Of a DNA stretch of 47,457 nucleotides, positions 1 to 47,457 are shown one piece after another; position 1 is the first letter of the stretch; each line of letters opens with the position of its first letter. Position numbers and translations under genes: made by a program. The stretch covers positions 1-47,457 of the IMG/VR virus record IMGVR_UViG_3300037882_003881. One strand, written 5' to 3'. Origin of the DNA: a virus. The notes under the pieces are model-generated. The model did not search any database and was not told where the DNA came from. It saw nothing but the letters and a program-made list of their open reading frames with translations.

Positions 1-63
1 GAAAAACCAATTGCAGCTACGGCAATGAGCCGAGCGGATATTGATAAGGGATTACCATTTTAA
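1..63 (+). CDS. C-terminal end of a truncated early protein
   Basis: The first 20 codons are open and end in TAA at 61-63. The peptide ends ADIDKGLPF. Only the tail of the protein lies in the window, so its function cannot be read. A short acidic tail ending in Pro-Phe is reminiscent of single-stranded-DNA-binding proteins, and a replication or recombination gene would fit just upstream of a helicase. This is a weak hint only. Confidence 0.6.
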   Translation, partial: EKPIAATAMSRADIDKGLPF

Positions 64-85
64 AAAAAAAAGACAATAATCAAAG

Positions 86-1609
86 ATGATACAATTAAGA
101 GATTATCAAGTAAACGGAATTAAGGGCTTAAATCAAGCCATTAGAAACGGCAAAAAGCGGATTTTGTGGGTATATCCAACTGGAGCAGGTAAATCTACGG
201 TATCATCTGCCTACGTTGAATTGTGCGTAAAAAATGGTAAAAAAGTCCTATTTTTTGTTCACTCTAAAGAATTGGTCGTGCAATTTGCACAGCGATTATA
301 CCAACAATTTGGAGTAGAATCGGGAATAATCATGGCAGGAATAAAAGCCAAACGCCATTTACCCGTGCAAGTGGCAAGTATTCAAACCCTCGTAAGACGG
401 CAATTGCCCGATGCCGATATAATCTTCATTGATGAAGCACATCGGAGCAAGGCGAATACCTACAAAAAGGTGATAGAAGGTTATCCAAATGCGATAATCG
501 TTGGATTAACCGCAACACCTTTTCGTGCAGATGGTCAAGGCTTAGGCGATGTCTATGAAGATATTGTTCACCCCGTTAAAATCAGGAAATTAATTGAGAT
601 AGGTTCGCTTGTGCCTACTAAAATCTTTAAGGCTTCGGAAAGTGTGGATATGTCGGACGTAAGTATTATTCAAGGTGAATACGATAATATTGAAATGCAA
701 AAACGATTTACGGACAGCCGTGTAACTTCGGGCGTAATTCAAAATTATTTAAAAAATGCGGAAGGAAAGAAAACGATTTGTTTCAATGTCAATGTAGAAC
801 ATAGTATTGAAATGAATGAGATATTTAATTCCCACGGCATTCCTTCCGCACACTTAGACGGCACAACGGATAAGGCTATTCGTGACCAAATTGTTAGGGA
901 TTTTTCAAAAGGGAAATACCAAATCCTAAACAATGTAGGCTTATTTACGGAGGGTTTTGACGTTCCTGATACGGAGTGTGTTATCCTAAATCGGGCGACA
1001 AAGTCAATCGGTTTATATGTCCAAATGGTTGGGCGAGGGTTACGTCCTGCTCCAAATAAAAGCCATGCGATTGTTTTAGACCACGGCGACAATACTTTAA
1101 AACACGGCTTCGTAGAAGATTATGACGATATGCCTTTCAGTCTGAAAGGCATTGATAAGAAGGAAGCAAAAAAGATTGAAGAGGAAAAAAAAGAGCGATT
1201 AAAGGCTTGTGAATCTTGCTTTGCTATCAATGTAAAAGAAGCCGAATTTTGTACGGATTGCGGTAGCCCTTTTGAAATGAAAAAACGAACGGTTGAGATA
1301 TTAGAAGGGCAGGAGTTTGTAGCGGTCGAGCGTGACGTAATGATTGTTGAACGCTTAAAAGCGATGGCTTACAAAGATGTCCGTGGTAAAATACCTGCAT
1401 CACAGCTTCGCATTTATGCGTTGCTAAAAAATTACAAAACCGCTTGGTGGTTTCATACGGCGATTGACTACAAATATGTCAATGTATTGAAAGAACACCC
1501 TGCCGCATTTGACCAAGTCCGGTTATTATTACAAATGCAAGAGGTCGCAGCAGGAACGCGCGATTTATACAATCAATTGAAAAAATTAAAATCAAACGGT
1601 CAAAGATGA
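86..1609 (+). CDS. DEAH-box superfamily 2 helicase
   Basis: This is probably a phage DNA helicase used in replication or recombination. Motif I is TGAGKST at residues 32-38. Motif II is FIDEAH near 116, motif III is GLTATPFR near 140, and motif VI is QMVGRGLRP near 315, so both RecA-like lobes are present. A Cys-X2-Cys, X14, Cys-X2-Cys set near residues 375-395 should form a zinc ribbon. The 507-aa length is normal for phage restriction-type helicases of the UvsW/RAD25-like group. The next gene starts inside its stop codon, which indicates translational coupling. The fold is well supported; its exact role is inferred. Confidence 0.9.
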   Translation: MIQLRDYQVNGIKGLNQAIRNGKKRILWVYPTGAGKSTVSSAYVELCVKNGKKVLFFVHSKELVVQFAQRLYQQFGVESGIIMAGIKAKRHLPVQVASIQTLVRRQLPDADIIFIDEAHRSKANTYKKVIEGYPNAIIVGLTATPFRADGQGLGDVYEDIVHPVKIRKLIEIGSLVPTKIFKASESVDMSDVSIIQGEYDNIEMQKRFTDSRVTSGVIQNYLKNAEGKKTICFNVNVEHSIEMNEIFNSHGIPSAHLDGTTDKAIRDQIVRDFSKGKYQILNNVGLFTEGFDVPDTECVILNRATKSIGLYVQMVGRGLRPAPNKSHAIVLDHGDNTLKHGFVEDYDDMPFSLKGIDKKEAKKIEEEKKERLKACESCFAINVKEAEFCTDCGSPFEMKKRTVEILEGQEFVAVERDVMIVERLKAMAYKDVRGKIPASQLRIYALLKNYKTAWWFHTAIDYKYVNVLKEHPAAFDQVRLLLQMQEVAAGTRDLYNQLKKLKSNGQR

Positions 1610-2142
1610 GAGCTTCGGATTTAAAAAAGAAAGATAAGTACAATACACTAATCTCCCGTCCAATCGGCTATCCTGTCTATTTGATAGCAATACAAAAAGA
1701 AGGGGAAGAGATTATCGTTGGCGAATACGGCTGCCGAAAAAACAGCCAAAATGAATACGAATACTTCATTGATGACGGTTGGATTAAAAATCACAAGATT
1801 GAAAGAAAAAAGCGACAATTTACATGGATTAATCAAATGCAAGTACTCGAAAGAGTACCATGGTCGCCAAAGATACAAGAAGATTTAGAAGCAGAGGAAA
1901 CTGCAAAAACGCAACCAATTAAAGAGCCTGAAATCCTCAACACACAAGGTAAAATGGCGTTTCAATCCGAGCAAATGACCTTCAAAATTAATGCGAACGG
2001 AGCAATAATTACCTTAATCAGCAACTTCAAAGGCGAGTTGCTAAACTCCAAATCAAAACACCGATTCGTCACCGAGTATTTAGACGAATTAACAAAAAGA
2101 CACGGAAGCGACAAAATCTCTTTCGAGTATCAATACACTTAA
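1606..2142 (+). CDS. Hypothetical early phage protein, 178 aa
   Basis: I do not recognise a family. The gene overlaps the helicase by four bases (ATGA), so it is co-translated with it and may be a replication accessory. The N-terminal part (about residues 1-90) is mixed alpha/beta with many lysines and aromatic residues. A charged linker (about 95-115, rich in Glu, Lys and Pro) leads to a compact C-terminal segment with alternating hydrophobic strands. There is no signal peptide or membrane segment. The ATG inside the preceding stop is the most likely start. A long intergenic A/T run follows before the next gene. Confidence 0.75.
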   Translation: MRASDLKKKDKYNTLISRPIGYPVYLIAIQKEGEEIIVGEYGCRKNSQNEYEYFIDDGWIKNHKIERKKRQFTWINQMQVLERVPWSPKIQEDLEAEETAKTQPIKEPEILNTQGKMAFQSEQMTFKINANGAIITLISNFKGELLNSKSKHRFVTEYLDELTKRHGSDKISFEYQYT

Positions 2143-2178
2143 AAATAATTATTTAAAAACTAAAAAATTTAAAAAAAC

Positions 2179-2604
2179 ATGAAAAAATTAAAATCAAAAG
2201 TATGCGGATTAATGATAGCAATCCTATTCTTTCCGCTTGTATTACTATCTCAAAACGATTCTACACAGGTACCAGGACGAATGGACAAAAGCCGCGCAAG
2301 TTGGCAGCATCACCAAAAAATCCCGAATGAGCAAATTATTATGATTGGAGATAGTATTATCTATCCCCACGTTCCCGTGGCAATGTCCATGATTAGCATT
2401 GGCGATAAGGTCCGGCACTATTGCATCGTAAACTACATCAGCGTTGATGAGTTTGCCGCAAAATGTACCAAAAAAGTTGGGCAAAACATACCGAAAGAGA
2501 TGATTTGGGAAATTATTAGAAATGAAAAAGAACCTGTTGGCAAACTGAGAATAGCGATTTACGATATTCTATCCGAAAAGCCAAAAGACCGAATGGATTA
2601 CTAA
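2179..2604 (+). CDS. Small exported protein, 141 aa, unknown function
   Basis: The N-terminus has a basic stretch followed by a hydrophobic core (LMIAILFFPLVLL, about residues 11-23) and a polar region, which is a typical Sec signal peptide. No lipobox cysteine is visible, so the product is probably periplasmic or outer-membrane associated. The rest is a small mixed alpha/beta domain with no motif I know. An exported protein in an early operon could be a superinfection-exclusion factor, but that is only a guess from context. The stop overlaps the next ATG (TAATG). Confidence 0.65.
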   Translation: MKKLKSKVCGLMIAILFFPLVLLSQNDSTQVPGRMDKSRASWQHHQKIPNEQIIMIGDSIIYPHVPVAMSMISIGDKVRHYCIVNYISVDEFAAKCTKKVGQNIPKEMIWEIIRNEKEPVGKLRIAIYDILSEKPKDRMDY

Positions 2605-3033
2605 TGGCAAAAGTTATAAAAAAAGTAAAAAAAATCCGCTCCGATTGTCAAACAGTCGGAGCATGATTTACAAGCGCAATGCGTAAAATGGTTTCGGCTA
2701 CAATATCCCGAATTATCAATTGTATTTTTTGCCGTAGTGAACGGAGCGGTCTTGGCAGGAAATAAATTACAACGGATAAAGCAATGGAATAAGCTAAAAG
2801 CGGAAGGTGCAACCAAAGGCGTTGCCGATTTAATCCTACTCGTTTCGAGCGGAGATTATCGGGGATTGTGTATCGAAATGAAAACAACGGCGAAACACTC
2901 CAAACAGTCGGAAGAGCAAAAGGCTTTTGAGGAAGCCGTCATTGCACAAGGTTATGGTTATGCCATTCCCAAAACATTTGAAGAGTTTAGAAGTGTGATC
3001 ATGAATTATTTAGAAAAAGGCGAATATGGATAA
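2604..3033 (+). pseudogene. VRR-NUC domain nuclease, reading frame broken in an A8 run
   Basis: VRR-NUC proteins are small PD-(D/E)XK nucleases of phages, thought to act on branched DNA. The ATG at 2604 overlaps the preceding stop and encodes MAKVIKKVKK, but that frame closes at once. The nuclease reads in another frame from 2629, immediately after a TAA at 2626. It includes SEHDLQAQCVKWFR and, later, TKGVADLILL and GLCIEMKTT, which match the VRR-NUC active-site pattern. Joining the two needs one base fewer in the A8 run at 2627-2634. The result would be about 143 aa, normal for the family. Possible causes are mutation, sequencing error or slippage on the homopolymer. The only in-frame alternative start, GTG at 2737, would cut the domain. 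Confidence 0.75.
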
Positions 3034-3733
3034 AAGAGAAAAAAATTACTATTGGTCCGAAACGGATATTGAATATCTGAAAGCCAATTATAAAAAAATA
3101 TCAGCGGCTCAAATCGCAAACGACCTCAACAGAACGGAACGCTCCGTGTGGTCAAAATCAAGCGTAATGAAATTAACGCAAGTCAATCACGAGCCATACA
3201 GTAAAGCGGAAGACTATTTTTTAAGGAATAATTACCAAACCATGTCCGACCCCGAAATTTCGGCAAAATTGGGCAGGACATTCAACTCGGTTAGAGCAAG
3301 ACGGAGAGCCTTAAATCTTCAAAAAAACTCTAAAATGATACAGCGAAGGAAATGCTTTAAAAAAGGCAACATTCCGCACAACGCCTACGATGAAGGAACG
3401 ATAATAAGAAAAAAAGACACCAAAGGAAGGTATTACTACTTTATAAAAGAACAAAAACAGGGCAAATTAAAACCCTTGCATTCCTTCCTTTGGCGAAAAA
3501 GCGGCAGGGAAATTCCCGAAAAACACATCGTCGTTTTTAGCGATGGCGATGCGGACAATTGTACTCTTGAAAATTTGGAATGTATCTCGAGAGCCGAGCT
3601 GCTTATCCGAAACCGAAACAAAGAATTGCAATTATTAGAATCAATTAAGGACAATCCCGAATTATTGGAATTGTATAAGACAACAAAAATTTTGAAACAA
3701 AAAATTAAAACTTTAAAAAAAGACAACAAATGA
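3026..3733 (+). CDS. HNH-family homing-type endonuclease with two N-terminal Myb/SANT-like repeats
   Basis: Two N-terminal repeats (about residues 8-50 and 57-98) each contain a Trp- or Tyr-rich helix and an R-S/N-V-x-x-R/K pattern, resembling Myb/SANT or helix-turn-helix DNA-binding units. The C-terminal half carries the phage HNH signature: LHSFLWRKSGREIP, then VVFSDGDADNCTLENLE and ISRAELLIRN. In this subfamily the classical HH pair is replaced by VF or similar, so catalytic competence is uncertain. Such genes are often free-standing homing endonucleases or helper nicking enzymes. The start overlaps the VRR-NUC stop, and the stop overlaps the next start. Confidence 0.8.
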   Translation: MDKREKNYYWSETDIEYLKANYKKISAAQIANDLNRTERSVWSKSSVMKLTQVNHEPYSKAEDYFLRNNYQTMSDPEISAKLGRTFNSVRARRRALNLQKNSKMIQRRKCFKKGNIPHNAYDEGTIIRKKDTKGRYYYFIKEQKQGKLKPLHSFLWRKSGREIPEKHIVVFSDGDADNCTLENLECISRAELLIRNRNKELQLLESIKDNPELLELYKTTKILKQKIKTLKKDNK

Positions 3734-3975
3734 AAAATAAATTAGATGATGCTATAAATCATGCGTTTATGGCTTTAGAACGCTTAAATGATGAAGATTT
3801 AGACAATAAGCAATTGCAAATCGAAATCCAAAGAGCCGAAGCCGTTGCCAAAATAACCGACACAATAATAAAAGCAAACGCCTTCAAACTAAACGCGCTT
3901 AGGCTGCTTTCGGAAGGCAAAATTGATTTTGAAGATAGCCGTAGATTATTAAACTTAAATGCCAAAAATCAATAA
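3730..3975 (+). CDS. Small helical protein, 81 aa
   Basis: The sequence is highly charged and predicted to be almost wholly alpha-helical or coiled-coil, with heptad-like Leu/Ile spacing over residues 15-60. There is no signal peptide and no recognisable family. It begins in the stop codon of the HNH gene (ATGA) and lies two bases before the next gene, so it belongs to the tightly packed early operon. Small helical proteins of this kind are common beside phage HNH genes, but I cannot assign a function. Confidence 0.7.
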   Translation: MKNKLDDAINHAFMALERLNDEDLDNKQLQIEIQRAEAVAKITDTIIKANAFKLNALRLLSEGKIDFEDSRRLLNLNAKNQ

Positions 3976-3977
3976 AA

Positions 3978-4499
3978 ATGGCAAATCGTTGGAGAAAAAT
4001 AAAGGCATTTCGACCTCACGCAGGACAAATCGCCTACTTAATTTCATCAGATAGCAGCAACGGAACAGAAACGTTGCTGCTTACCAACGGTGATGAAGTC
4101 ACCTTTAACTCGGACGATACCGTTGCCCACGCATCACTCGTCCTATCCGAAGGCAAAATCATCAACCATTGGAAGCACGAACTTAATCAAGTCAAGATTG
4201 AAATCGAAAGTCGTAAAATCGCTATCAGGACCATTTGGGAATCGGCAAAATACAAAATCGAACGCCGACTTTATCCCGAAAAGGAATCCGACCACGACAA
4301 TCAAATTGAAAAACTACGGCAACGCATTCAACATCTTTCAAAAATAGAAGCCGATTTGGAAGGACAAATTGAAACACACGGTCAAGAGTTGCTCCTAATT
4401 GAGTTTTACGACAATTACAAAAACGCCTATCAAATCAAAAATTGGGAAAAAGCAATAATGACCAAATACGAGCAAGGCACACAATTACAATTATTTTAA
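3978..4499 (+). CDS. Hypothetical early protein with central coiled coil, 173 aa
   Basis: The N-terminal 60 residues look like a small beta domain (alternating hydrophobic strands with TETLLLTNGDEVTF). They are followed by a long amphipathic helical region (about 70-150) rich in Glu, Lys, Arg and Gln that should form a coiled coil. The C-terminus ends QLQLF. No family is recognised. The gene follows the previous one after two bases, so it is in the same transcript. A role in early DNA metabolism is inferred only from position. Confidence 0.7.
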   Translation: MANRWRKIKAFRPHAGQIAYLISSDSSNGTETLLLTNGDEVTFNSDDTVAHASLVLSEGKIINHWKHELNQVKIEIESRKIAIRTIWESAKYKIERRLYPEKESDHDNQIEKLRQRIQHLSKIEADLEGQIETHGQELLLIEFYDNYKNAYQIKNWEKAIMTKYEQGTQLQLF

Positions 4500-4512
4500 A
4501 AATATTAAACAA

Positions 4513-5286
4513 ATGATACTACGAAGGTTAGGAAACAAAAAGAAAATAGCGGCTGATATTATCAAACATTTCCCTCCGCATAAAGTCTATGTCGAGCCGT
4601 TTTTTGGTGCAGGAGGAATGTTTTTTAACAAACCAAAAGCGAAATATAACATCGTGAACGATTTAGATAGCGATGTTTTTAATCTATTTCAAGTGGTTAT
4701 GAATCAAAAAGAGGAACTCGAAAAAGCCTTTTATTTGATGCCTATTCATAGTGACTTGTTAAAATATTGGAAAGACAATCAAGAAACAGAACCTATAAAA
4801 AAGGCTTTGCGGTTTTTGTTTTTGAGTAATTTTTTAACTCCGTTCACGGGCGATATAAGTAGAAAGGTTTACGCAAATCCAAAAAGAGAACTTATTTTAA
4901 ATTTAGAAAAAACTATTAATTTCTTAAATCAATTAGATGTAACTTTTTACAATAACGATTTTAGAGATTTTATAAATTTTATATATTTTAATCCTCAAAG
5001 ACCGAGAGAAAAAGAAAACACATTTATCTATTGCGACCCTCCTTATTTGGAAACTGCAAACAATTATTCTAATTCATTTACGGAGCAGGATAGCATTGAT
5101 TTATTTGACTGTTTACAAAAAAGCGATTGCAAGTTTGCCCTCTCCGAATTTGATAATCCTTTTATTTTGAATCAAGCCGAAAAGCGCGGATTAAACGTCA
5201 TCACCATTGGAGAACGTAGAACATTAAAAAACCGTAGGACAGAAATAATCGTAACCAATTACAAATTAAATAACACCTTATTTTAA
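4513..5286 (+). CDS. DNA N6-adenine methyltransferase, D12 class (Dam-like)
   Basis: The enzyme transfers a methyl group from S-adenosylmethionine to adenine N6 in DNA. The N-terminal SAM-binding motif is EPFFGAGGMFF (residues about 30-40), and the catalytic motif IV is DPPY near residue 175. The N-terminal RRLGNKKKIA is the usual opening of the D12 class. The length (257 aa) is normal. The target-recognition segment between the motifs is short, so the site cannot be predicted. No cognate endonuclease is nearby, so this is an orphan phage methylase. It probably protects against host restriction together with the cytosine methylases at 9993 and 14032. Confidence 0.92.
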   Translation: MILRRLGNKKKIAADIIKHFPPHKVYVEPFFGAGGMFFNKPKAKYNIVNDLDSDVFNLFQVVMNQKEELEKAFYLMPIHSDLLKYWKDNQETEPIKKALRFLFLSNFLTPFTGDISRKVYANPKRELILNLEKTINFLNQLDVTFYNNDFRDFINFIYFNPQRPREKENTFIYCDPPYLETANNYSNSFTEQDSIDLFDCLQKSDCKFALSEFDNPFILNQAEKRGLNVITIGERRTLKNRRTEIIVTNYKLNNTLF

Positions 5287-5304
5287 AAACGAAAACCAAA
5301 AACC

Positions 5305-5574
5305 ATGCAAGGCGAAAAACTAAAAGAAGGAGCGTATTACCATAAAGAGGAAGACGATAAAGATTACTATTTCAAATGTATAGAAATCCGAAACGCCCAC
5401 CATTGCACCGACTGCATCGGTGCAATGGTGGCGACCAAAAAAGGCAAACCAAAAGCCGAAATCGTCATCAATCATTTGGAATTTAATTATCGAAATTGGA
5501 AGGAAATCACCCAAAAAGAGTTCCTCTCCGCAACAAAAAAATACATCAAACAAGCTACAAAAGACTTTACATAA
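5305..5574 (+). CDS. Small protein, 89 aa, containing a CxxC pair
   Basis: This is a short charged protein with HHCTDCIGAM near residue 33, the only notable motif, perhaps part of a metal site. It has no signal peptide or membrane segment and no recognised family. The codons for this motif form a perfect 15-bp inverted repeat (see 5397-5431), so the amino-acid sequence here may be constrained by DNA or RNA structure. The stop overlaps the next start (TAATG). Confidence 0.65.
   Translation: MQGEKLKEGAYYHKEEDDKDYYFKCIEIRNAHHCTDCIGAMVATKKGKPKAEIVINHLEFNYRNWKEITQKEFLSATKKYIKQATKDFT
5397..5431 (+). repeat. Perfect 15-bp inverted repeat inside a coding region
   Basis: The arms CCACCATTGCACCGA (5397-5411) and TCGGTGCAATGGTGG (5417-5431) are exact reverse complements with a 5-nt loop. 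As RNA this would be a very stable hairpin. It lies in the middle of the 89-aa gene, has no T-tract and so is not an intrinsic terminator. It could be a protein-binding site, an RNA-processing site or a replication signal. Confidence 0.85.
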
Positions 5575-5996
5575 TGAATACACCAATCAATGCCGACTTA
5601 GCAATAGTAAAGTACCTACAACAAACGGACAAACAAATAGTACCAATCATATCAGATTGTCCGGCACGAGATGTTTGTCCGAGTATGGAAATTATTTTTA
5701 AACAACGAAAATTTATTGTATTTGTGATTAAAAAGTCACAAAGATTTGATATATTGCACCTTCAATTGATAGATGAGCTATTTAAAAAATACATTGCCTA
5801 TTCAATAGGAATGTTTGAACAGCAAAAAGTCCTTCGCAGAAAGGCTTTTCAAGGCAAAAAAATAGTTGATAATGCAATAAAAGAAATGCAGCAGGATAAC
5901 AAAACCTTGCGGCAGCATTACATCACGCACAATGCCGATAAAGCAATTCGTGACCAAATTGATGAAATGATTGACATTATAAATAGTAAGTATTAA
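5574..5996 (+). CDS. Hypothetical helical protein, 140 aa
   Basis: I place the start at the ATG overlapping the previous stop; in-frame sequence upstream of it overlaps the preceding gene and is unlikely to be coding. The protein has a mixed N-terminal domain with SDCPARDVCP around residue 28, then a long helical C-terminal half. Part of the C-terminus (HNADKAIRDQIDEM) echoes a stretch of the helicase at 86-1609 (DKAIRDQIV), but the shared segment is too short to mean homology. No function is assigned. It is the last of a run of tightly linked genes before a 21-nt gap. Confidence 0.7.
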   Translation: MNTPINADLAIVKYLQQTDKQIVPIISDCPARDVCPSMEIIFKQRKFIVFVIKKSQRFDILHLQLIDELFKKYIAYSIGMFEQQKVLRRKAFQGKKIVDNAIKEMQQDNKTLRQHYITHNADKAIRDQIDEMIDIINSKY

Positions 5997-6017
5997 CGAA
6001 AATTGACTTAGATTAAA

Positions 6018-6275
6018 ATGCAAACATTACACGGATTAACAGGCGAAACCGCTAAAAAAGTAGCGGAAGACAAAACCTACTCCACCCCACTAATGCGTGA
6101 CCGAACGCCAAAAGAAGTTGGTCAAATTTGGGTAGGAACAGGCGAACAAATAAAAAGAAAAATTTTAGAAATTGAAAAGGACACTTGCGTTATTGAAAGC
6201 AAATATCCTTCGGGAAACAAACGAATATCAAAAATCTCAATTAATGATATTCGTTTATTTACCCTTTATCAATAA
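6018..6275 (+). CDS. Small hypothetical protein, 85 aa
   Basis: The protein is short, basic and soluble, with a beta-rich central part (VGQIWVGTGEQIKRKILEI) that resembles small SH3-like barrels. That resemblance is only an impression from the residue pattern. It has no cysteine motifs or membrane segments. It lies between two early genes with spacings of 21 and 4 bases and is probably co-transcribed with them. Confidence 0.6.
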   Translation: MQTLHGLTGETAKKVAEDKTYSTPLMRDRTPKEVGQIWVGTGEQIKRKILEIEKDTCVIESKYPSGNKRISKISINDIRLFTLYQ

Positions 6276-6279
6276 AAAT

Positions 6280-6594
6280 ATGAAAAAAGTTATTCTATCA
6301 GTCCGCTCCAATCCGTATTACGGACAGCAAGATTCGGAGCGGTTTATTCTCCAACCTGTATTGGAATTAGTAATAATTCATTCGGACGGAAAAAACTACG
6401 AAATACAAGAAGATGGCAGCATCATCAGTAAGATTAAATTAGCGGAAACACGGTTAATTGTAGGTCCTGAAACATTAGAATCGCTAATTGAACAATTAAC
6501 CAATCACCAACAAAAAATGAAAGGCATTGAGAAAAATGCCGAACAGATAAACAAATTGGTGACTTTGTTAGATAAAGAACAAAATCGTTTATGA
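6280..6594 (+). CDS. Hypothetical protein, 104 aa
   Basis: The start is taken at ATG 6280, four bases after the preceding stop; reading further upstream would overlap the previous gene. The N-terminal half is beta-rich and the C-terminal 50 residues are a charged helix that may be a coiled coil. No known family is visible. The stop overlaps the start of the next gene by four bases, which places it in the same translationally coupled chain. Confidence 0.65.
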   Translation: MKKVILSVRSNPYYGQQDSERFILQPVLELVIIHSDGKNYEIQEDGSIISKIKLAETRLIVGPETLESLIEQLTNHQQKMKGIEKNAEQINKLVTLLDKEQNRL

Positions 6595-7178
6595 TAGCCG
6601 CACTTTTTGTAGAAACCAACGGCATCTATTTTAATCATTCCGAAATAGAACCGTGGGATATAAATCAAGATGCGAGAAATTACAACGGTAATTTTCCCGT
6701 CATTGCACACCCTCCCTGCCAATTGTGGGGAAATATGGCTTTTGTAAATTACAAACGTTGGGGTGGCGAACACAACAAGCCTTTCAATGACGGTGGCTGT
6801 TTTAAATTTGCTTTAGATACCGTAAATCGATGCGGAGGAGTATTAGAACACCCTGCCAAAACAAGAGCGTTTGAATATTACGGCATACAAAAACCAAATA
6901 AAATTGGTTGGAGCAATTTTGAAAACTATTGGGTTTGCGAAGTTTGGCAATCTGCCTACGGACACCGAGCCAATAAAGCAACGTGGCTTTATTACGTAGG
7001 CAAAAACGCACCTTTTGAATTAAATTGGGAAAGACCTAAAGGCACTCATCAAATAGGCTATCAAGACCAAAGGGGAAAGATGGCAAACAAGCCAACCGTT
7101 ACCAAAAAAGAAGCCAATGCCACGCCTTTAGCTTTTCAGGAAGTATTAATAAAATTATCAAAACTATCAAAATTATAA
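6591..7178 (+). CDS. Conserved phage protein with HPPC motif (cytosine-methylase-like)
   Basis: Several landmarks match a widespread phage family usually left unnamed or called methylase-like: IAALFVETNGIY at the N-terminus, IAHPPCQLWG near residue 39, GGCFKFAL near 67, GGVLEHPA near 81 and YGHRANKATWLY near 126. The PPC and EHP segments resemble the catalytic PC and ENV motifs of C5 cytosine methyltransferases. The protein is only 195 aa and has no obvious SAM-binding FxGxG at its N-terminus. A DNA-modification role is plausible, but catalysis is not proven. It overlaps its neighbour by four bases. Confidence 0.75.
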   Translation: MIAALFVETNGIYFNHSEIEPWDINQDARNYNGNFPVIAHPPCQLWGNMAFVNYKRWGGEHNKPFNDGGCFKFALDTVNRCGGVLEHPAKTRAFEYYGIQKPNKIGWSNFENYWVCEVWQSAYGHRANKATWLYYVGKNAPFELNWERPKGTHQIGYQDQRGKMANKPTVTKKEANATPLAFQEVLIKLSKLSKL

Positions 7179-7182
7179 CACT

Positions 7183-7767
7183 ATGTCACAAGAAAAATCA
7201 AAATTAGAAGCGTACAAAGAACTCATAGACAAAAAAGCGAAACCGCACGAAATGAGTAATCCGTACTTTTTCAATACCAACGCATTGGAAGAGTACTCCG
7301 AGCAGTTTCAAAATGCGGCGGAACTTTCAGATTTGTTTGACGAATCCGTTTATTGTGAGGAAAGCATTTATAAAATCTGGGCAAATTTCGTAGGAAAAGA
7401 AGTCGGGGTAACGGGAGCGTTATATGACGAATTTTTGGATAGTGATTATTACAAAAAGGATTCAACTGGCTATTTTGCCATTCAAGACTATTTCCGATTT
7501 ATTGATAATTGTAGAGATACGATTATTGATTGCGGAGGTTATGGCGAATGTAGCGATATTGAAGTTTGTGCCGATACAGGGAAAGTTTTAATGTCTTTTC
7601 CGTATTCTATTGAGGAAATAAAAGAAAGCCTAAACGACCAATTATTAAGTTGTCAATTAGAGGAATCAATAAATCAAGAAGTATGGAACTATCTATATTT
7701 AGTCACCGCTAATCACCCGATTGAATTATTGGAAGACTTCTTTCCATTATTTGATAAAGAATTATGA
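7183..7767 (+). CDS. Acidic hypothetical protein, 194 aa
   Basis: The protein is strongly acidic, with clusters of Asp and Glu throughout and five Cys residues scattered between residues 60 and 160 without a clear zinc-finger spacing. Strong negative charge in a small early phage protein is typical of DNA-mimic antirestriction proteins, and the surrounding methylase genes would suit that. I see no specific ArdA-type motif, so this remains a suggestion. The stop overlaps the next short ORF (ATGA). Confidence 0.65.
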   Translation: MSQEKSKLEAYKELIDKKAKPHEMSNPYFFNTNALEEYSEQFQNAAELSDLFDESVYCEESIYKIWANFVGKEVGVTGALYDEFLDSDYYKKDSTGYFAIQDYFRFIDNCRDTIIDCGGYGECSDIEVCADTGKVLMSFPYSIEEIKESLNDQLLSCQLEESINQEVWNYLYLVTANHPIELLEDFFPLFDKEL

Positions 7768-7859
7768 TCACAATCGAAACAATCCCTCACCGATTTGCAA
7801 AATATTGGAACGAGGTCAAAGACATTTATCTTGATTTTTTAAACAATGAAATATTTTAA
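7764..7859 (+). CDS. Very small ORF, 31 aa
   Basis: The ATG lies inside the stop codon of the preceding gene (ATGA) and the TAA ends two bases before the next gene. The frame therefore fills the gap exactly, in the style of every other junction here. The peptide starts MITIETIPHRFAKYW and is rich in aromatic and charged residues. Its size gives no functional clue. I include it because of the packing and coupling. Confidence 0.45.
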   Translation: MITIETIPHRFAKYWNEVKDIYLDFLNNEIF

Positions 7860-7861
7860 AA

Positions 7862-8650
7862 ATGGAAGAGTATTGGTATCGCAATAATTTTGAGGGTAAA
7901 AAAAGCACGGTAAAAAAGCGTAAATCCACACGGATTAAGCTATTCAATTTAATCATTGATGGATATAGAAGGAATGTTATTTATGACGTTGATTACTTCG
8001 TCGGCATCGCCCAATTCCTCCAAAAAAAGGGATTACCAATGTCGCTTTCCATTAATGAAAATACCAAAAACTTAGAAGCGTTTTTTATGAATGCCTTATT
8101 TAGCATTTGTCCTTTCCATTTGGACAGCATTTGGCGTAATAAAAAAGTGAATTTGGTAGAGTGGCGAAAACAATTTGATTTATTCAATGAAATTAAATTG
8201 ACAGGCTTAAACTTCTATCCTAAACGGAGTGCAATGCCGCTGCCTAACTTTTCATCAGTAAATAATATTTACAAAATCGTTTTCAAACAAGATTATTTCA
8301 AACAAGATTATAATCAACCCGAATTACTGAAATTTAGCTTTAATTCGAGTTGGGAAAAAGCAATCTATGTAATAGAAAAAAAGGTAGAGGTTCTTTCTGA
8401 CCGATTCTATTATAAAATAAGCTACGGCAATGAAGATGATTATCAAGATGCTATCAATAATAAATCTTGCTCCAGTTGGGATATTGTAATTGAAAGTGAA
8501 ATTGGAGAGAATTACATCGACTTTCTATTAAGGATAAAAGAAAATTATGATGCTATCGTTTCGGGAAGTAAGGACGTACTTATTTCTCAAAAAGGGTGGG
8601 AAGGCGAAGATTTTTATTTAGGCGGTCGGTTCAAATTGAAAATAAACTAA
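7862..8650 (+). CDS. Hypothetical protein, 262 aa
   Basis: This is a soluble protein rich in aromatic residues. The N-terminal 30 residues are basic (KKSTVKKRKSTR), which would suit nucleic-acid contact. The middle has several Trp and Phe positions and the end is a beta-rich stretch (EGEDFYLGGRFKLK). No family is recognised. It follows the 31-aa ORF after two bases and is followed by a CTAACTTTT leader and the next start. It is probably another early accessory protein. Confidence 0.7.
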   Translation: MEEYWYRNNFEGKKSTVKKRKSTRIKLFNLIIDGYRRNVIYDVDYFVGIAQFLQKKGLPMSLSINENTKNLEAFFMNALFSICPFHLDSIWRNKKVNLVEWRKQFDLFNEIKLTGLNFYPKRSAMPLPNFSSVNNIYKIVFKQDYFKQDYNQPELLKFSFNSSWEKAIYVIEKKVEVLSDRFYYKISYGNEDDYQDAINNKSCSSWDIVIESEIGENYIDFLLRIKENYDAIVSGSKDVLISQKGWEGEDFYLGGRFKLKIN

Positions 8651-8655
8651 CTTTT

Positions 8656-9426
8656 ATGAAATACAACATTTTTCAAGGCAATGAAGATTTGTTAAATGTC
8701 ATTGCCCAAGAGCTGCAAGTTACGCCAAAAACCTATCAAGATTTGGGTGGCATCATTGCATCAAGCCTTACCGAAGATTTTTACTTTGAAGCATTCTTTT
8801 ACCTGACTAAAAGGTTTGGAGAGGGAAAACCTAATGACACTTATAAAGAAGCTGCGGTTTGGGATTTTGAAGTTAAGGATTATATTATTAGGGTTTGTTT
8901 TGAAACTTCATCTATTGATTTTATGATGTTTGGAGATGCAAAGCACTATATAAATGTTTTAACATCTCCATACTGGATTCATAAAGTCCGGAAAATGGAA
9001 AAAGTAAGTAAAGAAATTGAAGCCTTGCTTTGCGATAGTGGTACGGAAAACGGATTAAAAAATACGATGGTATTGTATGCCGATTTTTGTAAAAAAAACA
9101 ATATTGAGGTTGAATTTTCTGACTTATACTATTATTCGAGTGACCTCTTTTTAAAGTTCTATATGGAATGTGAAAGGTATAATGAAGGATTGACTGGCGT
9201 TGAAAATTATGATGTTTTTGAAAGTAAGCACGGCATGATTTATCAAAACGCAAAAACGAGAAACGCATTGAAAGTAATGCGGCAGTTCCTTAGAAATATG
9301 CTTTCGCCGATTTTTATTCGTGACGTGGCTTATAATATCAAGGGAGAATGTGATATGGATTTTGTGCGGTATTCTGATAATATTGAAATCAAAAAAGTGA
9401 ACGAATGCAAACAATCAAAGATATAA
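8656..9426 (+). CDS. Hypothetical protein, 256 aa
   Basis: I choose ATG 8656, directly after the motif CTAACTTTT that also precedes other starts here; an upstream extension would run through the previous gene. The protein is soluble, acidic and helical, with no membrane segment and no motif I can name. It overlaps the following zinc-binding gene by 22 bases, unusually long for this operon, but both frames look genuine. Confidence 0.7.
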   Translation: MKYNIFQGNEDLLNVIAQELQVTPKTYQDLGGIIASSLTEDFYFEAFFYLTKRFGEGKPNDTYKEAAVWDFEVKDYIIRVCFETSSIDFMMFGDAKHYINVLTSPYWIHKVRKMEKVSKEIEALLCDSGTENGLKNTMVLYADFCKKNNIEVEFSDLYYYSSDLFLKFYMECERYNEGLTGVENYDVFESKHGMIYQNAKTRNALKVMRQFLRNMLSPIFIRDVAYNIKGECDMDFVRYSDNIEIKKVNECKQSKI

Positions 9427-9686
9427 AAGTAGTCACACGCAAAGAACATAAATGCCTTTGCTGTTCTAAAACTATTGAAAAGGGTGCAACCGTCAGAACT
9501 CAAACCAATACGGAAGATGGCGAGATTTGGACGGTTAGGTTTTGTGACGATTGCAATTATCTTGTAAAGGAATATCCTTATCTTTTTGAGGAAGATGATA
9601 CACTTCGTGAGGATTGCGTTTCGGATAAATTCTCTGATTATGAAGTTGCAAGTGCAGCCGAATTACGGCAAAAATTATCGAAATGA
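9405..9686 (+). CDS. Small zinc-binding protein with two CxxC pairs, 93 aa
   Basis: HKCLCCSKTIEKG near residue 16 and FCDDCNY near residue 47 supply two Cys-X2-Cys pairs about 28 residues apart, a zinc-ribbon arrangement found in many small phage proteins. The remainder is acidic and helical. Zinc ribbons of this kind often bind nucleic acid or protein partners; the specific role is unknown. It overlaps both neighbours, so it is translated with them. Confidence 0.75.
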   Translation: MQTIKDIKVVTRKEHKCLCCSKTIEKGATVRTQTNTEDGEIWTVRFCDDCNYLVKEYPYLFEEDDTLREDCVSDKFSDYEVASAAELRQKLSK

Positions 9687-9973
9687 AAAGGGAATACTAT
9701 ATTTATGAAGGTCAGTATTATGCTTTGAAGAAGGTAAAAGGCGATAATTTTAAAGATGGTGATGCCATTTTTGAGGTTGTTGTTAGCGGACTTCAACCGC
9801 ACAAAGTCACTCGTTTAAATTTTGCTGATGCTAATGCCGAATTTAAAAAAGGGCGGAGCGAATACTGTACGATTATACCTTGGGTTGCGAAATGGAATAA
9901 GGTGGAATTTTGCGGCAAAAAAATAACGGCATCGGAGTTTTACGCTGCTGCTAAAGAGGTTTTGAAGTATTAA
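9683..9973 (+). CDS. Small hypothetical protein, 96 aa
   Basis: This beta-rich basic protein begins REYYIYEGQYYALKKV, with a helical C-terminus (TASEFYAAAKEVLKY). It has no cysteine motif and no membrane segment. It starts in the stop of the zinc-binding gene (ATGA). The gap that follows holds a CTAACTTTT leader for the methylase gene. No function is assigned. Confidence 0.65.
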   Translation: MKREYYIYEGQYYALKKVKGDNFKDGDAIFEVVVSGLQPHKVTRLNFADANAEFKKGRSEYCTIIPWVAKWNKVEFCGKKITASEFYAAAKEVLKY

Positions 9974-9992
9974 AAAAAACTAACTTTTAAAA

Positions 9993-11183
9993 ATGAATAA
10001 ATTAATTAGAGTTGTTTCCTTATTTGACGGCAATAGCGGCGCACAACAAGCCCTCCGTAGAAATGGCGTTAATATTGGCACTTATTACGCATCTGAAATA
10101 GATAAGCATGGTATCAACGTTACTATGCGTAATTTCCCAAATACGATTCAAATTGGTGATGTTACAAAAGTGGACGGCACTCAATTCAAAAATATTGATT
10201 TACTAATTGGCGGCAGTCCGTGTCAAAGTTTTTCTTTTGCAGGGAAACGCAAAGGAATGAGTACAATTGATGAAATAGAAATACACACGCTCGGACATTA
10301 CTTAGAGCTCAAAAGTAAGGGTTTTGAATTTGAAGGGCAGAGTTATTTGTTTTGGGAATATATGCGGCTACTAAAAGAGATTAAGCCTAAATATTTTTTG
10401 TTGGAGAATGTACCGATGGGTAAAAAGTGGGAAAGTATTTTGAGCCGTGCCATTGGTGTAAAACCAATTGAGATTAATTCCAATTTGGTTTCGGCTCAAA
10501 ACCGAAAGCGATTATATTGGACAAATATAGGAATGATTCCGTCAGGAATATTTGGCGATATGGTCAGCAATATAAAGCAACCAACGAATAAAAATATTTT
10601 ATTAAAAGATGTCCTGGAGCCGCAAGTTTATGAAAAGTATTACCTGTCAAAATACCAAATTGAAAAAATGCTAAAGGTAGATAGCAGTTTGTTTGATGGT
10701 GATGTGAATTATTCAGGACCGGCAAAACAAGCCGCCATTAAATTTGGACGGACGGAAGCTGCAAAAGCTACTCGAAAACAATCAATGGCAGCAGGAAAAG
10801 ATTATACTCCTTTTCAAGCCAAACAAATAACCAATTTGGATTTTGAAAAAATGAATACTCTAACAACTGCGATAACAAAGGATAATTTGATTATGCAGTT
10901 AAACCCTTCTACCGAAAGTCAAGGGCGACAACCTTACCAACAAAATAGGATTTACTCAATTGAAGGAATTGCACCAGCTTTGATGGCTCAAATGAGTTGT
11001 AAAACGTATGCAATAAAAGAGGGTAGCAGGATAAGACGATTAACGCCTGTCGAGTGTGAACGGCTGCAAACAATAGAAGATAATTATACAGATAGCGTTT
11101 CGGCTTCGCAACGTTATAAAATGATAGGAAATGGATTTACCATTGATGTTATCGGACATATTTTGTCTTATGCCAATTGGTAA
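9993..11183 (+). CDS. DNA (cytosine-5) methyltransferase, first of two
   Basis: The enzyme methylates cytosine C5 in DNA using S-adenosylmethionine. Motif I is VVSLFDGNSG at the N-terminus. The catalytic motif IV is GGSPCQSFSFAG near residue 75, motif VI is ENVPMG near 143, and motif VIII is QNRKRLYW near 173. The C-terminal motifs IX-X end ERLQTIEDNYT and YKMIGNGFTIDVIG. The 396-aa length allows a full target-recognition domain between 200 and 330. This phage subfamily usually lacks a cognate nuclease, so antirestriction is the likely role. It is preceded by the CTAACTTTT leader motif. Confidence 0.93.
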   Translation: MNKLIRVVSLFDGNSGAQQALRRNGVNIGTYYASEIDKHGINVTMRNFPNTIQIGDVTKVDGTQFKNIDLLIGGSPCQSFSFAGKRKGMSTIDEIEIHTLGHYLELKSKGFEFEGQSYLFWEYMRLLKEIKPKYFLLENVPMGKKWESILSRAIGVKPIEINSNLVSAQNRKRLYWTNIGMIPSGIFGDMVSNIKQPTNKNILLKDVLEPQVYEKYYLSKYQIEKMLKVDSSLFDGDVNYSGPAKQAAIKFGRTEAAKATRKQSMAAGKDYTPFQAKQITNLDFEKMNTLTTAITKDNLIMQLNPSTESQGRQPYQQNRIYSIEGIAPALMAQMSCKTYAIKEGSRIRRLTPVECERLQTIEDNYTDSVSASQRYKMIGNGFTIDVIGHILSYANW

Positions 11184-11217
11184 ATCAATATAAAAAACGT
11201 AATTAAAAAATTGTAAT

Positions 11218-11368
11218 ATGAAAGATTATGAATTAATAGTAAGGGAGTTAATTGCCGTAGAAGGGGAAACAGCGGAAATTATTTTCAATAAAAGGATAGA
11301 AGTTTTAAAAAAAACACGGAATTGAAACAACGGCAAGTATTAATAAAGTCGAATTCACTAACTTTTAA
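11218..11368 (+). pseudogene. Small protein of about 49 aa, frame broken in an A8 run
   Basis: The ATG at 11218 opens a 35-codon frame that stops at 11325. Removing one A from the A8 run at 11307-11314 lets the frame continue through HGIETTASINKVEF to TAA at 11366. The continuation has ordinary protein composition and ends just before the next leader motif, so the longer product looks original. This is the same kind of lesion as in the VRR-NUC gene at 2604. Function unknown. Confidence 0.5.
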
Positions 11369-11377
11369 ATTAAGACA

Positions 11378-11659
11378 ATGAAAAAAATAATAATTTTAAT
11401 TTTGCTAATTATTTCAATTTCTTGCCAAAAAATAAATCGGGAAGATTCTTTAGTTAAGATTCAAAAAGACTTAGATAATTGCGGGTGCAATGTGCAATAT
11501 GGTTTTATTGTTCCCCAAAAAACGGAACGTAAAATCTTTATTCAAGTAAAGAACGGCATTAGTAGCATTGCATTTACAAGCCAAGGTAACCAAACTAAAA
11601 TATTAAAGGAAGCAAGGCGTTTCTTCAGAAAAAAAGGGTGCAATATTTCTATTAAATAA
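11378..11659 (+). CDS. Small lipoprotein, 93 aa
   Basis: The N-terminus MKKIIILILLIISISCQK is a signal peptide ending in a lipobox-like Ser-Ile-Ser-Cys, so the mature product should be lipidated at Cys16. The mature part contains NCGCNV and a second Cys near the end (KKGCNI), with a basic helix before it. Lipoproteins made by temperate phages often alter the host surface or block superinfection; that role is inferred. It is the last rightward gene before the integrase and is preceded by CTAACTTTT at 11358-11366. Confidence 0.75.
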   Translation: MKKIIILILLIISISCQKINREDSLVKIQKDLDNCGCNVQYGFIVPQKTERKIFIQVKNGISSIAFTSQGNQTKILKEARRFFRKKGCNISIK

Positions 11660-11661
11660 CC

Positions 11662-11669
11662 TATCTTTG
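11662..11669 (+). promoter_or_regulatory. Possible promoter -7 box for a short RNA
   Basis: TATCTTTG matches the Bacteroidota -7 consensus TAnnTTTG exactly. The -33 region 19-21 nt upstream lacks TTG (it reads around GTGCAA), so only half the signal is present. A transcript starting near 11675 would end at the terminator at 11706-11740, giving an RNA of about 65 nt with no obvious ORF. Confidence 0.4.
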
Positions 11670-11705
11670 CACACAAGGGGATTATTAATCAAAGAAAAGA
11701 TAAGC

Positions 11706-11740
11706 AAAGGGCGACACAATTACGGTGTTGCCCTTTTGTT
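11706..11740. terminator. Bidirectional intrinsic terminator between lipoprotein and integrase genes
   Basis: GGGCGACAC (11709-11717) pairs with GTGTTGCCC (11725-11733), a 9-bp stem with one G-T pair, followed by TTTTGTTTT. On the other strand flanking A/T pairs supply a T-run. It separates the rightward early operon from the convergent integrase. Confidence 0.8.
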
Positions 11741-12940
11741 TTAATAAGCCATATCATTTGCTATCTTAATCGCATTTTCCAAAACCGTTTCCTTATCATA
11801 TTTATTAAATGCGGCATCGCTTGTGTGACCCGTCATTTTCTTAATATTCTCCCTTTCCATGCCTTTTTTTATGAGATTAGTAACAAACGACCTCCGAGCG
11901 GTGTGACACGTCACGAACTCCCACAAGTCGCCTTTTTTATCTTCCGTCATATTTCCCCGAACCGTTTTTTCCGAAACTTTCCTGTCCAAACAAGCCAACT
12001 TACAAATATCTTTTAATCCCTCATTTACCTTTTGATTAGACATTAATTCAAATCCATTTTCATACTTTTTCAAAATATCAAGACAAACCGCATTTAGAGG
12101 AATCGAAACCAAAGATTTAGTTTTTTGCGTTTCAATCGTAAGAATTGAAATGCCTTCATGTATCGTAACATTCTCCGCTCGAATCTTATCCCAATCGGAA
12201 TATCGCAATCCTGTGTAACACGCAAAAACAAACAAATCTCTTTTCAATTCATGTTCAATACTCAAATTTTGAGTACAATAAATTGTTTTAATCTCTTCCA
12301 AACTTAAAACAATTCGGTCAGTTTTCGCCGAAGGGATTTTGAACGACCTTTTTTTATACATCAAATTACTATGCAAATTCCTCTCAAAAGCATCGTCCAT
12401 TATTTTGGCTAAATGCGTTAAAATCTTTGCAACGTAGTTTGTAGAGCAGCCGTCATCATAAAGCCGATTTACCAACTTATTATAAAAATCAATAGTGACT
12501 TCCTCAAAACTAATTTCCGACTGAAACGCCCTCAATTTTGACAATGACAATTTATAATTTCGGATAGTATTATAAGATTTTAGATTTTTCATTTCCGCAA
12601 GGCGAAGTTCCCAAAACGAATAAAGCGTTACCAAAGATTCCTCTTTTCCTCCCGTCCGTTTTGTCAATTCCTTCTTTACCTTTTCAACCGTCAAAGTTTC
12701 CCCTTGCCGTTGGAAGTCGGCAATGATGCCGCTAAAAATCCGTTCCAAATCATCAAGCCAATTATTAATAATTTTTGCATCAGCAGAATAACCTTTTACC
12801 CGTTGTTTGTCGGCACTCCAACGATGCGGCTCAATACTTTTGCCAGTCGCAAAAGATAATTTTTGTTTATTGATATAACTCCGAATCAAGATTGAAGTCA
12901 TATCTTTGTTCTTATCACTTAGATTAAAATTGCATTTCAT
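11741..12940 (-). CDS. int: Tyrosine recombinase (phage integrase)
   Basis: It catalyses site-specific integration and excision between attP and a host tRNA gene. The catalytic set is visible: Arg in CYTGLRYSD near residue 245, His-x-x-Arg in CHTARRSF (346-349), His in MTGHTS (372) and the nucleophile Tyr381 in FNKYDKE. The N-terminal arm-binding and SAM-like core-binding domains (residues 1-210) follow the Bacteroidota phage pattern, including SYINKQKLSFATGK. At 399 aa it is full length. It is transcribed away from the attP-like segment at 13074, which lies about 130 bp upstream of its start. Confidence 0.93.
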   Translation of the reverse strand: MKCNFNLSDKNKDMTSILIRSYINKQKLSFATGKSIEPHRWSADKQRVKGYSADAKIINNWLDDLERIFSGIIADFQRQGETLTVEKVKKELTKRTGGKEESLVTLYSFWELRLAEMKNLKSYNTIRNYKLSLSKLRAFQSEISFEEVTIDFYNKLVNRLYDDGCSTNYVAKILTHLAKIMDDAFERNLHSNLMYKKRSFKIPSAKTDRIVLSLEEIKTIYCTQNLSIEHELKRDLFVFACYTGLRYSDWDKIRAENVTIHEGISILTIETQKTKSLVSIPLNAVCLDILKKYENGFELMSNQKVNEGLKDICKLACLDRKVSEKTVRGNMTEDKKGDLWEFVTCHTARRSFVTNLIKKGMERENIKKMTGHTSDAAFNKYDKETVLENAIKIANDMAY

Positions 12941-12956
12941 AATAAAGTTTTAGGCA

Positions 12957-12973
12957 CGGTCGCAATGCGGTCG
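12957..12973 (+). repeat. Paired direct repeats, possible left integrase arm site
   Basis: CGGTCG occurs at 12957-12962 and 12968-12973, an 11-bp period that puts both copies on one face of the helix. An equivalent pair occurs at 13143-13159 on the other side of the att core. Flanking pairs around a core are the usual layout of arm-type integrase sites. The assignment is inferred. Confidence 0.5.
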
Positions 12974-13073
12974 TTTTTTTTAATAATTCACATTGCAAAT
13001 ATCATTAATAGCCTATCAATAAACAAGTGTATTTGTATGCTATTGCATATTATTACATTAACACGTTAAAATA

Positions 13074-13094
13074 GTTCGATTCCCACCCGGGGTA
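13074..13094 (+). other. attP: attP core: 3' end of a tRNA gene
   Basis: GTTCGATTCCCACC followed by CGGGGTA has the T-loop (TTCGATTC), the 3' T-stem and a 7-base acceptor strand ending in a discriminator A. The sequence upstream cannot fold into the rest of a tRNA, so this is only the 3' identity segment that a phage carries to restore a target tRNA after integration. It lies next to the integrase and between phage genes on both sides. The tRNA species cannot be told from this fragment. Confidence 0.7.
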
Positions 13095-13142
13095 CAACTT
13101 CATCTATAAACTTATTCATTATCAATCAATTACAATATCCTG

Positions 13143-13159
13143 CGGTCGTATTGCGGTCG
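13143..13159 (+). repeat. Paired direct repeats, possible right integrase arm site
   Basis: CGGTCG at 13143-13148 and again at 13154-13159 repeats the motif and the 11-bp spacing seen at 12957-12973. Together they flank the att core at distances of about 100 and 50 bp. Confidence 0.5.
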
Positions 13160-13170
13160 TTATTCATTCA

Positions 13171-13206
13171 AAAAGGCTTTCGGGAATATCTCCGAGAGCC
13201 TTTTTT
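13171..13206. terminator. Intrinsic terminator right of attP
   Basis: AAAAGGCTTTCGG (13171-13183) pairs with CCGAGAGCCTTTT (13192-13204), 13 bp with one wobble and an 8-nt loop. T-runs flank it on both strands. It insulates the att and integrase region from the rightward operon. Confidence 0.8.
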
Positions 13207-13243
13207 GTTTTTTGTGACTTTTTAGTTTTGAACCTTTAAAAAA

Positions 13244-13274
13244 TTGTAGCGTATAATCAAAAAGTGTATATTTG
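13244..13274 (+). promoter_or_regulatory. Consensus Bacteroidota promoter for the packaging operon
   Basis: The -33 TTG at 13244-13246 and the -7 box TATATTTG at 13267-13274 are separated by 20 nt, the consensus distance. A start near 13281 would place the hairpin at 13286-13332 at the very 5' end of the transcript. Confidence 0.75.
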
Positions 13275-13281
13275 TTTTTTT

Positions 13282-13340
13282 ACGCAGCATCAATAGGTTA
13301 GGATACCAATCGTATTTTGACCTATTGATGCTTTTTTTTT
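13282..13340 (+). terminator. Promoter-proximal leader hairpin with T9 tract (attenuator or short RNA)
   Basis: The leader starts ACGCAGC, then GCATCAATAGG (13287-13297) pairs with CCTATTGATGC (13321-13331) and is followed by nine Ts. This has the form of an intrinsic terminator immediately after the promoter and before the ParB-like gene. A second unit with the same ACGCAGC start lies at 32221-32267. Readthrough would have to be allowed by antitermination, or a short RNA is made. Confidence 0.65.
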
Positions 13341-13361
13341 CTCAAAATAAAGGTATTCCTT

Positions 13362-14039
13362 ATGGAAATTAAATCGCTAAAACTTTCAGCCAAAAACCCT
13401 CGATTCCTGAAAGATGATAAGTTTAATATCTTATTGAATAAAGTCTTGTGTTATCCGAATCTATTGCGGAAGCGGCAGATTTGTTATGATGCTTCCGATG
13501 CGAATAAAATCTATGGTGGCAATATGCGTTGGCGAATCCTCAATCATATTGCATTTACCGTCAAACCGAATGAATTATTGCCGTTAATCCAAGCGGCTCA
13601 AAAGGCGTTGGGAGTGGAAGATGAGTTTTTGTTAAATGTGTCTTTGGGTATTTTTCAAGAGATGCAGGAAACGAAGTGTATCCCTGCCGACTTTCTGCGC
13701 GATATTAGCGAGTTATCGCAAAACGAAAAGGAAGCCTTTATGATTATTGATAACACGAACGAGGGCTTGTGGGACCACGATATTTTAAATAATGAGTGGG
13801 AAATTAATAATCTTGAATGGAATATTCCTATTGGGTTTGATATAGAAAATGAAGAGGAAGGAGAAACCGATTATTCTAATAAGAATAAAGAAATAAATAC
13901 GAATGAGTTTAGCGATAAAATGATATTGAAGTTAGAATTTGTGGAAGATGAATATCATTTAGTCAAAGATGCTTTATTGAAAATTGCACCAACTCCCGAA
14001 GCAGCTATTTTTCAACTCTTAAATTTAGAACATGAGTAA
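13362..14039 (+). CDS. ParB/sulfiredoxin-like DNA-binding protein
   Basis: The N-terminus IKSLKLSAKNPRFLKDDKFN and the later IYGGNMRWRILNHI are the two halves of the ParB/Srx nuclease-like domain common in phages. Residues 125-160 (EAFMIIDNTNEGLWDHD, then EWNIPIGF) match the conserved tail of ParB-like proteins that accompany phage methylases. A flexible acidic linker (about 165-180) leads to a short C-terminal domain ending EAAIFQLLNLE. It overlaps the downstream cytosine methylase by 8 bases. A role in DNA modification or genome handling before packaging is likely. Confidence 0.75.
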   Translation: MEIKSLKLSAKNPRFLKDDKFNILLNKVLCYPNLLRKRQICYDASDANKIYGGNMRWRILNHIAFTVKPNELLPLIQAAQKALGVEDEFLLNVSLGIFQEMQETKCIPADFLRDISELSQNEKEAFMIIDNTNEGLWDHDILNNEWEINNLEWNIPIGFDIENEEEGETDYSNKNKEINTNEFSDKMILKLEFVEDEYHLVKDALLKIAPTPEAAIFQLLNLEHE

Positions 14040-15084
14040 TAATCATTTATTCCCTTACAAATGGTATTTAAAAGACGGCTATCCGTCAAAGAATATTTCC
14101 CAAAATAACTATAATGTTTTTGGTACGTTTATTTGCGGTGGTGGCTCAACTATGGGTTATAAATTAGCAGGATTTAATCATTTAGGCGGTGTTGAAATTG
14201 ACCCGCCTATTGCAGATGTTTATAAAACCAATCATACTCCAAAACATTTGTATAATATGGATATTCGAGATTTTAACAAACTTGAAAATCTACCAAAGGA
14301 ATTATACAATTTAGATATTTTGGACGGTTCACCGCCTTGCAGCACTTTCAGTATGGCAGGAAGTAGGGAAAAGGCTTGGGGAAAAGAAAAAGTGTTTCGG
14401 GAAGGACAAGCCAAACAAAGTTTAGATGATTTAGTATTTGTCTATTGCGATACGATTATAAAGCTACAACCTAAAGTTTTTATACTTGAAAACGTAAAAG
14501 GCATTATACAAGGCAATGCCAAAGCCTACTCTAAAAAGATTGTCCAAACAATGACAAAAGCAGGTTATACCGTGCAAGTATTTTGTCTTAATGCAGCTTC
14601 GATGGGTGTGCCGCAAAAACGTGAAAGAGTCTTTTTTATCGGTTTTCGGAACGAGTTTAAACTGCCTAAATTGAAGTTGGAGTTTAATGAGAAAGCAATT
14701 TTGTTAAATGAGTTTGAAGATAATGAAGGGGAATTATTAAATAAAAATGGCATTACTTATAAACGTTGGGAAAAAAGAATTATAAGTGATAATAATTTTG
14801 GTCAAATTACGCAACGTATTAATGGCAAAGCAAGTGATTTTAATACGCTACTGATTCATTCTAATAAAGTTGTTCCTACAATAGCAACAAAAGGAATGGA
14901 TATAAAATATCATTTGCCAATCAAAATAAGCCCAAAAGAATATTGCCAAATTGGAAGCTATCCAATGGATTATAATTTTAAAGGCATAAAACCTGCCTAC
15001 CTAATAGGAATGAGTGTGCCGCCAATAATGACGGCTCAAATAGCTAACCAAATTAAAATCCAATGGTTAGATAAGATTATTTGA
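14032..15084 (+). CDS. DNA (cytosine-5) methyltransferase, second copy type
   Basis: Motif I is GTFICGGGSTMG (near residue 28). The catalytic motif IV is DGSPPCSTFSMAG near 103, motif VI is ENVKGI near 150, and motif VIII is PQKRERVFF near 198. The C-terminal half is short and the GNxV motif is replaced by LIGMSVPPIMTAQIA, an accepted variant. It is distinct in sequence from the enzyme at 9993, so it is not a recent duplicate. It is co-transcribed with the ParB-like gene and the terminase genes, so it probably modifies DNA before packaging. Confidence 0.92.
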   Translation: MSNNHLFPYKWYLKDGYPSKNISQNNYNVFGTFICGGGSTMGYKLAGFNHLGGVEIDPPIADVYKTNHTPKHLYNMDIRDFNKLENLPKELYNLDILDGSPPCSTFSMAGSREKAWGKEKVFREGQAKQSLDDLVFVYCDTIIKLQPKVFILENVKGIIQGNAKAYSKKIVQTMTKAGYTVQVFCLNAASMGVPQKRERVFFIGFRNEFKLPKLKLEFNEKAILLNEFEDNEGELLNKNGITYKRWEKRIISDNNFGQITQRINGKASDFNTLLIHSNKVVPTIATKGMDIKYHLPIKISPKEYCQIGSYPMDYNFKGIKPAYLIGMSVPPIMTAQIANQIKIQWLDKII

Positions 15085-15120
15085 AAAAGATTACAAAAAC
15101 GATGATAAAACGAGGGTGTA

Positions 15121-15528
15121 ATGATGAATGAAAATCTAAAAAAGGGCAAAAAATTTGGCAGCGGTCAAGACAACAAAAGAGGTGGTCGAAAACCAAAAAT
15201 CTATACCATTCTCAAAAAGAAAGGATATAGCGCTGATGACGTGCGCACTTGCATCAACGAAATCGCCTTCTATACCAAAGGCGACATTGAAGCCTTACTA
15301 CAAAATCCCAACGCTCCAGTAATTTCACTGGTAATTGCAAAGGCTTTTCATGGTGCAGTCAATAAAGGCGATTGGAATAAGGTAAAGGAAATAATGGAAC
15401 ACATCATGGGAAGACCCGTGCAAACTACCAAAATGGGCGTTGAACATTCGGGGAAAGACGGAGGAGCGATTCAGTTCGTCATGCCGACCGCATTGAATAC
15501 CGAATTAGAGAATGATATTATAGAATAA
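15121..15528 (+). CDS. terS: Terminase small subunit (probable)
   Basis: The gene directly precedes the large terminase and the two abut. The protein has a basic N-terminus (KRGGRKPKIY) for DNA contact, then helices (SADDVRTCINEIAFYT and NKVKEIMEHIMGRP) and an acidic tail, the layout of phage small terminases that recognise packaging sites. Two ATG codons (15121 and 15124) are possible starts. The assignment rests mainly on position and composition. Confidence 0.7.
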   Translation: MMNENLKKGKKFGSGQDNKRGGRKPKIYTILKKKGYSADDVRTCINEIAFYTKGDIEALLQNPNAPVISLVIAKAFHGAVNKGDWNKVKEIMEHIMGRPVQTTKMGVEHSGKDGGAIQFVMPTALNTELENDIIE

Positions 15529-16740
15529 ATGATTTACACGGACACAAGGGTCATCACTCGCACGTTAGCCGCACTCCGAAAAGGTACAAAACTAATCGTA
15601 CATCAGGGCGGCACTTCCTCGGGCAAGACTTACGGCAATGTATATGCCTTACTTGCTTATCTATTGTATGATAGAAGGGGAGCGTACACGGACGGCGAAC
15701 GGCTATTGTGTTCGATGGTGGCAGAGGATATGCCGCAGGTAAAGCGTGGTGTCCTTAGAGATTTTAGGGATATTATCAGTAAGACGGGATTAGATAAGAT
15801 TATTAAATACAACAAAACGGATAACTTCGCTACCCTACCGAGCGGAACGATTATCGAGTTTTTGGCAATTGATGATGAAGATAAGGCGAAAGCCGGAAAG
15901 CGTGATTTGTTATTCGTAAATGAAGCGAATAATTTGGATTATATGATTTATTGGCATTTGAAAATCAGAACGAGAGAGTGTGTCGTCATGGATTACAATC
16001 CTTCAGGCGATTTTTGGTTTCACGAAAACGAACTGCCTAAGCTACTAAAAGACGATTATCTATTTACAAGAACGACCTATCTTGATAATCCTGCTTTGTC
16101 AGCAGAAATGAAAAAGGAGATAGAAAGTATTGATGATGATTATTTGAGTTTGGTTTACAAAGAAGGCAAAACAGGAAAATTAAAAGGCGTAATCTTCAAT
16201 GTCGTTTTTGTAGATGCCTTTCCTGATGATTGCAAAAAGATTAGTTACGGACTTGATTTTGGGTACACCAATGACCCGACTACGATAGTCAAAGGTGGCG
16301 TAAAAGAGAATAATTTGTACTTAGAAGGACTTTGTTACGAAACCAATCTGACCAATGACGACATAGCCGAAAAGCTAAAGGAATTGGAATTGCAAAAGAA
16401 AGACGAGATTTGGGCAGATAGTGCCGAGCCAAAATCTATTGAGGAAATAAAACGATTAGGCTTTAATATCAAAGCCACTAAAAAAGGCACAGATAGTATT
16501 GATTTTGGGATTCAATTATTAAAAAAATACAAAATCCACATCGTCAAAAATGATGTGAATTTCAGAAAAGAAGCTCAAAACTATAAATGGAAGGAGTTTA
16601 AAGGTAAAATGTTAAACGTGCCGATTGACAAATTCAATCATTATTGGGACGCATCACGCTACTACGCAATAATGACTTTATCCTCAAAACGGTTTTCTAA
16701 AGTACACACTACGAAAATCAACCTAAATGCTTATTTATAA
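15529..16740 (+). CDS. terL: Terminase large subunit
   Basis: This is the DNA-packaging motor. Walker A is GGTSSGKT (residues 26-33) and the Walker B-like motif with catalytic acids is DLLFVNEANNL near residue 128. The C-terminal RNase H-like nuclease begins at ISYGLDFGYTNDPT near 237 and continues with WADSAEPKS near 290. The 403-aa length is typical of the phage terminase group found in Bacteroidota siphoviruses. It starts one base after the small-subunit stop. Confidence 0.93.
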   Translation: MIYTDTRVITRTLAALRKGTKLIVHQGGTSSGKTYGNVYALLAYLLYDRRGAYTDGERLLCSMVAEDMPQVKRGVLRDFRDIISKTGLDKIIKYNKTDNFATLPSGTIIEFLAIDDEDKAKAGKRDLLFVNEANNLDYMIYWHLKIRTRECVVMDYNPSGDFWFHENELPKLLKDDYLFTRTTYLDNPALSAEMKKEIESIDDDYLSLVYKEGKTGKLKGVIFNVVFVDAFPDDCKKISYGLDFGYTNDPTTIVKGGVKENNLYLEGLCYETNLTNDDIAEKLKELELQKKDEIWADSAEPKSIEEIKRLGFNIKATKKGTDSIDFGIQLLKKYKIHIVKNDVNFRKEAQNYKWKEFKGKMLNVPIDKFNHYWDASRYYAIMTLSSKRFSKVHTTKINLNAYL

Positions 16741-16759
16741 CTAAAAAATAACTATCAAA

Positions 16760-17122
16760 ATGGCTAAAGGCAGAAAAAAAGTAATACCACCAACACCCGA
16801 AAATACAGACGTATTCCGCACTTTTGAGGAAAAGACAATCACCTCCGAACCCGAACTTCGTGAAATGATTGGAGAAAAACTTAAAGATGTCCAAACCTTA
16901 ACTAAACAATTAGTTGAAGTAAAAGAAAACACATCAAGTCCGAAATTAGATGCACCAACCGAAAGCCAAATCCGAGCAACGATTGGCGAAAAATTAAAAG
17001 AGGTGCAATATTTAACTAAAGAATTAGTTGAAGTACAAAAAAGGGAAAAAACAGCCGACCGCAACCGCTTTTTGATGATGGAAAGGGCATTAAACCGATT
17101 AATGATTTTTATAAAATTCTAA
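16760..17122 (+). CDS. Coiled-coil protein with an internal duplication, 120 aa
   Basis: Residues 30-54 and 73-97 are two copies of one unit: MIGEKLKDVQTLTKQLVEVK and TIGEKLKEVQYLTKELVEVQ. The ends are basic (MAKGRKKV at the start). It would form a helical, probably oligomeric protein. It sits between terminase and the tail-assembly chaperone, so a virion assembly role is likely. It starts 19 bases after the terminase stop. No family is recognised. Confidence 0.75.
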   Translation: MAKGRKKVIPPTPENTDVFRTFEEKTITSEPELREMIGEKLKDVQTLTKQLVEVKENTSSPKLDAPTESQIRATIGEKLKEVQYLTKELVEVQKREKTADRNRFLMMERALNRLMIFIKF

Positions 17123-17134
17123 ACTTAAATCATA

Positions 17135-17938
17135 ATGCTTTTAGCAAAACTAAACGGAGAAACGGAGATAGAAATTTGTGCAGATTGGAGTGACATAACA
17201 ATCCAAATGGCAACAAAACTTTACGAAATTGCAAATAAATTTCCGCAATCCGTCAAAGAAATTTACGCTTTAATCTTGGAAGAGCAAACGCCCGAGGTTA
17301 TCTCCAAAACACAAGAATTAGAAAATAGCATCACGGATTTACAAAAAATCAAAGAATTACCGATTTTGTACGGTGAATTGATAAAAATATTAACAACAAT
17401 TGATAAAAATATTATCAATCAGTTAATACCGCAACAACGAACCGACTTTTACAATCGGTATTTGGCAAAATTTATTGTCGGAATTTTACACTTTCCAATA
17501 GATTTTAAGCCCAAAAATATTACTACCTTTGAAATAGAAGGCACAACGTATTATCTTCCTACCATTTCAAAATTCAAAGTGGGTAATACGATGATTCAAG
17601 AGCCAATGTCGAACGCAACCGCAATCGAGTTTACGGAAGCCGCTGACTTCGAACTTGCCGCAAAACAATTAGAAGGCGGCAGGATAGAAGTATTGGCAAA
17701 CATTATCGCTATCCTTTGCCGTCCTGAAAATGAAGTTTATGACGAAAGAGTTTCGGCAAAAAGAGCGGAGATGTTTCAAGAAAAAATAACAATGGACATC
17801 GCTTGGGAGGTTTTTTTTTGTTTACTCGAACATTTCAGCACATTGAAAAAACATTTCCAAATCTTTTCAATGTTAAAGGTATTCAAAAAGGAGATAGTAG
17901 CGAACTTCGGCAATTCGGTTGGTACGCCCAAATCGTAA
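17135..17938 (+). CDS. Tail assembly chaperone, zero-frame product (gpG-like)
   Basis: The 267-aa product is mixed helical and ends with FFCLLEHFSTLKKHF. A central part (YYLPTISKFKVGNTMIQEP and the later EFTEAADFELAAKQL) resembles chaperone-like proteins found before tail genes in Bacteroidota phages. The next frame (-1) overlaps from the T9 run at 17811-17819 and encodes a plausible continuation. This is the G/GT arrangement of tailed phages. The protein should bind tape-measure protein during tail assembly. Assignment is by organisation more than by sequence. Confidence 0.65.
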   Translation: MLLAKLNGETEIEICADWSDITIQMATKLYEIANKFPQSVKEIYALILEEQTPEVISKTQELENSITDLQKIKELPILYGELIKILTTIDKNIINQLIPQQRTDFYNRYLAKFIVGILHFPIDFKPKNITTFEIEGTTYYLPTISKFKVGNTMIQEPMSNATAIEFTEAADFELAAKQLEGGRIEVLANIIAILCRPENEVYDERVSAKRAEMFQEKITMDIAWEVFFCLLEHFSTLKKHFQIFSMLKVFKKEIVANFGNSVGTPKS

Positions 17939-18057
17939 GCCTTGCCGAATCACCAACGGAAGTAAAGCAAATAGAACGCATGAGCCTTTATGATTTTATG
18001 CGTTTGTTGGCGATAAAATCTGCCGAAAGTAGTTATATTAATTCACTATACGAATGA
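17135..18057 (+). CDS. Tail assembly chaperone, -1 frameshift product (gpGT-like)
   Basis: Slipping back one base in the T9 run at 17811-17819 (slippery T TTT TTT) joins the upstream frame to a second ORF. The fusion is about 307 aa. The extension contains SELRQFGWYAQIVSLAESP and SLYDFMRLLAIKSAES, which resemble the T part of other chaperones (a GWY motif followed by a conserved helix). The downstream frame has no ATG near its start, which supports frameshift expression over independent initiation. This is inferred from sequence only. Confidence 0.65.
17811..17819 (+). promoter_or_regulatory. Slippery T9 run for -1 frameshift
   Basis: Nine Ts follow GAGG. Zero-frame codons here are GTT TTT TTT TGT, so P- and A-site tRNAs re-pair on T after a -1 slip. 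No strong stem was found immediately downstream. Confidence 0.6.
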
Positions 18058-18064
18058 TGTTAAA

Positions 18065-18244
18065 ATGAGCAGAAATGAGGAATTACACTATCTTAGAGGG
18101 CAGTTATTAATATTGGAAAAGTTGCAGGGAGAACGATTCACGCCCTGCCGACAATCCAACGCATTAGCACACTTTTTAAAATCGCAAACCATATCCGTCA
18201 AAGCGGATATTAAAAAAATAGAAGATGAGTTACGTCAAAATTAA
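18065..18244 (+). CDS. Small basic helical protein, 59 aa
   Basis: The ATG at 18065 begins eight bases after the chaperone extension stop, and the frame runs through MSRNEELHYLRGQLLILEKL to a TAA at 18242-18244, overlapping the next gene by 20 bases. The composition is helical and charged, with one CR pair near residue 28. Codon use matches its neighbours and it fills an otherwise empty gap, so I take it as real. The function is unknown; it is probably linked to tail assembly. Confidence 0.6.
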   Translation: MSRNEELHYLRGQLLILEKLQGERFTPCRQSNALAHFLKSQTISVKADIKKIEDELRQN

Positions 18245-18662
18245 AAACGACTTTATCGAAGTAGCACTTATAGCGGATACTTTCGCAAGTGCCAACGAAG
18301 GCTTTTTAGACGAAATGAATAACGGAGATATTGACTATCCGCATTTATTATTAATGCCGTCTGATAACGCCTTTTCTATCAATATAGACAATAATTTTGA
18401 CTATTACGACATAATTCTTTACGTATTAGCATTGAACCAAACCGAAAGCGGAGAGTTGCCCAACAACGCCCAACGGACCGCAATTTGGCAAACCTTAAAG
18501 GAAAAAGTAAAAACTTTCCTTCAAAATCTTCAGGACAATAAGCGAGAGTACCTTATCAGCTCCAAACAAGTCAAGATAGAACCAAACGCACATCAATTCC
18601 ATGATGACACTATCTATCTAAAAGTCACTTTTCAAATCAGATTAGAAACAACGAGCTGCTGA
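18225..18662 (+). CDS. Probable head-tail joining or tail terminator protein, 145 aa
   Basis: This is a compact alpha/beta protein, acidic, with a central helix (AQRTAIWQTLKEKVKTFLQNL) and beta strands at the end (DDTIYLKVTFQIRLE). The closing pair of strands before the stop is typical of tail-terminator and neck proteins of siphoviruses. Its place before a gp10-like gene supports this. Sequence alone gives no firm family. Confidence 0.6.
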   Translation: MSYVKIKNDFIEVALIADTFASANEGFLDEMNNGDIDYPHLLLMPSDNAFSINIDNNFDYYDIILYVLALNQTESGELPNNAQRTAIWQTLKEKVKTFLQNLQDNKREYLISSKQVKIEPNAHQFHDDTIYLKVTFQIRLETTSC

Positions 18663-19129
18663 TGGAACAAATACTAAAAGACCTTGCGGCATATCTGCAA
18701 GAGAAACTCAAAGATGAGTTAATCTCTCAAGACCACGTAGCGAAAGGTAATCTACTCCGTTCGATTGATGTCTATGTAGAACAAACCGTTGCGGCATGGA
18801 AAATAAAAGGTGGAATGTTAGATTACGGCATCACGCAAGACACAGGCGCACCTCCTCGCACGGTTGTTTCGGTTGCTACGCTGCTCGAATGGTTTAGAGA
18901 TAAAAAAATAAATCCAACAAGCCCTTTATTTGCGGCTATCAATTTAAAACGAAGGATTTATGAAAAAGGAACTCCCGTGGACGGCAACCCTGATAAAAAA
19001 CGTTGGATAAGTGGCACGTTGGAAGTAGAAGCGGACGAGATTAAAACAAGGGTACAGGCGGCAGTAGTATCTGAAATGTCGCTAATCGTATCTAATATGA
19101 TTGAAAAAACTAATAAAAAATTGATGTGA
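18662..19129 (+). CDS. HK97 gp10-like neck or tail completion protein
   Basis: The 155-aa protein opens with a helix ending in KGNLLRSIDVYVE, then has a strand pair (AAWKIKGGMLDYGITQDTG), a second helix and a C-terminal helix that would cap the neck ring. The pattern of a basic helix, a Tyr-Gly strand turn and a final helix is seen in HK97 gp10-type proteins, which join head and tail. It overlaps the previous stop by one base. Confidence 0.65.
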   Translation: MEQILKDLAAYLQEKLKDELISQDHVAKGNLLRSIDVYVEQTVAAWKIKGGMLDYGITQDTGAPPRTVVSVATLLEWFRDKKINPTSPLFAAINLKRRIYEKGTPVDGNPDKKRWISGTLEVEADEIKTRVQAAVVSEMSLIVSNMIEKTNKKLM

Positions 19130-19524
19130 TGCAAATACTTTACTTTGGTACAAAACTAAACGAAAAAGGATTTTATCTTTTTGATATTACGGACGGCACT
19201 TATAAAAAAATACATAACTACGCTCCAAAAGGAATACTATCCAAAAGCATTCGATTAATTTACGCTCATTCCAATCGTTTTTTTACGGACGGAACGGTAA
19301 GTTTTGGACATCAATACAACGGCACGTTTTTAATTATTGCAGGAAGTCCTACGGATAAAAGAAGCAATACCGTGTCAGGATTTTTTACCTTTGAAAGCAA
19401 AGATTTATCTTATGAATCTTTTGCAAATATTTTAAAGACAAATCCTCTTGCACAAATGACGGCTCAAACATTGGGCGTTGATTTTGAAAATGTATTGGAT
19501 AATCACTTAGAATTGAAAAAGTAG
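19129..19524 (+). CDS. Hypothetical structural-region protein, 131 aa
   Basis: The ATG at 19129 overlaps the preceding TGA and is preferred to the GTG one codon upstream. The protein is beta-rich with many aromatic residues (FGTKLNEKGFYLFDITDG), and a central HQYNGTFLIIAGSPTDK stretch, then a helix with NPLAQMTAQTLG. No family is recognised. Its place among tail genes suggests a virion or assembly role. Confidence 0.6.
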   Translation: MQILYFGTKLNEKGFYLFDITDGTYKKIHNYAPKGILSKSIRLIYAHSNRFFTDGTVSFGHQYNGTFLIIAGSPTDKRSNTVSGFFTFESKDLSYESFANILKTNPLAQMTAQTLGVDFENVLDNHLELKK

Positions 19525-19537
19525 ATATTTTTTAAAT

Positions 19538-19801
19538 ATGCAAAAACATAAAGAATTAGCGGCACTATTTGCCACAGGATTTATTCAAGTTTTTTTCGTG
19601 GTAATGAATACCTACATAATATCTAAGGAGATGATTGTAGCCGTTTTTTTTGCTACATTTCTCATCAATATTATTTGGTCTTATAATGTAAAAAAGGTCG
19701 TATTTGGTACGCTTACAGATAGGTTAATTTACGCATTGGGAGCAGCGTTTGGAGGTACGGCAGGATTAGGGATTTGTTTATTCATTTTAAATGTAAAATA
19801 A
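19538..19801 (+). CDS. Small membrane protein, 87 aa
   Basis: Three hydrophobic segments are visible, at about residues 8-27, 32-50 and 66-84, separated by short basic loops (YNVKKVVFGTLTDRL). The C-terminal segment is Gly/Ala-rich (GAAFGGTAGLGICLFIL). Similar small membrane proteins occur in tail regions of Bacteroidota phages. It could be a holin-like protein, but it is far from any lysis gene. The stop overlaps the next ATG (TAATG). Confidence 0.65.
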   Translation: MQKHKELAALFATGFIQVFFVVMNTYIISKEMIVAVFFATFLINIIWSYNVKKVVFGTLTDRLIYALGAAFGGTAGLGICLFILNVK

Positions 19802-20115
19802 TGGGAGAAAAAAAGATTGTAAGATTATTCCCTTTTAGCGTAGCACAACACGCAAAAGACATTATAAAAACCGCAAAAACGGACGGACAGAAAGCCGCAA
19901 TTCAAAAAGTTGATACCGTAATGCTGTTATTTGCCGAAGTCGTCAAAACGGATATACCTTTTGAGCGGATTCAATCTCAATTTAAAGCCTTTCAGGTCCA
20001 CATCAAAAAGGCAAAAATTAAAATAAATATTCAAGATTCGGCACTAAAAACCGTAGTAAGACATTCTAATATGCAAACCTATTTGAATTATTACGTCAAA
20101 AAACAAGATAAATGA
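19801..20115 (+). CDS. Small basic helical protein, 104 aa
   Basis: The start is the ATG overlapping the previous stop. The protein is Lys-rich and nearly all helix, with regular Ile, Val and Phe spacing. It has no motif I can name. It overlaps the next gene by four bases, so it is translated with the tail-tip gene. Probably an assembly factor or minor virion protein (inferred). Confidence 0.6.
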   Translation: MGEKKIVRLFPFSVAQHAKDIIKTAKTDGQKAAIQKVDTVMLLFAEVVKTDIPFERIQSQFKAFQVHIKKAKIKINIQDSALKTVVRHSNMQTYLNYYVKKQDK

Positions 20116-21185
20116 TAACAATCACCCAAACGCCCGACACACACAACAGCGTTTTTCGGGCAATTATCTTCAAATGTACGAGCAACGCCACGGCGGACGA
20201 TTTGCGTTTAAAATGCGAATTATTTGTGCAGGGTAGTAGTGTCGCCAACCTATTTGCGACCGCAATAGATGACGTATTTGAGTTTGATTTGAGCAATATA
20301 ATTCATGCTTACATCAATCCCGAAATGGCAGCCGACACCTTAGGAGTGCAGGAGTTGGACGGGAATGCCCTACCCTTTTATTGCGTTTTCACGGAGTATT
20401 ACAATAATGAAATCGGCATTTTGTCGCCTTATGGAACTATCACCTCGAGTACCTATAAGGCGAATAATATCAATTTGAATTATTACGAAAGTAATTTTTC
20501 AGATTATATCCTCAACGATTTAGAAAGTCGCTTTTTGACTTCCGCTCCAAACAGTTTATTGATTACTGTCCGTGATAAACCGCATTTGTATTTCATTACG
20601 AACGAAACGGATATTACTGTTTTTGTTGAAAAAGTATATGAAGGAGGAAGCGATACAGATAATTATCCAATTACATTCGCAGGAAATAAATTTGCCGCTT
20701 TTGTTTTAGAAATTACTGACCCTTCCGTTTTGGAAGTCAATATTTATGTCGAAACTATTGCGGAACAAATCTCCGAAACACGTAATTTCAAAGTCGTTGC
20801 GGCTTGTGATGAAGTGCGTTTGGAGTGGTTGAATGATTTGGGTGGATTAGACGGCTACAACTTTCCGAATCTAAGCGATATAGTAATTGACACGACAAAG
20901 ACCGAAATTAGCCGTTTTGTCGCATCAAATTACACGCCCGACTATCACAAAGTGCAGCCGTTTTTCTCTTCCACAAGCGAAAAGAAACTGCTACGGAGCG
21001 GCTTTGTAAATGTCGCCACCGCATCATGGTTGGCATCAATTATCAGGTCCAAAAAAGTATGGCAAAACGAAAACGAAAGCCGAAAAGCGGTCAAAGTAAA
21101 TACAACAAGCGTATCCACCAAAAACCAAAACAATTTGGTGCAAGTCGAAATTGAAATTGAATTAATGCCATTTGATAATTACTAA
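20112..21185 (+). CDS. Tail-tip or distal tail structural protein, 357 aa
   Basis: This is a beta-rich protein throughout, with many Asn, Tyr and Asp, no membrane segment and no catalytic motif. It ends in a run of strands (NNLVQVEIEIELMPFDNY). It sits directly before a much larger beta-rich protein and after neck genes, the usual position of a distal tail protein. Assignment is by position and composition. Confidence 0.55.
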   Translation: MITITQTPDTHNSVFRAIIFKCTSNATADDLRLKCELFVQGSSVANLFATAIDDVFEFDLSNIIHAYINPEMAADTLGVQELDGNALPFYCVFTEYYNNEIGILSPYGTITSSTYKANNINLNYYESNFSDYILNDLESRFLTSAPNSLLITVRDKPHLYFITNETDITVFVEKVYEGGSDTDNYPITFAGNKFAAFVLEITDPSVLEVNIYVETIAEQISETRNFKVVAACDEVRLEWLNDLGGLDGYNFPNLSDIVIDTTKTEISRFVASNYTPDYHKVQPFFSSTSEKKLLRSGFVNVATASWLASIIRSKKVWQNENESRKAVKVNTTSVSTKNQNNLVQVEIEIELMPFDNY

Positions 21186-21197
21186 GTAACAAAAGAA

Positions 21198-23801
21198 ATG
21201 AATACGCAACTATATATAAATAATCAGCCGCTTTCTATCTCCAAAGATGTCGAAATACTTTTGACGTATTCCGTCATTGATATTGATAATATTGAGGAAC
21301 GTTACGATGCGGCTTCGTATCTAATGAACATTGAAGCAACGGAGGAAGTCCGAAAAGCATTTAATTTCCCGGATTACATCACCAATCAAGATGCAATCCG
21401 ACTTTCAAAAAGCTATACGGCAAAAGTCATTAATCAAGGCAATACCTTAATTGATGGCTTGGTCAAGTTTTCAAAAGTCATTATGCAGGGAAACAAACTG
21501 TTTTATGAATTTTATATAGTTGGGAGTAACAATGTTTGGGCAAACGAACTAAGGGATAAACGGTTGCGGAATTTGGACTTGTGGGAATACTCGCACGAGT
21601 GGACACAATCCAATCAAGAAAATGCCGAAACGCCTATGTCACCCAAACCCTACGTTTATCCATTAATAAATGGAAAAGTAGGCATTTTTTACGTACATGA
21701 TATTGAATTACACAGCCCAAACAAGCCGTCTTTTTTAATAAAAGGCGAGGTTTATCCAAGTGATTTTTCGGGTAAAGACATTACCCTTTTTAATTTTGCG
21801 GAAGACGATTATAATACGACTTCAAACTCTTATACGGTTGAAAATAACTATGACGGCAACGGCAACAGCCGCATTATCGTACATCATTTATCATTCATTC
21901 CGTTCGATGATTATCCGTATGGTTATATTGAAATAGTTGGAGGGAATAGCAGATTAAGAGCCACGGATAGATTCCCGATGTTACGTATTTCGGATATTTT
22001 AGCACACATTTTTAGAGGAATAGGGTACAACCTAAAATCCTTTTTTACGGATAATATCCTTTCAAAAAAATATACGATTTACGAATATTTTAGCGGTCAC
22101 GAAGGGCAATTGCGTTTTCAAGAAAACTTCAAATTCCGTTCAGGAATCATTGAAGATAAAACCATTTCAAACCCGACCGTATCAACGGCAGAGTATAAAG
22201 TTGAATTTGACAATACAGATTATCAAATCAACTTTGACCCCACAAGCTCATTCGATGCTTCGCTTTTTGCTTACGCTCCCAAAATAACCGTTGTCCAAGC
22301 GTTTTATTTTGCGTTGCGTTTTGAAGTGTTGGAAAGTTCAAACCTTCAATTTTTTGTAGTTGTTGAAGATAATTTGGGCAATAAATCCTATCAAAATGGT
22401 GTCGCCTTAACGTTTTATCCAGTCGGCACGTATGCCATTCAAACCGAAACCTTTTCATATATTGAAGTGCCAACGACTTCTAAAGTTTACGTTATTGCGC
22501 GCTTTTTTAGTTCCGCAGGAACGGTTACGTTCCTGAAAGGTAATTGCCGTTTTGAAAACCGCCCACGGTTCACGCCCGTATCGGAAGGCGATATGATTCA
22601 CCTAATGCAATTCCTGCCCGATTGGTCGCAGTTGGAATATGTAGGAGCAATCATCAAACATTTTCAATTAGTCATAATGACCGACAAACAAACTCGAACG
22701 GTTTATATTGAAGATTATGATCACTTTTACGATAGGGAAATGATTTTGGATTGGTCCGATAAAATAGACACGAATCTACCAATTGAATACTACGAAATTG
22801 AAAAAGAAAACAAATCAACGCTTTATAAATACAAAGACGATGATAACGATAGCCAATTGAAGTTTCTGAAAGACACTTTTAATACGAACGTTGGTAGCGA
22901 AGAGGTCGCCAATGATAGCCTTTTCAAAAATGGCGATATTGAAACCATTGAATTTGATTTTGCTCCAACCATAATGAGCGAAGCCGAAAACATTGGCATT
23001 ACGGAAATGAAAATACCGTTATTTAATTTGACCGAGTTTGGCATCAGTCACGAAGTTCGAATATTGCATTACGATAATCTCCAAGACTTGGCGACCGACA
23101 CATTGCAACAAGGCAGTACGACACGGACGGATATTCCTCACGCCTTCTTTTATGACGATATCAACGAAAACTATAATAGCTTATCCTTTGCCGATGAGCC
23201 AAATACGATTGGATTAATCACAAAACACTTCAAACCGTTTTTGAATGAGCAACAGCAAGGCGAAATGATTAAAGTATTTCTTACCTTATCTGTTGCGGAC
23301 GTTGCAGGATTTACAAATATTAGCGACCTCAAAAAAGACTTTAGAAGTCTAATTTTATTGCAATTGCGGAATGAAAAAATACTATTCCGCTTAAATAGCA
23401 TCAATCAATTTGACCCAACGCAAACGGCAGCGACCGAATGCGAATTGGTGCAAATGCTACCGAGCCGTTTCCTGCCGACTTATTCGATTGCCGTTTTTGA
23501 AATATTAGATATTGAAACCATTTTTGATGTAGAAGCAGAGGAATTGACCGTAAATATTACCGTCAAAAATGCAGGAAGTGCGGACGGCACGGTTGAAATA
23601 GATGCGGATTATCGAGGTGATTTCGTTTCCCTATCCCAAAGCATCAACGCAGGACAAACCGAAATTCTTACGAATACTTTTGCCGTTGAGCCAAAAGATT
23701 TTGGCGGAGGATTAATTCTCCCTGTCGAATCCTTTCCTGGCACCTTAGAATGGATTTATTTCGGAAATGATTTTGTAAAATCACATTGGTTTATTTATTA
23801 A
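21198..23801 (+). CDS. Large tail-tip/hub protein with C-terminal CARDB-like domain
   Basis: The 867-aa product begins TQLYINNQPLSISKDVEILLTYS and continues with beta strands and hub-like segments, as in the tail-associated proteins of Bacteroidota phages. The last 110 residues include ELTVNITVKNAGSADGTVEI and then INAGQTEILTNTFAVEP, which match the CARDB or Ig-like adhesion fold. This part could contact the cell surface. It is the last gene before the promoter of the type IV-like cassette at 23837. Confidence 0.65.
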   Translation: MNTQLYINNQPLSISKDVEILLTYSVIDIDNIEERYDAASYLMNIEATEEVRKAFNFPDYITNQDAIRLSKSYTAKVINQGNTLIDGLVKFSKVIMQGNKLFYEFYIVGSNNVWANELRDKRLRNLDLWEYSHEWTQSNQENAETPMSPKPYVYPLINGKVGIFYVHDIELHSPNKPSFLIKGEVYPSDFSGKDITLFNFAEDDYNTTSNSYTVENNYDGNGNSRIIVHHLSFIPFDDYPYGYIEIVGGNSRLRATDRFPMLRISDILAHIFRGIGYNLKSFFTDNILSKKYTIYEYFSGHEGQLRFQENFKFRSGIIEDKTISNPTVSTAEYKVEFDNTDYQINFDPTSSFDASLFAYAPKITVVQAFYFALRFEVLESSNLQFFVVVEDNLGNKSYQNGVALTFYPVGTYAIQTETFSYIEVPTTSKVYVIARFFSSAGTVTFLKGNCRFENRPRFTPVSEGDMIHLMQFLPDWSQLEYVGAIIKHFQLVIMTDKQTRTVYIEDYDHFYDREMILDWSDKIDTNLPIEYYEIEKENKSTLYKYKDDDNDSQLKFLKDTFNTNVGSEEVANDSLFKNGDIETIEFDFAPTIMSEAENIGITEMKIPLFNLTEFGISHEVRILHYDNLQDLATDTLQQGSTTRTDIPHAFFYDDINENYNSLSFADEPNTIGLITKHFKPFLNEQQQGEMIKVFLTLSVADVAGFTNISDLKKDFRSLILLQLRNEKILFRLNSINQFDPTQTAATECELVQMLPSRFLPTYSIAVFEILDIETIFDVEAEELTVNITVKNAGSADGTVEIDADYRGDFVSLSQSINAGQTEILTNTFAVEPKDFGGGLILPVESFPGTLEWIYFGNDFVKSHWFIY

Positions 23802-23836
23802 ATGTGATTTAATAGTAACATTTAGAAAAAGTTTTG

Positions 23837-23844
23837 TATCTTTG
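23837..23844 (+). promoter_or_regulatory. Promoter -7 box of the type IV-like cassette
   Basis: TATCTTTG is a perfect TAnnTTTG box in the only gap between the tail-tip gene and the DHH gene. No clear TTG lies 19-21 nt upstream. The leader from about 23850 to ATG 23894 is AT-rich. It would let the cassette be transcribed separately from the tail operon. Confidence 0.6.
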
Positions 23845-23893
23845 ATTTTATTATTAATTGAATCACTTTTTTTATAATAAAAACAAAGATTTC

Positions 23894-24724
23894 ATGGATA
23901 TTCAAATTCAAAAAATCGTAACTCATGATGGACAATTTCATGCAGACGAAGTTTTTGCTACGGCAATGTTGTATCGCATTTTTAAAAGAATTGACCTCAC
24001 TCGGACGAGAGATGAGCAATATTTAAAAAAATCATTATCCAACCCTGATGTTATTGTAATAGATGTAGGTGCGGAGTATAATCGTAAAAACAACAACTTT
24101 GACCATCATCAAGATATGTCCTTGAAAAGTGCGGCAGGATTAATCTTTGATGCTTTTGGCAATCGCTTAGGGCTTGACGACTTAGAATTATCTTATTTCG
24201 CCAAATTTATTGATGCTATTGATGCGATTGATACTAACCGCAATAATATCTATGTCTTATGGAATACCTTGCCAGAAGGATTCCGTAATTTTTCAAGTCT
24301 TATTTCGGGATTTAATAGAGATGTATCGGCTAATGAAGTTCAAAGGGAGCAATTCTTTTTTGCGCTTGATTTTGCTTCAATAGTTTTGCAAAATGAAATA
24401 TTTTCAGCAAGACAAAAAGCGGTAAGTGAAAGAGAGTATGCTGACCGAGTTATTTTACCAAATAACGTTGCTGTATTTGAAAAATTTTCAACCGTTTGGA
24501 AGGATAAAAGCGATCACCAATTTGCGGTGATGCCACATCATACCGGTTGGCAAATTTTAACACGAGATAGCTTTGTTGCTGTAATTCCCGAATCTGTTGC
24601 AGAATGCGAAGGTTTTATCTTTCGTCATGGCAGCGGATTCATGGCAACGGTAAAAGAGAGATTAGTTGCGATTGAATTTGCTCAAACCTTACCCGTTATT
24701 GAAATTGTTAAAGCAGATGAATAA
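23894..24724 (+). CDS. MYG1-like DHH-family exonuclease
   Basis: MYG1 (UPF0160) proteins are DHH-superfamily phosphoesterases; the human one is a 3'-5' RNA exonuclease. The signature THDGQFHADEVFATAML is at residues 10-26 and the metal motif DVGAEYNRKNNNFDHHQ near 60-76. A second Asp/His set follows around FIDAIDAIDTN. At 276 aa it is close to single-domain bacterial homologues. I start at ATG 23894, because a longer form using TTG 23858 lies in the leader. It overlaps the next gene by 8 bases, so it is firmly part of the cassette. It could trim or turn over the RNA that the complex carries (inferred). Confidence 0.85.
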   Translation: MDIQIQKIVTHDGQFHADEVFATAMLYRIFKRIDLTRTRDEQYLKKSLSNPDVIVIDVGAEYNRKNNNFDHHQDMSLKSAAGLIFDAFGNRLGLDDLELSYFAKFIDAIDAIDTNRNNIYVLWNTLPEGFRNFSSLISGFNRDVSANEVQREQFFFALDFASIVLQNEIFSARQKAVSEREYADRVILPNNVAVFEKFSTVWKDKSDHQFAVMPHHTGWQILTRDSFVAVIPESVAECEGFIFRHGSGFMATVKERLVAIEFAQTLPVIEIVKADE

Positions 24725-25466
24725 CATCGAAACAGTTTACCATATCGCAACAAACGGCAAGTTGCGGTATGGTGAAACTAAAGGCGTGTGCCGCATCATG
24801 GGCAAAGAAGCCGTTGGAGTGCCGTTTGATAAATGGGTAAAGAAAACATTTACAGATTTTCCTTTTTTACAGGAAGGTGATATTATCTCCAACGAAGCCT
24901 TATTTACCTTTGAGGAAGGTTCTGAAATTATACAACAAAAAGTCGGTAGCGAACGTCCCCAACGTTTCAGAACGTACTCCCACATTATTTCAGGACAAAG
25001 ATGGTACGCCCTTACAAAAGCCGATAAAGAATTGATGTGGGATATTATTACTACGCAAAATCCTCAATGCGTATGTATTGCAGAGAGCGGACAAAAACAC
25101 ATCTTCTTTAAAATCCGAGAGGGCTGGTGGCAATTTGAGGAAAAACAAATACTTCCAAATTTAAAACTTTTGAAACAAATAAATTCAATTATGAATGAAT
25201 TGTATGCAGGAGGTTTTACGCAGGAAGAGATTAAAAGCGGCAAATATCAAGACCAAAGAATTATCAAATTTGGTCTTGCAGAGTGGAAGGCTTTAGATGA
25301 AAGATTAAAACCTTTTAGAAATAGTAACATCTTTGATTTTGCAGCTTTTTTCATGCTTAAAAAAGAAGATGAAGGAATTAAACCAATTATTAAAAATGAT
25401 AATCAACCTCCAATAGTTACCGTTCCCGATAAAAAAGAAGTAGGGCAATTGACATTTGGCTTTTGA
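24717..25466 (+). CDS. csf1: Csf1-like large subunit of a type IV CRISPR effector (putative)
   Basis: The 249-aa protein follows the Csf1 layout: a short N-terminus, a zinc-finger-like region, then a helical region. ETKGVCRIMGKEAVGVPF and KKTFTDFPFLQEGDIIS match the CxxCG, G and TFTD pattern. RPQRFRTYSHII and ALTKADKELM follow as in Csf1. Of the four usual zinc cysteines only the first remains (CRIMG and SNEALF where Cys would be expected), so metal binding is probably lost. The start overlaps the DHH gene. Identification is by remembered family pattern and operon order; a profile search is needed. Confidence 0.6.
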   Translation: MNNIETVYHIATNGKLRYGETKGVCRIMGKEAVGVPFDKWVKKTFTDFPFLQEGDIISNEALFTFEEGSEIIQQKVGSERPQRFRTYSHIISGQRWYALTKADKELMWDIITTQNPQCVCIAESGQKHIFFKIREGWWQFEEKQILPNLKLLKQINSIMNELYAGGFTQEEIKSGKYQDQRIIKFGLAEWKALDERLKPFRNSNIFDFAAFFMLKKEDEGIKPIIKNDNQPPIVTVPDKKEVGQLTFGF

Positions 25467-25484
25467 TTATTGAAATTCTAATTT

Positions 25485-25841
25485 ATGAAAATTACAGACG
25501 AACAAATTGTTTCGGAGTTGCTTTATCCCTGTTGGCAATCAATAGATAGAAGCTACAAAGAACAATACATGAAAACGATTTGGGAGCAGTTCCAAAATCG
25601 TATCAATTCGGCGCTAAAGTGTAACAACTTGAATGAGTTTTATACAAAATTGCAAAGACATTTACCATTGAATATGCACACTTCGGAGATTGAAAAAGTT
25701 GCCAATTTCATCAAGTGCGGAGAGGATAGATTTATTCTTAATAAATTAAGAAAAGAACTCCCAACGCTCGTACTGTTTACTCGATTAAAAAACGAAGAGG
25801 CTAAAGAAATTTACAAAAAAACATTAAAAGACAAAGAATGA
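25485..25841 (+). CDS. Small helical protein in the Cas11 position (putative)
   Basis: The 118-aa sequence is predicted all-helical, with Trp and Tyr near the N-terminus (YPCWQSIDRSYKEQYM) and a basic C-terminus. Type IV-B operons place a small helical Cas11-like subunit between csf1 and csf2, and this gene is exactly there. No sequence motif proves it. It overlaps the csf2 start by four bases, so the two are co-translated. Confidence 0.45.
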   Translation: MKITDEQIVSELLYPCWQSIDRSYKEQYMKTIWEQFQNRINSALKCNNLNEFYTKLQRHLPLNMHTSEIEKVANFIKCGEDRFILNKLRKELPTLVLFTRLKNEEAKEIYKKTLKDKE

Positions 25842-27067
25842 AAACCTATATTTTAGAAATGTTAATCACCGCAACCTCTCCGATTAGCCACAACGGATTT
25901 GAGAGAAACGGCAATATTACAAACGTAAGACGGATTCCTTACGTACAAGCCGACGGTAACGTTGAGGAAGTTCCTGTTATTTCGGGAAACTCTTTACGTG
26001 GCAAAATCCGTGACATGAGCGTTTTAGCGATGTTAGAACGGCTCGGCTATGGTATCAATAAAGAAACAGGCGAAGTAAAAGGATTAAATACTCACGCTTT
26101 CGACTTCCTGTTTTCGGGTGGAAGTTTGGAGAGCGGAGGAGCAAAAGGCTTAGATTTAGATTACTTTAGAGAAATCAAAAATCTAATTCCAATCATGGGT
26201 TTATTAGGAGGTGCGGCAGGAAATTCGGTATTATCAGGAAAACTAAATGTAAACCCGTTAATACCTATTTGTAATGAAACGATTGATGCTATTCGTTCAC
26301 CGCTTAACGAAGCTTTTTTGAATAAGGCAACGCTATACAAAGCGTTTTATCTTCCGTCTAAAACCAATTCAATTGATTTTCCTAATATCGAAACTCAATT
26401 AAAAGAAATGTGGTCAGAACGGATTGAAACAAAAGAACCCCTTGAAATTTCAGTAAATTGGAACGAATCGGGGTGCGAGTTCAATATCACCGCTCCAATT
26501 GAAATGAGTGGTGCAATGGCTTGGGAAGAGTTATATCCTGCATTCGCTAAAGATAAGATGATTGCGGTCAAAAAAAGCCGTAAAATCAATTCGTGCTACG
26601 CATTGACATCGGAGGAAACTTTTAACCGGACGGACGACAAAAAGAATGAGCAAAAACGGGAATTACTAACATCTACTCAAAAAAAACTAGGATTGGTGGA
26701 CGTAGATACCGCCGACACAATCAAAGACGCTCCACAACAAATGATGTACACGCAAGAGGTCATCAATGCAGGAACGGTCTTTTATTGGAAAGTAGTTTTA
26801 AAAGACCCAACCGACATTGAATACGAAGCATTTGTGTTGGCTTTGGGATTATTAAAGCAAAATCCTTACATCGGAGGGCAGCATAGAATTGGTTTTGGTC
26901 AGATTAGAATAGACGAAATGAGCCAAAGAGTACTTAGTTCGGATAGTGCTATTGATGAAATCAGAACCGAAATAGGAGAAACGTTTGGACAAAAATATCT
27001 AAAACACATTGATTTGAATGGCGAAAGAATCATTGAGTTTTTAGAAAAGTTTGGACAAAAAAAATAA
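25838..27067 (+). CDS. csf2: Csf2 (Cas7-family) backbone protein of a type IV CRISPR effector
   Basis: Cas7 proteins polymerise along guide RNA. RAMP hallmarks are present: an N-terminal strand (MKTYILEMLITATSPISHNG), SGNSLRGKIRDM at residues 49-60, a GGSLESGGAKGLD loop, GLLGGAAGNSVLSGKL near 127, and the C-terminal glycine loop GGQHRIGFGQI near 346. SGNSLRG and the hydrophobic Gly-rich centre are characteristic of Csf2 over other Cas7 groups. The 409-aa length is somewhat above most Csf2 proteins. A 12-bp inverted repeat follows 16 bases after the stop. Confidence 0.75.
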   Translation: MKTYILEMLITATSPISHNGFERNGNITNVRRIPYVQADGNVEEVPVISGNSLRGKIRDMSVLAMLERLGYGINKETGEVKGLNTHAFDFLFSGGSLESGGAKGLDLDYFREIKNLIPIMGLLGGAAGNSVLSGKLNVNPLIPICNETIDAIRSPLNEAFLNKATLYKAFYLPSKTNSIDFPNIETQLKEMWSERIETKEPLEISVNWNESGCEFNITAPIEMSGAMAWEELYPAFAKDKMIAVKKSRKINSCYALTSEETFNRTDDKKNEQKRELLTSTQKKLGLVDVDTADTIKDAPQQMMYTQEVINAGTVFYWKVVLKDPTDIEYEAFVLALGLLKQNPYIGGQHRIGFGQIRIDEMSQRVLSSDSAIDEIRTEIGETFGQKYLKHIDLNGERIIEFLEKFGQKK

Positions 27068-27082
27068 TTATTCATCTTGATT

Positions 27083-27115
27083 TTTTGCCGATTAGGATTT
27101 ATTTAATCGGCAAAA
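27083..27115 (+). repeat. 12-bp inverted repeat downstream of csf2
   Basis: TTTTGCCGATTA (27083-27094) and TAATCGGCAAAA (27104-27115) pair perfectly with a 9-nt loop. The T-run is in the 5' arm and no T-tract follows, so it is unlikely to terminate rightward transcription. It may stabilise the csf2 mRNA end or bind a regulator, and it divides the operon into two halves. Confidence 0.75.
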
Positions 27116-27133
27116 ATCAATAATAATATTATT

Positions 27134-27343
27134 ATGAGTTTATTCCCTTTTGAAACACAAAATCAAAATAGCAAAGAACATCCTTTTATTGAACCAATTT
27201 TTGTTACAAAACTGGATACAAGAGTGAACTTCTTAATAGAATGTTCTGATGAAAATGAATTGGAAGAGTTAAAGAATTTATTACGAACCAAATCAAAAAA
27301 AATATCTTTTGATAAATTCAAAACGCTATGTCAAAAAGTATAA
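27134..27343 (+). CDS. Small acidic protein, 69 aa
   Basis: This is a short soluble protein with an N-terminal Phe/Pro-rich part (MSLFPFETQNQN) and a helical C-terminus rich in Lys and Leu. It overlaps the glycosyltransferase start by 16 bases. No family is recognised. It may be a partner of the enzymes that follow. Confidence 0.6.
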   Translation: MSLFPFETQNQNSKEHPFIEPIFVTKLDTRVNFLIECSDENELEELKNLLRTKSKKISFDKFKTLCQKV

Positions 27344-28248
27344 TAATTAACTCCGCTAAAATACCAAAAGACGGAGGAATTTCGGCACATACTCGAAATG
27401 CGATTATCATTGCCAATGAATTAGGTTTACCATTAATCTCAACTGCACAAGAAACTAAAGGCTTAAATGCGGCTGATTTTCAAAACTTTGTAATTGTTGG
27501 AAGTGCGTTTTATGAGCAAACCGCACATATTGAAAAATGGATTAGGCAAAATCATTCCGCTAAAATTATATGGATTAATAATGAATATTCCACTACGCCA
27601 AACTCCGAATATTATAGAATGATGAAGGATTTTAAGTCCGTTGTCATTTCAAATGTAGGTCCGGAAAGTACTAAGTGTAAATATTACGATGAGTTTTACT
27701 TATTAGACTTGAATAGTTTAATTTGGAGAAATCCAAATAAAACCATTTTCAAAAAGTACGATTGGATTTATTACGGAACATATCGACCAGGACGTAGATT
27801 ATATTTTCAAAAATACTTCGGGGAAAATATCCACATCAGTAGTTCTGTAAAGAACCTCAAAAGGATTCATCAATTGTCGGGCGTTGATGCGACTTGGATA
27901 AAAGCATTAAATTGGCAAGAAGGAATAGAAACATTAAATCTATTCAAATATTCATTATACATTGAAGATGAATATACGCATACACATTACAATCATTTAG
28001 CGAACCGTTTTTACGAATCCTTAACTTGTAATGTAGTTCAATTCTTTGATGTTAATTGTCAAAACACTTTAGAACAAAGCGGATTAAATCATCAAGATAA
28101 TTATTTCATATCTTCAAAGGAAGAGATTATGTCTATTGCTCAAGCTAAAAATTATGAGCAATTACAAAAAGAACAATACGCATGGAATCAATATGCAGAA
28201 ATGCAGCGAAATAAAGTATTATTTGAACTTCAAAAAATACTTTGCTGA
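27328..28248 (+). CDS. Glycosyltransferase-like protein (GT-B type, phage family)
   Basis: The start KDGGISAHTRNAIIIANELG is typical of GT-B N-terminal domains (GG followed by a helix). WIYYGTYRPGRRLYFQKYF in the middle and EDEYTHTHYNHLANRFYE near residue 212 resemble phage glycosyltransferases that act on DNA bases or surface sugars. The 306-aa length is normal. Such enzymes use nucleotide sugars, and the DNA-modifying kind act on hypermodified bases. It is embedded between csf2 and csf3 and overlaps both neighbours, so a link to the TGT-like gene next to it is likely. The acceptor is unknown. Confidence 0.7.
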   Translation: MSKSIIINSAKIPKDGGISAHTRNAIIIANELGLPLISTAQETKGLNAADFQNFVIVGSAFYEQTAHIEKWIRQNHSAKIIWINNEYSTTPNSEYYRMMKDFKSVVISNVGPESTKCKYYDEFYLLDLNSLIWRNPNKTIFKKYDWIYYGTYRPGRRLYFQKYFGENIHISSSVKNLKRIHQLSGVDATWIKALNWQEGIETLNLFKYSLYIEDEYTHTHYNHLANRFYESLTCNVVQFFDVNCQNTLEQSGLNHQDNYFISSKEEIMSIAQAKNYEQLQKEQYAWNQYAEMQRNKVLFELQKILC

Positions 28249-28979
28249 TGAATAAATACGTATTGCCCGTTCCGTCTTTTTTGAGAGGTCATCTAATTAA
28301 TAAAAATAGATTATATGCCTATCCTACTATTCCTGAAGCTGCAACGGAAAATGAGTTTATCATTTTAGATAGCGGAGCTTTTGGATTAAGCCAAAAAGGG
28401 CAAAAAATGGATTTTGACTATATGAAAAAGTTATCCGCACATTATCAAAAACATAATGCTTCCGATGTTTTTCCGTATATCGGTATTGCTCCCGATGAGT
28501 TTATGAATCCGCTCCAAACAATGGCAAACTTTAAACTTTGGAACGAAAACGAATTGGGAAAAGTCGCACCTGTTTTGCAATTCAAAAAAACAAAACAATT
28601 AGACATTTGGACAATTACAGAACAATGTAAATTTTATTCAAAATACAATCCGCAGTTTGTAGCAATATCCAATCCCGGAATGACGGCTATACAAGCTCAA
28701 AACATCATGCCGCAAATTATAAAAATAGTTCGCAAAATGATAGCTCCAAAATGGATTCATAACCTCGGAGCAGGTTGGAACGCTGCCGATGCTTCGGAAT
28801 GGATAAAACAAGGCTTTGATAGTATAGATAGCATAGCTTACTATACCGATGCCCAAAACAAAAAATCTTGGAGATTTAATAGTCACGAAACATTTTTAAA
28901 CGAATCAGATAGCATCGTAAATATTGCGTTACAAAACCAAGCTATCGCACAACAAAACATTAATTATGCAAAACATTAA
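28248..28979 (+). CDS. TGT/DpdA-like base transglycosylase
   Basis: The TIM-barrel pattern of tRNA-guanine transglycosylases is visible: ILDSGAFGL near residue 44 (substrate-binding Asp), APVLQFKKT near 107, FVAISNPGM near 137, then WIHNLGAGWNAADASEW and KQGFDSIDSIAYYTDA near 165-200. The last matches the TGT segment ending in the nucleophilic Asp. The Cys/His zinc site of bacterial TGT is absent, as in phage DpdA enzymes that insert preQ0-type bases into DNA. At 243 aa it is short. No genes for making the precursor are in the window. ATG 28248 overlaps the preceding stop; it overlaps csf3 by 14 bases. Confidence 0.65.
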   Translation: MNKYVLPVPSFLRGHLINKNRLYAYPTIPEAATENEFIILDSGAFGLSQKGQKMDFDYMKKLSAHYQKHNASDVFPYIGIAPDEFMNPLQTMANFKLWNENELGKVAPVLQFKKTKQLDIWTITEQCKFYSKYNPQFVAISNPGMTAIQAQNIMPQIIKIVRKMIAPKWIHNLGAGWNAADASEWIKQGFDSIDSIAYYTDAQNKKSWRFNSHETFLNESDSIVNIALQNQAIAQQNINYAKH

Positions 28980-29841
28980 AAGAACCAGTCCCGTGTTTCA
29001 AAACTTACGCATTAGAGCGTATTTAGAAACCCCAATCATGTCGGAAGATAAATTCCTTCCTCTTGATGCTATCGTATATGACAAAGCCGTAAGCCTAAAT
29101 TTTGATACACAAAGCAAAGATGTGACATATCCAAACGCATCAACTTACAAGCGTTCAACAGGCTTAGAATTACCATTCAAAAAAGCAAACAGGGGAAATT
29201 TAGACGGCATGACTAAGCATTTAGCAAACTTAAAGGCTTCGCTTGTTGATGCCAAAACGCCTTTAGAACGATATAATATCAATCAAAATATTTTAAAAAC
29301 CGAAAAGTCAATTGAACATCTTAATAAAATTCCAACCGACCAACGAGATGCGTGGTATTACAAATGTTCCTTTGCTCAATTCCCGCACATCAAGACCGAT
29401 TATACAGACTTTTATAATAAGCGTTTTTCAACCGAACACGCTGATTTAATAGATTTAAAAGGATTAAGAGGGAAGATTGAAACACAAAAGGGAAAGTTTA
29501 AAAATTATCATAAAACCTCCTACAACGTTTCAACGCCTTACGTGGATTGGTTTGCCGTTGCGGACAAAAAAGAACTTGAAAATATATTAAGGTTTTGCAC
29601 TCATATCGGTAAAAAGACCTCACAAGGCTTTGGTTCGGTATCAAGATGGGAAGTAATTGAATGGAATTTTGATTGGTCAGAACGTGGACCTGCTCCGTCC
29701 AAAAAAGGTTCAAAACCAAAACTAATGAGAGCCGTTCCTTCAATTAGTTCCAATATCATTTACGGCATTCGCCCGTCATATTGGAATCCACGCCACCAAT
29801 ACAAAGTAATTTTGCCCGAGTTTGAAGTGCTTTATTATTAA
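28966..29841 (+). CDS. csf3: Csf3 (Cas5-family) protein of a type IV CRISPR effector
   Basis: Cas5 proteins cap the 5' handle of the guide RNA. The N-terminal RAMP strand LRIRAYLETPI is followed by FLPLDAIVYDKA, a close match to the Csf3 opening (LPLDA). The glycine loop GKKTSQGFGSVSRWEV is at about residues 217-232. RAVPS near 255 and GIRPSYWNPRHQ near 270 match the characteristic Csf3 C-terminus. A long central insertion (about 60-150) is charged and helical. At 291 aa it is larger than most Csf3. The ATG at 28966 lies inside the TGT-like gene, so the two are coupled. Confidence 0.75.
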   Translation: MQNIKRTSPVFQNLRIRAYLETPIMSEDKFLPLDAIVYDKAVSLNFDTQSKDVTYPNASTYKRSTGLELPFKKANRGNLDGMTKHLANLKASLVDAKTPLERYNINQNILKTEKSIEHLNKIPTDQRDAWYYKCSFAQFPHIKTDYTDFYNKRFSTEHADLIDLKGLRGKIETQKGKFKNYHKTSYNVSTPYVDWFAVADKKELENILRFCTHIGKKTSQGFGSVSRWEVIEWNFDWSERGPAPSKKGSKPKLMRAVPSISSNIIYGIRPSYWNPRHQYKVILPEFEVLYY

Positions 29842-29857
29842 GTTAAAATGTAAAACC

Positions 29858-30307
29858 ATGACAAATAAAACGAGTAGTGAACATTTTGAAACGGTCTTCC
29901 AAAAAGCATTAAAAGAAGTGCTTGAGCGTAACGCATTAAAGAGAGAAAATCTATCAGCCGCAGATTTTTATAGTTTCCTAATTGAAAAATCCGCTCCAAT
30001 CGTGCTTTGCGACTTCGTAAAAGATAATAAGTATGATTTAAGCACATTTATAAAAAGATGCGGAGATGTAACTTGGATTGAAACGGTTTTGAAATTATTG
30101 AATGTAACAGATACTACAATTAATCAATTTCGGAGTGATTACAATCAAGCAATGAATATCTTGAAAGAAGACCTAATGAGTTTTAAGATATTAGTCAATA
30201 AATCGGGCGTACATGAATTAAGTTATTGCGAGTATCTTGCAATAAAAATGATGCGAAAACAAGCCCTAAAGGAAGTTATCCCGAATTATATCCAAATTAT
30301 TGATTAA
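29858..30307 (+). CDS. Helical protein ending the type IV-like operon, 149 aa
   Basis: I start at ATG 29858, because the upstream in-frame extension overlaps csf3. The product is almost wholly helical, with Cys at 50, 68 and 126 and hydrophobic faces that would suit an oligomeric accessory. No family is recognised. It is the last gene of the cassette, ten bases before a strong promoter. It could be a second small subunit or a regulator, but nothing in the sequence decides this. Confidence 0.65.
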   Translation: MTNKTSSEHFETVFQKALKEVLERNALKRENLSAADFYSFLIEKSAPIVLCDFVKDNKYDLSTFIKRCGDVTWIETVLKLLNVTDTTINQFRSDYNQAMNILKEDLMSFKILVNKSGVHELSYCEYLAIKMMRKQALKEVIPNYIQIID

Positions 30308-30316
30308 AAAAATAAT

Positions 30317-30347
30317 TTTGAAATCAAAAAAATCTAACTTACATTTG
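30317..30347 (+). promoter_or_regulatory. Consensus Bacteroidota promoter for a noncoding RNA
   Basis: TTTG at 30317-30320 and TACATTTG at 30340-30347 are separated by 19 nt, an exact fit to TTTG-N19-21-TAnnTTTG. The predicted start (30353-30355) coincides with the beginning of the closing stem of the RNA at 30356. This is the best promoter match in the window. Confidence 0.85.
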
Positions 30348-30353
30348 TAGCTC

Positions 30354-30569
30354 AAAGATACGTTGGGGACAATGGAATTGAAACAGAAAAAAATTGTACT
30401 TGATGGAGTAGGAAACTCGAAACATTTTTAAGGGTACGTTTTACTTAATCGAACCAGTCCCCAACTATCTAAAAAAGATGGTTTTTGTCTTCCATGTTTT
30501 TCAGATGTCGTCTTTATTTAAAAGTTAGAAAATATAAAGCCGCTTCAAATTGTTGAAGCGGCTTTTTTT
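30354..30569 (+). ncRNA. Structured noncoding RNA beside the type IV-like operon
   Basis: The RNA begins at the consensus promoter and ends at an intrinsic terminator. Its first 117 nt are closed by a 14-bp helix: AGATA (30356-30360) and GTTGGGGAC (30362-30370) pair with GTCCCCAAC (30457-30465) and TATCT (30466-30470), with one bulged C. The interior (30371-30456) is A-rich and mostly unpaired, with a small GAGT/ACTC hairpin. A 19-codon ORF (ATG 30372 to TAA 30431) lies inside but looks incidental. It could be the RNA carried by the Csf complex. A 6S-like RNA, which also has paired ends and an open centre, is the main alternative. Confidence 0.7.
30537..30569 (+). terminator. Intrinsic terminator of the noncoding RNA
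   Basis: AAGCCGCTTCAA (30537-30548) pairs with TTGAAGCGGCTT (30553-30564), loop ATTG, followed by a run of seven Ts (30563-30569). The tRNA begins only two bases after the T-run. Confidence 0.85.
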
Positions 30570-30571
30570 AT

Positions 30572-30645
30572 GCAGATGTGGCGAAATTGGCAGACGCGCA
30601 AGATTTAGGCTCTTGATTTTGAAGGTTCAAATCCTTTCATCTGTA
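30572..30645 (+). tRNA. tRNA-Leu(UAG) without a long variable arm
   Basis: The 74-nt gene folds fully. Acceptor GCAGATG pairs with CATCTGT and the discriminator is A. The D-arm GCG/CGC has the Leu-like loop AAATTGGCAGA. The anticodon stem is CAAGA/TCTTG with loop TTTAGGC (anticodon TAG at 30606-30608), and the T-arm GAAGG/CCTTT has loop TTCAAAT. The variable loop has only five bases (ATTTT), whereas leucine tRNAs normally have a long arm. The 3' CCA is not encoded. It reads CUA/CUN codons. Confidence 0.85.
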
Positions 30646-30663
30646 TGAATTTAAACATTTATT

Positions 30664-30703
30664 TAAGCCGTTCTATCCTCCAATTATGGGAACGGCTTTT
30701 TTT
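30664..30703. terminator. Terminator after the tRNA, shared with convergent gene
   Basis: AAGCCGTTC (30665-30673) pairs with GAACGGCTT (30690-30698), followed by a T-run to 30703. It ends the tRNA transcript and overlaps the stop codon of the leftward gene at 30673. Confidence 0.75.
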
Positions 30704-31254
30704 ATTAGGTGCGTTATATCTACCAAAAACAACGGAATGGGCTTAAACGCAACTATTTTATTATCGTCTTTTAAATTTTTTCCATAAATGAAATTTGTTA
30801 AAACATCAGATAAAATAGGGTTGGGATATGCAAATACTTTATTGTTATTTTTATTTGGCAAAAAATCCGCATCAAGTAGTAGTTTTACGTAAAACTCGTT
30901 AATATGAAGAGTATCTATATACGCTAAAGAGGTTCCATTTAATAAAACTAAACCAGCTAAACCGGGAGCCGATTTTTCTAATATTAATGTTATTAAATGA
31001 CCATCTATTTCTTTTGTTAATGAAAAAATCCCTCCTGCAAGTAATTGTTTAGCCGTTAATTCATTAATATTTAAAGAAAACCGTTTTATAATTTCAGATA
31101 GGATTATGTCCGTATCTTCTAACATCGGAGGGATAGACATTTTAAAACTATTCGCACCACTTGCACATAGTTTTTTTAGTTCTTTTTTTGCCATTTCAAC
31201 CAGTTCAATGTCGGGAATAGCCGATAATTTTTCAATAAATTCTTCGTGTTTCAT
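30673..31254 (-). CDS. Hypothetical leftward protein, 193 aa
   Basis: The N-terminal 60 residues form charged helices (KHEEFIEKLSAIPDIELVEM). The rest is hydrophobic but without a clear membrane helix. One segment (LLAGGIFSLTKEIDGHLITLILEKSAPGL is its span, residues about 70-98) looks like a helical bundle core. No family is recognised. It lies on the strand opposite to the structural genes and is the last of a leftward series, which suggests a lysogenic accessory gene. A hairpin sits in its leader (31271-31300). Confidence 0.65.
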   Translation of the reverse strand: MKHEEFIEKLSAIPDIELVEMAKKELKKLCASGANSFKMSIPPMLEDTDIILSEIIKRFSLNINELTAKQLLAGGIFSLTKEIDGHLITLILEKSAPGLAGLVLLNGTSLAYIDTLHINEFYVKLLLDADFLPNKNNNKVFAYPNPILSDVLTNFIYGKNLKDDNKIVAFKPIPLFLVDITHLIKKAVPIIGG

Positions 31255-31270
31255 ATATTTATATTTAACT

Positions 31271-31300
31271 CCGCTCCAACAATTTGGAGCGGCTTTTTTT
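31271..31300 (+). terminator. Hairpin with T7 tract in the leader of the leftward gene
   Basis: CCGCTCCAA (31271-31279) pairs with TTGGAGCGG (31284-31292), followed by a T-run on the + strand. In the + direction it would stop readthrough from the tRNA unit. In the - direction it is a leader hairpin about 17 nt before the ATG at 31254 and could affect translation. Confidence 0.7.
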
Positions 31301-31357
31301 ATTTCCCCTCAATAAACCCTTGATAGATAATTCTATCCTATTTTCTGCAATTTAGGT

Positions 31358-31589
31358 CTAAAAAATATCTAAATCCCTATTTATCCAGAATTTGACTTCG
31401 CTATTATTTCCCGAATCCCAATTTTCATATTTACCACTAAAAGTCCAACAAACTTGTGTGCCAAGTTCATTAAATCCAATAAAAGTCAATGTTGCTTCTA
31501 CCCGTTTTTCATATTCTGAACGGAATGAAAACCTTAACTCTGCTTCCTCTTTTATTTTTTGTTCAAAAGTTTTTTTGCGATGTTGGCAT
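31358..31589 (-). pseudogene. Small leftward gene, frame broken in an A7 run
   Basis: On the minus strand ATG 31589 gives MPTSQKNF and then a stop. Removing one A from the homopolymer (31570-31576) opens a frame of about 77 codons to TAG at 31358. It reads TFEQKIKEEAELRFSFRS, VEATLTFIGFNELGTQVCW and WINRDLDIF, a plausible alpha/beta protein. The ATG has a CTAACTT-type leader like other starts here. The sequence vaguely recalls SRPBCC-fold proteins but is too short to assign. This is the third A-run lesion in the window. Confidence 0.5.
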
Positions 31590-31608
31590 TTTTATTTATT
31601 TTTTTAAG

Positions 31609-31821
31609 TTAGATAATAATTTTTGATTCTAATTCCTCCGCAATTTGCAATAAAGCCTTTTTTTGAGCTTCATTGTATTCCTTAGCCGAATAATAACCTT
31701 CCGATTTTACAGGAAGATTATCATTCGTTAAGTCAATAACCTTATCTCGCAACTCCTTTGAAGTAATTAACACTTGGATAGCTACGATTCTGTTTGTTTC
31801 AATCAATTGTTTGATGTTCAT
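31609..31821 (-). CDS. Small helical protein, 70 aa, paralogue of the next gene
   Basis: LIETNRIVAIQVLITSKEL near the N-terminus and EYNEAQKKALLQIAEELE near the end line up with LIKTDLKKAIRTIITTDEL and EIQSAQRTALAYVALFKYE of the gene upstream. The two therefore look like a tandem duplication. It is all-helical and soluble with no known family. It overlaps the neighbour by 23 bases and shares its promoter and operator at 32084-32119. Confidence 0.7.
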   Translation of the reverse strand: MNIKQLIETNRIVAIQVLITSKELRDKVIDLTNDNLPVKSEGYYSAKEYNEAQKKALLQIAEELESKIII

Positions 31822-32026
31822 AGCTTATTTCTTTTTCATATTTGAATAAAGCAACGTAAGCTAATGCCGTGCGTTGAGCCGATTGGATTTCAACGGTAGT
31901 ATGAGGGTGAGGCACGTTTTTCATAATTTCGTGTACCTCATCTTCAAATCTTATATCAAGTTCGTCTGTCGTGATAATTGTACGAATAGCCTTTTTCAAA
32001 TCCGTTTTGATTAATTCTAAAATCAT
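31799..32026 (-). CDS. Small helical protein, 75 aa, first gene of a leftward operon
   Basis: This helical protein is paralogous to the 70-aa product that follows (shared TTDEL, AQ and AL positions). It has an extra His/Pro-rich loop (VPHPHTT) near residue 38. The leader carries CTAACTTTT 14 bases before the ATG and a conserved stem, and the promoter overlaps a 25-bp palindrome. Expression is thus probably repressed by the protein that binds this palindrome. Function unknown; moron-type lysogenic gene suspected. Confidence 0.7.
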   Translation of the reverse strand: MILELIKTDLKKAIRTIITTDELDIRFEDEVHEIMKNVPHPHTTVEIQSAQRTALAYVALFKYEKEISYEHQTID

Positions 32027-32058
32027 GTTTTTTATAATTTAAAAGTTAGATAAATTGC

Positions 32059-32119
32059 CAAACCCTTAAACCGTTTGACCCTACAAAGATAGTTATTAAT
32101 TTCATATTATGAAATTAAT
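32059..32119 (-). promoter_or_regulatory. Operator-promoter-leader unit, copy 1
   Basis: The palindrome at 32095-32119 (arms ATTAATTTCATA and TATGAAATTAAT around a central T) is perfect. The minus-strand -7 box TATCTTTG is at 32091-32084, and TTTC in the palindrome takes the -33 position 19 nt away, so a bound repressor would cover the promoter. A leader stem CAAAC/GTTTG (32059-32077) follows. The same arrangement recurs at 37050-37085 and 46238-46271. Confidence 0.8.
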
Positions 32120-32207
32120 AGTAAAAATAATTTACGTTTTTTATAAAAAATTATTTCCAAATCCAATTATTGAAAAAATCAAAAGTGCAATTGATTTAAA
32201 ATTATTG

Positions 32208-32215
32208 TATTTTTG
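32208..32215 (+). promoter_or_regulatory. Promoter -7 box for the tape-measure transcript
   Basis: TATTTTTG fits TAnnTTTG. The -33 is weak (GTGCAA about 17-20 nt upstream). The predicted start falls near 32221, at the ACGCAGC that opens the leader hairpin. Confidence 0.55.
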
Positions 32216-32220
32216 ACACA

Positions 32221-32267
32221 ACGCAGCGTATATCTTCATCATGTTTTGAAGATATACGCTTTTTTTA
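32221..32267 (+). terminator. Promoter-proximal leader hairpin with T-tract, second ACGCAGC unit
   Basis: The leader begins ACGCAGC. AGCGTATATCTTCA (32225-32238) pairs perfectly with TGAAGATATACGCT (32247-32260), followed by eight Ts. It lies 25 bases before the tape-measure ATG and has the same layout as 13282-13340. It would stop most transcripts unless antitermination occurs. Confidence 0.7.
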
Positions 32268-32291
32268 TGTCCATTAGTCAAACTTAAAAAA

Positions 32292-35200
32292 ATGGCACAG
32301 CAAACAATAGCTTTCGAGATAGAAGTACTTGGATATTCCGAAACTGTCAAAAAAATTACGGAAATCGATGTGGCGTTGGAGAAAGTCACGCAACGTAGAA
32401 AAGACCTCAAAGATGCTTACAATCAAGGGTTAATCTCCGAAAAAGAATATACCGAGCAATTGACAAAAATCAATGCCGAATTAAACGTGCTGAAAAAAGC
32501 ACGGACGGAAGAGGCGACTATCCTAAAAAAGGCACAAAAAGAAACAGGATTTTTGGCAGGTTCAATGGGTAATCTCCGTGACGAAACCAAGCGGTTGGCG
32601 TTTACGTTGGAGCGTGAGGTCAGGGGGATAACGATGACCAATGCAGCTTATGATGAGTTAAAAGATACCGTTGCCAAAAATCGGCAAGAGATATTAGACT
32701 ATGATAAAAGTCTTAACGATGGTCGTTCCAATGTCGGACGTTATCGAGAGAGTTTATTCGATTTAGTTGGAGGGTTTGGCGAAGTAGGCAATCTTATTTC
32801 AAGTCTTGGGCAAGGCATGGGAAAAGGATTAGCATTAGGAGCGGTTGCCGCTGCCGCAGGATTTGCCTTTACGAAAATCAATGAAGTCGTGCAAGAGTTT
32901 GGTAAACTCCGTGACGAAGCCGCTTTATTATCCAATGAAACTGGCGAAAGTTTGGATAATATCGTCATCAAAACCGCTACCATTGCCAAAGTTTACGGCA
33001 CGGAACAAAACGAAATACTTGATGCTGCCAACAAATTAATGAAACAGTATCAAGGTACGATTAATGAAATTTCCTTTGAGGAAGCCCTTGCCGAAATCGA
33101 AAAAGGATTTAAAGAAGGAGCAAACTTCAGCGGCAACTTTTTAGAAATCGTAAAAGAATATCCTGCCCAATACAAAGAAGCAGGATTAGCCGCATCAGAT
33201 TTTATTGATGCCGCAACAGCAAATGAATTATTAGGATTTTACGATGATAAAGGAATTGATGCCGTGAAAGAATACGGCTTATCGGTTCGGGAACAGGCGA
33301 AATCTACACAAGATGCTTTCCAAAAAGCGTTTGGAGTAGAATATGCCAACAAGTTTTTTAAAGACATTAAAGACGGTACGGTAAGCACAGGCGAAAGTAT
33401 TGGAATTTTTGTAAATAAAATCCGAGAAAGTAATCTTCCAATCACAGAACAACAAACCCTTATTGCGGACGTATTTAGGGGAGCAGGGGAAGATGCGGCT
33501 ATCTTATCCGAGGTCGGTTTGAAATACTTAGAAACAATTACGGATATGCGTAACGGCACTTTAGAATTGACTAAAGAGCAACAAGCGTATTTGGATAAAA
33601 CAAATAATTTGACCGCTGCCACCAAACGCTTGGAAACGGCAAAAAATGAATTGACAAAGTCGTTACAAGATGAAAGCGGTGCGTTTAATATTTTAAAAAT
33701 CGAAGCACAAGCATTTTTAATTGAAACGTTGAATGAATTGATAGATGCCTTTTCCCCTGTCATTGATTCTTTTGAAAACCTGTTTGAAATCATTGGCGAG
33801 TACGTTAATATGCTTTTCGGCACTGGTGATGCAACAAATGAAGCGGCAGAAAAAGGCACTATCTTAGGCGATGTTTTTGAAGTAGTGGCAGGGGTTTTGA
33901 CCTTTGTTATTGATGCTTTTGCGGAGTTTTTGAATTATGTAAATTATTTAATTAAAGAAGTTCCGGTATTATCATTAATCGTTGATGGTATGCGGACTTA
34001 TTTTACCAATTTATTCGCATTATTAAAAGACTTGCCAAACATCTTCAAAGGCATTATTGCGGCTGTTAAGCAAATGAAAATCAATATTGAAGATGCTTTT
34101 ACCGACATGGGATTACAATTAAAAATCTTTGCATTAGAAGCAAAGAAGTTTAATCCATTCGGGGAATCTTCCGCAACCATTGATAAAGAAATTGCCAAAT
34201 TAAAGGCAAAACGAGAAACTTTAGCAAAAGAGGGTAAAGGTATAGGCGATGCCTTCAAAGATGCGTACAACGGCAGCGTTGAGGATTTGGCAACTAAAAA
34301 AGCAGTCGAAAAACAAAGTCGGGAAATAAAAGCCGCAGAGGAAGCAGCAAAGCAAAAAGCACAACAAACCAAAGCCGAGCGAGATGCCGCTGCCAAAAAA
34401 GCCGCTGCCGAACAAAAAGCAGCACAACAAGCCGCTGACAAACAAGCCAAAGATGCGGCAAAGGAATCCGAACGCCTACAAAAAGAGCAAGAAAAAGCGG
34501 AAGCAGATGACCTAAAAGCGGCTGAAAAATTAGCAGCAGATTTGGAAAAAATCCAACGGGAATCCATTGAATCCGAATTAAATAATCTTGCCGATGGAAT
34601 CCAAAAGGAAAAGCAATTACAAGCCAACCGATTTTTTAATGAAATCTCCGATTTGCAAAAACAGCTTATCGAAAAGGAAACTTTGACGGCTGATGAAATT
34701 GCCTACAATGAAACTATCAATACCCTTATCGAATTACGGCAAGAGGAACATCAAATTAAATTGGCTGAAATAGACAAAAAATACACGGATAAAACAAAAG
34801 CCGAAACGGAAAAAACGTATCAATACAAAGCCGAACAACTTGATAAAGAAGCGGCTTTACAATTGCGAATTGCAGATGCAACTATCACGAACGAAGTAAA
34901 ACTTGCTGATGCCAAAAAAGCAATCGCTTTAGATGTGGCTCAAAAGAAATTTCAATTACTCGAAGCCGAATTAAAAGCATCAGGAACAATCACGGAAGCA
35001 CAAATACAACAATTAAGAGCTTTAAAATCCGAAATAGAAACCTTATCAACTGGAGCAAGTGCCAATTCAAAAACAGTTGATAAAGCTAATAAATTCAGGA
35101 CCGGAGCAACGGCAGGAGTTACACAAGGTATAGGCGATGCGTTTGGATTAGATGCCGAAAACGCTAAAGCCGTGCAAGATGCAGCCGTAGGATTAGCAAA

Positions 35201-36026
35201 TCAATTGTATAGCAGCATTACCGATGCTAAAGCAAGGGAAATCGAACGGCAATTGGCACAAGACATTGAATACTACGATAAACGTGCGGAAGCCGAAATG
35301 ATGGCTTTAGAAGCTCAAAAAGAAGCAGGATTAATCTCCGAAGAGCAATACAACGCTCAAAAATTAGAAATTGAAAAACGAAACGCATTGTATAAAGCGC
35401 GCTTAAATGAAAAAGCATTAGAAGACGAAAAACGGTTAAAGGTCCGAATGGCAATCATTAACGGAATAGCTGCTGTTTTGAACGTTTTAGCAACAACGCC
35501 TTTCCCTGCTTCGCTTTTTGCAGCCGCAGCGATTGGCGTAAAAACAGCTTTTGAAGTTTCGGCAATGAAAAAAGCCGAAAAAGGTATGCTTATAAAAGGG
35601 AAAAGTCACGCCAACGGTGGCGAGTTTATTAACGTAGAAGCAGGGGAGGCAATCATCAATAAAAGAGCCTTAGCGAGTAAGGATATTATCTCCCTGCAAG
35701 GCACACCGTTACAGATTGCCGATGCTTTAAACACTTACAAAGGCACAGGCGTATCGTTCCTCAATAATGCAGGAATCCAATCGAATGGGCTTCGCCTACC
35801 CTCTTTATCCAACGGAGGATTTAGCGGCAAAATCCCAACGACTTTAATCCCTCGATATATGCAGCAACAGCAAATGTCGGAGATAGCACTCGGAGCGTTG
35901 GCTCAACAAATCGGGATAGAAGTAGGCAAAACCGTAAATGATAAAAAGGTAGTCGTCTTACAAAAAGACATTACCGACCGTCAAAATCAAGTCGCACAAG
36001 TAAAACAAAATGCAAAATGGTTGTAG
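32292..36026 (+). CDS. Phage tail tape-measure protein
   Basis: At 1244 aa it is the longest gene in the window. It sets tail length and forms the channel for DNA ejection. A helical N-terminus (about 1-130) precedes a Gly/Ala-rich hydrophobic segment (LALGAVAAAAGFAFTKI, near 182). Further hydrophobic stretches follow near 530-560, then a long Lys/Ala/Glu coiled coil (about 650-760). The C-terminal region has ANGGEFINVEAGEAIINKRA, a typical tape-measure end motif. It has its own promoter and leader. It is separated from its chaperone by the type IV-like cassette, which is unusual. Confidence 0.9.
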   Translation: MAQQTIAFEIEVLGYSETVKKITEIDVALEKVTQRRKDLKDAYNQGLISEKEYTEQLTKINAELNVLKKARTEEATILKKAQKETGFLAGSMGNLRDETKRLAFTLEREVRGITMTNAAYDELKDTVAKNRQEILDYDKSLNDGRSNVGRYRESLFDLVGGFGEVGNLISSLGQGMGKGLALGAVAAAAGFAFTKINEVVQEFGKLRDEAALLSNETGESLDNIVIKTATIAKVYGTEQNEILDAANKLMKQYQGTINEISFEEALAEIEKGFKEGANFSGNFLEIVKEYPAQYKEAGLAASDFIDAATANELLGFYDDKGIDAVKEYGLSVREQAKSTQDAFQKAFGVEYANKFFKDIKDGTVSTGESIGIFVNKIRESNLPITEQQTLIADVFRGAGEDAAILSEVGLKYLETITDMRNGTLELTKEQQAYLDKTNNLTAATKRLETAKNELTKSLQDESGAFNILKIEAQAFLIETLNELIDAFSPVIDSFENLFEIIGEYVNMLFGTGDATNEAAEKGTILGDVFEVVAGVLTFVIDAFAEFLNYVNYLIKEVPVLSLIVDGMRTYFTNLFALLKDLPNIFKGIIAAVKQMKINIEDAFTDMGLQLKIFALEAKKFNPFGESSATIDKEIAKLKAKRETLAKEGKGIGDAFKDAYNGSVEDLATKKAVEKQSREIKAAEEAAKQKAQQTKAERDAAAKKAAAEQKAAQQAADKQAKDAAKESERLQKEQEKAEADDLKAAEKLAADLEKIQRESIESELNNLADGIQKEKQLQANRFFNEISDLQKQLIEKETLTADEIAYNETINTLIELRQEEHQIKLAEIDKKYTDKTKAETEKTYQYKAEQLDKEAALQLRIADATITNEVKLADAKKAIALDVAQKKFQLLEAELKASGTITEAQIQQLRALKSEIETLSTGASANSKTVDKANKFRTGATAGVTQGIGDAFGLDAENAKAVQDAAVGLANQLYSSITDAKAREIERQLAQDIEYYDKRAEAEMMALEAQKEAGLISEEQYNAQKLEIEKRNALYKARLNEKALEDEKRLKVRMAIINGIAAVLNVLATTPFPASLFAAAAIGVKTAFEVSAMKKAEKGMLIKGKSHANGGEFINVEAGEAIINKRALASKDIISLQGTPLQIADALNTYKGTGVSFLNNAGIQSNGLRLPSLSNGGFSGKIPTTLIPRYMQQQQMSEIALGALAQQIGIEVGKTVNDKKVVVLQKDITDRQNQVAQVKQNAKWL

Positions 36027-36280
36027 AAAATCCAAACAAGATAAAATCCGTATTGAGAGCGGCTAAATACGTGACAGGAAAAGACTTTAATTCATTAGAG
36101 GAATTAAGCGATGAGCAAATTGTTTTCTTTCAAAGCCTATCCGTTTACGAATTAAGCAGAGCCTTCATTCAATCGGATTTGTTGGAAGGTAAAATGTCAA
36201 TGGAAGCAATCGCTACAAAATACGGGGTTTCAAAAGGTCATGTGCAGGATTGCGAAAAGAGATTGGTTGAATTTAATTGA
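36017..36280 (+). CDS. Small protein with C-terminal helix-turn-helix, 87 aa
   Basis: SMEAIATKYGVSKGHVQDCEKRL near the C-terminus (residues about 62-84) has the spacing of a helix-turn-helix. The N-terminal part is helical. It overlaps the tape-measure stop by 10 bases, so it is expressed with the late operon, and a terminator follows after six bases. It may regulate late genes or be a structural adaptor; the sequence does not decide. Confidence 0.65.
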   Translation: MVVENPNKIKSVLRAAKYVTGKDFNSLEELSDEQIVFFQSLSVYELSRAFIQSDLLEGKMSMEAIATKYGVSKGHVQDCEKRLVEFN

Positions 36281-36286
36281 ATAAAA

Positions 36287-36322
36287 AAAAACGGCTGCCC
36301 AAATTAATTGGCAGCCGTTTTT
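36287..36322. terminator. Bidirectional terminator after the tape-measure operon
   Basis: AAAAACGGCTGCC (36287-36299) pairs with GGCAGCCGTTTTT (36310-36322), loop of 10 nt, with T-runs on both strands. It separates the rightward and leftward genes that converge here. Confidence 0.88.
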
Positions 36323-36324
36323 GA

Positions 36325-36711
36325 TTAATCGTTAAATAATACAGTTTTTTTCAGTTCCTGCAACTCAAAATGAGTGCGGAAATGGTGGGAATGATACGGC
36401 TGTATCTTCGCAAATCCCGCCACCATTTTGTCTATGGTGGACTTAGAATACCCCAACTCTTTAGCAAAATCTTGATGACCTTGCCGCCCGTAATTGGACT
36501 TAATCTTTTCTTTTAGCCACTCTTTTGTGACTTCCGCTCCGTCCATTTTTTGCTCAAACATTTTGTTCAAGAAAAAAACAGGGTCGAGCGTAAGGCGGTG
36601 ATAATAGCCTTTTTCTTTTAAGTCCTTATCCTGCCGTTTTGCTTCCTCAACGCTTAGGGCGAGAGGTTTTTGCGTTCCGCTTTTGTTTTCGTAGATTAAT
36701 ATCATATACAT
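36325..36711 (-). CDS. Leftward protein with helix-turn-helix-like segment, about 128 aa
   Basis: I choose ATG 36711 (or 36705); a start at 36732 would lie inside the terminator stem at 36725-36761. The middle has GRQGHQDFAKELGYSKSTID, which fits a Cro-type helix-turn-helix. The N-terminus is a small domain (ILIYENKSGTQKPLALS) and the end is His-rich (YHSHHFRTHFEL). It could be a DNA-binding regulator, perhaps the one acting on the palindromes, but that is speculative. It is the second gene of the leftward unit. Confidence 0.65.
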   Translation of the reverse strand: MYMILIYENKSGTQKPLALSVEEAKRQDKDLKEKGYYHRLTLDPVFFLNKMFEQKMDGAEVTKEWLKEKIKSNYGRQGHQDFAKELGYSKSTIDKMVAGFAKIQPYHSHHFRTHFELQELKKTVLFND

Positions 36712-36724
36712 TTTGATTGGTAAA

Positions 36725-36765
36725 AACCGCACAACTTTTTAATGTTTGGAGTTGTGCGGTTTTTT
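36725..36765. terminator. Hairpin terminator between two leftward genes
   Basis: AACCGCACAAC (36725-36735) pairs with GTTGTGCGGTT (36751-36761), followed by TTTTG on the + strand and by an A-rich stretch on the other. In the minus direction it may reduce expression of the downstream HTH gene. It is an 11-bp perfect stem. Confidence 0.75.
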
Positions 36766-36768
36766 GTT

Positions 36769-36981
36769 TTATTGTATTAATTCTCTTTTACCGTCCAAAA
36801 AGTCTTGTAGAGATGTTTCTTCCCAAAAAGTACTTTCAGCAATCAAATAAGAACCATTTACATAGATTCTACCAAAGTTAATATCTCCAGATTGTCCGTT
36901 ACCATGGATATAATTTGCTTTTTTTTTCATTGCTCTCAAAGCAGATGATTTTGTTGCGTATTGTTTTGTTGCCTTAGCCAT
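36769..36981 (-). CDS. Small basic protein, 70 aa, under operator copy 2
   Basis: The protein has a basic N-terminal helix (MAKATKQYATKSSALRAMKK) and a beta-rich part with FGRIYVNGSYLIAE, ending in an acidic helix. No family is recognised. It is the first gene of a leftward unit led by the palindromic promoter at 37050-37085, with CTAACTTTT at 37000-37008. It is co-regulated with the genes at 31.6-32.0 kb and 45.7 kb. Confidence 0.65.
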   Translation of the reverse strand: MAKATKQYATKSSALRAMKKKANYIHGNGQSGDINFGRIYVNGSYLIAESTFWEETSLQDFLDGKRELIQ

Positions 36982-37021
36982 TGTATTATGATTTTAAAAA
37001 AAAGTTAGATAATTAATTAAT

Positions 37022-37085
37022 TGCCAAACCCTTAATCCGTTTGACCTCACAAAGATAATTATTAATTTCATATTATGAAATTAAT
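37022..37085 (-). promoter_or_regulatory. Operator-promoter-leader unit, copy 2
   Basis: The 25-bp palindrome at 37061-37085 is identical to that at 32095-32119. The minus-strand -7 box TATCTTTG is at 37057-37050, at the same distance (16 bp from the palindrome centre), and the leader stem CAAAC/GTTTG is conserved. The first 40 nt of the leader are almost the same as in copy 1. Confidence 0.8.
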
Positions 37086-37125
37086 TTAATAAAAAAATCA
37101 CTTTTTTTTATCAAATAATCACAAT

Positions 37126-37143
37126 CGTATCTAAATAGATACG
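37126..37143. promoter_or_regulatory. Palindrome upstream of the head-gene promoter
   Basis: CGTATCTA (37126-37133) and TAGATACG (37136-37143) are reverse complements around AA. A half copy (GTATCTAA) occurs at 37190. It lies 17 bp upstream of the -33 box of the head operon promoter, which would suit an activator or repressor site. Confidence 0.55.
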
Positions 37144-37159
37144 GTGAACCTCAAAAATA

Positions 37160-37190
37160 TTGCACGTCTTGCCGCTCGTATTCATATTTG
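37160..37190 (+). promoter_or_regulatory. Promoter of the head operon
   Basis: TTG at 37160-37162 and CATATTTG at 37183-37190 are separated by 20 nt; the -7 box has one mismatch to TAnnTTTG. It leads to the prohead protease gene 48 bases further on. Confidence 0.6.
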
Positions 37191-37237
37191 TATCTAATCA
37201 TTGAAAGGAATTTGGATTTTCCAATAAAAAAAAAGAT

Positions 37238-38257
37238 ATGAATCAAGATACCGCTCCCGAAGTCAAACTATTTTCCCGATTTTCTTTAGTAGAAAAAGCG
37301 GAGGGAGATGATGATGGCTTTGTCTATATAGAAGGGTACGCATCGACTGGCGATTTAGATAGACACAATGACGTTATTCCTCCAAATGTGTGGAATAAAC
37401 AAGCATTAAAGGCTTACAAAAAGAACCCGATTGTCTTATTCGCACACCGTCATGCCGAGCCTATCGGAACTACTATCGAAATGACCGTTGATGAAAAAGG
37501 ATTACTCATCAAAGCCAAAATTGATGCAGATGACCCTATTGGTCAAAAGATTAAGAAAGGAATCCTAAAGACGTTTTCCGTTGGATTTTCTTTGAAAGAT
37601 TATGAATACAATCCAACTATCGGAGCGTGGCTCATTAAAGAATTGGAATTATTTGAGATTTCCGTAGTGTCTATCCCTGCTAATGGCGAAGCAACTTTTA
37701 GTCTTGCTAAACAGCTTGGAGGGGAAGAGAATGTAAAAGCATTATTAAATAAATTAAAAGGAAAAGCAACGATGGCAGATACCACAAAAGAAAAAGAAGT
37801 TAGCTGGTTTGAAAAAATGTTTGGTAGCAAAACCGAAGCGGACGCAACCAAATCTTTGGAAGATTTAGCAAAAGAAAAAGCAGCAACCGAAGCCGAAAAA
37901 GCAAAATTGGCAGCGGAAAAAGCAGCATTGGAAGCGGAAAAAGCAACCTTAGCAGCAGAAAAAGCGGCTTTAGAAAAGGCTTTACAAACTGAAAAAGCAG
38001 AAAAAGCAACTTTGTTGGAGCAAAAAACGGCTTTAGAAACTGCAAAAACAGCGGTCGAAACGGAAAAAGCAACTTTGTTGGAAGAGAAAACCGCTTTGGA
38101 AACCGAAAAAGCAACCTTAGAAGCCGCTATTGCAAAAGCAAAAGGCATTAAAAAGGTTGCAAAGGGCAATGACCCCGATGTCAGCGGCAAAGAAAAGAAA
38201 GAAACTCCAAACGAATCAGCAGCGCAAAAAAATCTTGCTTTCTTGAAAAATAGATAA
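37238..38257 (+). CDS. HK97-family prohead protease fused to a coiled-coil scaffold
   Basis: Residues 28-165 are a U35/S78-type prohead protease. YIEGYASTGDLDRHNDVIPP is the N-terminal signature. The likely catalytic His70 is in VLFAHRH and Ser114 in KTFSVGF. ELFEISVVSIPANGEA closes the domain. From about 195 to 310 follows a repetitive coiled coil of units such as LEAEKATLAAEKAA, and then a basic tail. The helical part should act as the scaffolding domain, so protease and scaffold are made as one chain. It processes the capsid protein encoded next. Confidence 0.88.
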   Translation: MNQDTAPEVKLFSRFSLVEKAEGDDDGFVYIEGYASTGDLDRHNDVIPPNVWNKQALKAYKKNPIVLFAHRHAEPIGTTIEMTVDEKGLLIKAKIDADDPIGQKIKKGILKTFSVGFSLKDYEYNPTIGAWLIKELELFEISVVSIPANGEATFSLAKQLGGEENVKALLNKLKGKATMADTTKEKEVSWFEKMFGSKTEADATKSLEDLAKEKAATEAEKAKLAAEKAALEAEKATLAAEKAALEKALQTEKAEKATLLEQKTALETAKTAVETEKATLLEEKTALETEKATLEAAIAKAKGIKKVAKGNDPDVSGKEKKETPNESAAQKNLAFLKNR

Positions 38258-38329
38258 GCAAGTAAATCAAATCTTGGGCAAACAACCCATTTAGTTTTAA
38301 TTTAATAACAACAACAAAAATAAAAAGAT

Positions 38330-39403
38330 ATGGCAGCCGAATATAATGGCGAGTACCAATACTCAGGCGAACACGTCCTTCAGTTGATGGTCAAACCAAT
38401 GGAAAAGGTTTTACTACCCGAAGGAATTACCGTTTTCACGACAAAAGATAACAAAAAAAATCTTTCGTATTTAGGTATTGCAGATGACAATATCTACAAA
38501 TATAGAAAAGGGTTCATTGGGGGCGATTCGGGCGTATTAGTTCCTGTAAGCATCGCTTGTGAGAAATTCAAAAAAGAATTGAACATCGACCTTGATAAGT
38601 TCTTGGACACCGCTTTGCGTAAAGCATTGGCAAACAATCCGGGTTTTGATGTAGATGATTTGGAAGGTTCGGACTTAGAGGAAGCGGAATTGGCTATCTT
38701 CTTAGAAAGCACTTTGCGTGGTATGGTCAAAAACTTTTGGTTAGGCGACAAAGACAAAGTTCACACGGCGGCTGGTCGTTACGTTGCGGATAATCCTGCT
38801 ACGGCTTACGCAATCGGTGACGATGACGAACGCTACAACAATATTGATGGCGTTTGGAAACAAATTGAAAACAGCCAAACGGCAACTGGTAATGAAGTTG
38901 TCGTATTACACGAAATCGCCCAAATTCACTTAAACGATGACGGCACATTGGTAGATGATGCTGCTTTGGTTTATTTGAAAAAAGCACACCGTAGCGCCAA
39001 CCGTATTTTGAAATCTATCCCGAAAAGTGAATTGAGATTCTACATGACGCAAGCGTTTATGGAAAATTATGAAGATAGTATTTCAAGTGCAACAGGAACG
39101 GACGGCAGCCGCACGGCATTGGTTGATGGTATTGTGAGAATGACCTACAAAGGCATTCCAATCGTGCCAATGCCAATCGAAACCACTTTGGAAGACGACT
39201 TTGCAAACGCAAAACCTCACCGTATGATTTTATCTACGCCGGGCAACTTATTCATGTTATTTGGATTAGGCTCAAATGTAGATGCGAGAATTTGGACAAA
39301 CCTTGACGAGGAAGAGCGTAGAGCTCGTTTGAATTTCGAATGGAACGCAGGATACATTCACCCTCAATTAATCACTGCAGTTTGGGGTGAGTATGAAGAT
39401 TAG
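38330..39403 (+). CDS. Major capsid protein
   Basis: The 357-aa product follows the protease/scaffold gene. Its C-terminal half has the capsid features RMTYKGIPIVPMP (P-domain strand), RMILSTPGNLFMLFGLG and FEWNAGYIHPQLI. The N-terminal region is acidic with helices. It forms the icosahedral shell. A strong terminator (39457-39492) ends the transcript downstream, which fits high expression of this gene. Confidence 0.85.
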   Translation: MAAEYNGEYQYSGEHVLQLMVKPMEKVLLPEGITVFTTKDNKKNLSYLGIADDNIYKYRKGFIGGDSGVLVPVSIACEKFKKELNIDLDKFLDTALRKALANNPGFDVDDLEGSDLEEAELAIFLESTLRGMVKNFWLGDKDKVHTAAGRYVADNPATAYAIGDDDERYNNIDGVWKQIENSQTATGNEVVVLHEIAQIHLNDDGTLVDDAALVYLKKAHRSANRILKSIPKSELRFYMTQAFMENYEDSISSATGTDGSRTALVDGIVRMTYKGIPIVPMPIETTLEDDFANAKPHRMILSTPGNLFMLFGLGSNVDARIWTNLDEEERRARLNFEWNAGYIHPQLITAVWGEYED

Positions 39404-39456
39404 TCGTAAGGCTTTTCAGAGTTAAATAAAGTATAATTTAAAAGAACAATTTAAAA

Positions 39457-39492
39457 AACGGCATTTTTTTAATTAAAGATGCCGTTTTTTTT
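39457..39492 (+). terminator. Terminator after the major capsid gene
   Basis: AACGGCAT (39457-39464) pairs with ATGCCGTT (39479-39486), followed by a T-run to 39492. It lies between the capsid and the tail-tube-like gene and would set their expression ratio. Confidence 0.8.
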
Positions 39493-39507
39493 AAAAAAAT
39501 AAAAAGC

Positions 39508-40032
39508 ATGGTATCAGGATATTTAAGAAGTGCGGATTGCGGCACTGTCCGTGCAGGGGTCGCTGCAATTCATGTGGCAGAGGTGGCTGATGTCGCTTCA
39601 TTTACCAAAAATCCGAGCGGAGAAGATTGGACTGCCGTTACGATGGTTGAGGATAATTTTTTCAAAAAGTACGAGTTCAAACAAGGCGAAGCCGAATTGA
39701 AAATGGATTTGGTGACAGAAAACCGCGCAACAAAATCAACTAATTCAATTGATTTCAATTTGGATAAGTTGAGCCAAGAATCCCGTGATGCAGTTCAAGA
39801 ACTTGCGGACAAATCGTCTTGCGGTTTGATTGTTATTGTAACCACTAATCAAAACGAAAAGTGGGTATTAGGGTATGATAATTCATTCGGCTCGACTTAC
39901 TATTGCGAGTTCAAAACAGGAACAGGAACGAGCGGAAAAGCAATGACAGATTTACAAGGTTTTGTAAATTCAATCGGCAACGAAACCGTAGAATTGCCAC
40001 GGACGTTTTCTGGTTCAATTCCTATTGCTTAA
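39508..40032 (+). CDS. Probable major tail tube protein
   Basis: The 174-aa beta-rich protein is of the size and style of a siphovirus tail-tube subunit, with a central long strand-loop (EFKQGEAELKMDLVTENRAT) and a C-terminal strand set ending LPRTFSGSIPIA. It comes between capsid and portal, and its start follows a strong terminator. Sequence motifs are not diagnostic, and it could instead be a head decoration protein. Confidence 0.55.
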   Translation: MVSGYLRSADCGTVRAGVAAIHVAEVADVASFTKNPSGEDWTAVTMVEDNFFKKYEFKQGEAELKMDLVTENRATKSTNSIDFNLDKLSQESRDAVQELADKSSCGLIVIVTTNQNEKWVLGYDNSFGSTYYCEFKTGTGTSGKAMTDLQGFVNSIGNETVELPRTFSGSIPIA

Positions 40033-40045
40033 AAATAGATAGAAG

Positions 40046-40273
40046 ATGTGGGAAATAGAACCTCATGCACTCGGTCAAAAGATACACGCTACTCCGTGCG
40101 AATGGAATAAAAGTGGCATTTTCATTTTGACCGAGCAATCTTCGCAAAAAGATTTACAATATCTAAGCGAAGTCATCGGCATAAAAGGCATTAAAAAGGT
40201 AGAAAAAAAGGTCAAGAAAAAAAATGAGCCAAAAGATAGCAACGAATCCGAAACCAATACAAGTCACGACTAA
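40046..40273 (+). CDS. Small protein with basic tail, 75 aa
   Basis: The N-terminal 50 residues form a small domain (IHATPCEWNKSGIFILTEQ). The C-terminus is highly charged and repetitive (KKVEKKVKKKNEPK), probably disordered. It overlaps the portal gene by 50 bases, one of the longest overlaps here. It may bind nucleic acid or capsid. No family is recognised. Confidence 0.6.
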   Translation: MWEIEPHALGQKIHATPCEWNKSGIFILTEQSSQKDLQYLSEVIGIKGIKKVEKKVKKKNEPKDSNESETNTSHD

Positions 40274-41444
40274 GGCGGCATCAAACGTGCCTACCCTCGG
40301 ACCTGATAGCTTAATAACCGACCGCAACGTGCGGAAGTTAGGCGTGATTCCATTCGGTTCTGATAATCTTTTTCCACAGGCTATTGCCGCATTAAACCGT
40401 AAAAGCGGTGTTCACCGTGGCATCTTGAATAAAAAAACAAACTACATAACGGGAGGAGGATTTTCAACCGCTAATGAAGATTTGTTGGCATTTACAAAAG
40501 ACGTAAATACGAATAAAGAATCCCTTACCGAAATTATTGCCAAATTAACTTATGATCATCTTTCAGATGGTAATGCCTATTTTGAAATCATTACTGATGA
40601 AAAACAGCAATATTTAAACATTGAACATCACGACCATACGACCGTTCGTATTCACGAATCAAGACAGGGTTTTGTTAGTTCAATGAATTGGAGAGATAAA
40701 AAACACACTACAACCTACTATCCCAAATTTCCAAATGTAAAAGAGTTTGAGGACGGTACTTTGCGCGCAATGCTTCCTATCCGTTCTTACGAACCCGAAT
40801 TTATTAATTATGGCGTGATGGATTGGATAGCAGGATTAGATGCGGCTGCTATTGGTTATAAAACAAATCGTTGGAATATCGCAAGATTGGATAATTCCTT
40901 TCAAACAAGCGGTGTCTTAATGATTAGCGGAGAGTTTGAAGATGACGAAGAGGCGTTAAGGCTCAAAAGCGATATTACTAAAGAGTTTTCGGGAGAAGAT
41001 ACACAGGGCAAGGTCATGGTAATTGTATCTTCATTAGATGGTACAAATTCTAAATTTATTCCTTTTGACCAAAAGTTTGAAGGCGATTGGAATAAATTAT
41101 CGGAGGAATCTATTCGAGATTTAATTGCTACTCATTCATGGTATCGGTCTTTAATGTCACTTGGGGATAATAATGGTTTTGATACCAATCGTATCTTGAA
41201 TGAGTACGACATGGCGTTAATTGATACCATAAAGCCAAAACAAAATCTATTATTAAGACCTATCAAAACGGTTATTGAAACGGTTTTGGGTTTTGATACT
41301 AACGATTTAGAATTTATCAATAACGCTCCAATTCAAAGGGAAGTAGATAAATTCCTAAAGGTTTGGGAAGCTCGAAAAATGAGAGGACTTGATTTTGACC
41401 AAAAAGACCCCGAACAACAAAAGTTTTTATTTCAAGTATTATAA
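40224..41444 (+). CDS. Phage portal protein
   Basis: The 406-aa protein forms the ring at the capsid vertex through which DNA passes. IPFGSDNLFPQAIAALNRKS and LTYDHLSDGNAYFEII are typical portal wing segments, and MDWIAGLDAAAIGYKTNRW followed by NSFQTSGVLMI is the clip-stem region of phage portals. It lies after capsid genes, instead of the usual position right after terminase. The start overlaps the small gene before it. Confidence 0.8.
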   Translation: MSQKIATNPKPIQVTTKAASNVPTLGPDSLITDRNVRKLGVIPFGSDNLFPQAIAALNRKSGVHRGILNKKTNYITGGGFSTANEDLLAFTKDVNTNKESLTEIIAKLTYDHLSDGNAYFEIITDEKQQYLNIEHHDHTTVRIHESRQGFVSSMNWRDKKHTTTYYPKFPNVKEFEDGTLRAMLPIRSYEPEFINYGVMDWIAGLDAAAIGYKTNRWNIARLDNSFQTSGVLMISGEFEDDEEALRLKSDITKEFSGEDTQGKVMVIVSSLDGTNSKFIPFDQKFEGDWNKLSEESIRDLIATHSWYRSLMSLGDNNGFDTNRILNEYDMALIDTIKPKQNLLLRPIKTVIETVLGFDTNDLEFINNAPIQREVDKFLKVWEARKMRGLDFDQKDPEQQKFLFQVL

Positions 41445-41451
41445 TTAAGAT

Positions 41452-41982
41452 ATGCAACTATTAATCACACAAGAGGAAGTTATTAATCTATCCTTTGACG
41501 ATAAAAATTTTATCAAAGCAAAGATTAAAGATGCCGTGATTTTGGCTACGCAATACAATTGGATTCGCCCAGTTGTAGGCATAGACTTTTATGACGAATT
41601 GTGTGAACAATTAGGCTCAAACGATTTGACGGAAGATAACGAAGCCTTATTAAATGACTTAATCAAACCCTGTTTGGCGTATTATGTCAAATATACGGTT
41701 GCACCCGATTTGATGTTAGAAATAACTAACAAAGGTGGTCAAAAAGGCAATAGTGATTATTCCGAAACCATGACCGCTTCGGAGCGTGGCGAAAAACGCA
41801 ACTCAATACTATTAACTGCAAAGTCTTTGCGGAAAATATTAATTGATTATCTCGATGATAACAAAGCAAAATTTCCGCTTTATAGCTACTTCGGCACTAA
41901 TCAAAGTGTTATCCGAGGTGGCATTCTTTTAGGAAGGAGAAAACCAAATACTATTGAAGATACCAACGATTTGGAACGGTAA
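41452..41982 (+). CDS. Head-tail connector protein (probable)
   Basis: This is a mostly helical 176-aa protein starting with ITQEEVINLSFDDKNFIK and with LLNDLIKPCLAYYVKYTV in the middle. Helical proteins of this size immediately downstream of portal are usually connector/adaptor proteins. ASERGEKRNSILLTAKSLRK near residue 110 resembles other Bacteroidota phage connectors. The stop is enclosed in a strong hairpin (41965-42002). Confidence 0.6.
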   Translation: MQLLITQEEVINLSFDDKNFIKAKIKDAVILATQYNWIRPVVGIDFYDELCEQLGSNDLTEDNEALLNDLIKPCLAYYVKYTVAPDLMLEITNKGGQKGNSDYSETMTASERGEKRNSILLTAKSLRKILIDYLDDNKAKFPLYSYFGTNQSVIRGGILLGRRKPNTIEDTNDLER

Positions 41983-42004
41983 TCAAACCGCTCCAAATCG
42001 TTTT
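41965..42004 (+). terminator. Hairpin at the connector-gene stop codon
   Basis: AACGATTTGGAACGG (41965-41979) pairs with CCGCTCCAAATCGTT (41988-42002) with one mismatch, followed by only four Ts. It may be a weak terminator or a translational or mRNA-processing element before the frameshifted fibre gene. Confidence 0.65.
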
Positions 42005-42017
42005 AAAATAAGAAAAA

Positions 42018-42299
42018 ATGGGAAGGATTACCAAAATTACTCAAAGTGACAAACTTAATGTTCGTTTTCATGCTGCTGATGATACTATCCTTCATCAAGT
42101 AACACGAAACAAAACGGTTTCTCTTGATATTGAAAATCCTCAAAATGTCCGAATCGAAATGGGTATTGCAGGGCGTGGTTATAATGGTTTAAAGGATATT
42201 GTAATTAATCCTGCCGACATTACCCACATCGGAGGTGATGCGGTTGAATTGAATGCGCAAGACTTAATTGTAGCGCTTGATGATTATTTTTTCGATTAA
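42018..42299 (+). CDS. Short form of the tail fibre gene, 93 aa
   Basis: The zero-frame product ends ALDDYFFD at 42299. It is a beta-rich acidic module (RITKITQSDKLNVRFHAADDT, and RIEMGIAGRGYNGLKDI). Its last codons TTT TTC form a slippery site, followed by a hairpin. A fraction of ribosomes should shift to -1 and make the long form. The short form might be a separate structural protein or simply the unshifted product. Confidence 0.75.
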   Translation: MGRITKITQSDKLNVRFHAADDTILHQVTRNKTVSLDIENPQNVRIEMGIAGRGYNGLKDIVINPADITHIGGDAVELNAQDLIVALDDYFFD

Positions 42300-43285
42300 G
42301 CCAACGTGGAGCATACGTTGGCGAAACTAAAAGTACGAAACAAGTTGGTCCTTCATGGCTGCCGCTTAATGGTCAAACATTAAGTGTGCAAGATTATCCG
42401 CTTTTGTGGATAACGGGGAATTATTACGGAACATACAAAGGCAATACTTTTACTTTAGCAAATACGCCAGGGTCCTATATTTGGGCAGGGGATTTGCTTG
42501 ATTACGTTGCGGTTACTTCAATTACTCTTTATAGTGTAAGTTTAACGACAAACTTTACGAACACTTTATTAGGGAAATATCCTAATTTAACAAATGTAAA
42601 TGTATCAGGTAATAATATTAGCGTTTTTGACCCTTCTTTAAATCCGAAACTAAAGACAATTCGCATCGAAAACACTTTGATTTCGAGTGTGAATATTAGT
42701 AATAATCCGCTACTACAATATTTATATGCGGAAGGTTCTGATTTGACGGCGATAAATGCGGCAGGGTTGGCAAATCTAATCTATTTAGATGCGTCTGATA
42801 ATGCGCTAACATCTGCAAATGTCACAGGTTGTACGGCTTTACAAACTTTAGATTTACGAAACAATTTGTTGGTTTCGTTAAATTGTTCGGGCTTATCTGC
42901 TTTGACGAATTTAGATGTATTCAATAATTTGCTTACAAGTTTGACTTTGACAGATTGTAGTGCGTTGGTCACTTTAACCGCAAATTCAAATAAATTGCCG
43001 TCATTAAATATTGATAATTGTATTAATTTAGTAACAGTCTATTTGTTTAATAACTTAATAACAACCCTATCCATTGCTAATAATCCGCTGCTGTTTAATG
43101 TCCGATTACAAACAAATCGATTAACGGCAGGACAGATTAGTGCTATGCTAATCCATTTGGATAACTTTGGATTAACGGGAGGGTATTTTAGAGCGTTAAT
43201 ATTTGGAGGAGGAACGCTAACAACGGCGGCACAAGCGGCAAAATTATCTTTAGCCGAAAGAGATTGGATAGTCTTTGGAGTTTAA
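42018..43285 (+). CDS. Collar-domain, leucine-rich-repeat tail fibre made by -1 frameshift, about 422 aa
   Basis: After the -1 shift the frame reads FFRLSQRGAYVGETKS. It then enters a phage tail-collar domain (SWLPLNGQTLSVQDYP, YYGTYKGNTFTL). From about residue 190 to 380 it has around nine leucine-rich repeats of about 21 residues with the pattern LxxLxxxxN (for instance LQTLDLRNNLLVSLNCSG), then a C-terminal cap (ISAMLIHLDNFGL). No ATG is available for the downstream frame near the collar domain; the first possible is GTG 42386, which would cut it. This is a likely receptor-binding protein. Confidence 0.75.
42287..42322 (+). promoter_or_regulatory. Programmed -1 frameshift signal
   Basis: The slippery heptamer T TTT TTC (42287-42293) is in phase with zero-frame codons TTT TTC. 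A 6-nt spacer including the stop codon (42294-42299) is followed by a perfect 8-bp stem, GCCAACGT (42300-42307) with ACGTTGGC (42315-42322) and a 7-nt loop. This matches the classical slippery site, spacer and stem arrangement. Confidence 0.85.
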
Positions 43286-43297
43286 ATATAAAAGTAC

Positions 43298-43525
43298 ATG
43301 AAAAATTATTTATCACCGCAAGGTCTTACTGCAAAAGCAAATTTGAATAATAACGGAGATGTTAATGTAAATGACATTGTCAATACATTAAATCAATCAG
43401 GACAGACGGACGGGAAGTTAGTCATAAAAACAAGTACTATATTAAATAATCAAGGGCGGAAGGCTTGTGATGATTTACGAAAAAAAGGTTGGAAAATAGA
43501 AATATATGGAAGAGCAACAATATAA
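43298..43525 (+). CDS. Small protein, 75 aa, with dockerin-like segment
   Basis: LNNNGDVNVNDIVNTLN near residue 17 resembles a calcium-binding dockerin/EF-hand half (D/N-x-D/N-G-D-V-x-x-x-D). Then come ASKS-type polar residues and a basic C-terminus (RKKGWKIEIYGRATI). It lies directly after the fibre gene and overlaps the next, so it may be a fibre chaperone or a distal fibre piece. No firm family. Confidence 0.55.
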   Translation: MKNYLSPQGLTAKANLNNNGDVNVNDIVNTLNQSGQTDGKLVIKTSTILNNQGRKACDDLRKKGWKIEIYGRATI

Positions 43526-43874
43526 ACTCAACTTGTTAGACGAAGGGATTTATCTATTTGCGCAAGAGCAAGTTAATCTATTAGGAGAGCAGCTAATCAA
43601 AGGCTCATTTGAAGATGTTTTGGCTTATGCAAATGAGTTGAAAGATAACGCATCTTTTATAGGCGAAGGCGAATTAGAAGCAATTGATGCCGAAAAACTA
43701 ATTGATATTGAGGAAGAGAAATGGTTTTTATTGATTGACAAAGAACTTTCCTACTACCAAATTATCCATACTTTGGCAACGGGAAAATACACTTTGCCAA
43801 CGAACAAAGAAGCCTATTCGGGACGTTTGGACTTGATTTTTCAGCGTATTATTGAGATTGAAAGACATAATTAA
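43506..43874 (+). CDS. Acidic helical protein, 122 aa
   Basis: The protein is strongly acidic and helical (LLGEQLIKGSFEDVLAYANE, EGELEAIDAEKLIDIEEE), with no membrane segment. It overlaps the preceding gene by 20 bases. Composition is like that of phage tail-fibre assembly chaperones, and the location next to the fibre fits that. Function inferred by position only. Confidence 0.6.
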   Translation: MEEQQYKLNLLDEGIYLFAQEQVNLLGEQLIKGSFEDVLAYANELKDNASFIGEGELEAIDAEKLIDIEEEKWFLLIDKELSYYQIIHTLATGKYTLPTNKEAYSGRLDLIFQRIIEIERHN

Positions 43875-43896
43875 TTAAACTTAAAATAAAAAACTG

Positions 43897-44286
43897 ATGA
43901 TGAATTTTATTGAAAATCAAATAGGCTCGTTTGCCTTTCTAATTGGCTTAGGCTATATGTTATTTGTGACACTTGCCAAAACGGTATTTGATACCGACCG
44001 AGAGGGCGAAACAACGCTCCTTGCTAATACCACTATGGTTACAACTATGTTTTTAGTTGCCGTAATCGTTTATCTTTTGAATGAGCCATATTTGTTTATT
44101 TGGAAGGCTTTTGTAGCCATTTCGTGTGTGCGGTTTTGGTATGTTATCGGCTTGTGGTGGATTGAAGCGGCTTACACTTGGATAGTGGAAGTGCTTTTGA
44201 TTAGTATTTGGAAGATTATCCTAAGTATTAAAAACTTCTTTATCAGGATTCGTGACTTTTTCAAAAGGCTTTTTGCTATTGAATAA
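43897..44286 (+). CDS. Membrane protein, 129 aa, possible holin
   Basis: Hydrophobic helices are visible at about residues 12-27, 45-62, 66-84 and 90-108. The C-terminus is very basic (RIRDFFKRLFAIE). A small multi-helix membrane protein with a charged C-terminal tail after tail genes would suit a holin, but no endolysin is recognised nearby. Either ATG 43897 or 43900 may start it. Confidence 0.6.
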   Translation: MMNFIENQIGSFAFLIGLGYMLFVTLAKTVFDTDREGETTLLANTTMVTTMFLVAVIVYLLNEPYLFIWKAFVAISCVRFWYVIGLWWIEAAYTWIVEVLLISIWKIILSIKNFFIRIRDFFKRLFAIE

Positions 44287-44308
44287 ATAAAAACTTTGAT
44301 TATCGAAA

Positions 44309-44332
44309 AAAAAGCGGCTTAGGTCGCTTTTT
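44309..44332 (+). terminator. Weak terminator hairpin
   Basis: An A-run with GCG pairs with CGC and a T6 run around GCTTAGGT, about eight pairs, mostly A-T. It lies between the membrane protein gene and the next gene and may end the fibre transcript. Confidence 0.45.
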
Positions 44333-44374
44333 TCATTTACAAAACACATTTTAAAAAACATAAATTATTAATAT

Positions 44375-44989
44375 ATGAACTATGATGCAATAATAGATTT
44401 CCTGATGCAACACCTATTTCAAATATTGTTAGCCGCATTAACAAGCATCGTAGGAGCATTACGGATTATTAAACCACGCCTAATATTTCACGCCTTTATC
44501 AGTTTATTGGAAACCATTTTTAGAGTGCAAATAAGTGAAATATTTTTTGTGTCGGAACACGCCATTTTGAAACGAATAGCGGAAGACACCGCTGCGAATC
44601 GGGTAGCTTTAATCGAGTTCAAACGAAACGGCACAACGGAAATAAACGTACTCACGGAGTATAAATTAAATCTAAAAAGATACCTGAAAGAGTTAGACAC
44701 TTTTGAAGGTCATCAGTTTCGAGATATGATTGATGATTTGACGGTATTGAATGGAAGTAAAGTTTTTGATAAAAAAACGGAACGGCACAAAGACTTTTAT
44801 GAGTTAATCTCCAAATCTTACGAGTGCACTTCCTTCGTGATGATTCCTGTGTATCAGAATGACCGCAATCATCATGTCGTGGTCGTTTTGGCTGCCTTTG
44901 ACGGTCATAAAATCTTTGACAGCGGATTGTTTTCATTAATCAAAATACAAGCAGCTAAGGTCGCCAAAATTGCATATTTAATTAGATAA
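44375..44989 (+). CDS. Membrane-anchored protein with GAF-like domain, 204 aa
   Basis: One N-terminal hydrophobic helix (HLFQILLAALTSIVGAL, about residues 13-29) is followed by a charged helix, then a soluble domain from about 70. The latter part, with TSFVMIPVYQNDRNHHVVVVLAAFD, has the strand pattern of GAF-type domains. No signal cleavage site is visible. Similar proteins occur in late regions of Bacteroidota phages, with unknown function. It is 11 bases before the next gene. Confidence 0.6.
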   Translation: MNYDAIIDFLMQHLFQILLAALTSIVGALRIIKPRLIFHAFISLLETIFRVQISEIFFVSEHAILKRIAEDTAANRVALIEFKRNGTTEINVLTEYKLNLKRYLKELDTFEGHQFRDMIDDLTVLNGSKVFDKKTERHKDFYELISKSYECTSFVMIPVYQNDRNHHVVVVLAAFDGHKIFDSGLFSLIKIQAAKVAKIAYLIR

Positions 44990-45000
44990 AAAAAAGACTT

Positions 45001-45597
45001 ATGAAAAGACTAATTACATTTTCAATATTAGTAAGTGCCTTCGTGAATTGCATCTTACTTTATCTGTTTTTACAATCCGGTCCTGGAGAAACATCTATAC
45101 AAAGAATAGAAACCTCGGACACTATTTTTGTAAAATCACAGCCAAAAACGCTTCATTTTAACACGCAAAAGCAGGAAGTAGTCTATATCCCGAAAAGCGA
45201 AATTATCCGCAACACGGTCGAAAAACAAGCTATCAATCATTATTATTACGATAGCACAACCGTTATGGTAAATCACAACGAAACTGCAACGGTCGCTATC
45301 AAAACGACCGACACGATACGGAATGAAGACGGCTCGTTTTATATAAGTGCCTTATCTCCTACTCCCATTTACGGATTGCGATTAAACTACGAATTAAACA
45401 AAATGGTCATTACAAATACGGTTGCTCCAAAGAATCAATTTTACGGAGTAGTGACGGCAGGAATGGCAACGGATAATAGTTTAAAAATCGGCACGGGCGT
45501 TTTGTATCTCCGAAATGGTCAAAATGGGCTGCAATACGAATACGATTGGGCAAATAGGATTCATTCGATTGGGTATTTAAGGAGATTGGGGAAATAG
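45001..45597 (+). CDS. Single-span membrane protein, 198 aa (spanin-like or DUF6808-like)
   Basis: The N-terminal segment RLITFSILVSAFVNCILLYL is a membrane anchor. The rest is an exported domain with a Ser/Thr-rich stalk and beta strands ending LQYEYDWANRIHSIGYLRRL. Proteins of this style, with an anchor plus periplasmic beta domain, sit at the end of late operons in Bacteroidota phages. A lysis (spanin-type) role is possible. A strong terminator follows. Confidence 0.6.
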   Translation: MKRLITFSILVSAFVNCILLYLFLQSGPGETSIQRIETSDTIFVKSQPKTLHFNTQKQEVVYIPKSEIIRNTVEKQAINHYYYDSTTVMVNHNETATVAIKTTDTIRNEDGSFYISALSPTPIYGLRLNYELNKMVITNTVAPKNQFYGVVTAGMATDNSLKIGTGVLYLRNGQNGLQYEYDWANRIHSIGYLRRLGK

Positions 45598-45607
45598 TTT
45601 TATAATA

Positions 45608-45645
45608 AAAAAGGCTTCACGGTGATTTGTGAAGCCTTTTTTTTT
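45608..45645. terminator. Bidirectional terminator at the end of the late operon
   Basis: AAAAAGGCTTCAC (45608-45620) pairs with GTGAAGCCTTTTT (45629-45641), loop of 8 nt, then more Ts. It lies between the convergent late operon and the leftward gene at 45656. Confidence 0.85.
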
Positions 45646-45655
45646 ATTATTATTA

Positions 45656-46180
45656 TTATAAATAAGTAACAAAATTGCCATGGCAGCCATTAGGATTTTC
45701 ATGTGTATCATACCATTTATTTGTTAAAACAAAATTAATATCCCCGAATGGAGATTTGTGTTTAATTGTAATCCAATATTTATTTTTAACACTATCGTTA
45801 GTGATAAAGGTTGAAAAAAAATAAACACCTTTATCTGTTTGACCAATTTCGCCATATTTAGGAAGTAATTCATCAATCAGGTATTTTTTAAATTTATCTT
45901 TTTCATTGATTTCATTAGAACAATTAAAAATAATTTTAGCATACTCGCTAAAATTATTCATAGTAGCGGTTTTGCCGCTTACATAGATAAAAGAAGCACC
46001 ATACCCTCCAATTGTTGGGCTTCCTCCAAACTTTATAGAAACGCCTGACGAAAAGGCTTCTATCTCTCCATTTAATCCGTTTTTTAATTGGTATATATTC
46101 ACAGATTTTTCACCCGCGCCGCCCCAACTTCCGCCTTGACTAATATAAGTTGTCTTACTTTTTACTACAATAGCATTCAT
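45656..46180 (-). CDS. Hypothetical leftward protein, 174 aa, under operator copy 3
   Basis: The protein is rich in Gly, Ser and Tyr. The N-terminus reads TYISQGGSWGGAGEKSVNIY and later IKFGGSPTIGGYGASFIYVS, suggesting a beta-sandwich surface protein; no signal peptide is evident. The C-terminal half is alpha/beta (YWITIKHKSPFGDINFVLT). No family is recognised. Its promoter carries the third copy of the palindromic operator, so it is likely expressed together with the 32-kb and 37-kb units, probably in lysogeny. Confidence 0.65.
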   Translation of the reverse strand: MNAIVVKSKTTYISQGGSWGGAGEKSVNIYQLKNGLNGEIEAFSSGVSIKFGGSPTIGGYGASFIYVSGKTATMNNFSEYAKIIFNCSNEINEKDKFKKYLIDELLPKYGEIGQTDKGVYFFSTFITNDSVKNKYWITIKHKSPFGDINFVLTNKWYDTHENPNGCHGNFVTYL

Positions 46181-46206
46181 GTCTTATTTTTTTAAATGTT
46201 AGAATA

Positions 46207-46271
46207 AAAAATCAAACCGTTATCCCGTTTGACCTCACAAATATACAAAATAATTTCATATTGTGAAATTA
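46207..46271 (-). promoter_or_regulatory. Operator-promoter-leader unit, copy 3
   Basis: The palindrome TAATTTCA (46251-46258), 5-nt centre, TGAAATTA (46264-46271) is a slightly diverged copy of the 25-bp operator. The minus-strand -7 box TATATTTG is at 46245-46238, again 16 bp from the palindrome centre. The leader stem TCAAAC/GTTTGA is kept. Confidence 0.75.
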
Positions 46272-46299
46272 GTATTAAAAATAATTTACTTTTTTTATA

Positions 46300-46338
46300 A
46301 AAAAAGAGGGATAACCGATACGGCTACCCCTCTTTTTT
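46300..46338. terminator. Terminator between leftward genes
   Basis: AAAAAAGAGGG (46300-46310) pairs with CCCTCTTTTTT (46328-46338), with an inner CCG/CGG pairing in the loop. In the minus direction it ends the transcript of the gene at 46337-46681. Confidence 0.75.
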
Positions 46339-46681
46339 ATTTATTCATTAAGATTTCTAATTCGATAACGCTTAATTCAAATTCAATACGAGCCTGTTCC
46401 TCAATATATTTATCCATATTTTTGAGTTGCTTTTCTCGGAGTTTAATCTTTGAATTTAGGTTTGTTTGAGCGGCTTCGAGATGATTGTAAAGATTGGCGT
46501 ATTCTTTACTCGAAATCTTTAATCCCGCCATTTGATTATGAATAAATCGGACTTTATCTCCAGCCGAAATCATATCATACCAAGGCTTATCACTCGTTTT
46601 CTTTTTTATCGCTTCCAACTCCGCAACAAGTTTTTTTTGTATCGGAATTAGGTATTTTCGCATTACTTGATTTCTGCTCAT
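46337..46681 (-). CDS. Coiled-coil protein, 114 aa
   Basis: The sequence is nearly all charged helix with regular Leu/Ile spacing (for example LEAIKKKTSDKPWYDMI and LNSKIKLREKQLKNMDKYIE), so it should be a coiled-coil dimer or trimer. No DNA-binding motif or signal peptide is seen. It follows the 236-aa gene after 11 bases and ends at the terminator stem. Function unknown. Confidence 0.65.
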   Translation of the reverse strand: MSRNQVMRKYLIPIQKKLVAELEAIKKKTSDKPWYDMISAGDKVRFIHNQMAGLKISSKEYANLYNHLEAAQTNLNSKIKLREKQLKNMDKYIEEQARIEFELSVIELEILMNK

Positions 46682-46692
46682 AAATTTATTGA

Positions 46693-47403
46693 TTAACCTC
46701 CAAAACCATCATCGGTAAGTTTTATTAAATCAGTAGTCACGTTTCCAATTTTTTCACATTCGTTAATCCTTAAAACGTATTCACTAAAAGAACCTTCCTC
46801 CGTGTTTAATTCATTATTCAATAAATACCCTTTGCCTTTTATGTACAGCAACTTTTTAAAAGTGCTATTTTGTTCGGCGACATAAACGTTTGATTTTGGA
46901 TAAAAATACAAATCGTTGGTATCAAAAATATCTCCTTCAAATACATCTAAATATTCTTTAGAGTTTCGGATTGGCACGGAGCAACAATATTTCAATAAAG
47001 CAATTGGTCTGATGAATTTCAATAATTCGGCATAGGTAATAATGTCTTTTACATCATGTAGATTTAAAACCACTTCCTTCGTTTCTCCCGATTGAATGTA
47101 AATTAGTTTTCGTAATTCGGGACGCTCGTATGAATAATTTTTAAACTCGGAGTTTAATTCCCATGCTTTTTGTAAGTCATTAACTAATTCAATGGCAAGT
47201 GGAATTATTTTATCAAATTCATTTTGCATTTCCTCATTTTCGCTGATGTGTTTAGGAAATGCGCAAAAGACATTGTAAGCCTTGCGCGCGTCTTTATCCG
47301 AATATCCAAACCGCAAAGTAAAATAATGCAAAAACCTATCAAAAGGTAGATATTGTTTTGCATTAAAAATTATATTCAAATCCTTTAATGAGTACTTATT
47401 CAT
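46693..47403 (-). CDS. Hypothetical leftward protein, 236 aa
   Basis: This soluble protein has an N-terminal helical part (KYSLKDLNIIFNAKQYLPFD) and a mixed C-terminal half with a CC pair (LLKYCCSVPI) and beta strands (LYIKGKGYLLNNELNTEEG). No family is recognised. It is the first gene of a two-gene leftward unit; its upstream region runs to the end of the window, and 47404-47457 shows no clear promoter box. It is possibly an immunity or maintenance gene, from orientation only. Confidence 0.6.
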   Translation of the reverse strand: MNKYSLKDLNIIFNAKQYLPFDRFLHYFTLRFGYSDKDARKAYNVFCAFPKHISENEEMQNEFDKIIPLAIELVNDLQKAWELNSEFKNYSYERPELRKLIYIQSGETKEVVLNLHDVKDIITYAELLKFIRPIALLKYCCSVPIRNSKEYLDVFEGDIFDTNDLYFYPKSNVYVAEQNSTFKKLLYIKGKGYLLNNELNTEEGSFSEYVLRINECEKIGNVTTDLIKLTDDGFGG

Positions 47404-47457
47404 GTAAGTATATTTAGTTATTTAATTTTTGATAATTGGATTCCTCTTCATTAATTC

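Follow-up and report, generated by a model that had tools for sequence, protein, structure and literature searches.

The 47,457-nt stretch of DNA analysed here, referred to throughout as the window, comprises positions 1 to 47,457 of the IMG/VR record IMGVR_UViG_3300037882_003881. The record is of the Bacteroidota phage type, and its genes include those for a tyrosine integrase, a terminase, a portal protein and a tape measure protein. No close phage relatives were found by portal and terminase, the top terminase identity being 46%. A csf operon occupies part of its plus strand, and PADLOC recognized csf1, cas11, csf2 and csf3 in it (Table 1), while no CRISPR array is present in the window. 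The array-less type IV-like operon described in an earlier note on this DNA is thereby confirmed, and from this predicted gene content without an array the operon can be classed as type IV-B-like. It is headed by a gene for a MYG1-type (UPF0160) putative exonuclease (23894-24724), just 5' of csf1. The last operon gene, a 149-codon ORF, has no Pfam or PHROG match and a weak PADLOC match to CARF_HEPN (0.0015). Directly behind it lies the unit that is the main subject of this analysis, consisting of a predicted promoter, a structured RNA and a terminator, and followed in turn by a tRNA gene.

Table 1. Predicted features of the csf operon, the RNA unit and its downstream flank (coordinates in the window)
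Feature	Coordinates	Strand	Evidence or remark
csf1 (type IV Cas8-like)	24714..25466	+	PADLOC 5.7e-14
cas11	25485..25841	+	PADLOC 1.2e-16
csf2 (Cas7)	25838..27067	+	PADLOC 2.1e-65
TGT-like protein	28248..28979	+	phrog_887, E=0.0068; occupies the operon place of relatives' cysH
csf3 (Cas5)	28963..29841	+	PADLOC 6.2e-35
149-codon ORF	29858..30307	+	last operon gene, between csf3 and RNA unit
sigma-ABfr type promoter, Bacteroidota	30317..30347	+	TTTG-N19-TACATTTG; exact consensus match, predicted
Primary small RNA, predicted, about 215 nt	30354..30570	+	start from promoter spacing, end at terminator
Closing helix, 5' arm	30356..30370	+	14 bp, C30361 bulged
19-codon ATG ORF	30372..30431	+	MELKQKKIVLDGVGNSKHF; start codon adjoins and is partly within closing stem
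RNA interior	30376..30453	+	A/U-rich, ~78 nt, mostly weakly paired; best pairs about 0.6, no dominant fold
Closing helix, 3' arm	30457..30470	+	
Second hairpin, rival of outer 5 bp	30467..30506	+	pair probabilities 0.64-0.76, full transcript
Intrinsic terminator	30536..30565	+	13 bp then T7
tRNA-Leu(UAG), 76 nt	30571..30646	+	begins about 5 nt past terminator
Second terminator-like hairpin, after tRNA	30665..30704	+	9 bp, 16-nt loop, T-run; read from sequence

The operon departs in several respects from its relatives, which often carry a PAPS reductase gene (cysH) between csf2 and csf3. The cysH expected of a type IV-B operon is absent from that of the window, and its position is held by three genes, namely that of the protein with the weak TGT match, an ORF of 69 codons and a gene for a 306-aa protein of no assigned family. 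The same three accessory genes occur in a different order on a contig of a Massilibacteroides MAG (L029), and in another locus (L065) csf3 is followed by a gene whose product is related to the TGT-like protein; the variant regions span 27134-28979 in the window, L029:9253-11055 and L065:7419-8099. Structure models of the accessory proteins encoded at 27328-28248 and 28248-28979 had low confidence and allowed neither protein to be assigned firmly, the partial, low-confidence model of the TGT-like protein resembling a TIM barrel. Csf2 is longer than its relatives, with an insertion placed by alignment within about residues 155-250. A TGT-like gene at the cysH position may represent a distinct operon variant, and as such may be of more interest than the RNA itself.

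Transcription of the RNA unit is predicted to start from a promoter of the Bacteroides sigma-ABfr type, whose consensus consists of TAnnTTTG at -7 and TTTG near -33 (PMC7366714). The exact promoter of the earlier note is confirmed as an exact match to TTTG-N19-TAnnTTTG; such matches number four on the two strands of the window against a chance expectation of 2.75, and by itself the motif therefore says little. The match considered here is intergenic, on the correct strand and at the correct distance, and its spacing puts the predicted start at about 30354, two bases 5' of the closing helix, in agreement with the claim that the start coincides with the beginning of that helix. A TAnnTTTG motif (TATCTTTG) is also found on the minus strand at 30353-30360, just where the RNA gene has its 5' end, and there it could possibly mark an antisense start, no -33 partner being seen. 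Elsewhere in the window, an intergenic element of 110-129 bp is present in three copies (32014-32142, 37000-37108 and 46177-46296; 79-83% identity), each of which has on the minus strand a TAnnTTTG beside a palindrome (ATTAATTTCATAATATGAAATTAAT or near) and a small leader hairpin, and points at leftward genes; they look like the sites of one regulator controlling three leftward phage operons.

The RNA is closed by a helix in which 30356-30360 pair with 30466-30470 and 30362-30370 with 30457-30465, all 14 bp being Watson-Crick, and which is lengthened by UGG/CCA (30373-30375 with 30454-30456). It is the only helix of its class in the window (14-bp Watson-Crick, no more than one bulge, 6 or more G/C, loop of 50-140 nt), and shuffled sequences yield 0.017 per window. 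When G-U pairs are permitted, the shuffled expectation rises to 1.3, and it is therefore the Watson-Crick purity that carries the significance of the helix. The fold as a whole is likewise stable, with MFE z-scores of -4.1 (126 nt) and -4.6 (220 nt) and an energy of -60.7 kcal/mol across 220 nt, although after correction for G+C the RNA ranks 29th among 2370 stretches of the window, several others folding equally well or better. The helix proposed in the earlier note is thus upheld, with a correction regarding its base: once the whole transcript is folded, its outer 5 bp are in competition at about 60:40, positions 30467-30470 favouring the second hairpin and 30355-30359 pairing with 30510-30514, each at about 0.6, whereas the inner 9 bp and UGG/CCA are stable in all versions. 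Apart from the terminators, no pair of direct repeats was found in 30250-30720. A hammerhead-like reading of GAUGGAGU..ACUCGAAA was considered by eye and rejected, the core positions and the cleavage site being a misfit.

The open A-rich interior had led the earlier note to a likeness with 6S-type RNAs and to the Rfam 6S-Flavo and Bacteroidales-1 models. A closing stem and a partly open interior are indeed common to the phage RNA and 6S RNA (Rfam 6S families, 6S-Flavo), and an RNA by which the phage imitated 6S and bound the RNA polymerase of its host would have this general shape. The phage RNA nevertheless matches no 6S covariance model. At the gathering threshold Rfam reported no family except tRNA, and a permissive search of a 521-bp stretch (E <= 5) returned mostly matches that include the terminator, with neither 6S nor Bacteroidales-1 among them, so that the resemblance drew no model match even at this level. 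A 6S RNA would be expected to have a large central bubble between two stable stems; here the outer stem is stable, the interior pairs reach only about 0.6, and no bubble of this kind is defined. With the Rfam search covering this short stretch, we regard a 6S mimic as highly improbable.

The unit was also said to contain no convincing ORF, which is not quite so. The 19-codon ORF resembles a gene in its codon usage, scoring 0.34 per codon against 0.31 for coding and 0.02 for non-coding (wrong) frames; among non-coding frames such a score would stand at about the 95th percentile. Its ATG (30372-30374) adjoins the helix arm GGGGAC and pairs partly with CCA (30454-30456), and one could accordingly imagine a short, self-locked mRNA for a 19-aa peptide with its start codon blocked by the long-range helix. 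ORFs of 19 codons are, however, frequent by chance at 36% G+C, and the peptide has no convincing match among the fetched loci. Fusion by a +1 shift with the next open frame was rejected too, no homolog of the product being found and that next frame not being coding-like. On balance a self-locked mRNA seems very unlikely.

The strong terminator reported at the end of the unit is present as described, and is the only strong plus-strand terminator between the start of the csf operon and this point (23.7-30.5 kb); for that reason it probably also ends the csf mRNA. Shortly past its T-run begins the tRNA-Leu, for which no TAnnTTTG promoter of its own was found upstream on the plus strand, and another terminator-like hairpin comes after the tRNA. 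These observations would suit a reading in which the promoter belongs to the tRNA-Leu and the structured stretch is a long leader trimmed away by RNase P. Such a leader, however, would need neither the 14-bp helix nor a terminator, and the 13-bp terminator stands between it and the tRNA, which makes this reading unlikely. The tRNA-Leu(UAG) is itself of note, as its 76 nt lack the long variable arm usual in tRNA-Leu.

If the RNA were a fixed component of the Csf system, counterparts might be sought beside related operons. Alignment-guided scans provided more than 60 csf loci, of which 45 with csf3 were surveyed, and in none of these 45 was a comparable closed-helix non-coding element present after csf3. 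Two helices encountered in the survey lie within an ORF (L021) and 560 nt from csf3 (L051); a small ORF immediately follows csf3 both in L029, with the same accessory genes, and in the locus with the closest Csf1 (L040), and a plain terminator hairpin follows it in two others (L056 and L023). One viral operon, csf1-cas11-csf2-cysH-cas6-csf3 (L025:8996-13110), includes a Cas6 gene and is directly followed by a 73-nt three-way-junction-like element (about 13013-13085), which shares only GTTGG/CCAAC with the phage RNA and was not accepted as a counterpart.

The earlier note had looked to covariation of the helix in relatives for support. The covariance model used found no match in the csf loci or in eleven of their whole records, none in the 80 nearest terminase-bearing contigs, and no accepted match in two draws of Bacteroidota genomes (395 and 396, overlapping in part, with about 730 distinct genomes between them), and thus no homolog in which covariation might be read. 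These negatives are limited by a model built from a single sequence and by the distance of the csf relatives (best Csf2 segments 27-59% identical). Two matches (L074 and L158) lie inside coding sequence or extend across it, and their helix is broken or deleted; both were attributed to chance. In IMG/VR, the exact helix-arm pattern gave four matches, all unrelated inverted repeats, and the exact 18-nt core pattern gave zero. Together, these comparisons show that the RNA, as predicted here, has not been widely retained next to csf operons, with which a phage-specific role would be compatible.

This outcome bears directly on the proposal that the RNA is the prime candidate among those that the Csf complex might bind, of which the position next to the operon stands, whereas adjacency is all that nominates it and the 45 csf loci offer no counterpart. 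As a dedicated guide or assembly RNA, it would have its closed end read by Csf3 and its interior coated by a Csf2-Cas11 filament. Its place directly after an array-less operon and its interior of about 78 nt, mostly weakly paired, speak for such a role, as does the binding of RNA of about 55-60 nt by a type IV-B complex (PMC7937560). Against it, neither the related loci nor the covariance model show anything comparable, the ORF after csf3 in L029 and L040 leaves no room for such an RNA, there are no repeats that would make the RNA crRNA-like, and no evident preference for sequence was seen in the RNA bound by the known complex (PMC7937560). We therefore hold a dedicated guide to be decidedly unlikely. 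A more specific proposal is more doubtful still: in a rare branch of these operons in which cysH has given way to the TGT-like gene, the RNA would serve as a dedicated guide or scaffold of non-CRISPR origin, with the help of which the complex would direct a nucleic-acid modification. Both Csf binding and a 6S-like action of the RNA are at present possible but unsupported. The absence of the RNA from all csf relatives examined argues against nominating guide RNAs by adjacency alone.

The reading that we prefer, with a probability of about 0.5 for the explanation as a whole, is that of a small-RNA gene of the phage, nested within the 3' UTR of the csf operon. In sequence terms there is good support, from the predicted promoter, helix and terminator, for a structured RNA gene that stands alone, and its nesting in the 3' UTR is suggested because the operon has no strong plus-strand terminator before 30536. 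The promoter would give rise to a separate RNA of about 215 nt, which may be trimmed to a closed core of 115 nt, and the same terminator would end the csf operon mRNA, making the RNA the 3' end of that mRNA as well. The helix may protect and present the A/U-rich interior, which could act in trans by base pairing with phage or host transcripts, and some read-through of the terminator would supply the downstream tRNA-Leu. Complementarity of the RNA to the phage's own genome is limited to few short matches, as expected, the longest being 13 nt and AT-rich, with no clear target among them. The RNA is thus probably a local feature of this phage and no fixed component of the Csf system, and may at present be described as a well-formed but orphan phage sRNA gene.

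Among known systems, the type IV-B Csf ribonucleoprotein (PMC7937560) shares with the window csf1, cas11, csf2 and csf3 and the lack of an array, whereas the RNAs bound there, in the single type IV-B complex studied, were heterogeneous and about 55-60 nt long, and the operon of the window is without cysH. If bound by the Csf proteins of the phage, the RNA would be their dedicated partner and would give direct access to the question of which RNA type IV-B complexes carry in nature. The type IV-B locus of Fuxivirus (PMC10848311) is likewise a virus-borne operon with a candidate RNA alongside, yet it has cysH and a two-repeat CRISPR mini-array, while the operon of the window has no cysH and the phage RNA no direct repeats. 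The closest likeness to the preferred reading of a 3'-UTR-nested small RNA is offered by the 3'-UTR-derived sRNAs of Bacteroides, whose definition asks for a TSS of their own or a processing site in a gene's 3' region and for the same terminator as the parental mRNA (PMC7366714). Compared with those of Bacteroides thetaiotaomicron, the present RNA is phage-borne, has a long closing helix and no sequence homolog, and is known from sequence alone. In common with them (PMC7366714) it has a sigma-ABfr promoter, predicted here from the consensus, in a gene's 3' region, a terminator probably in common with the parental mRNA, a predicted length of about 215 nt within the range of 30-500 nt, and a fold energy well under -0.05 kcal/mol per nt, and the unit thus agrees at the level of sequence with what has been published as the definition of 3'-UTR-derived sRNAs.
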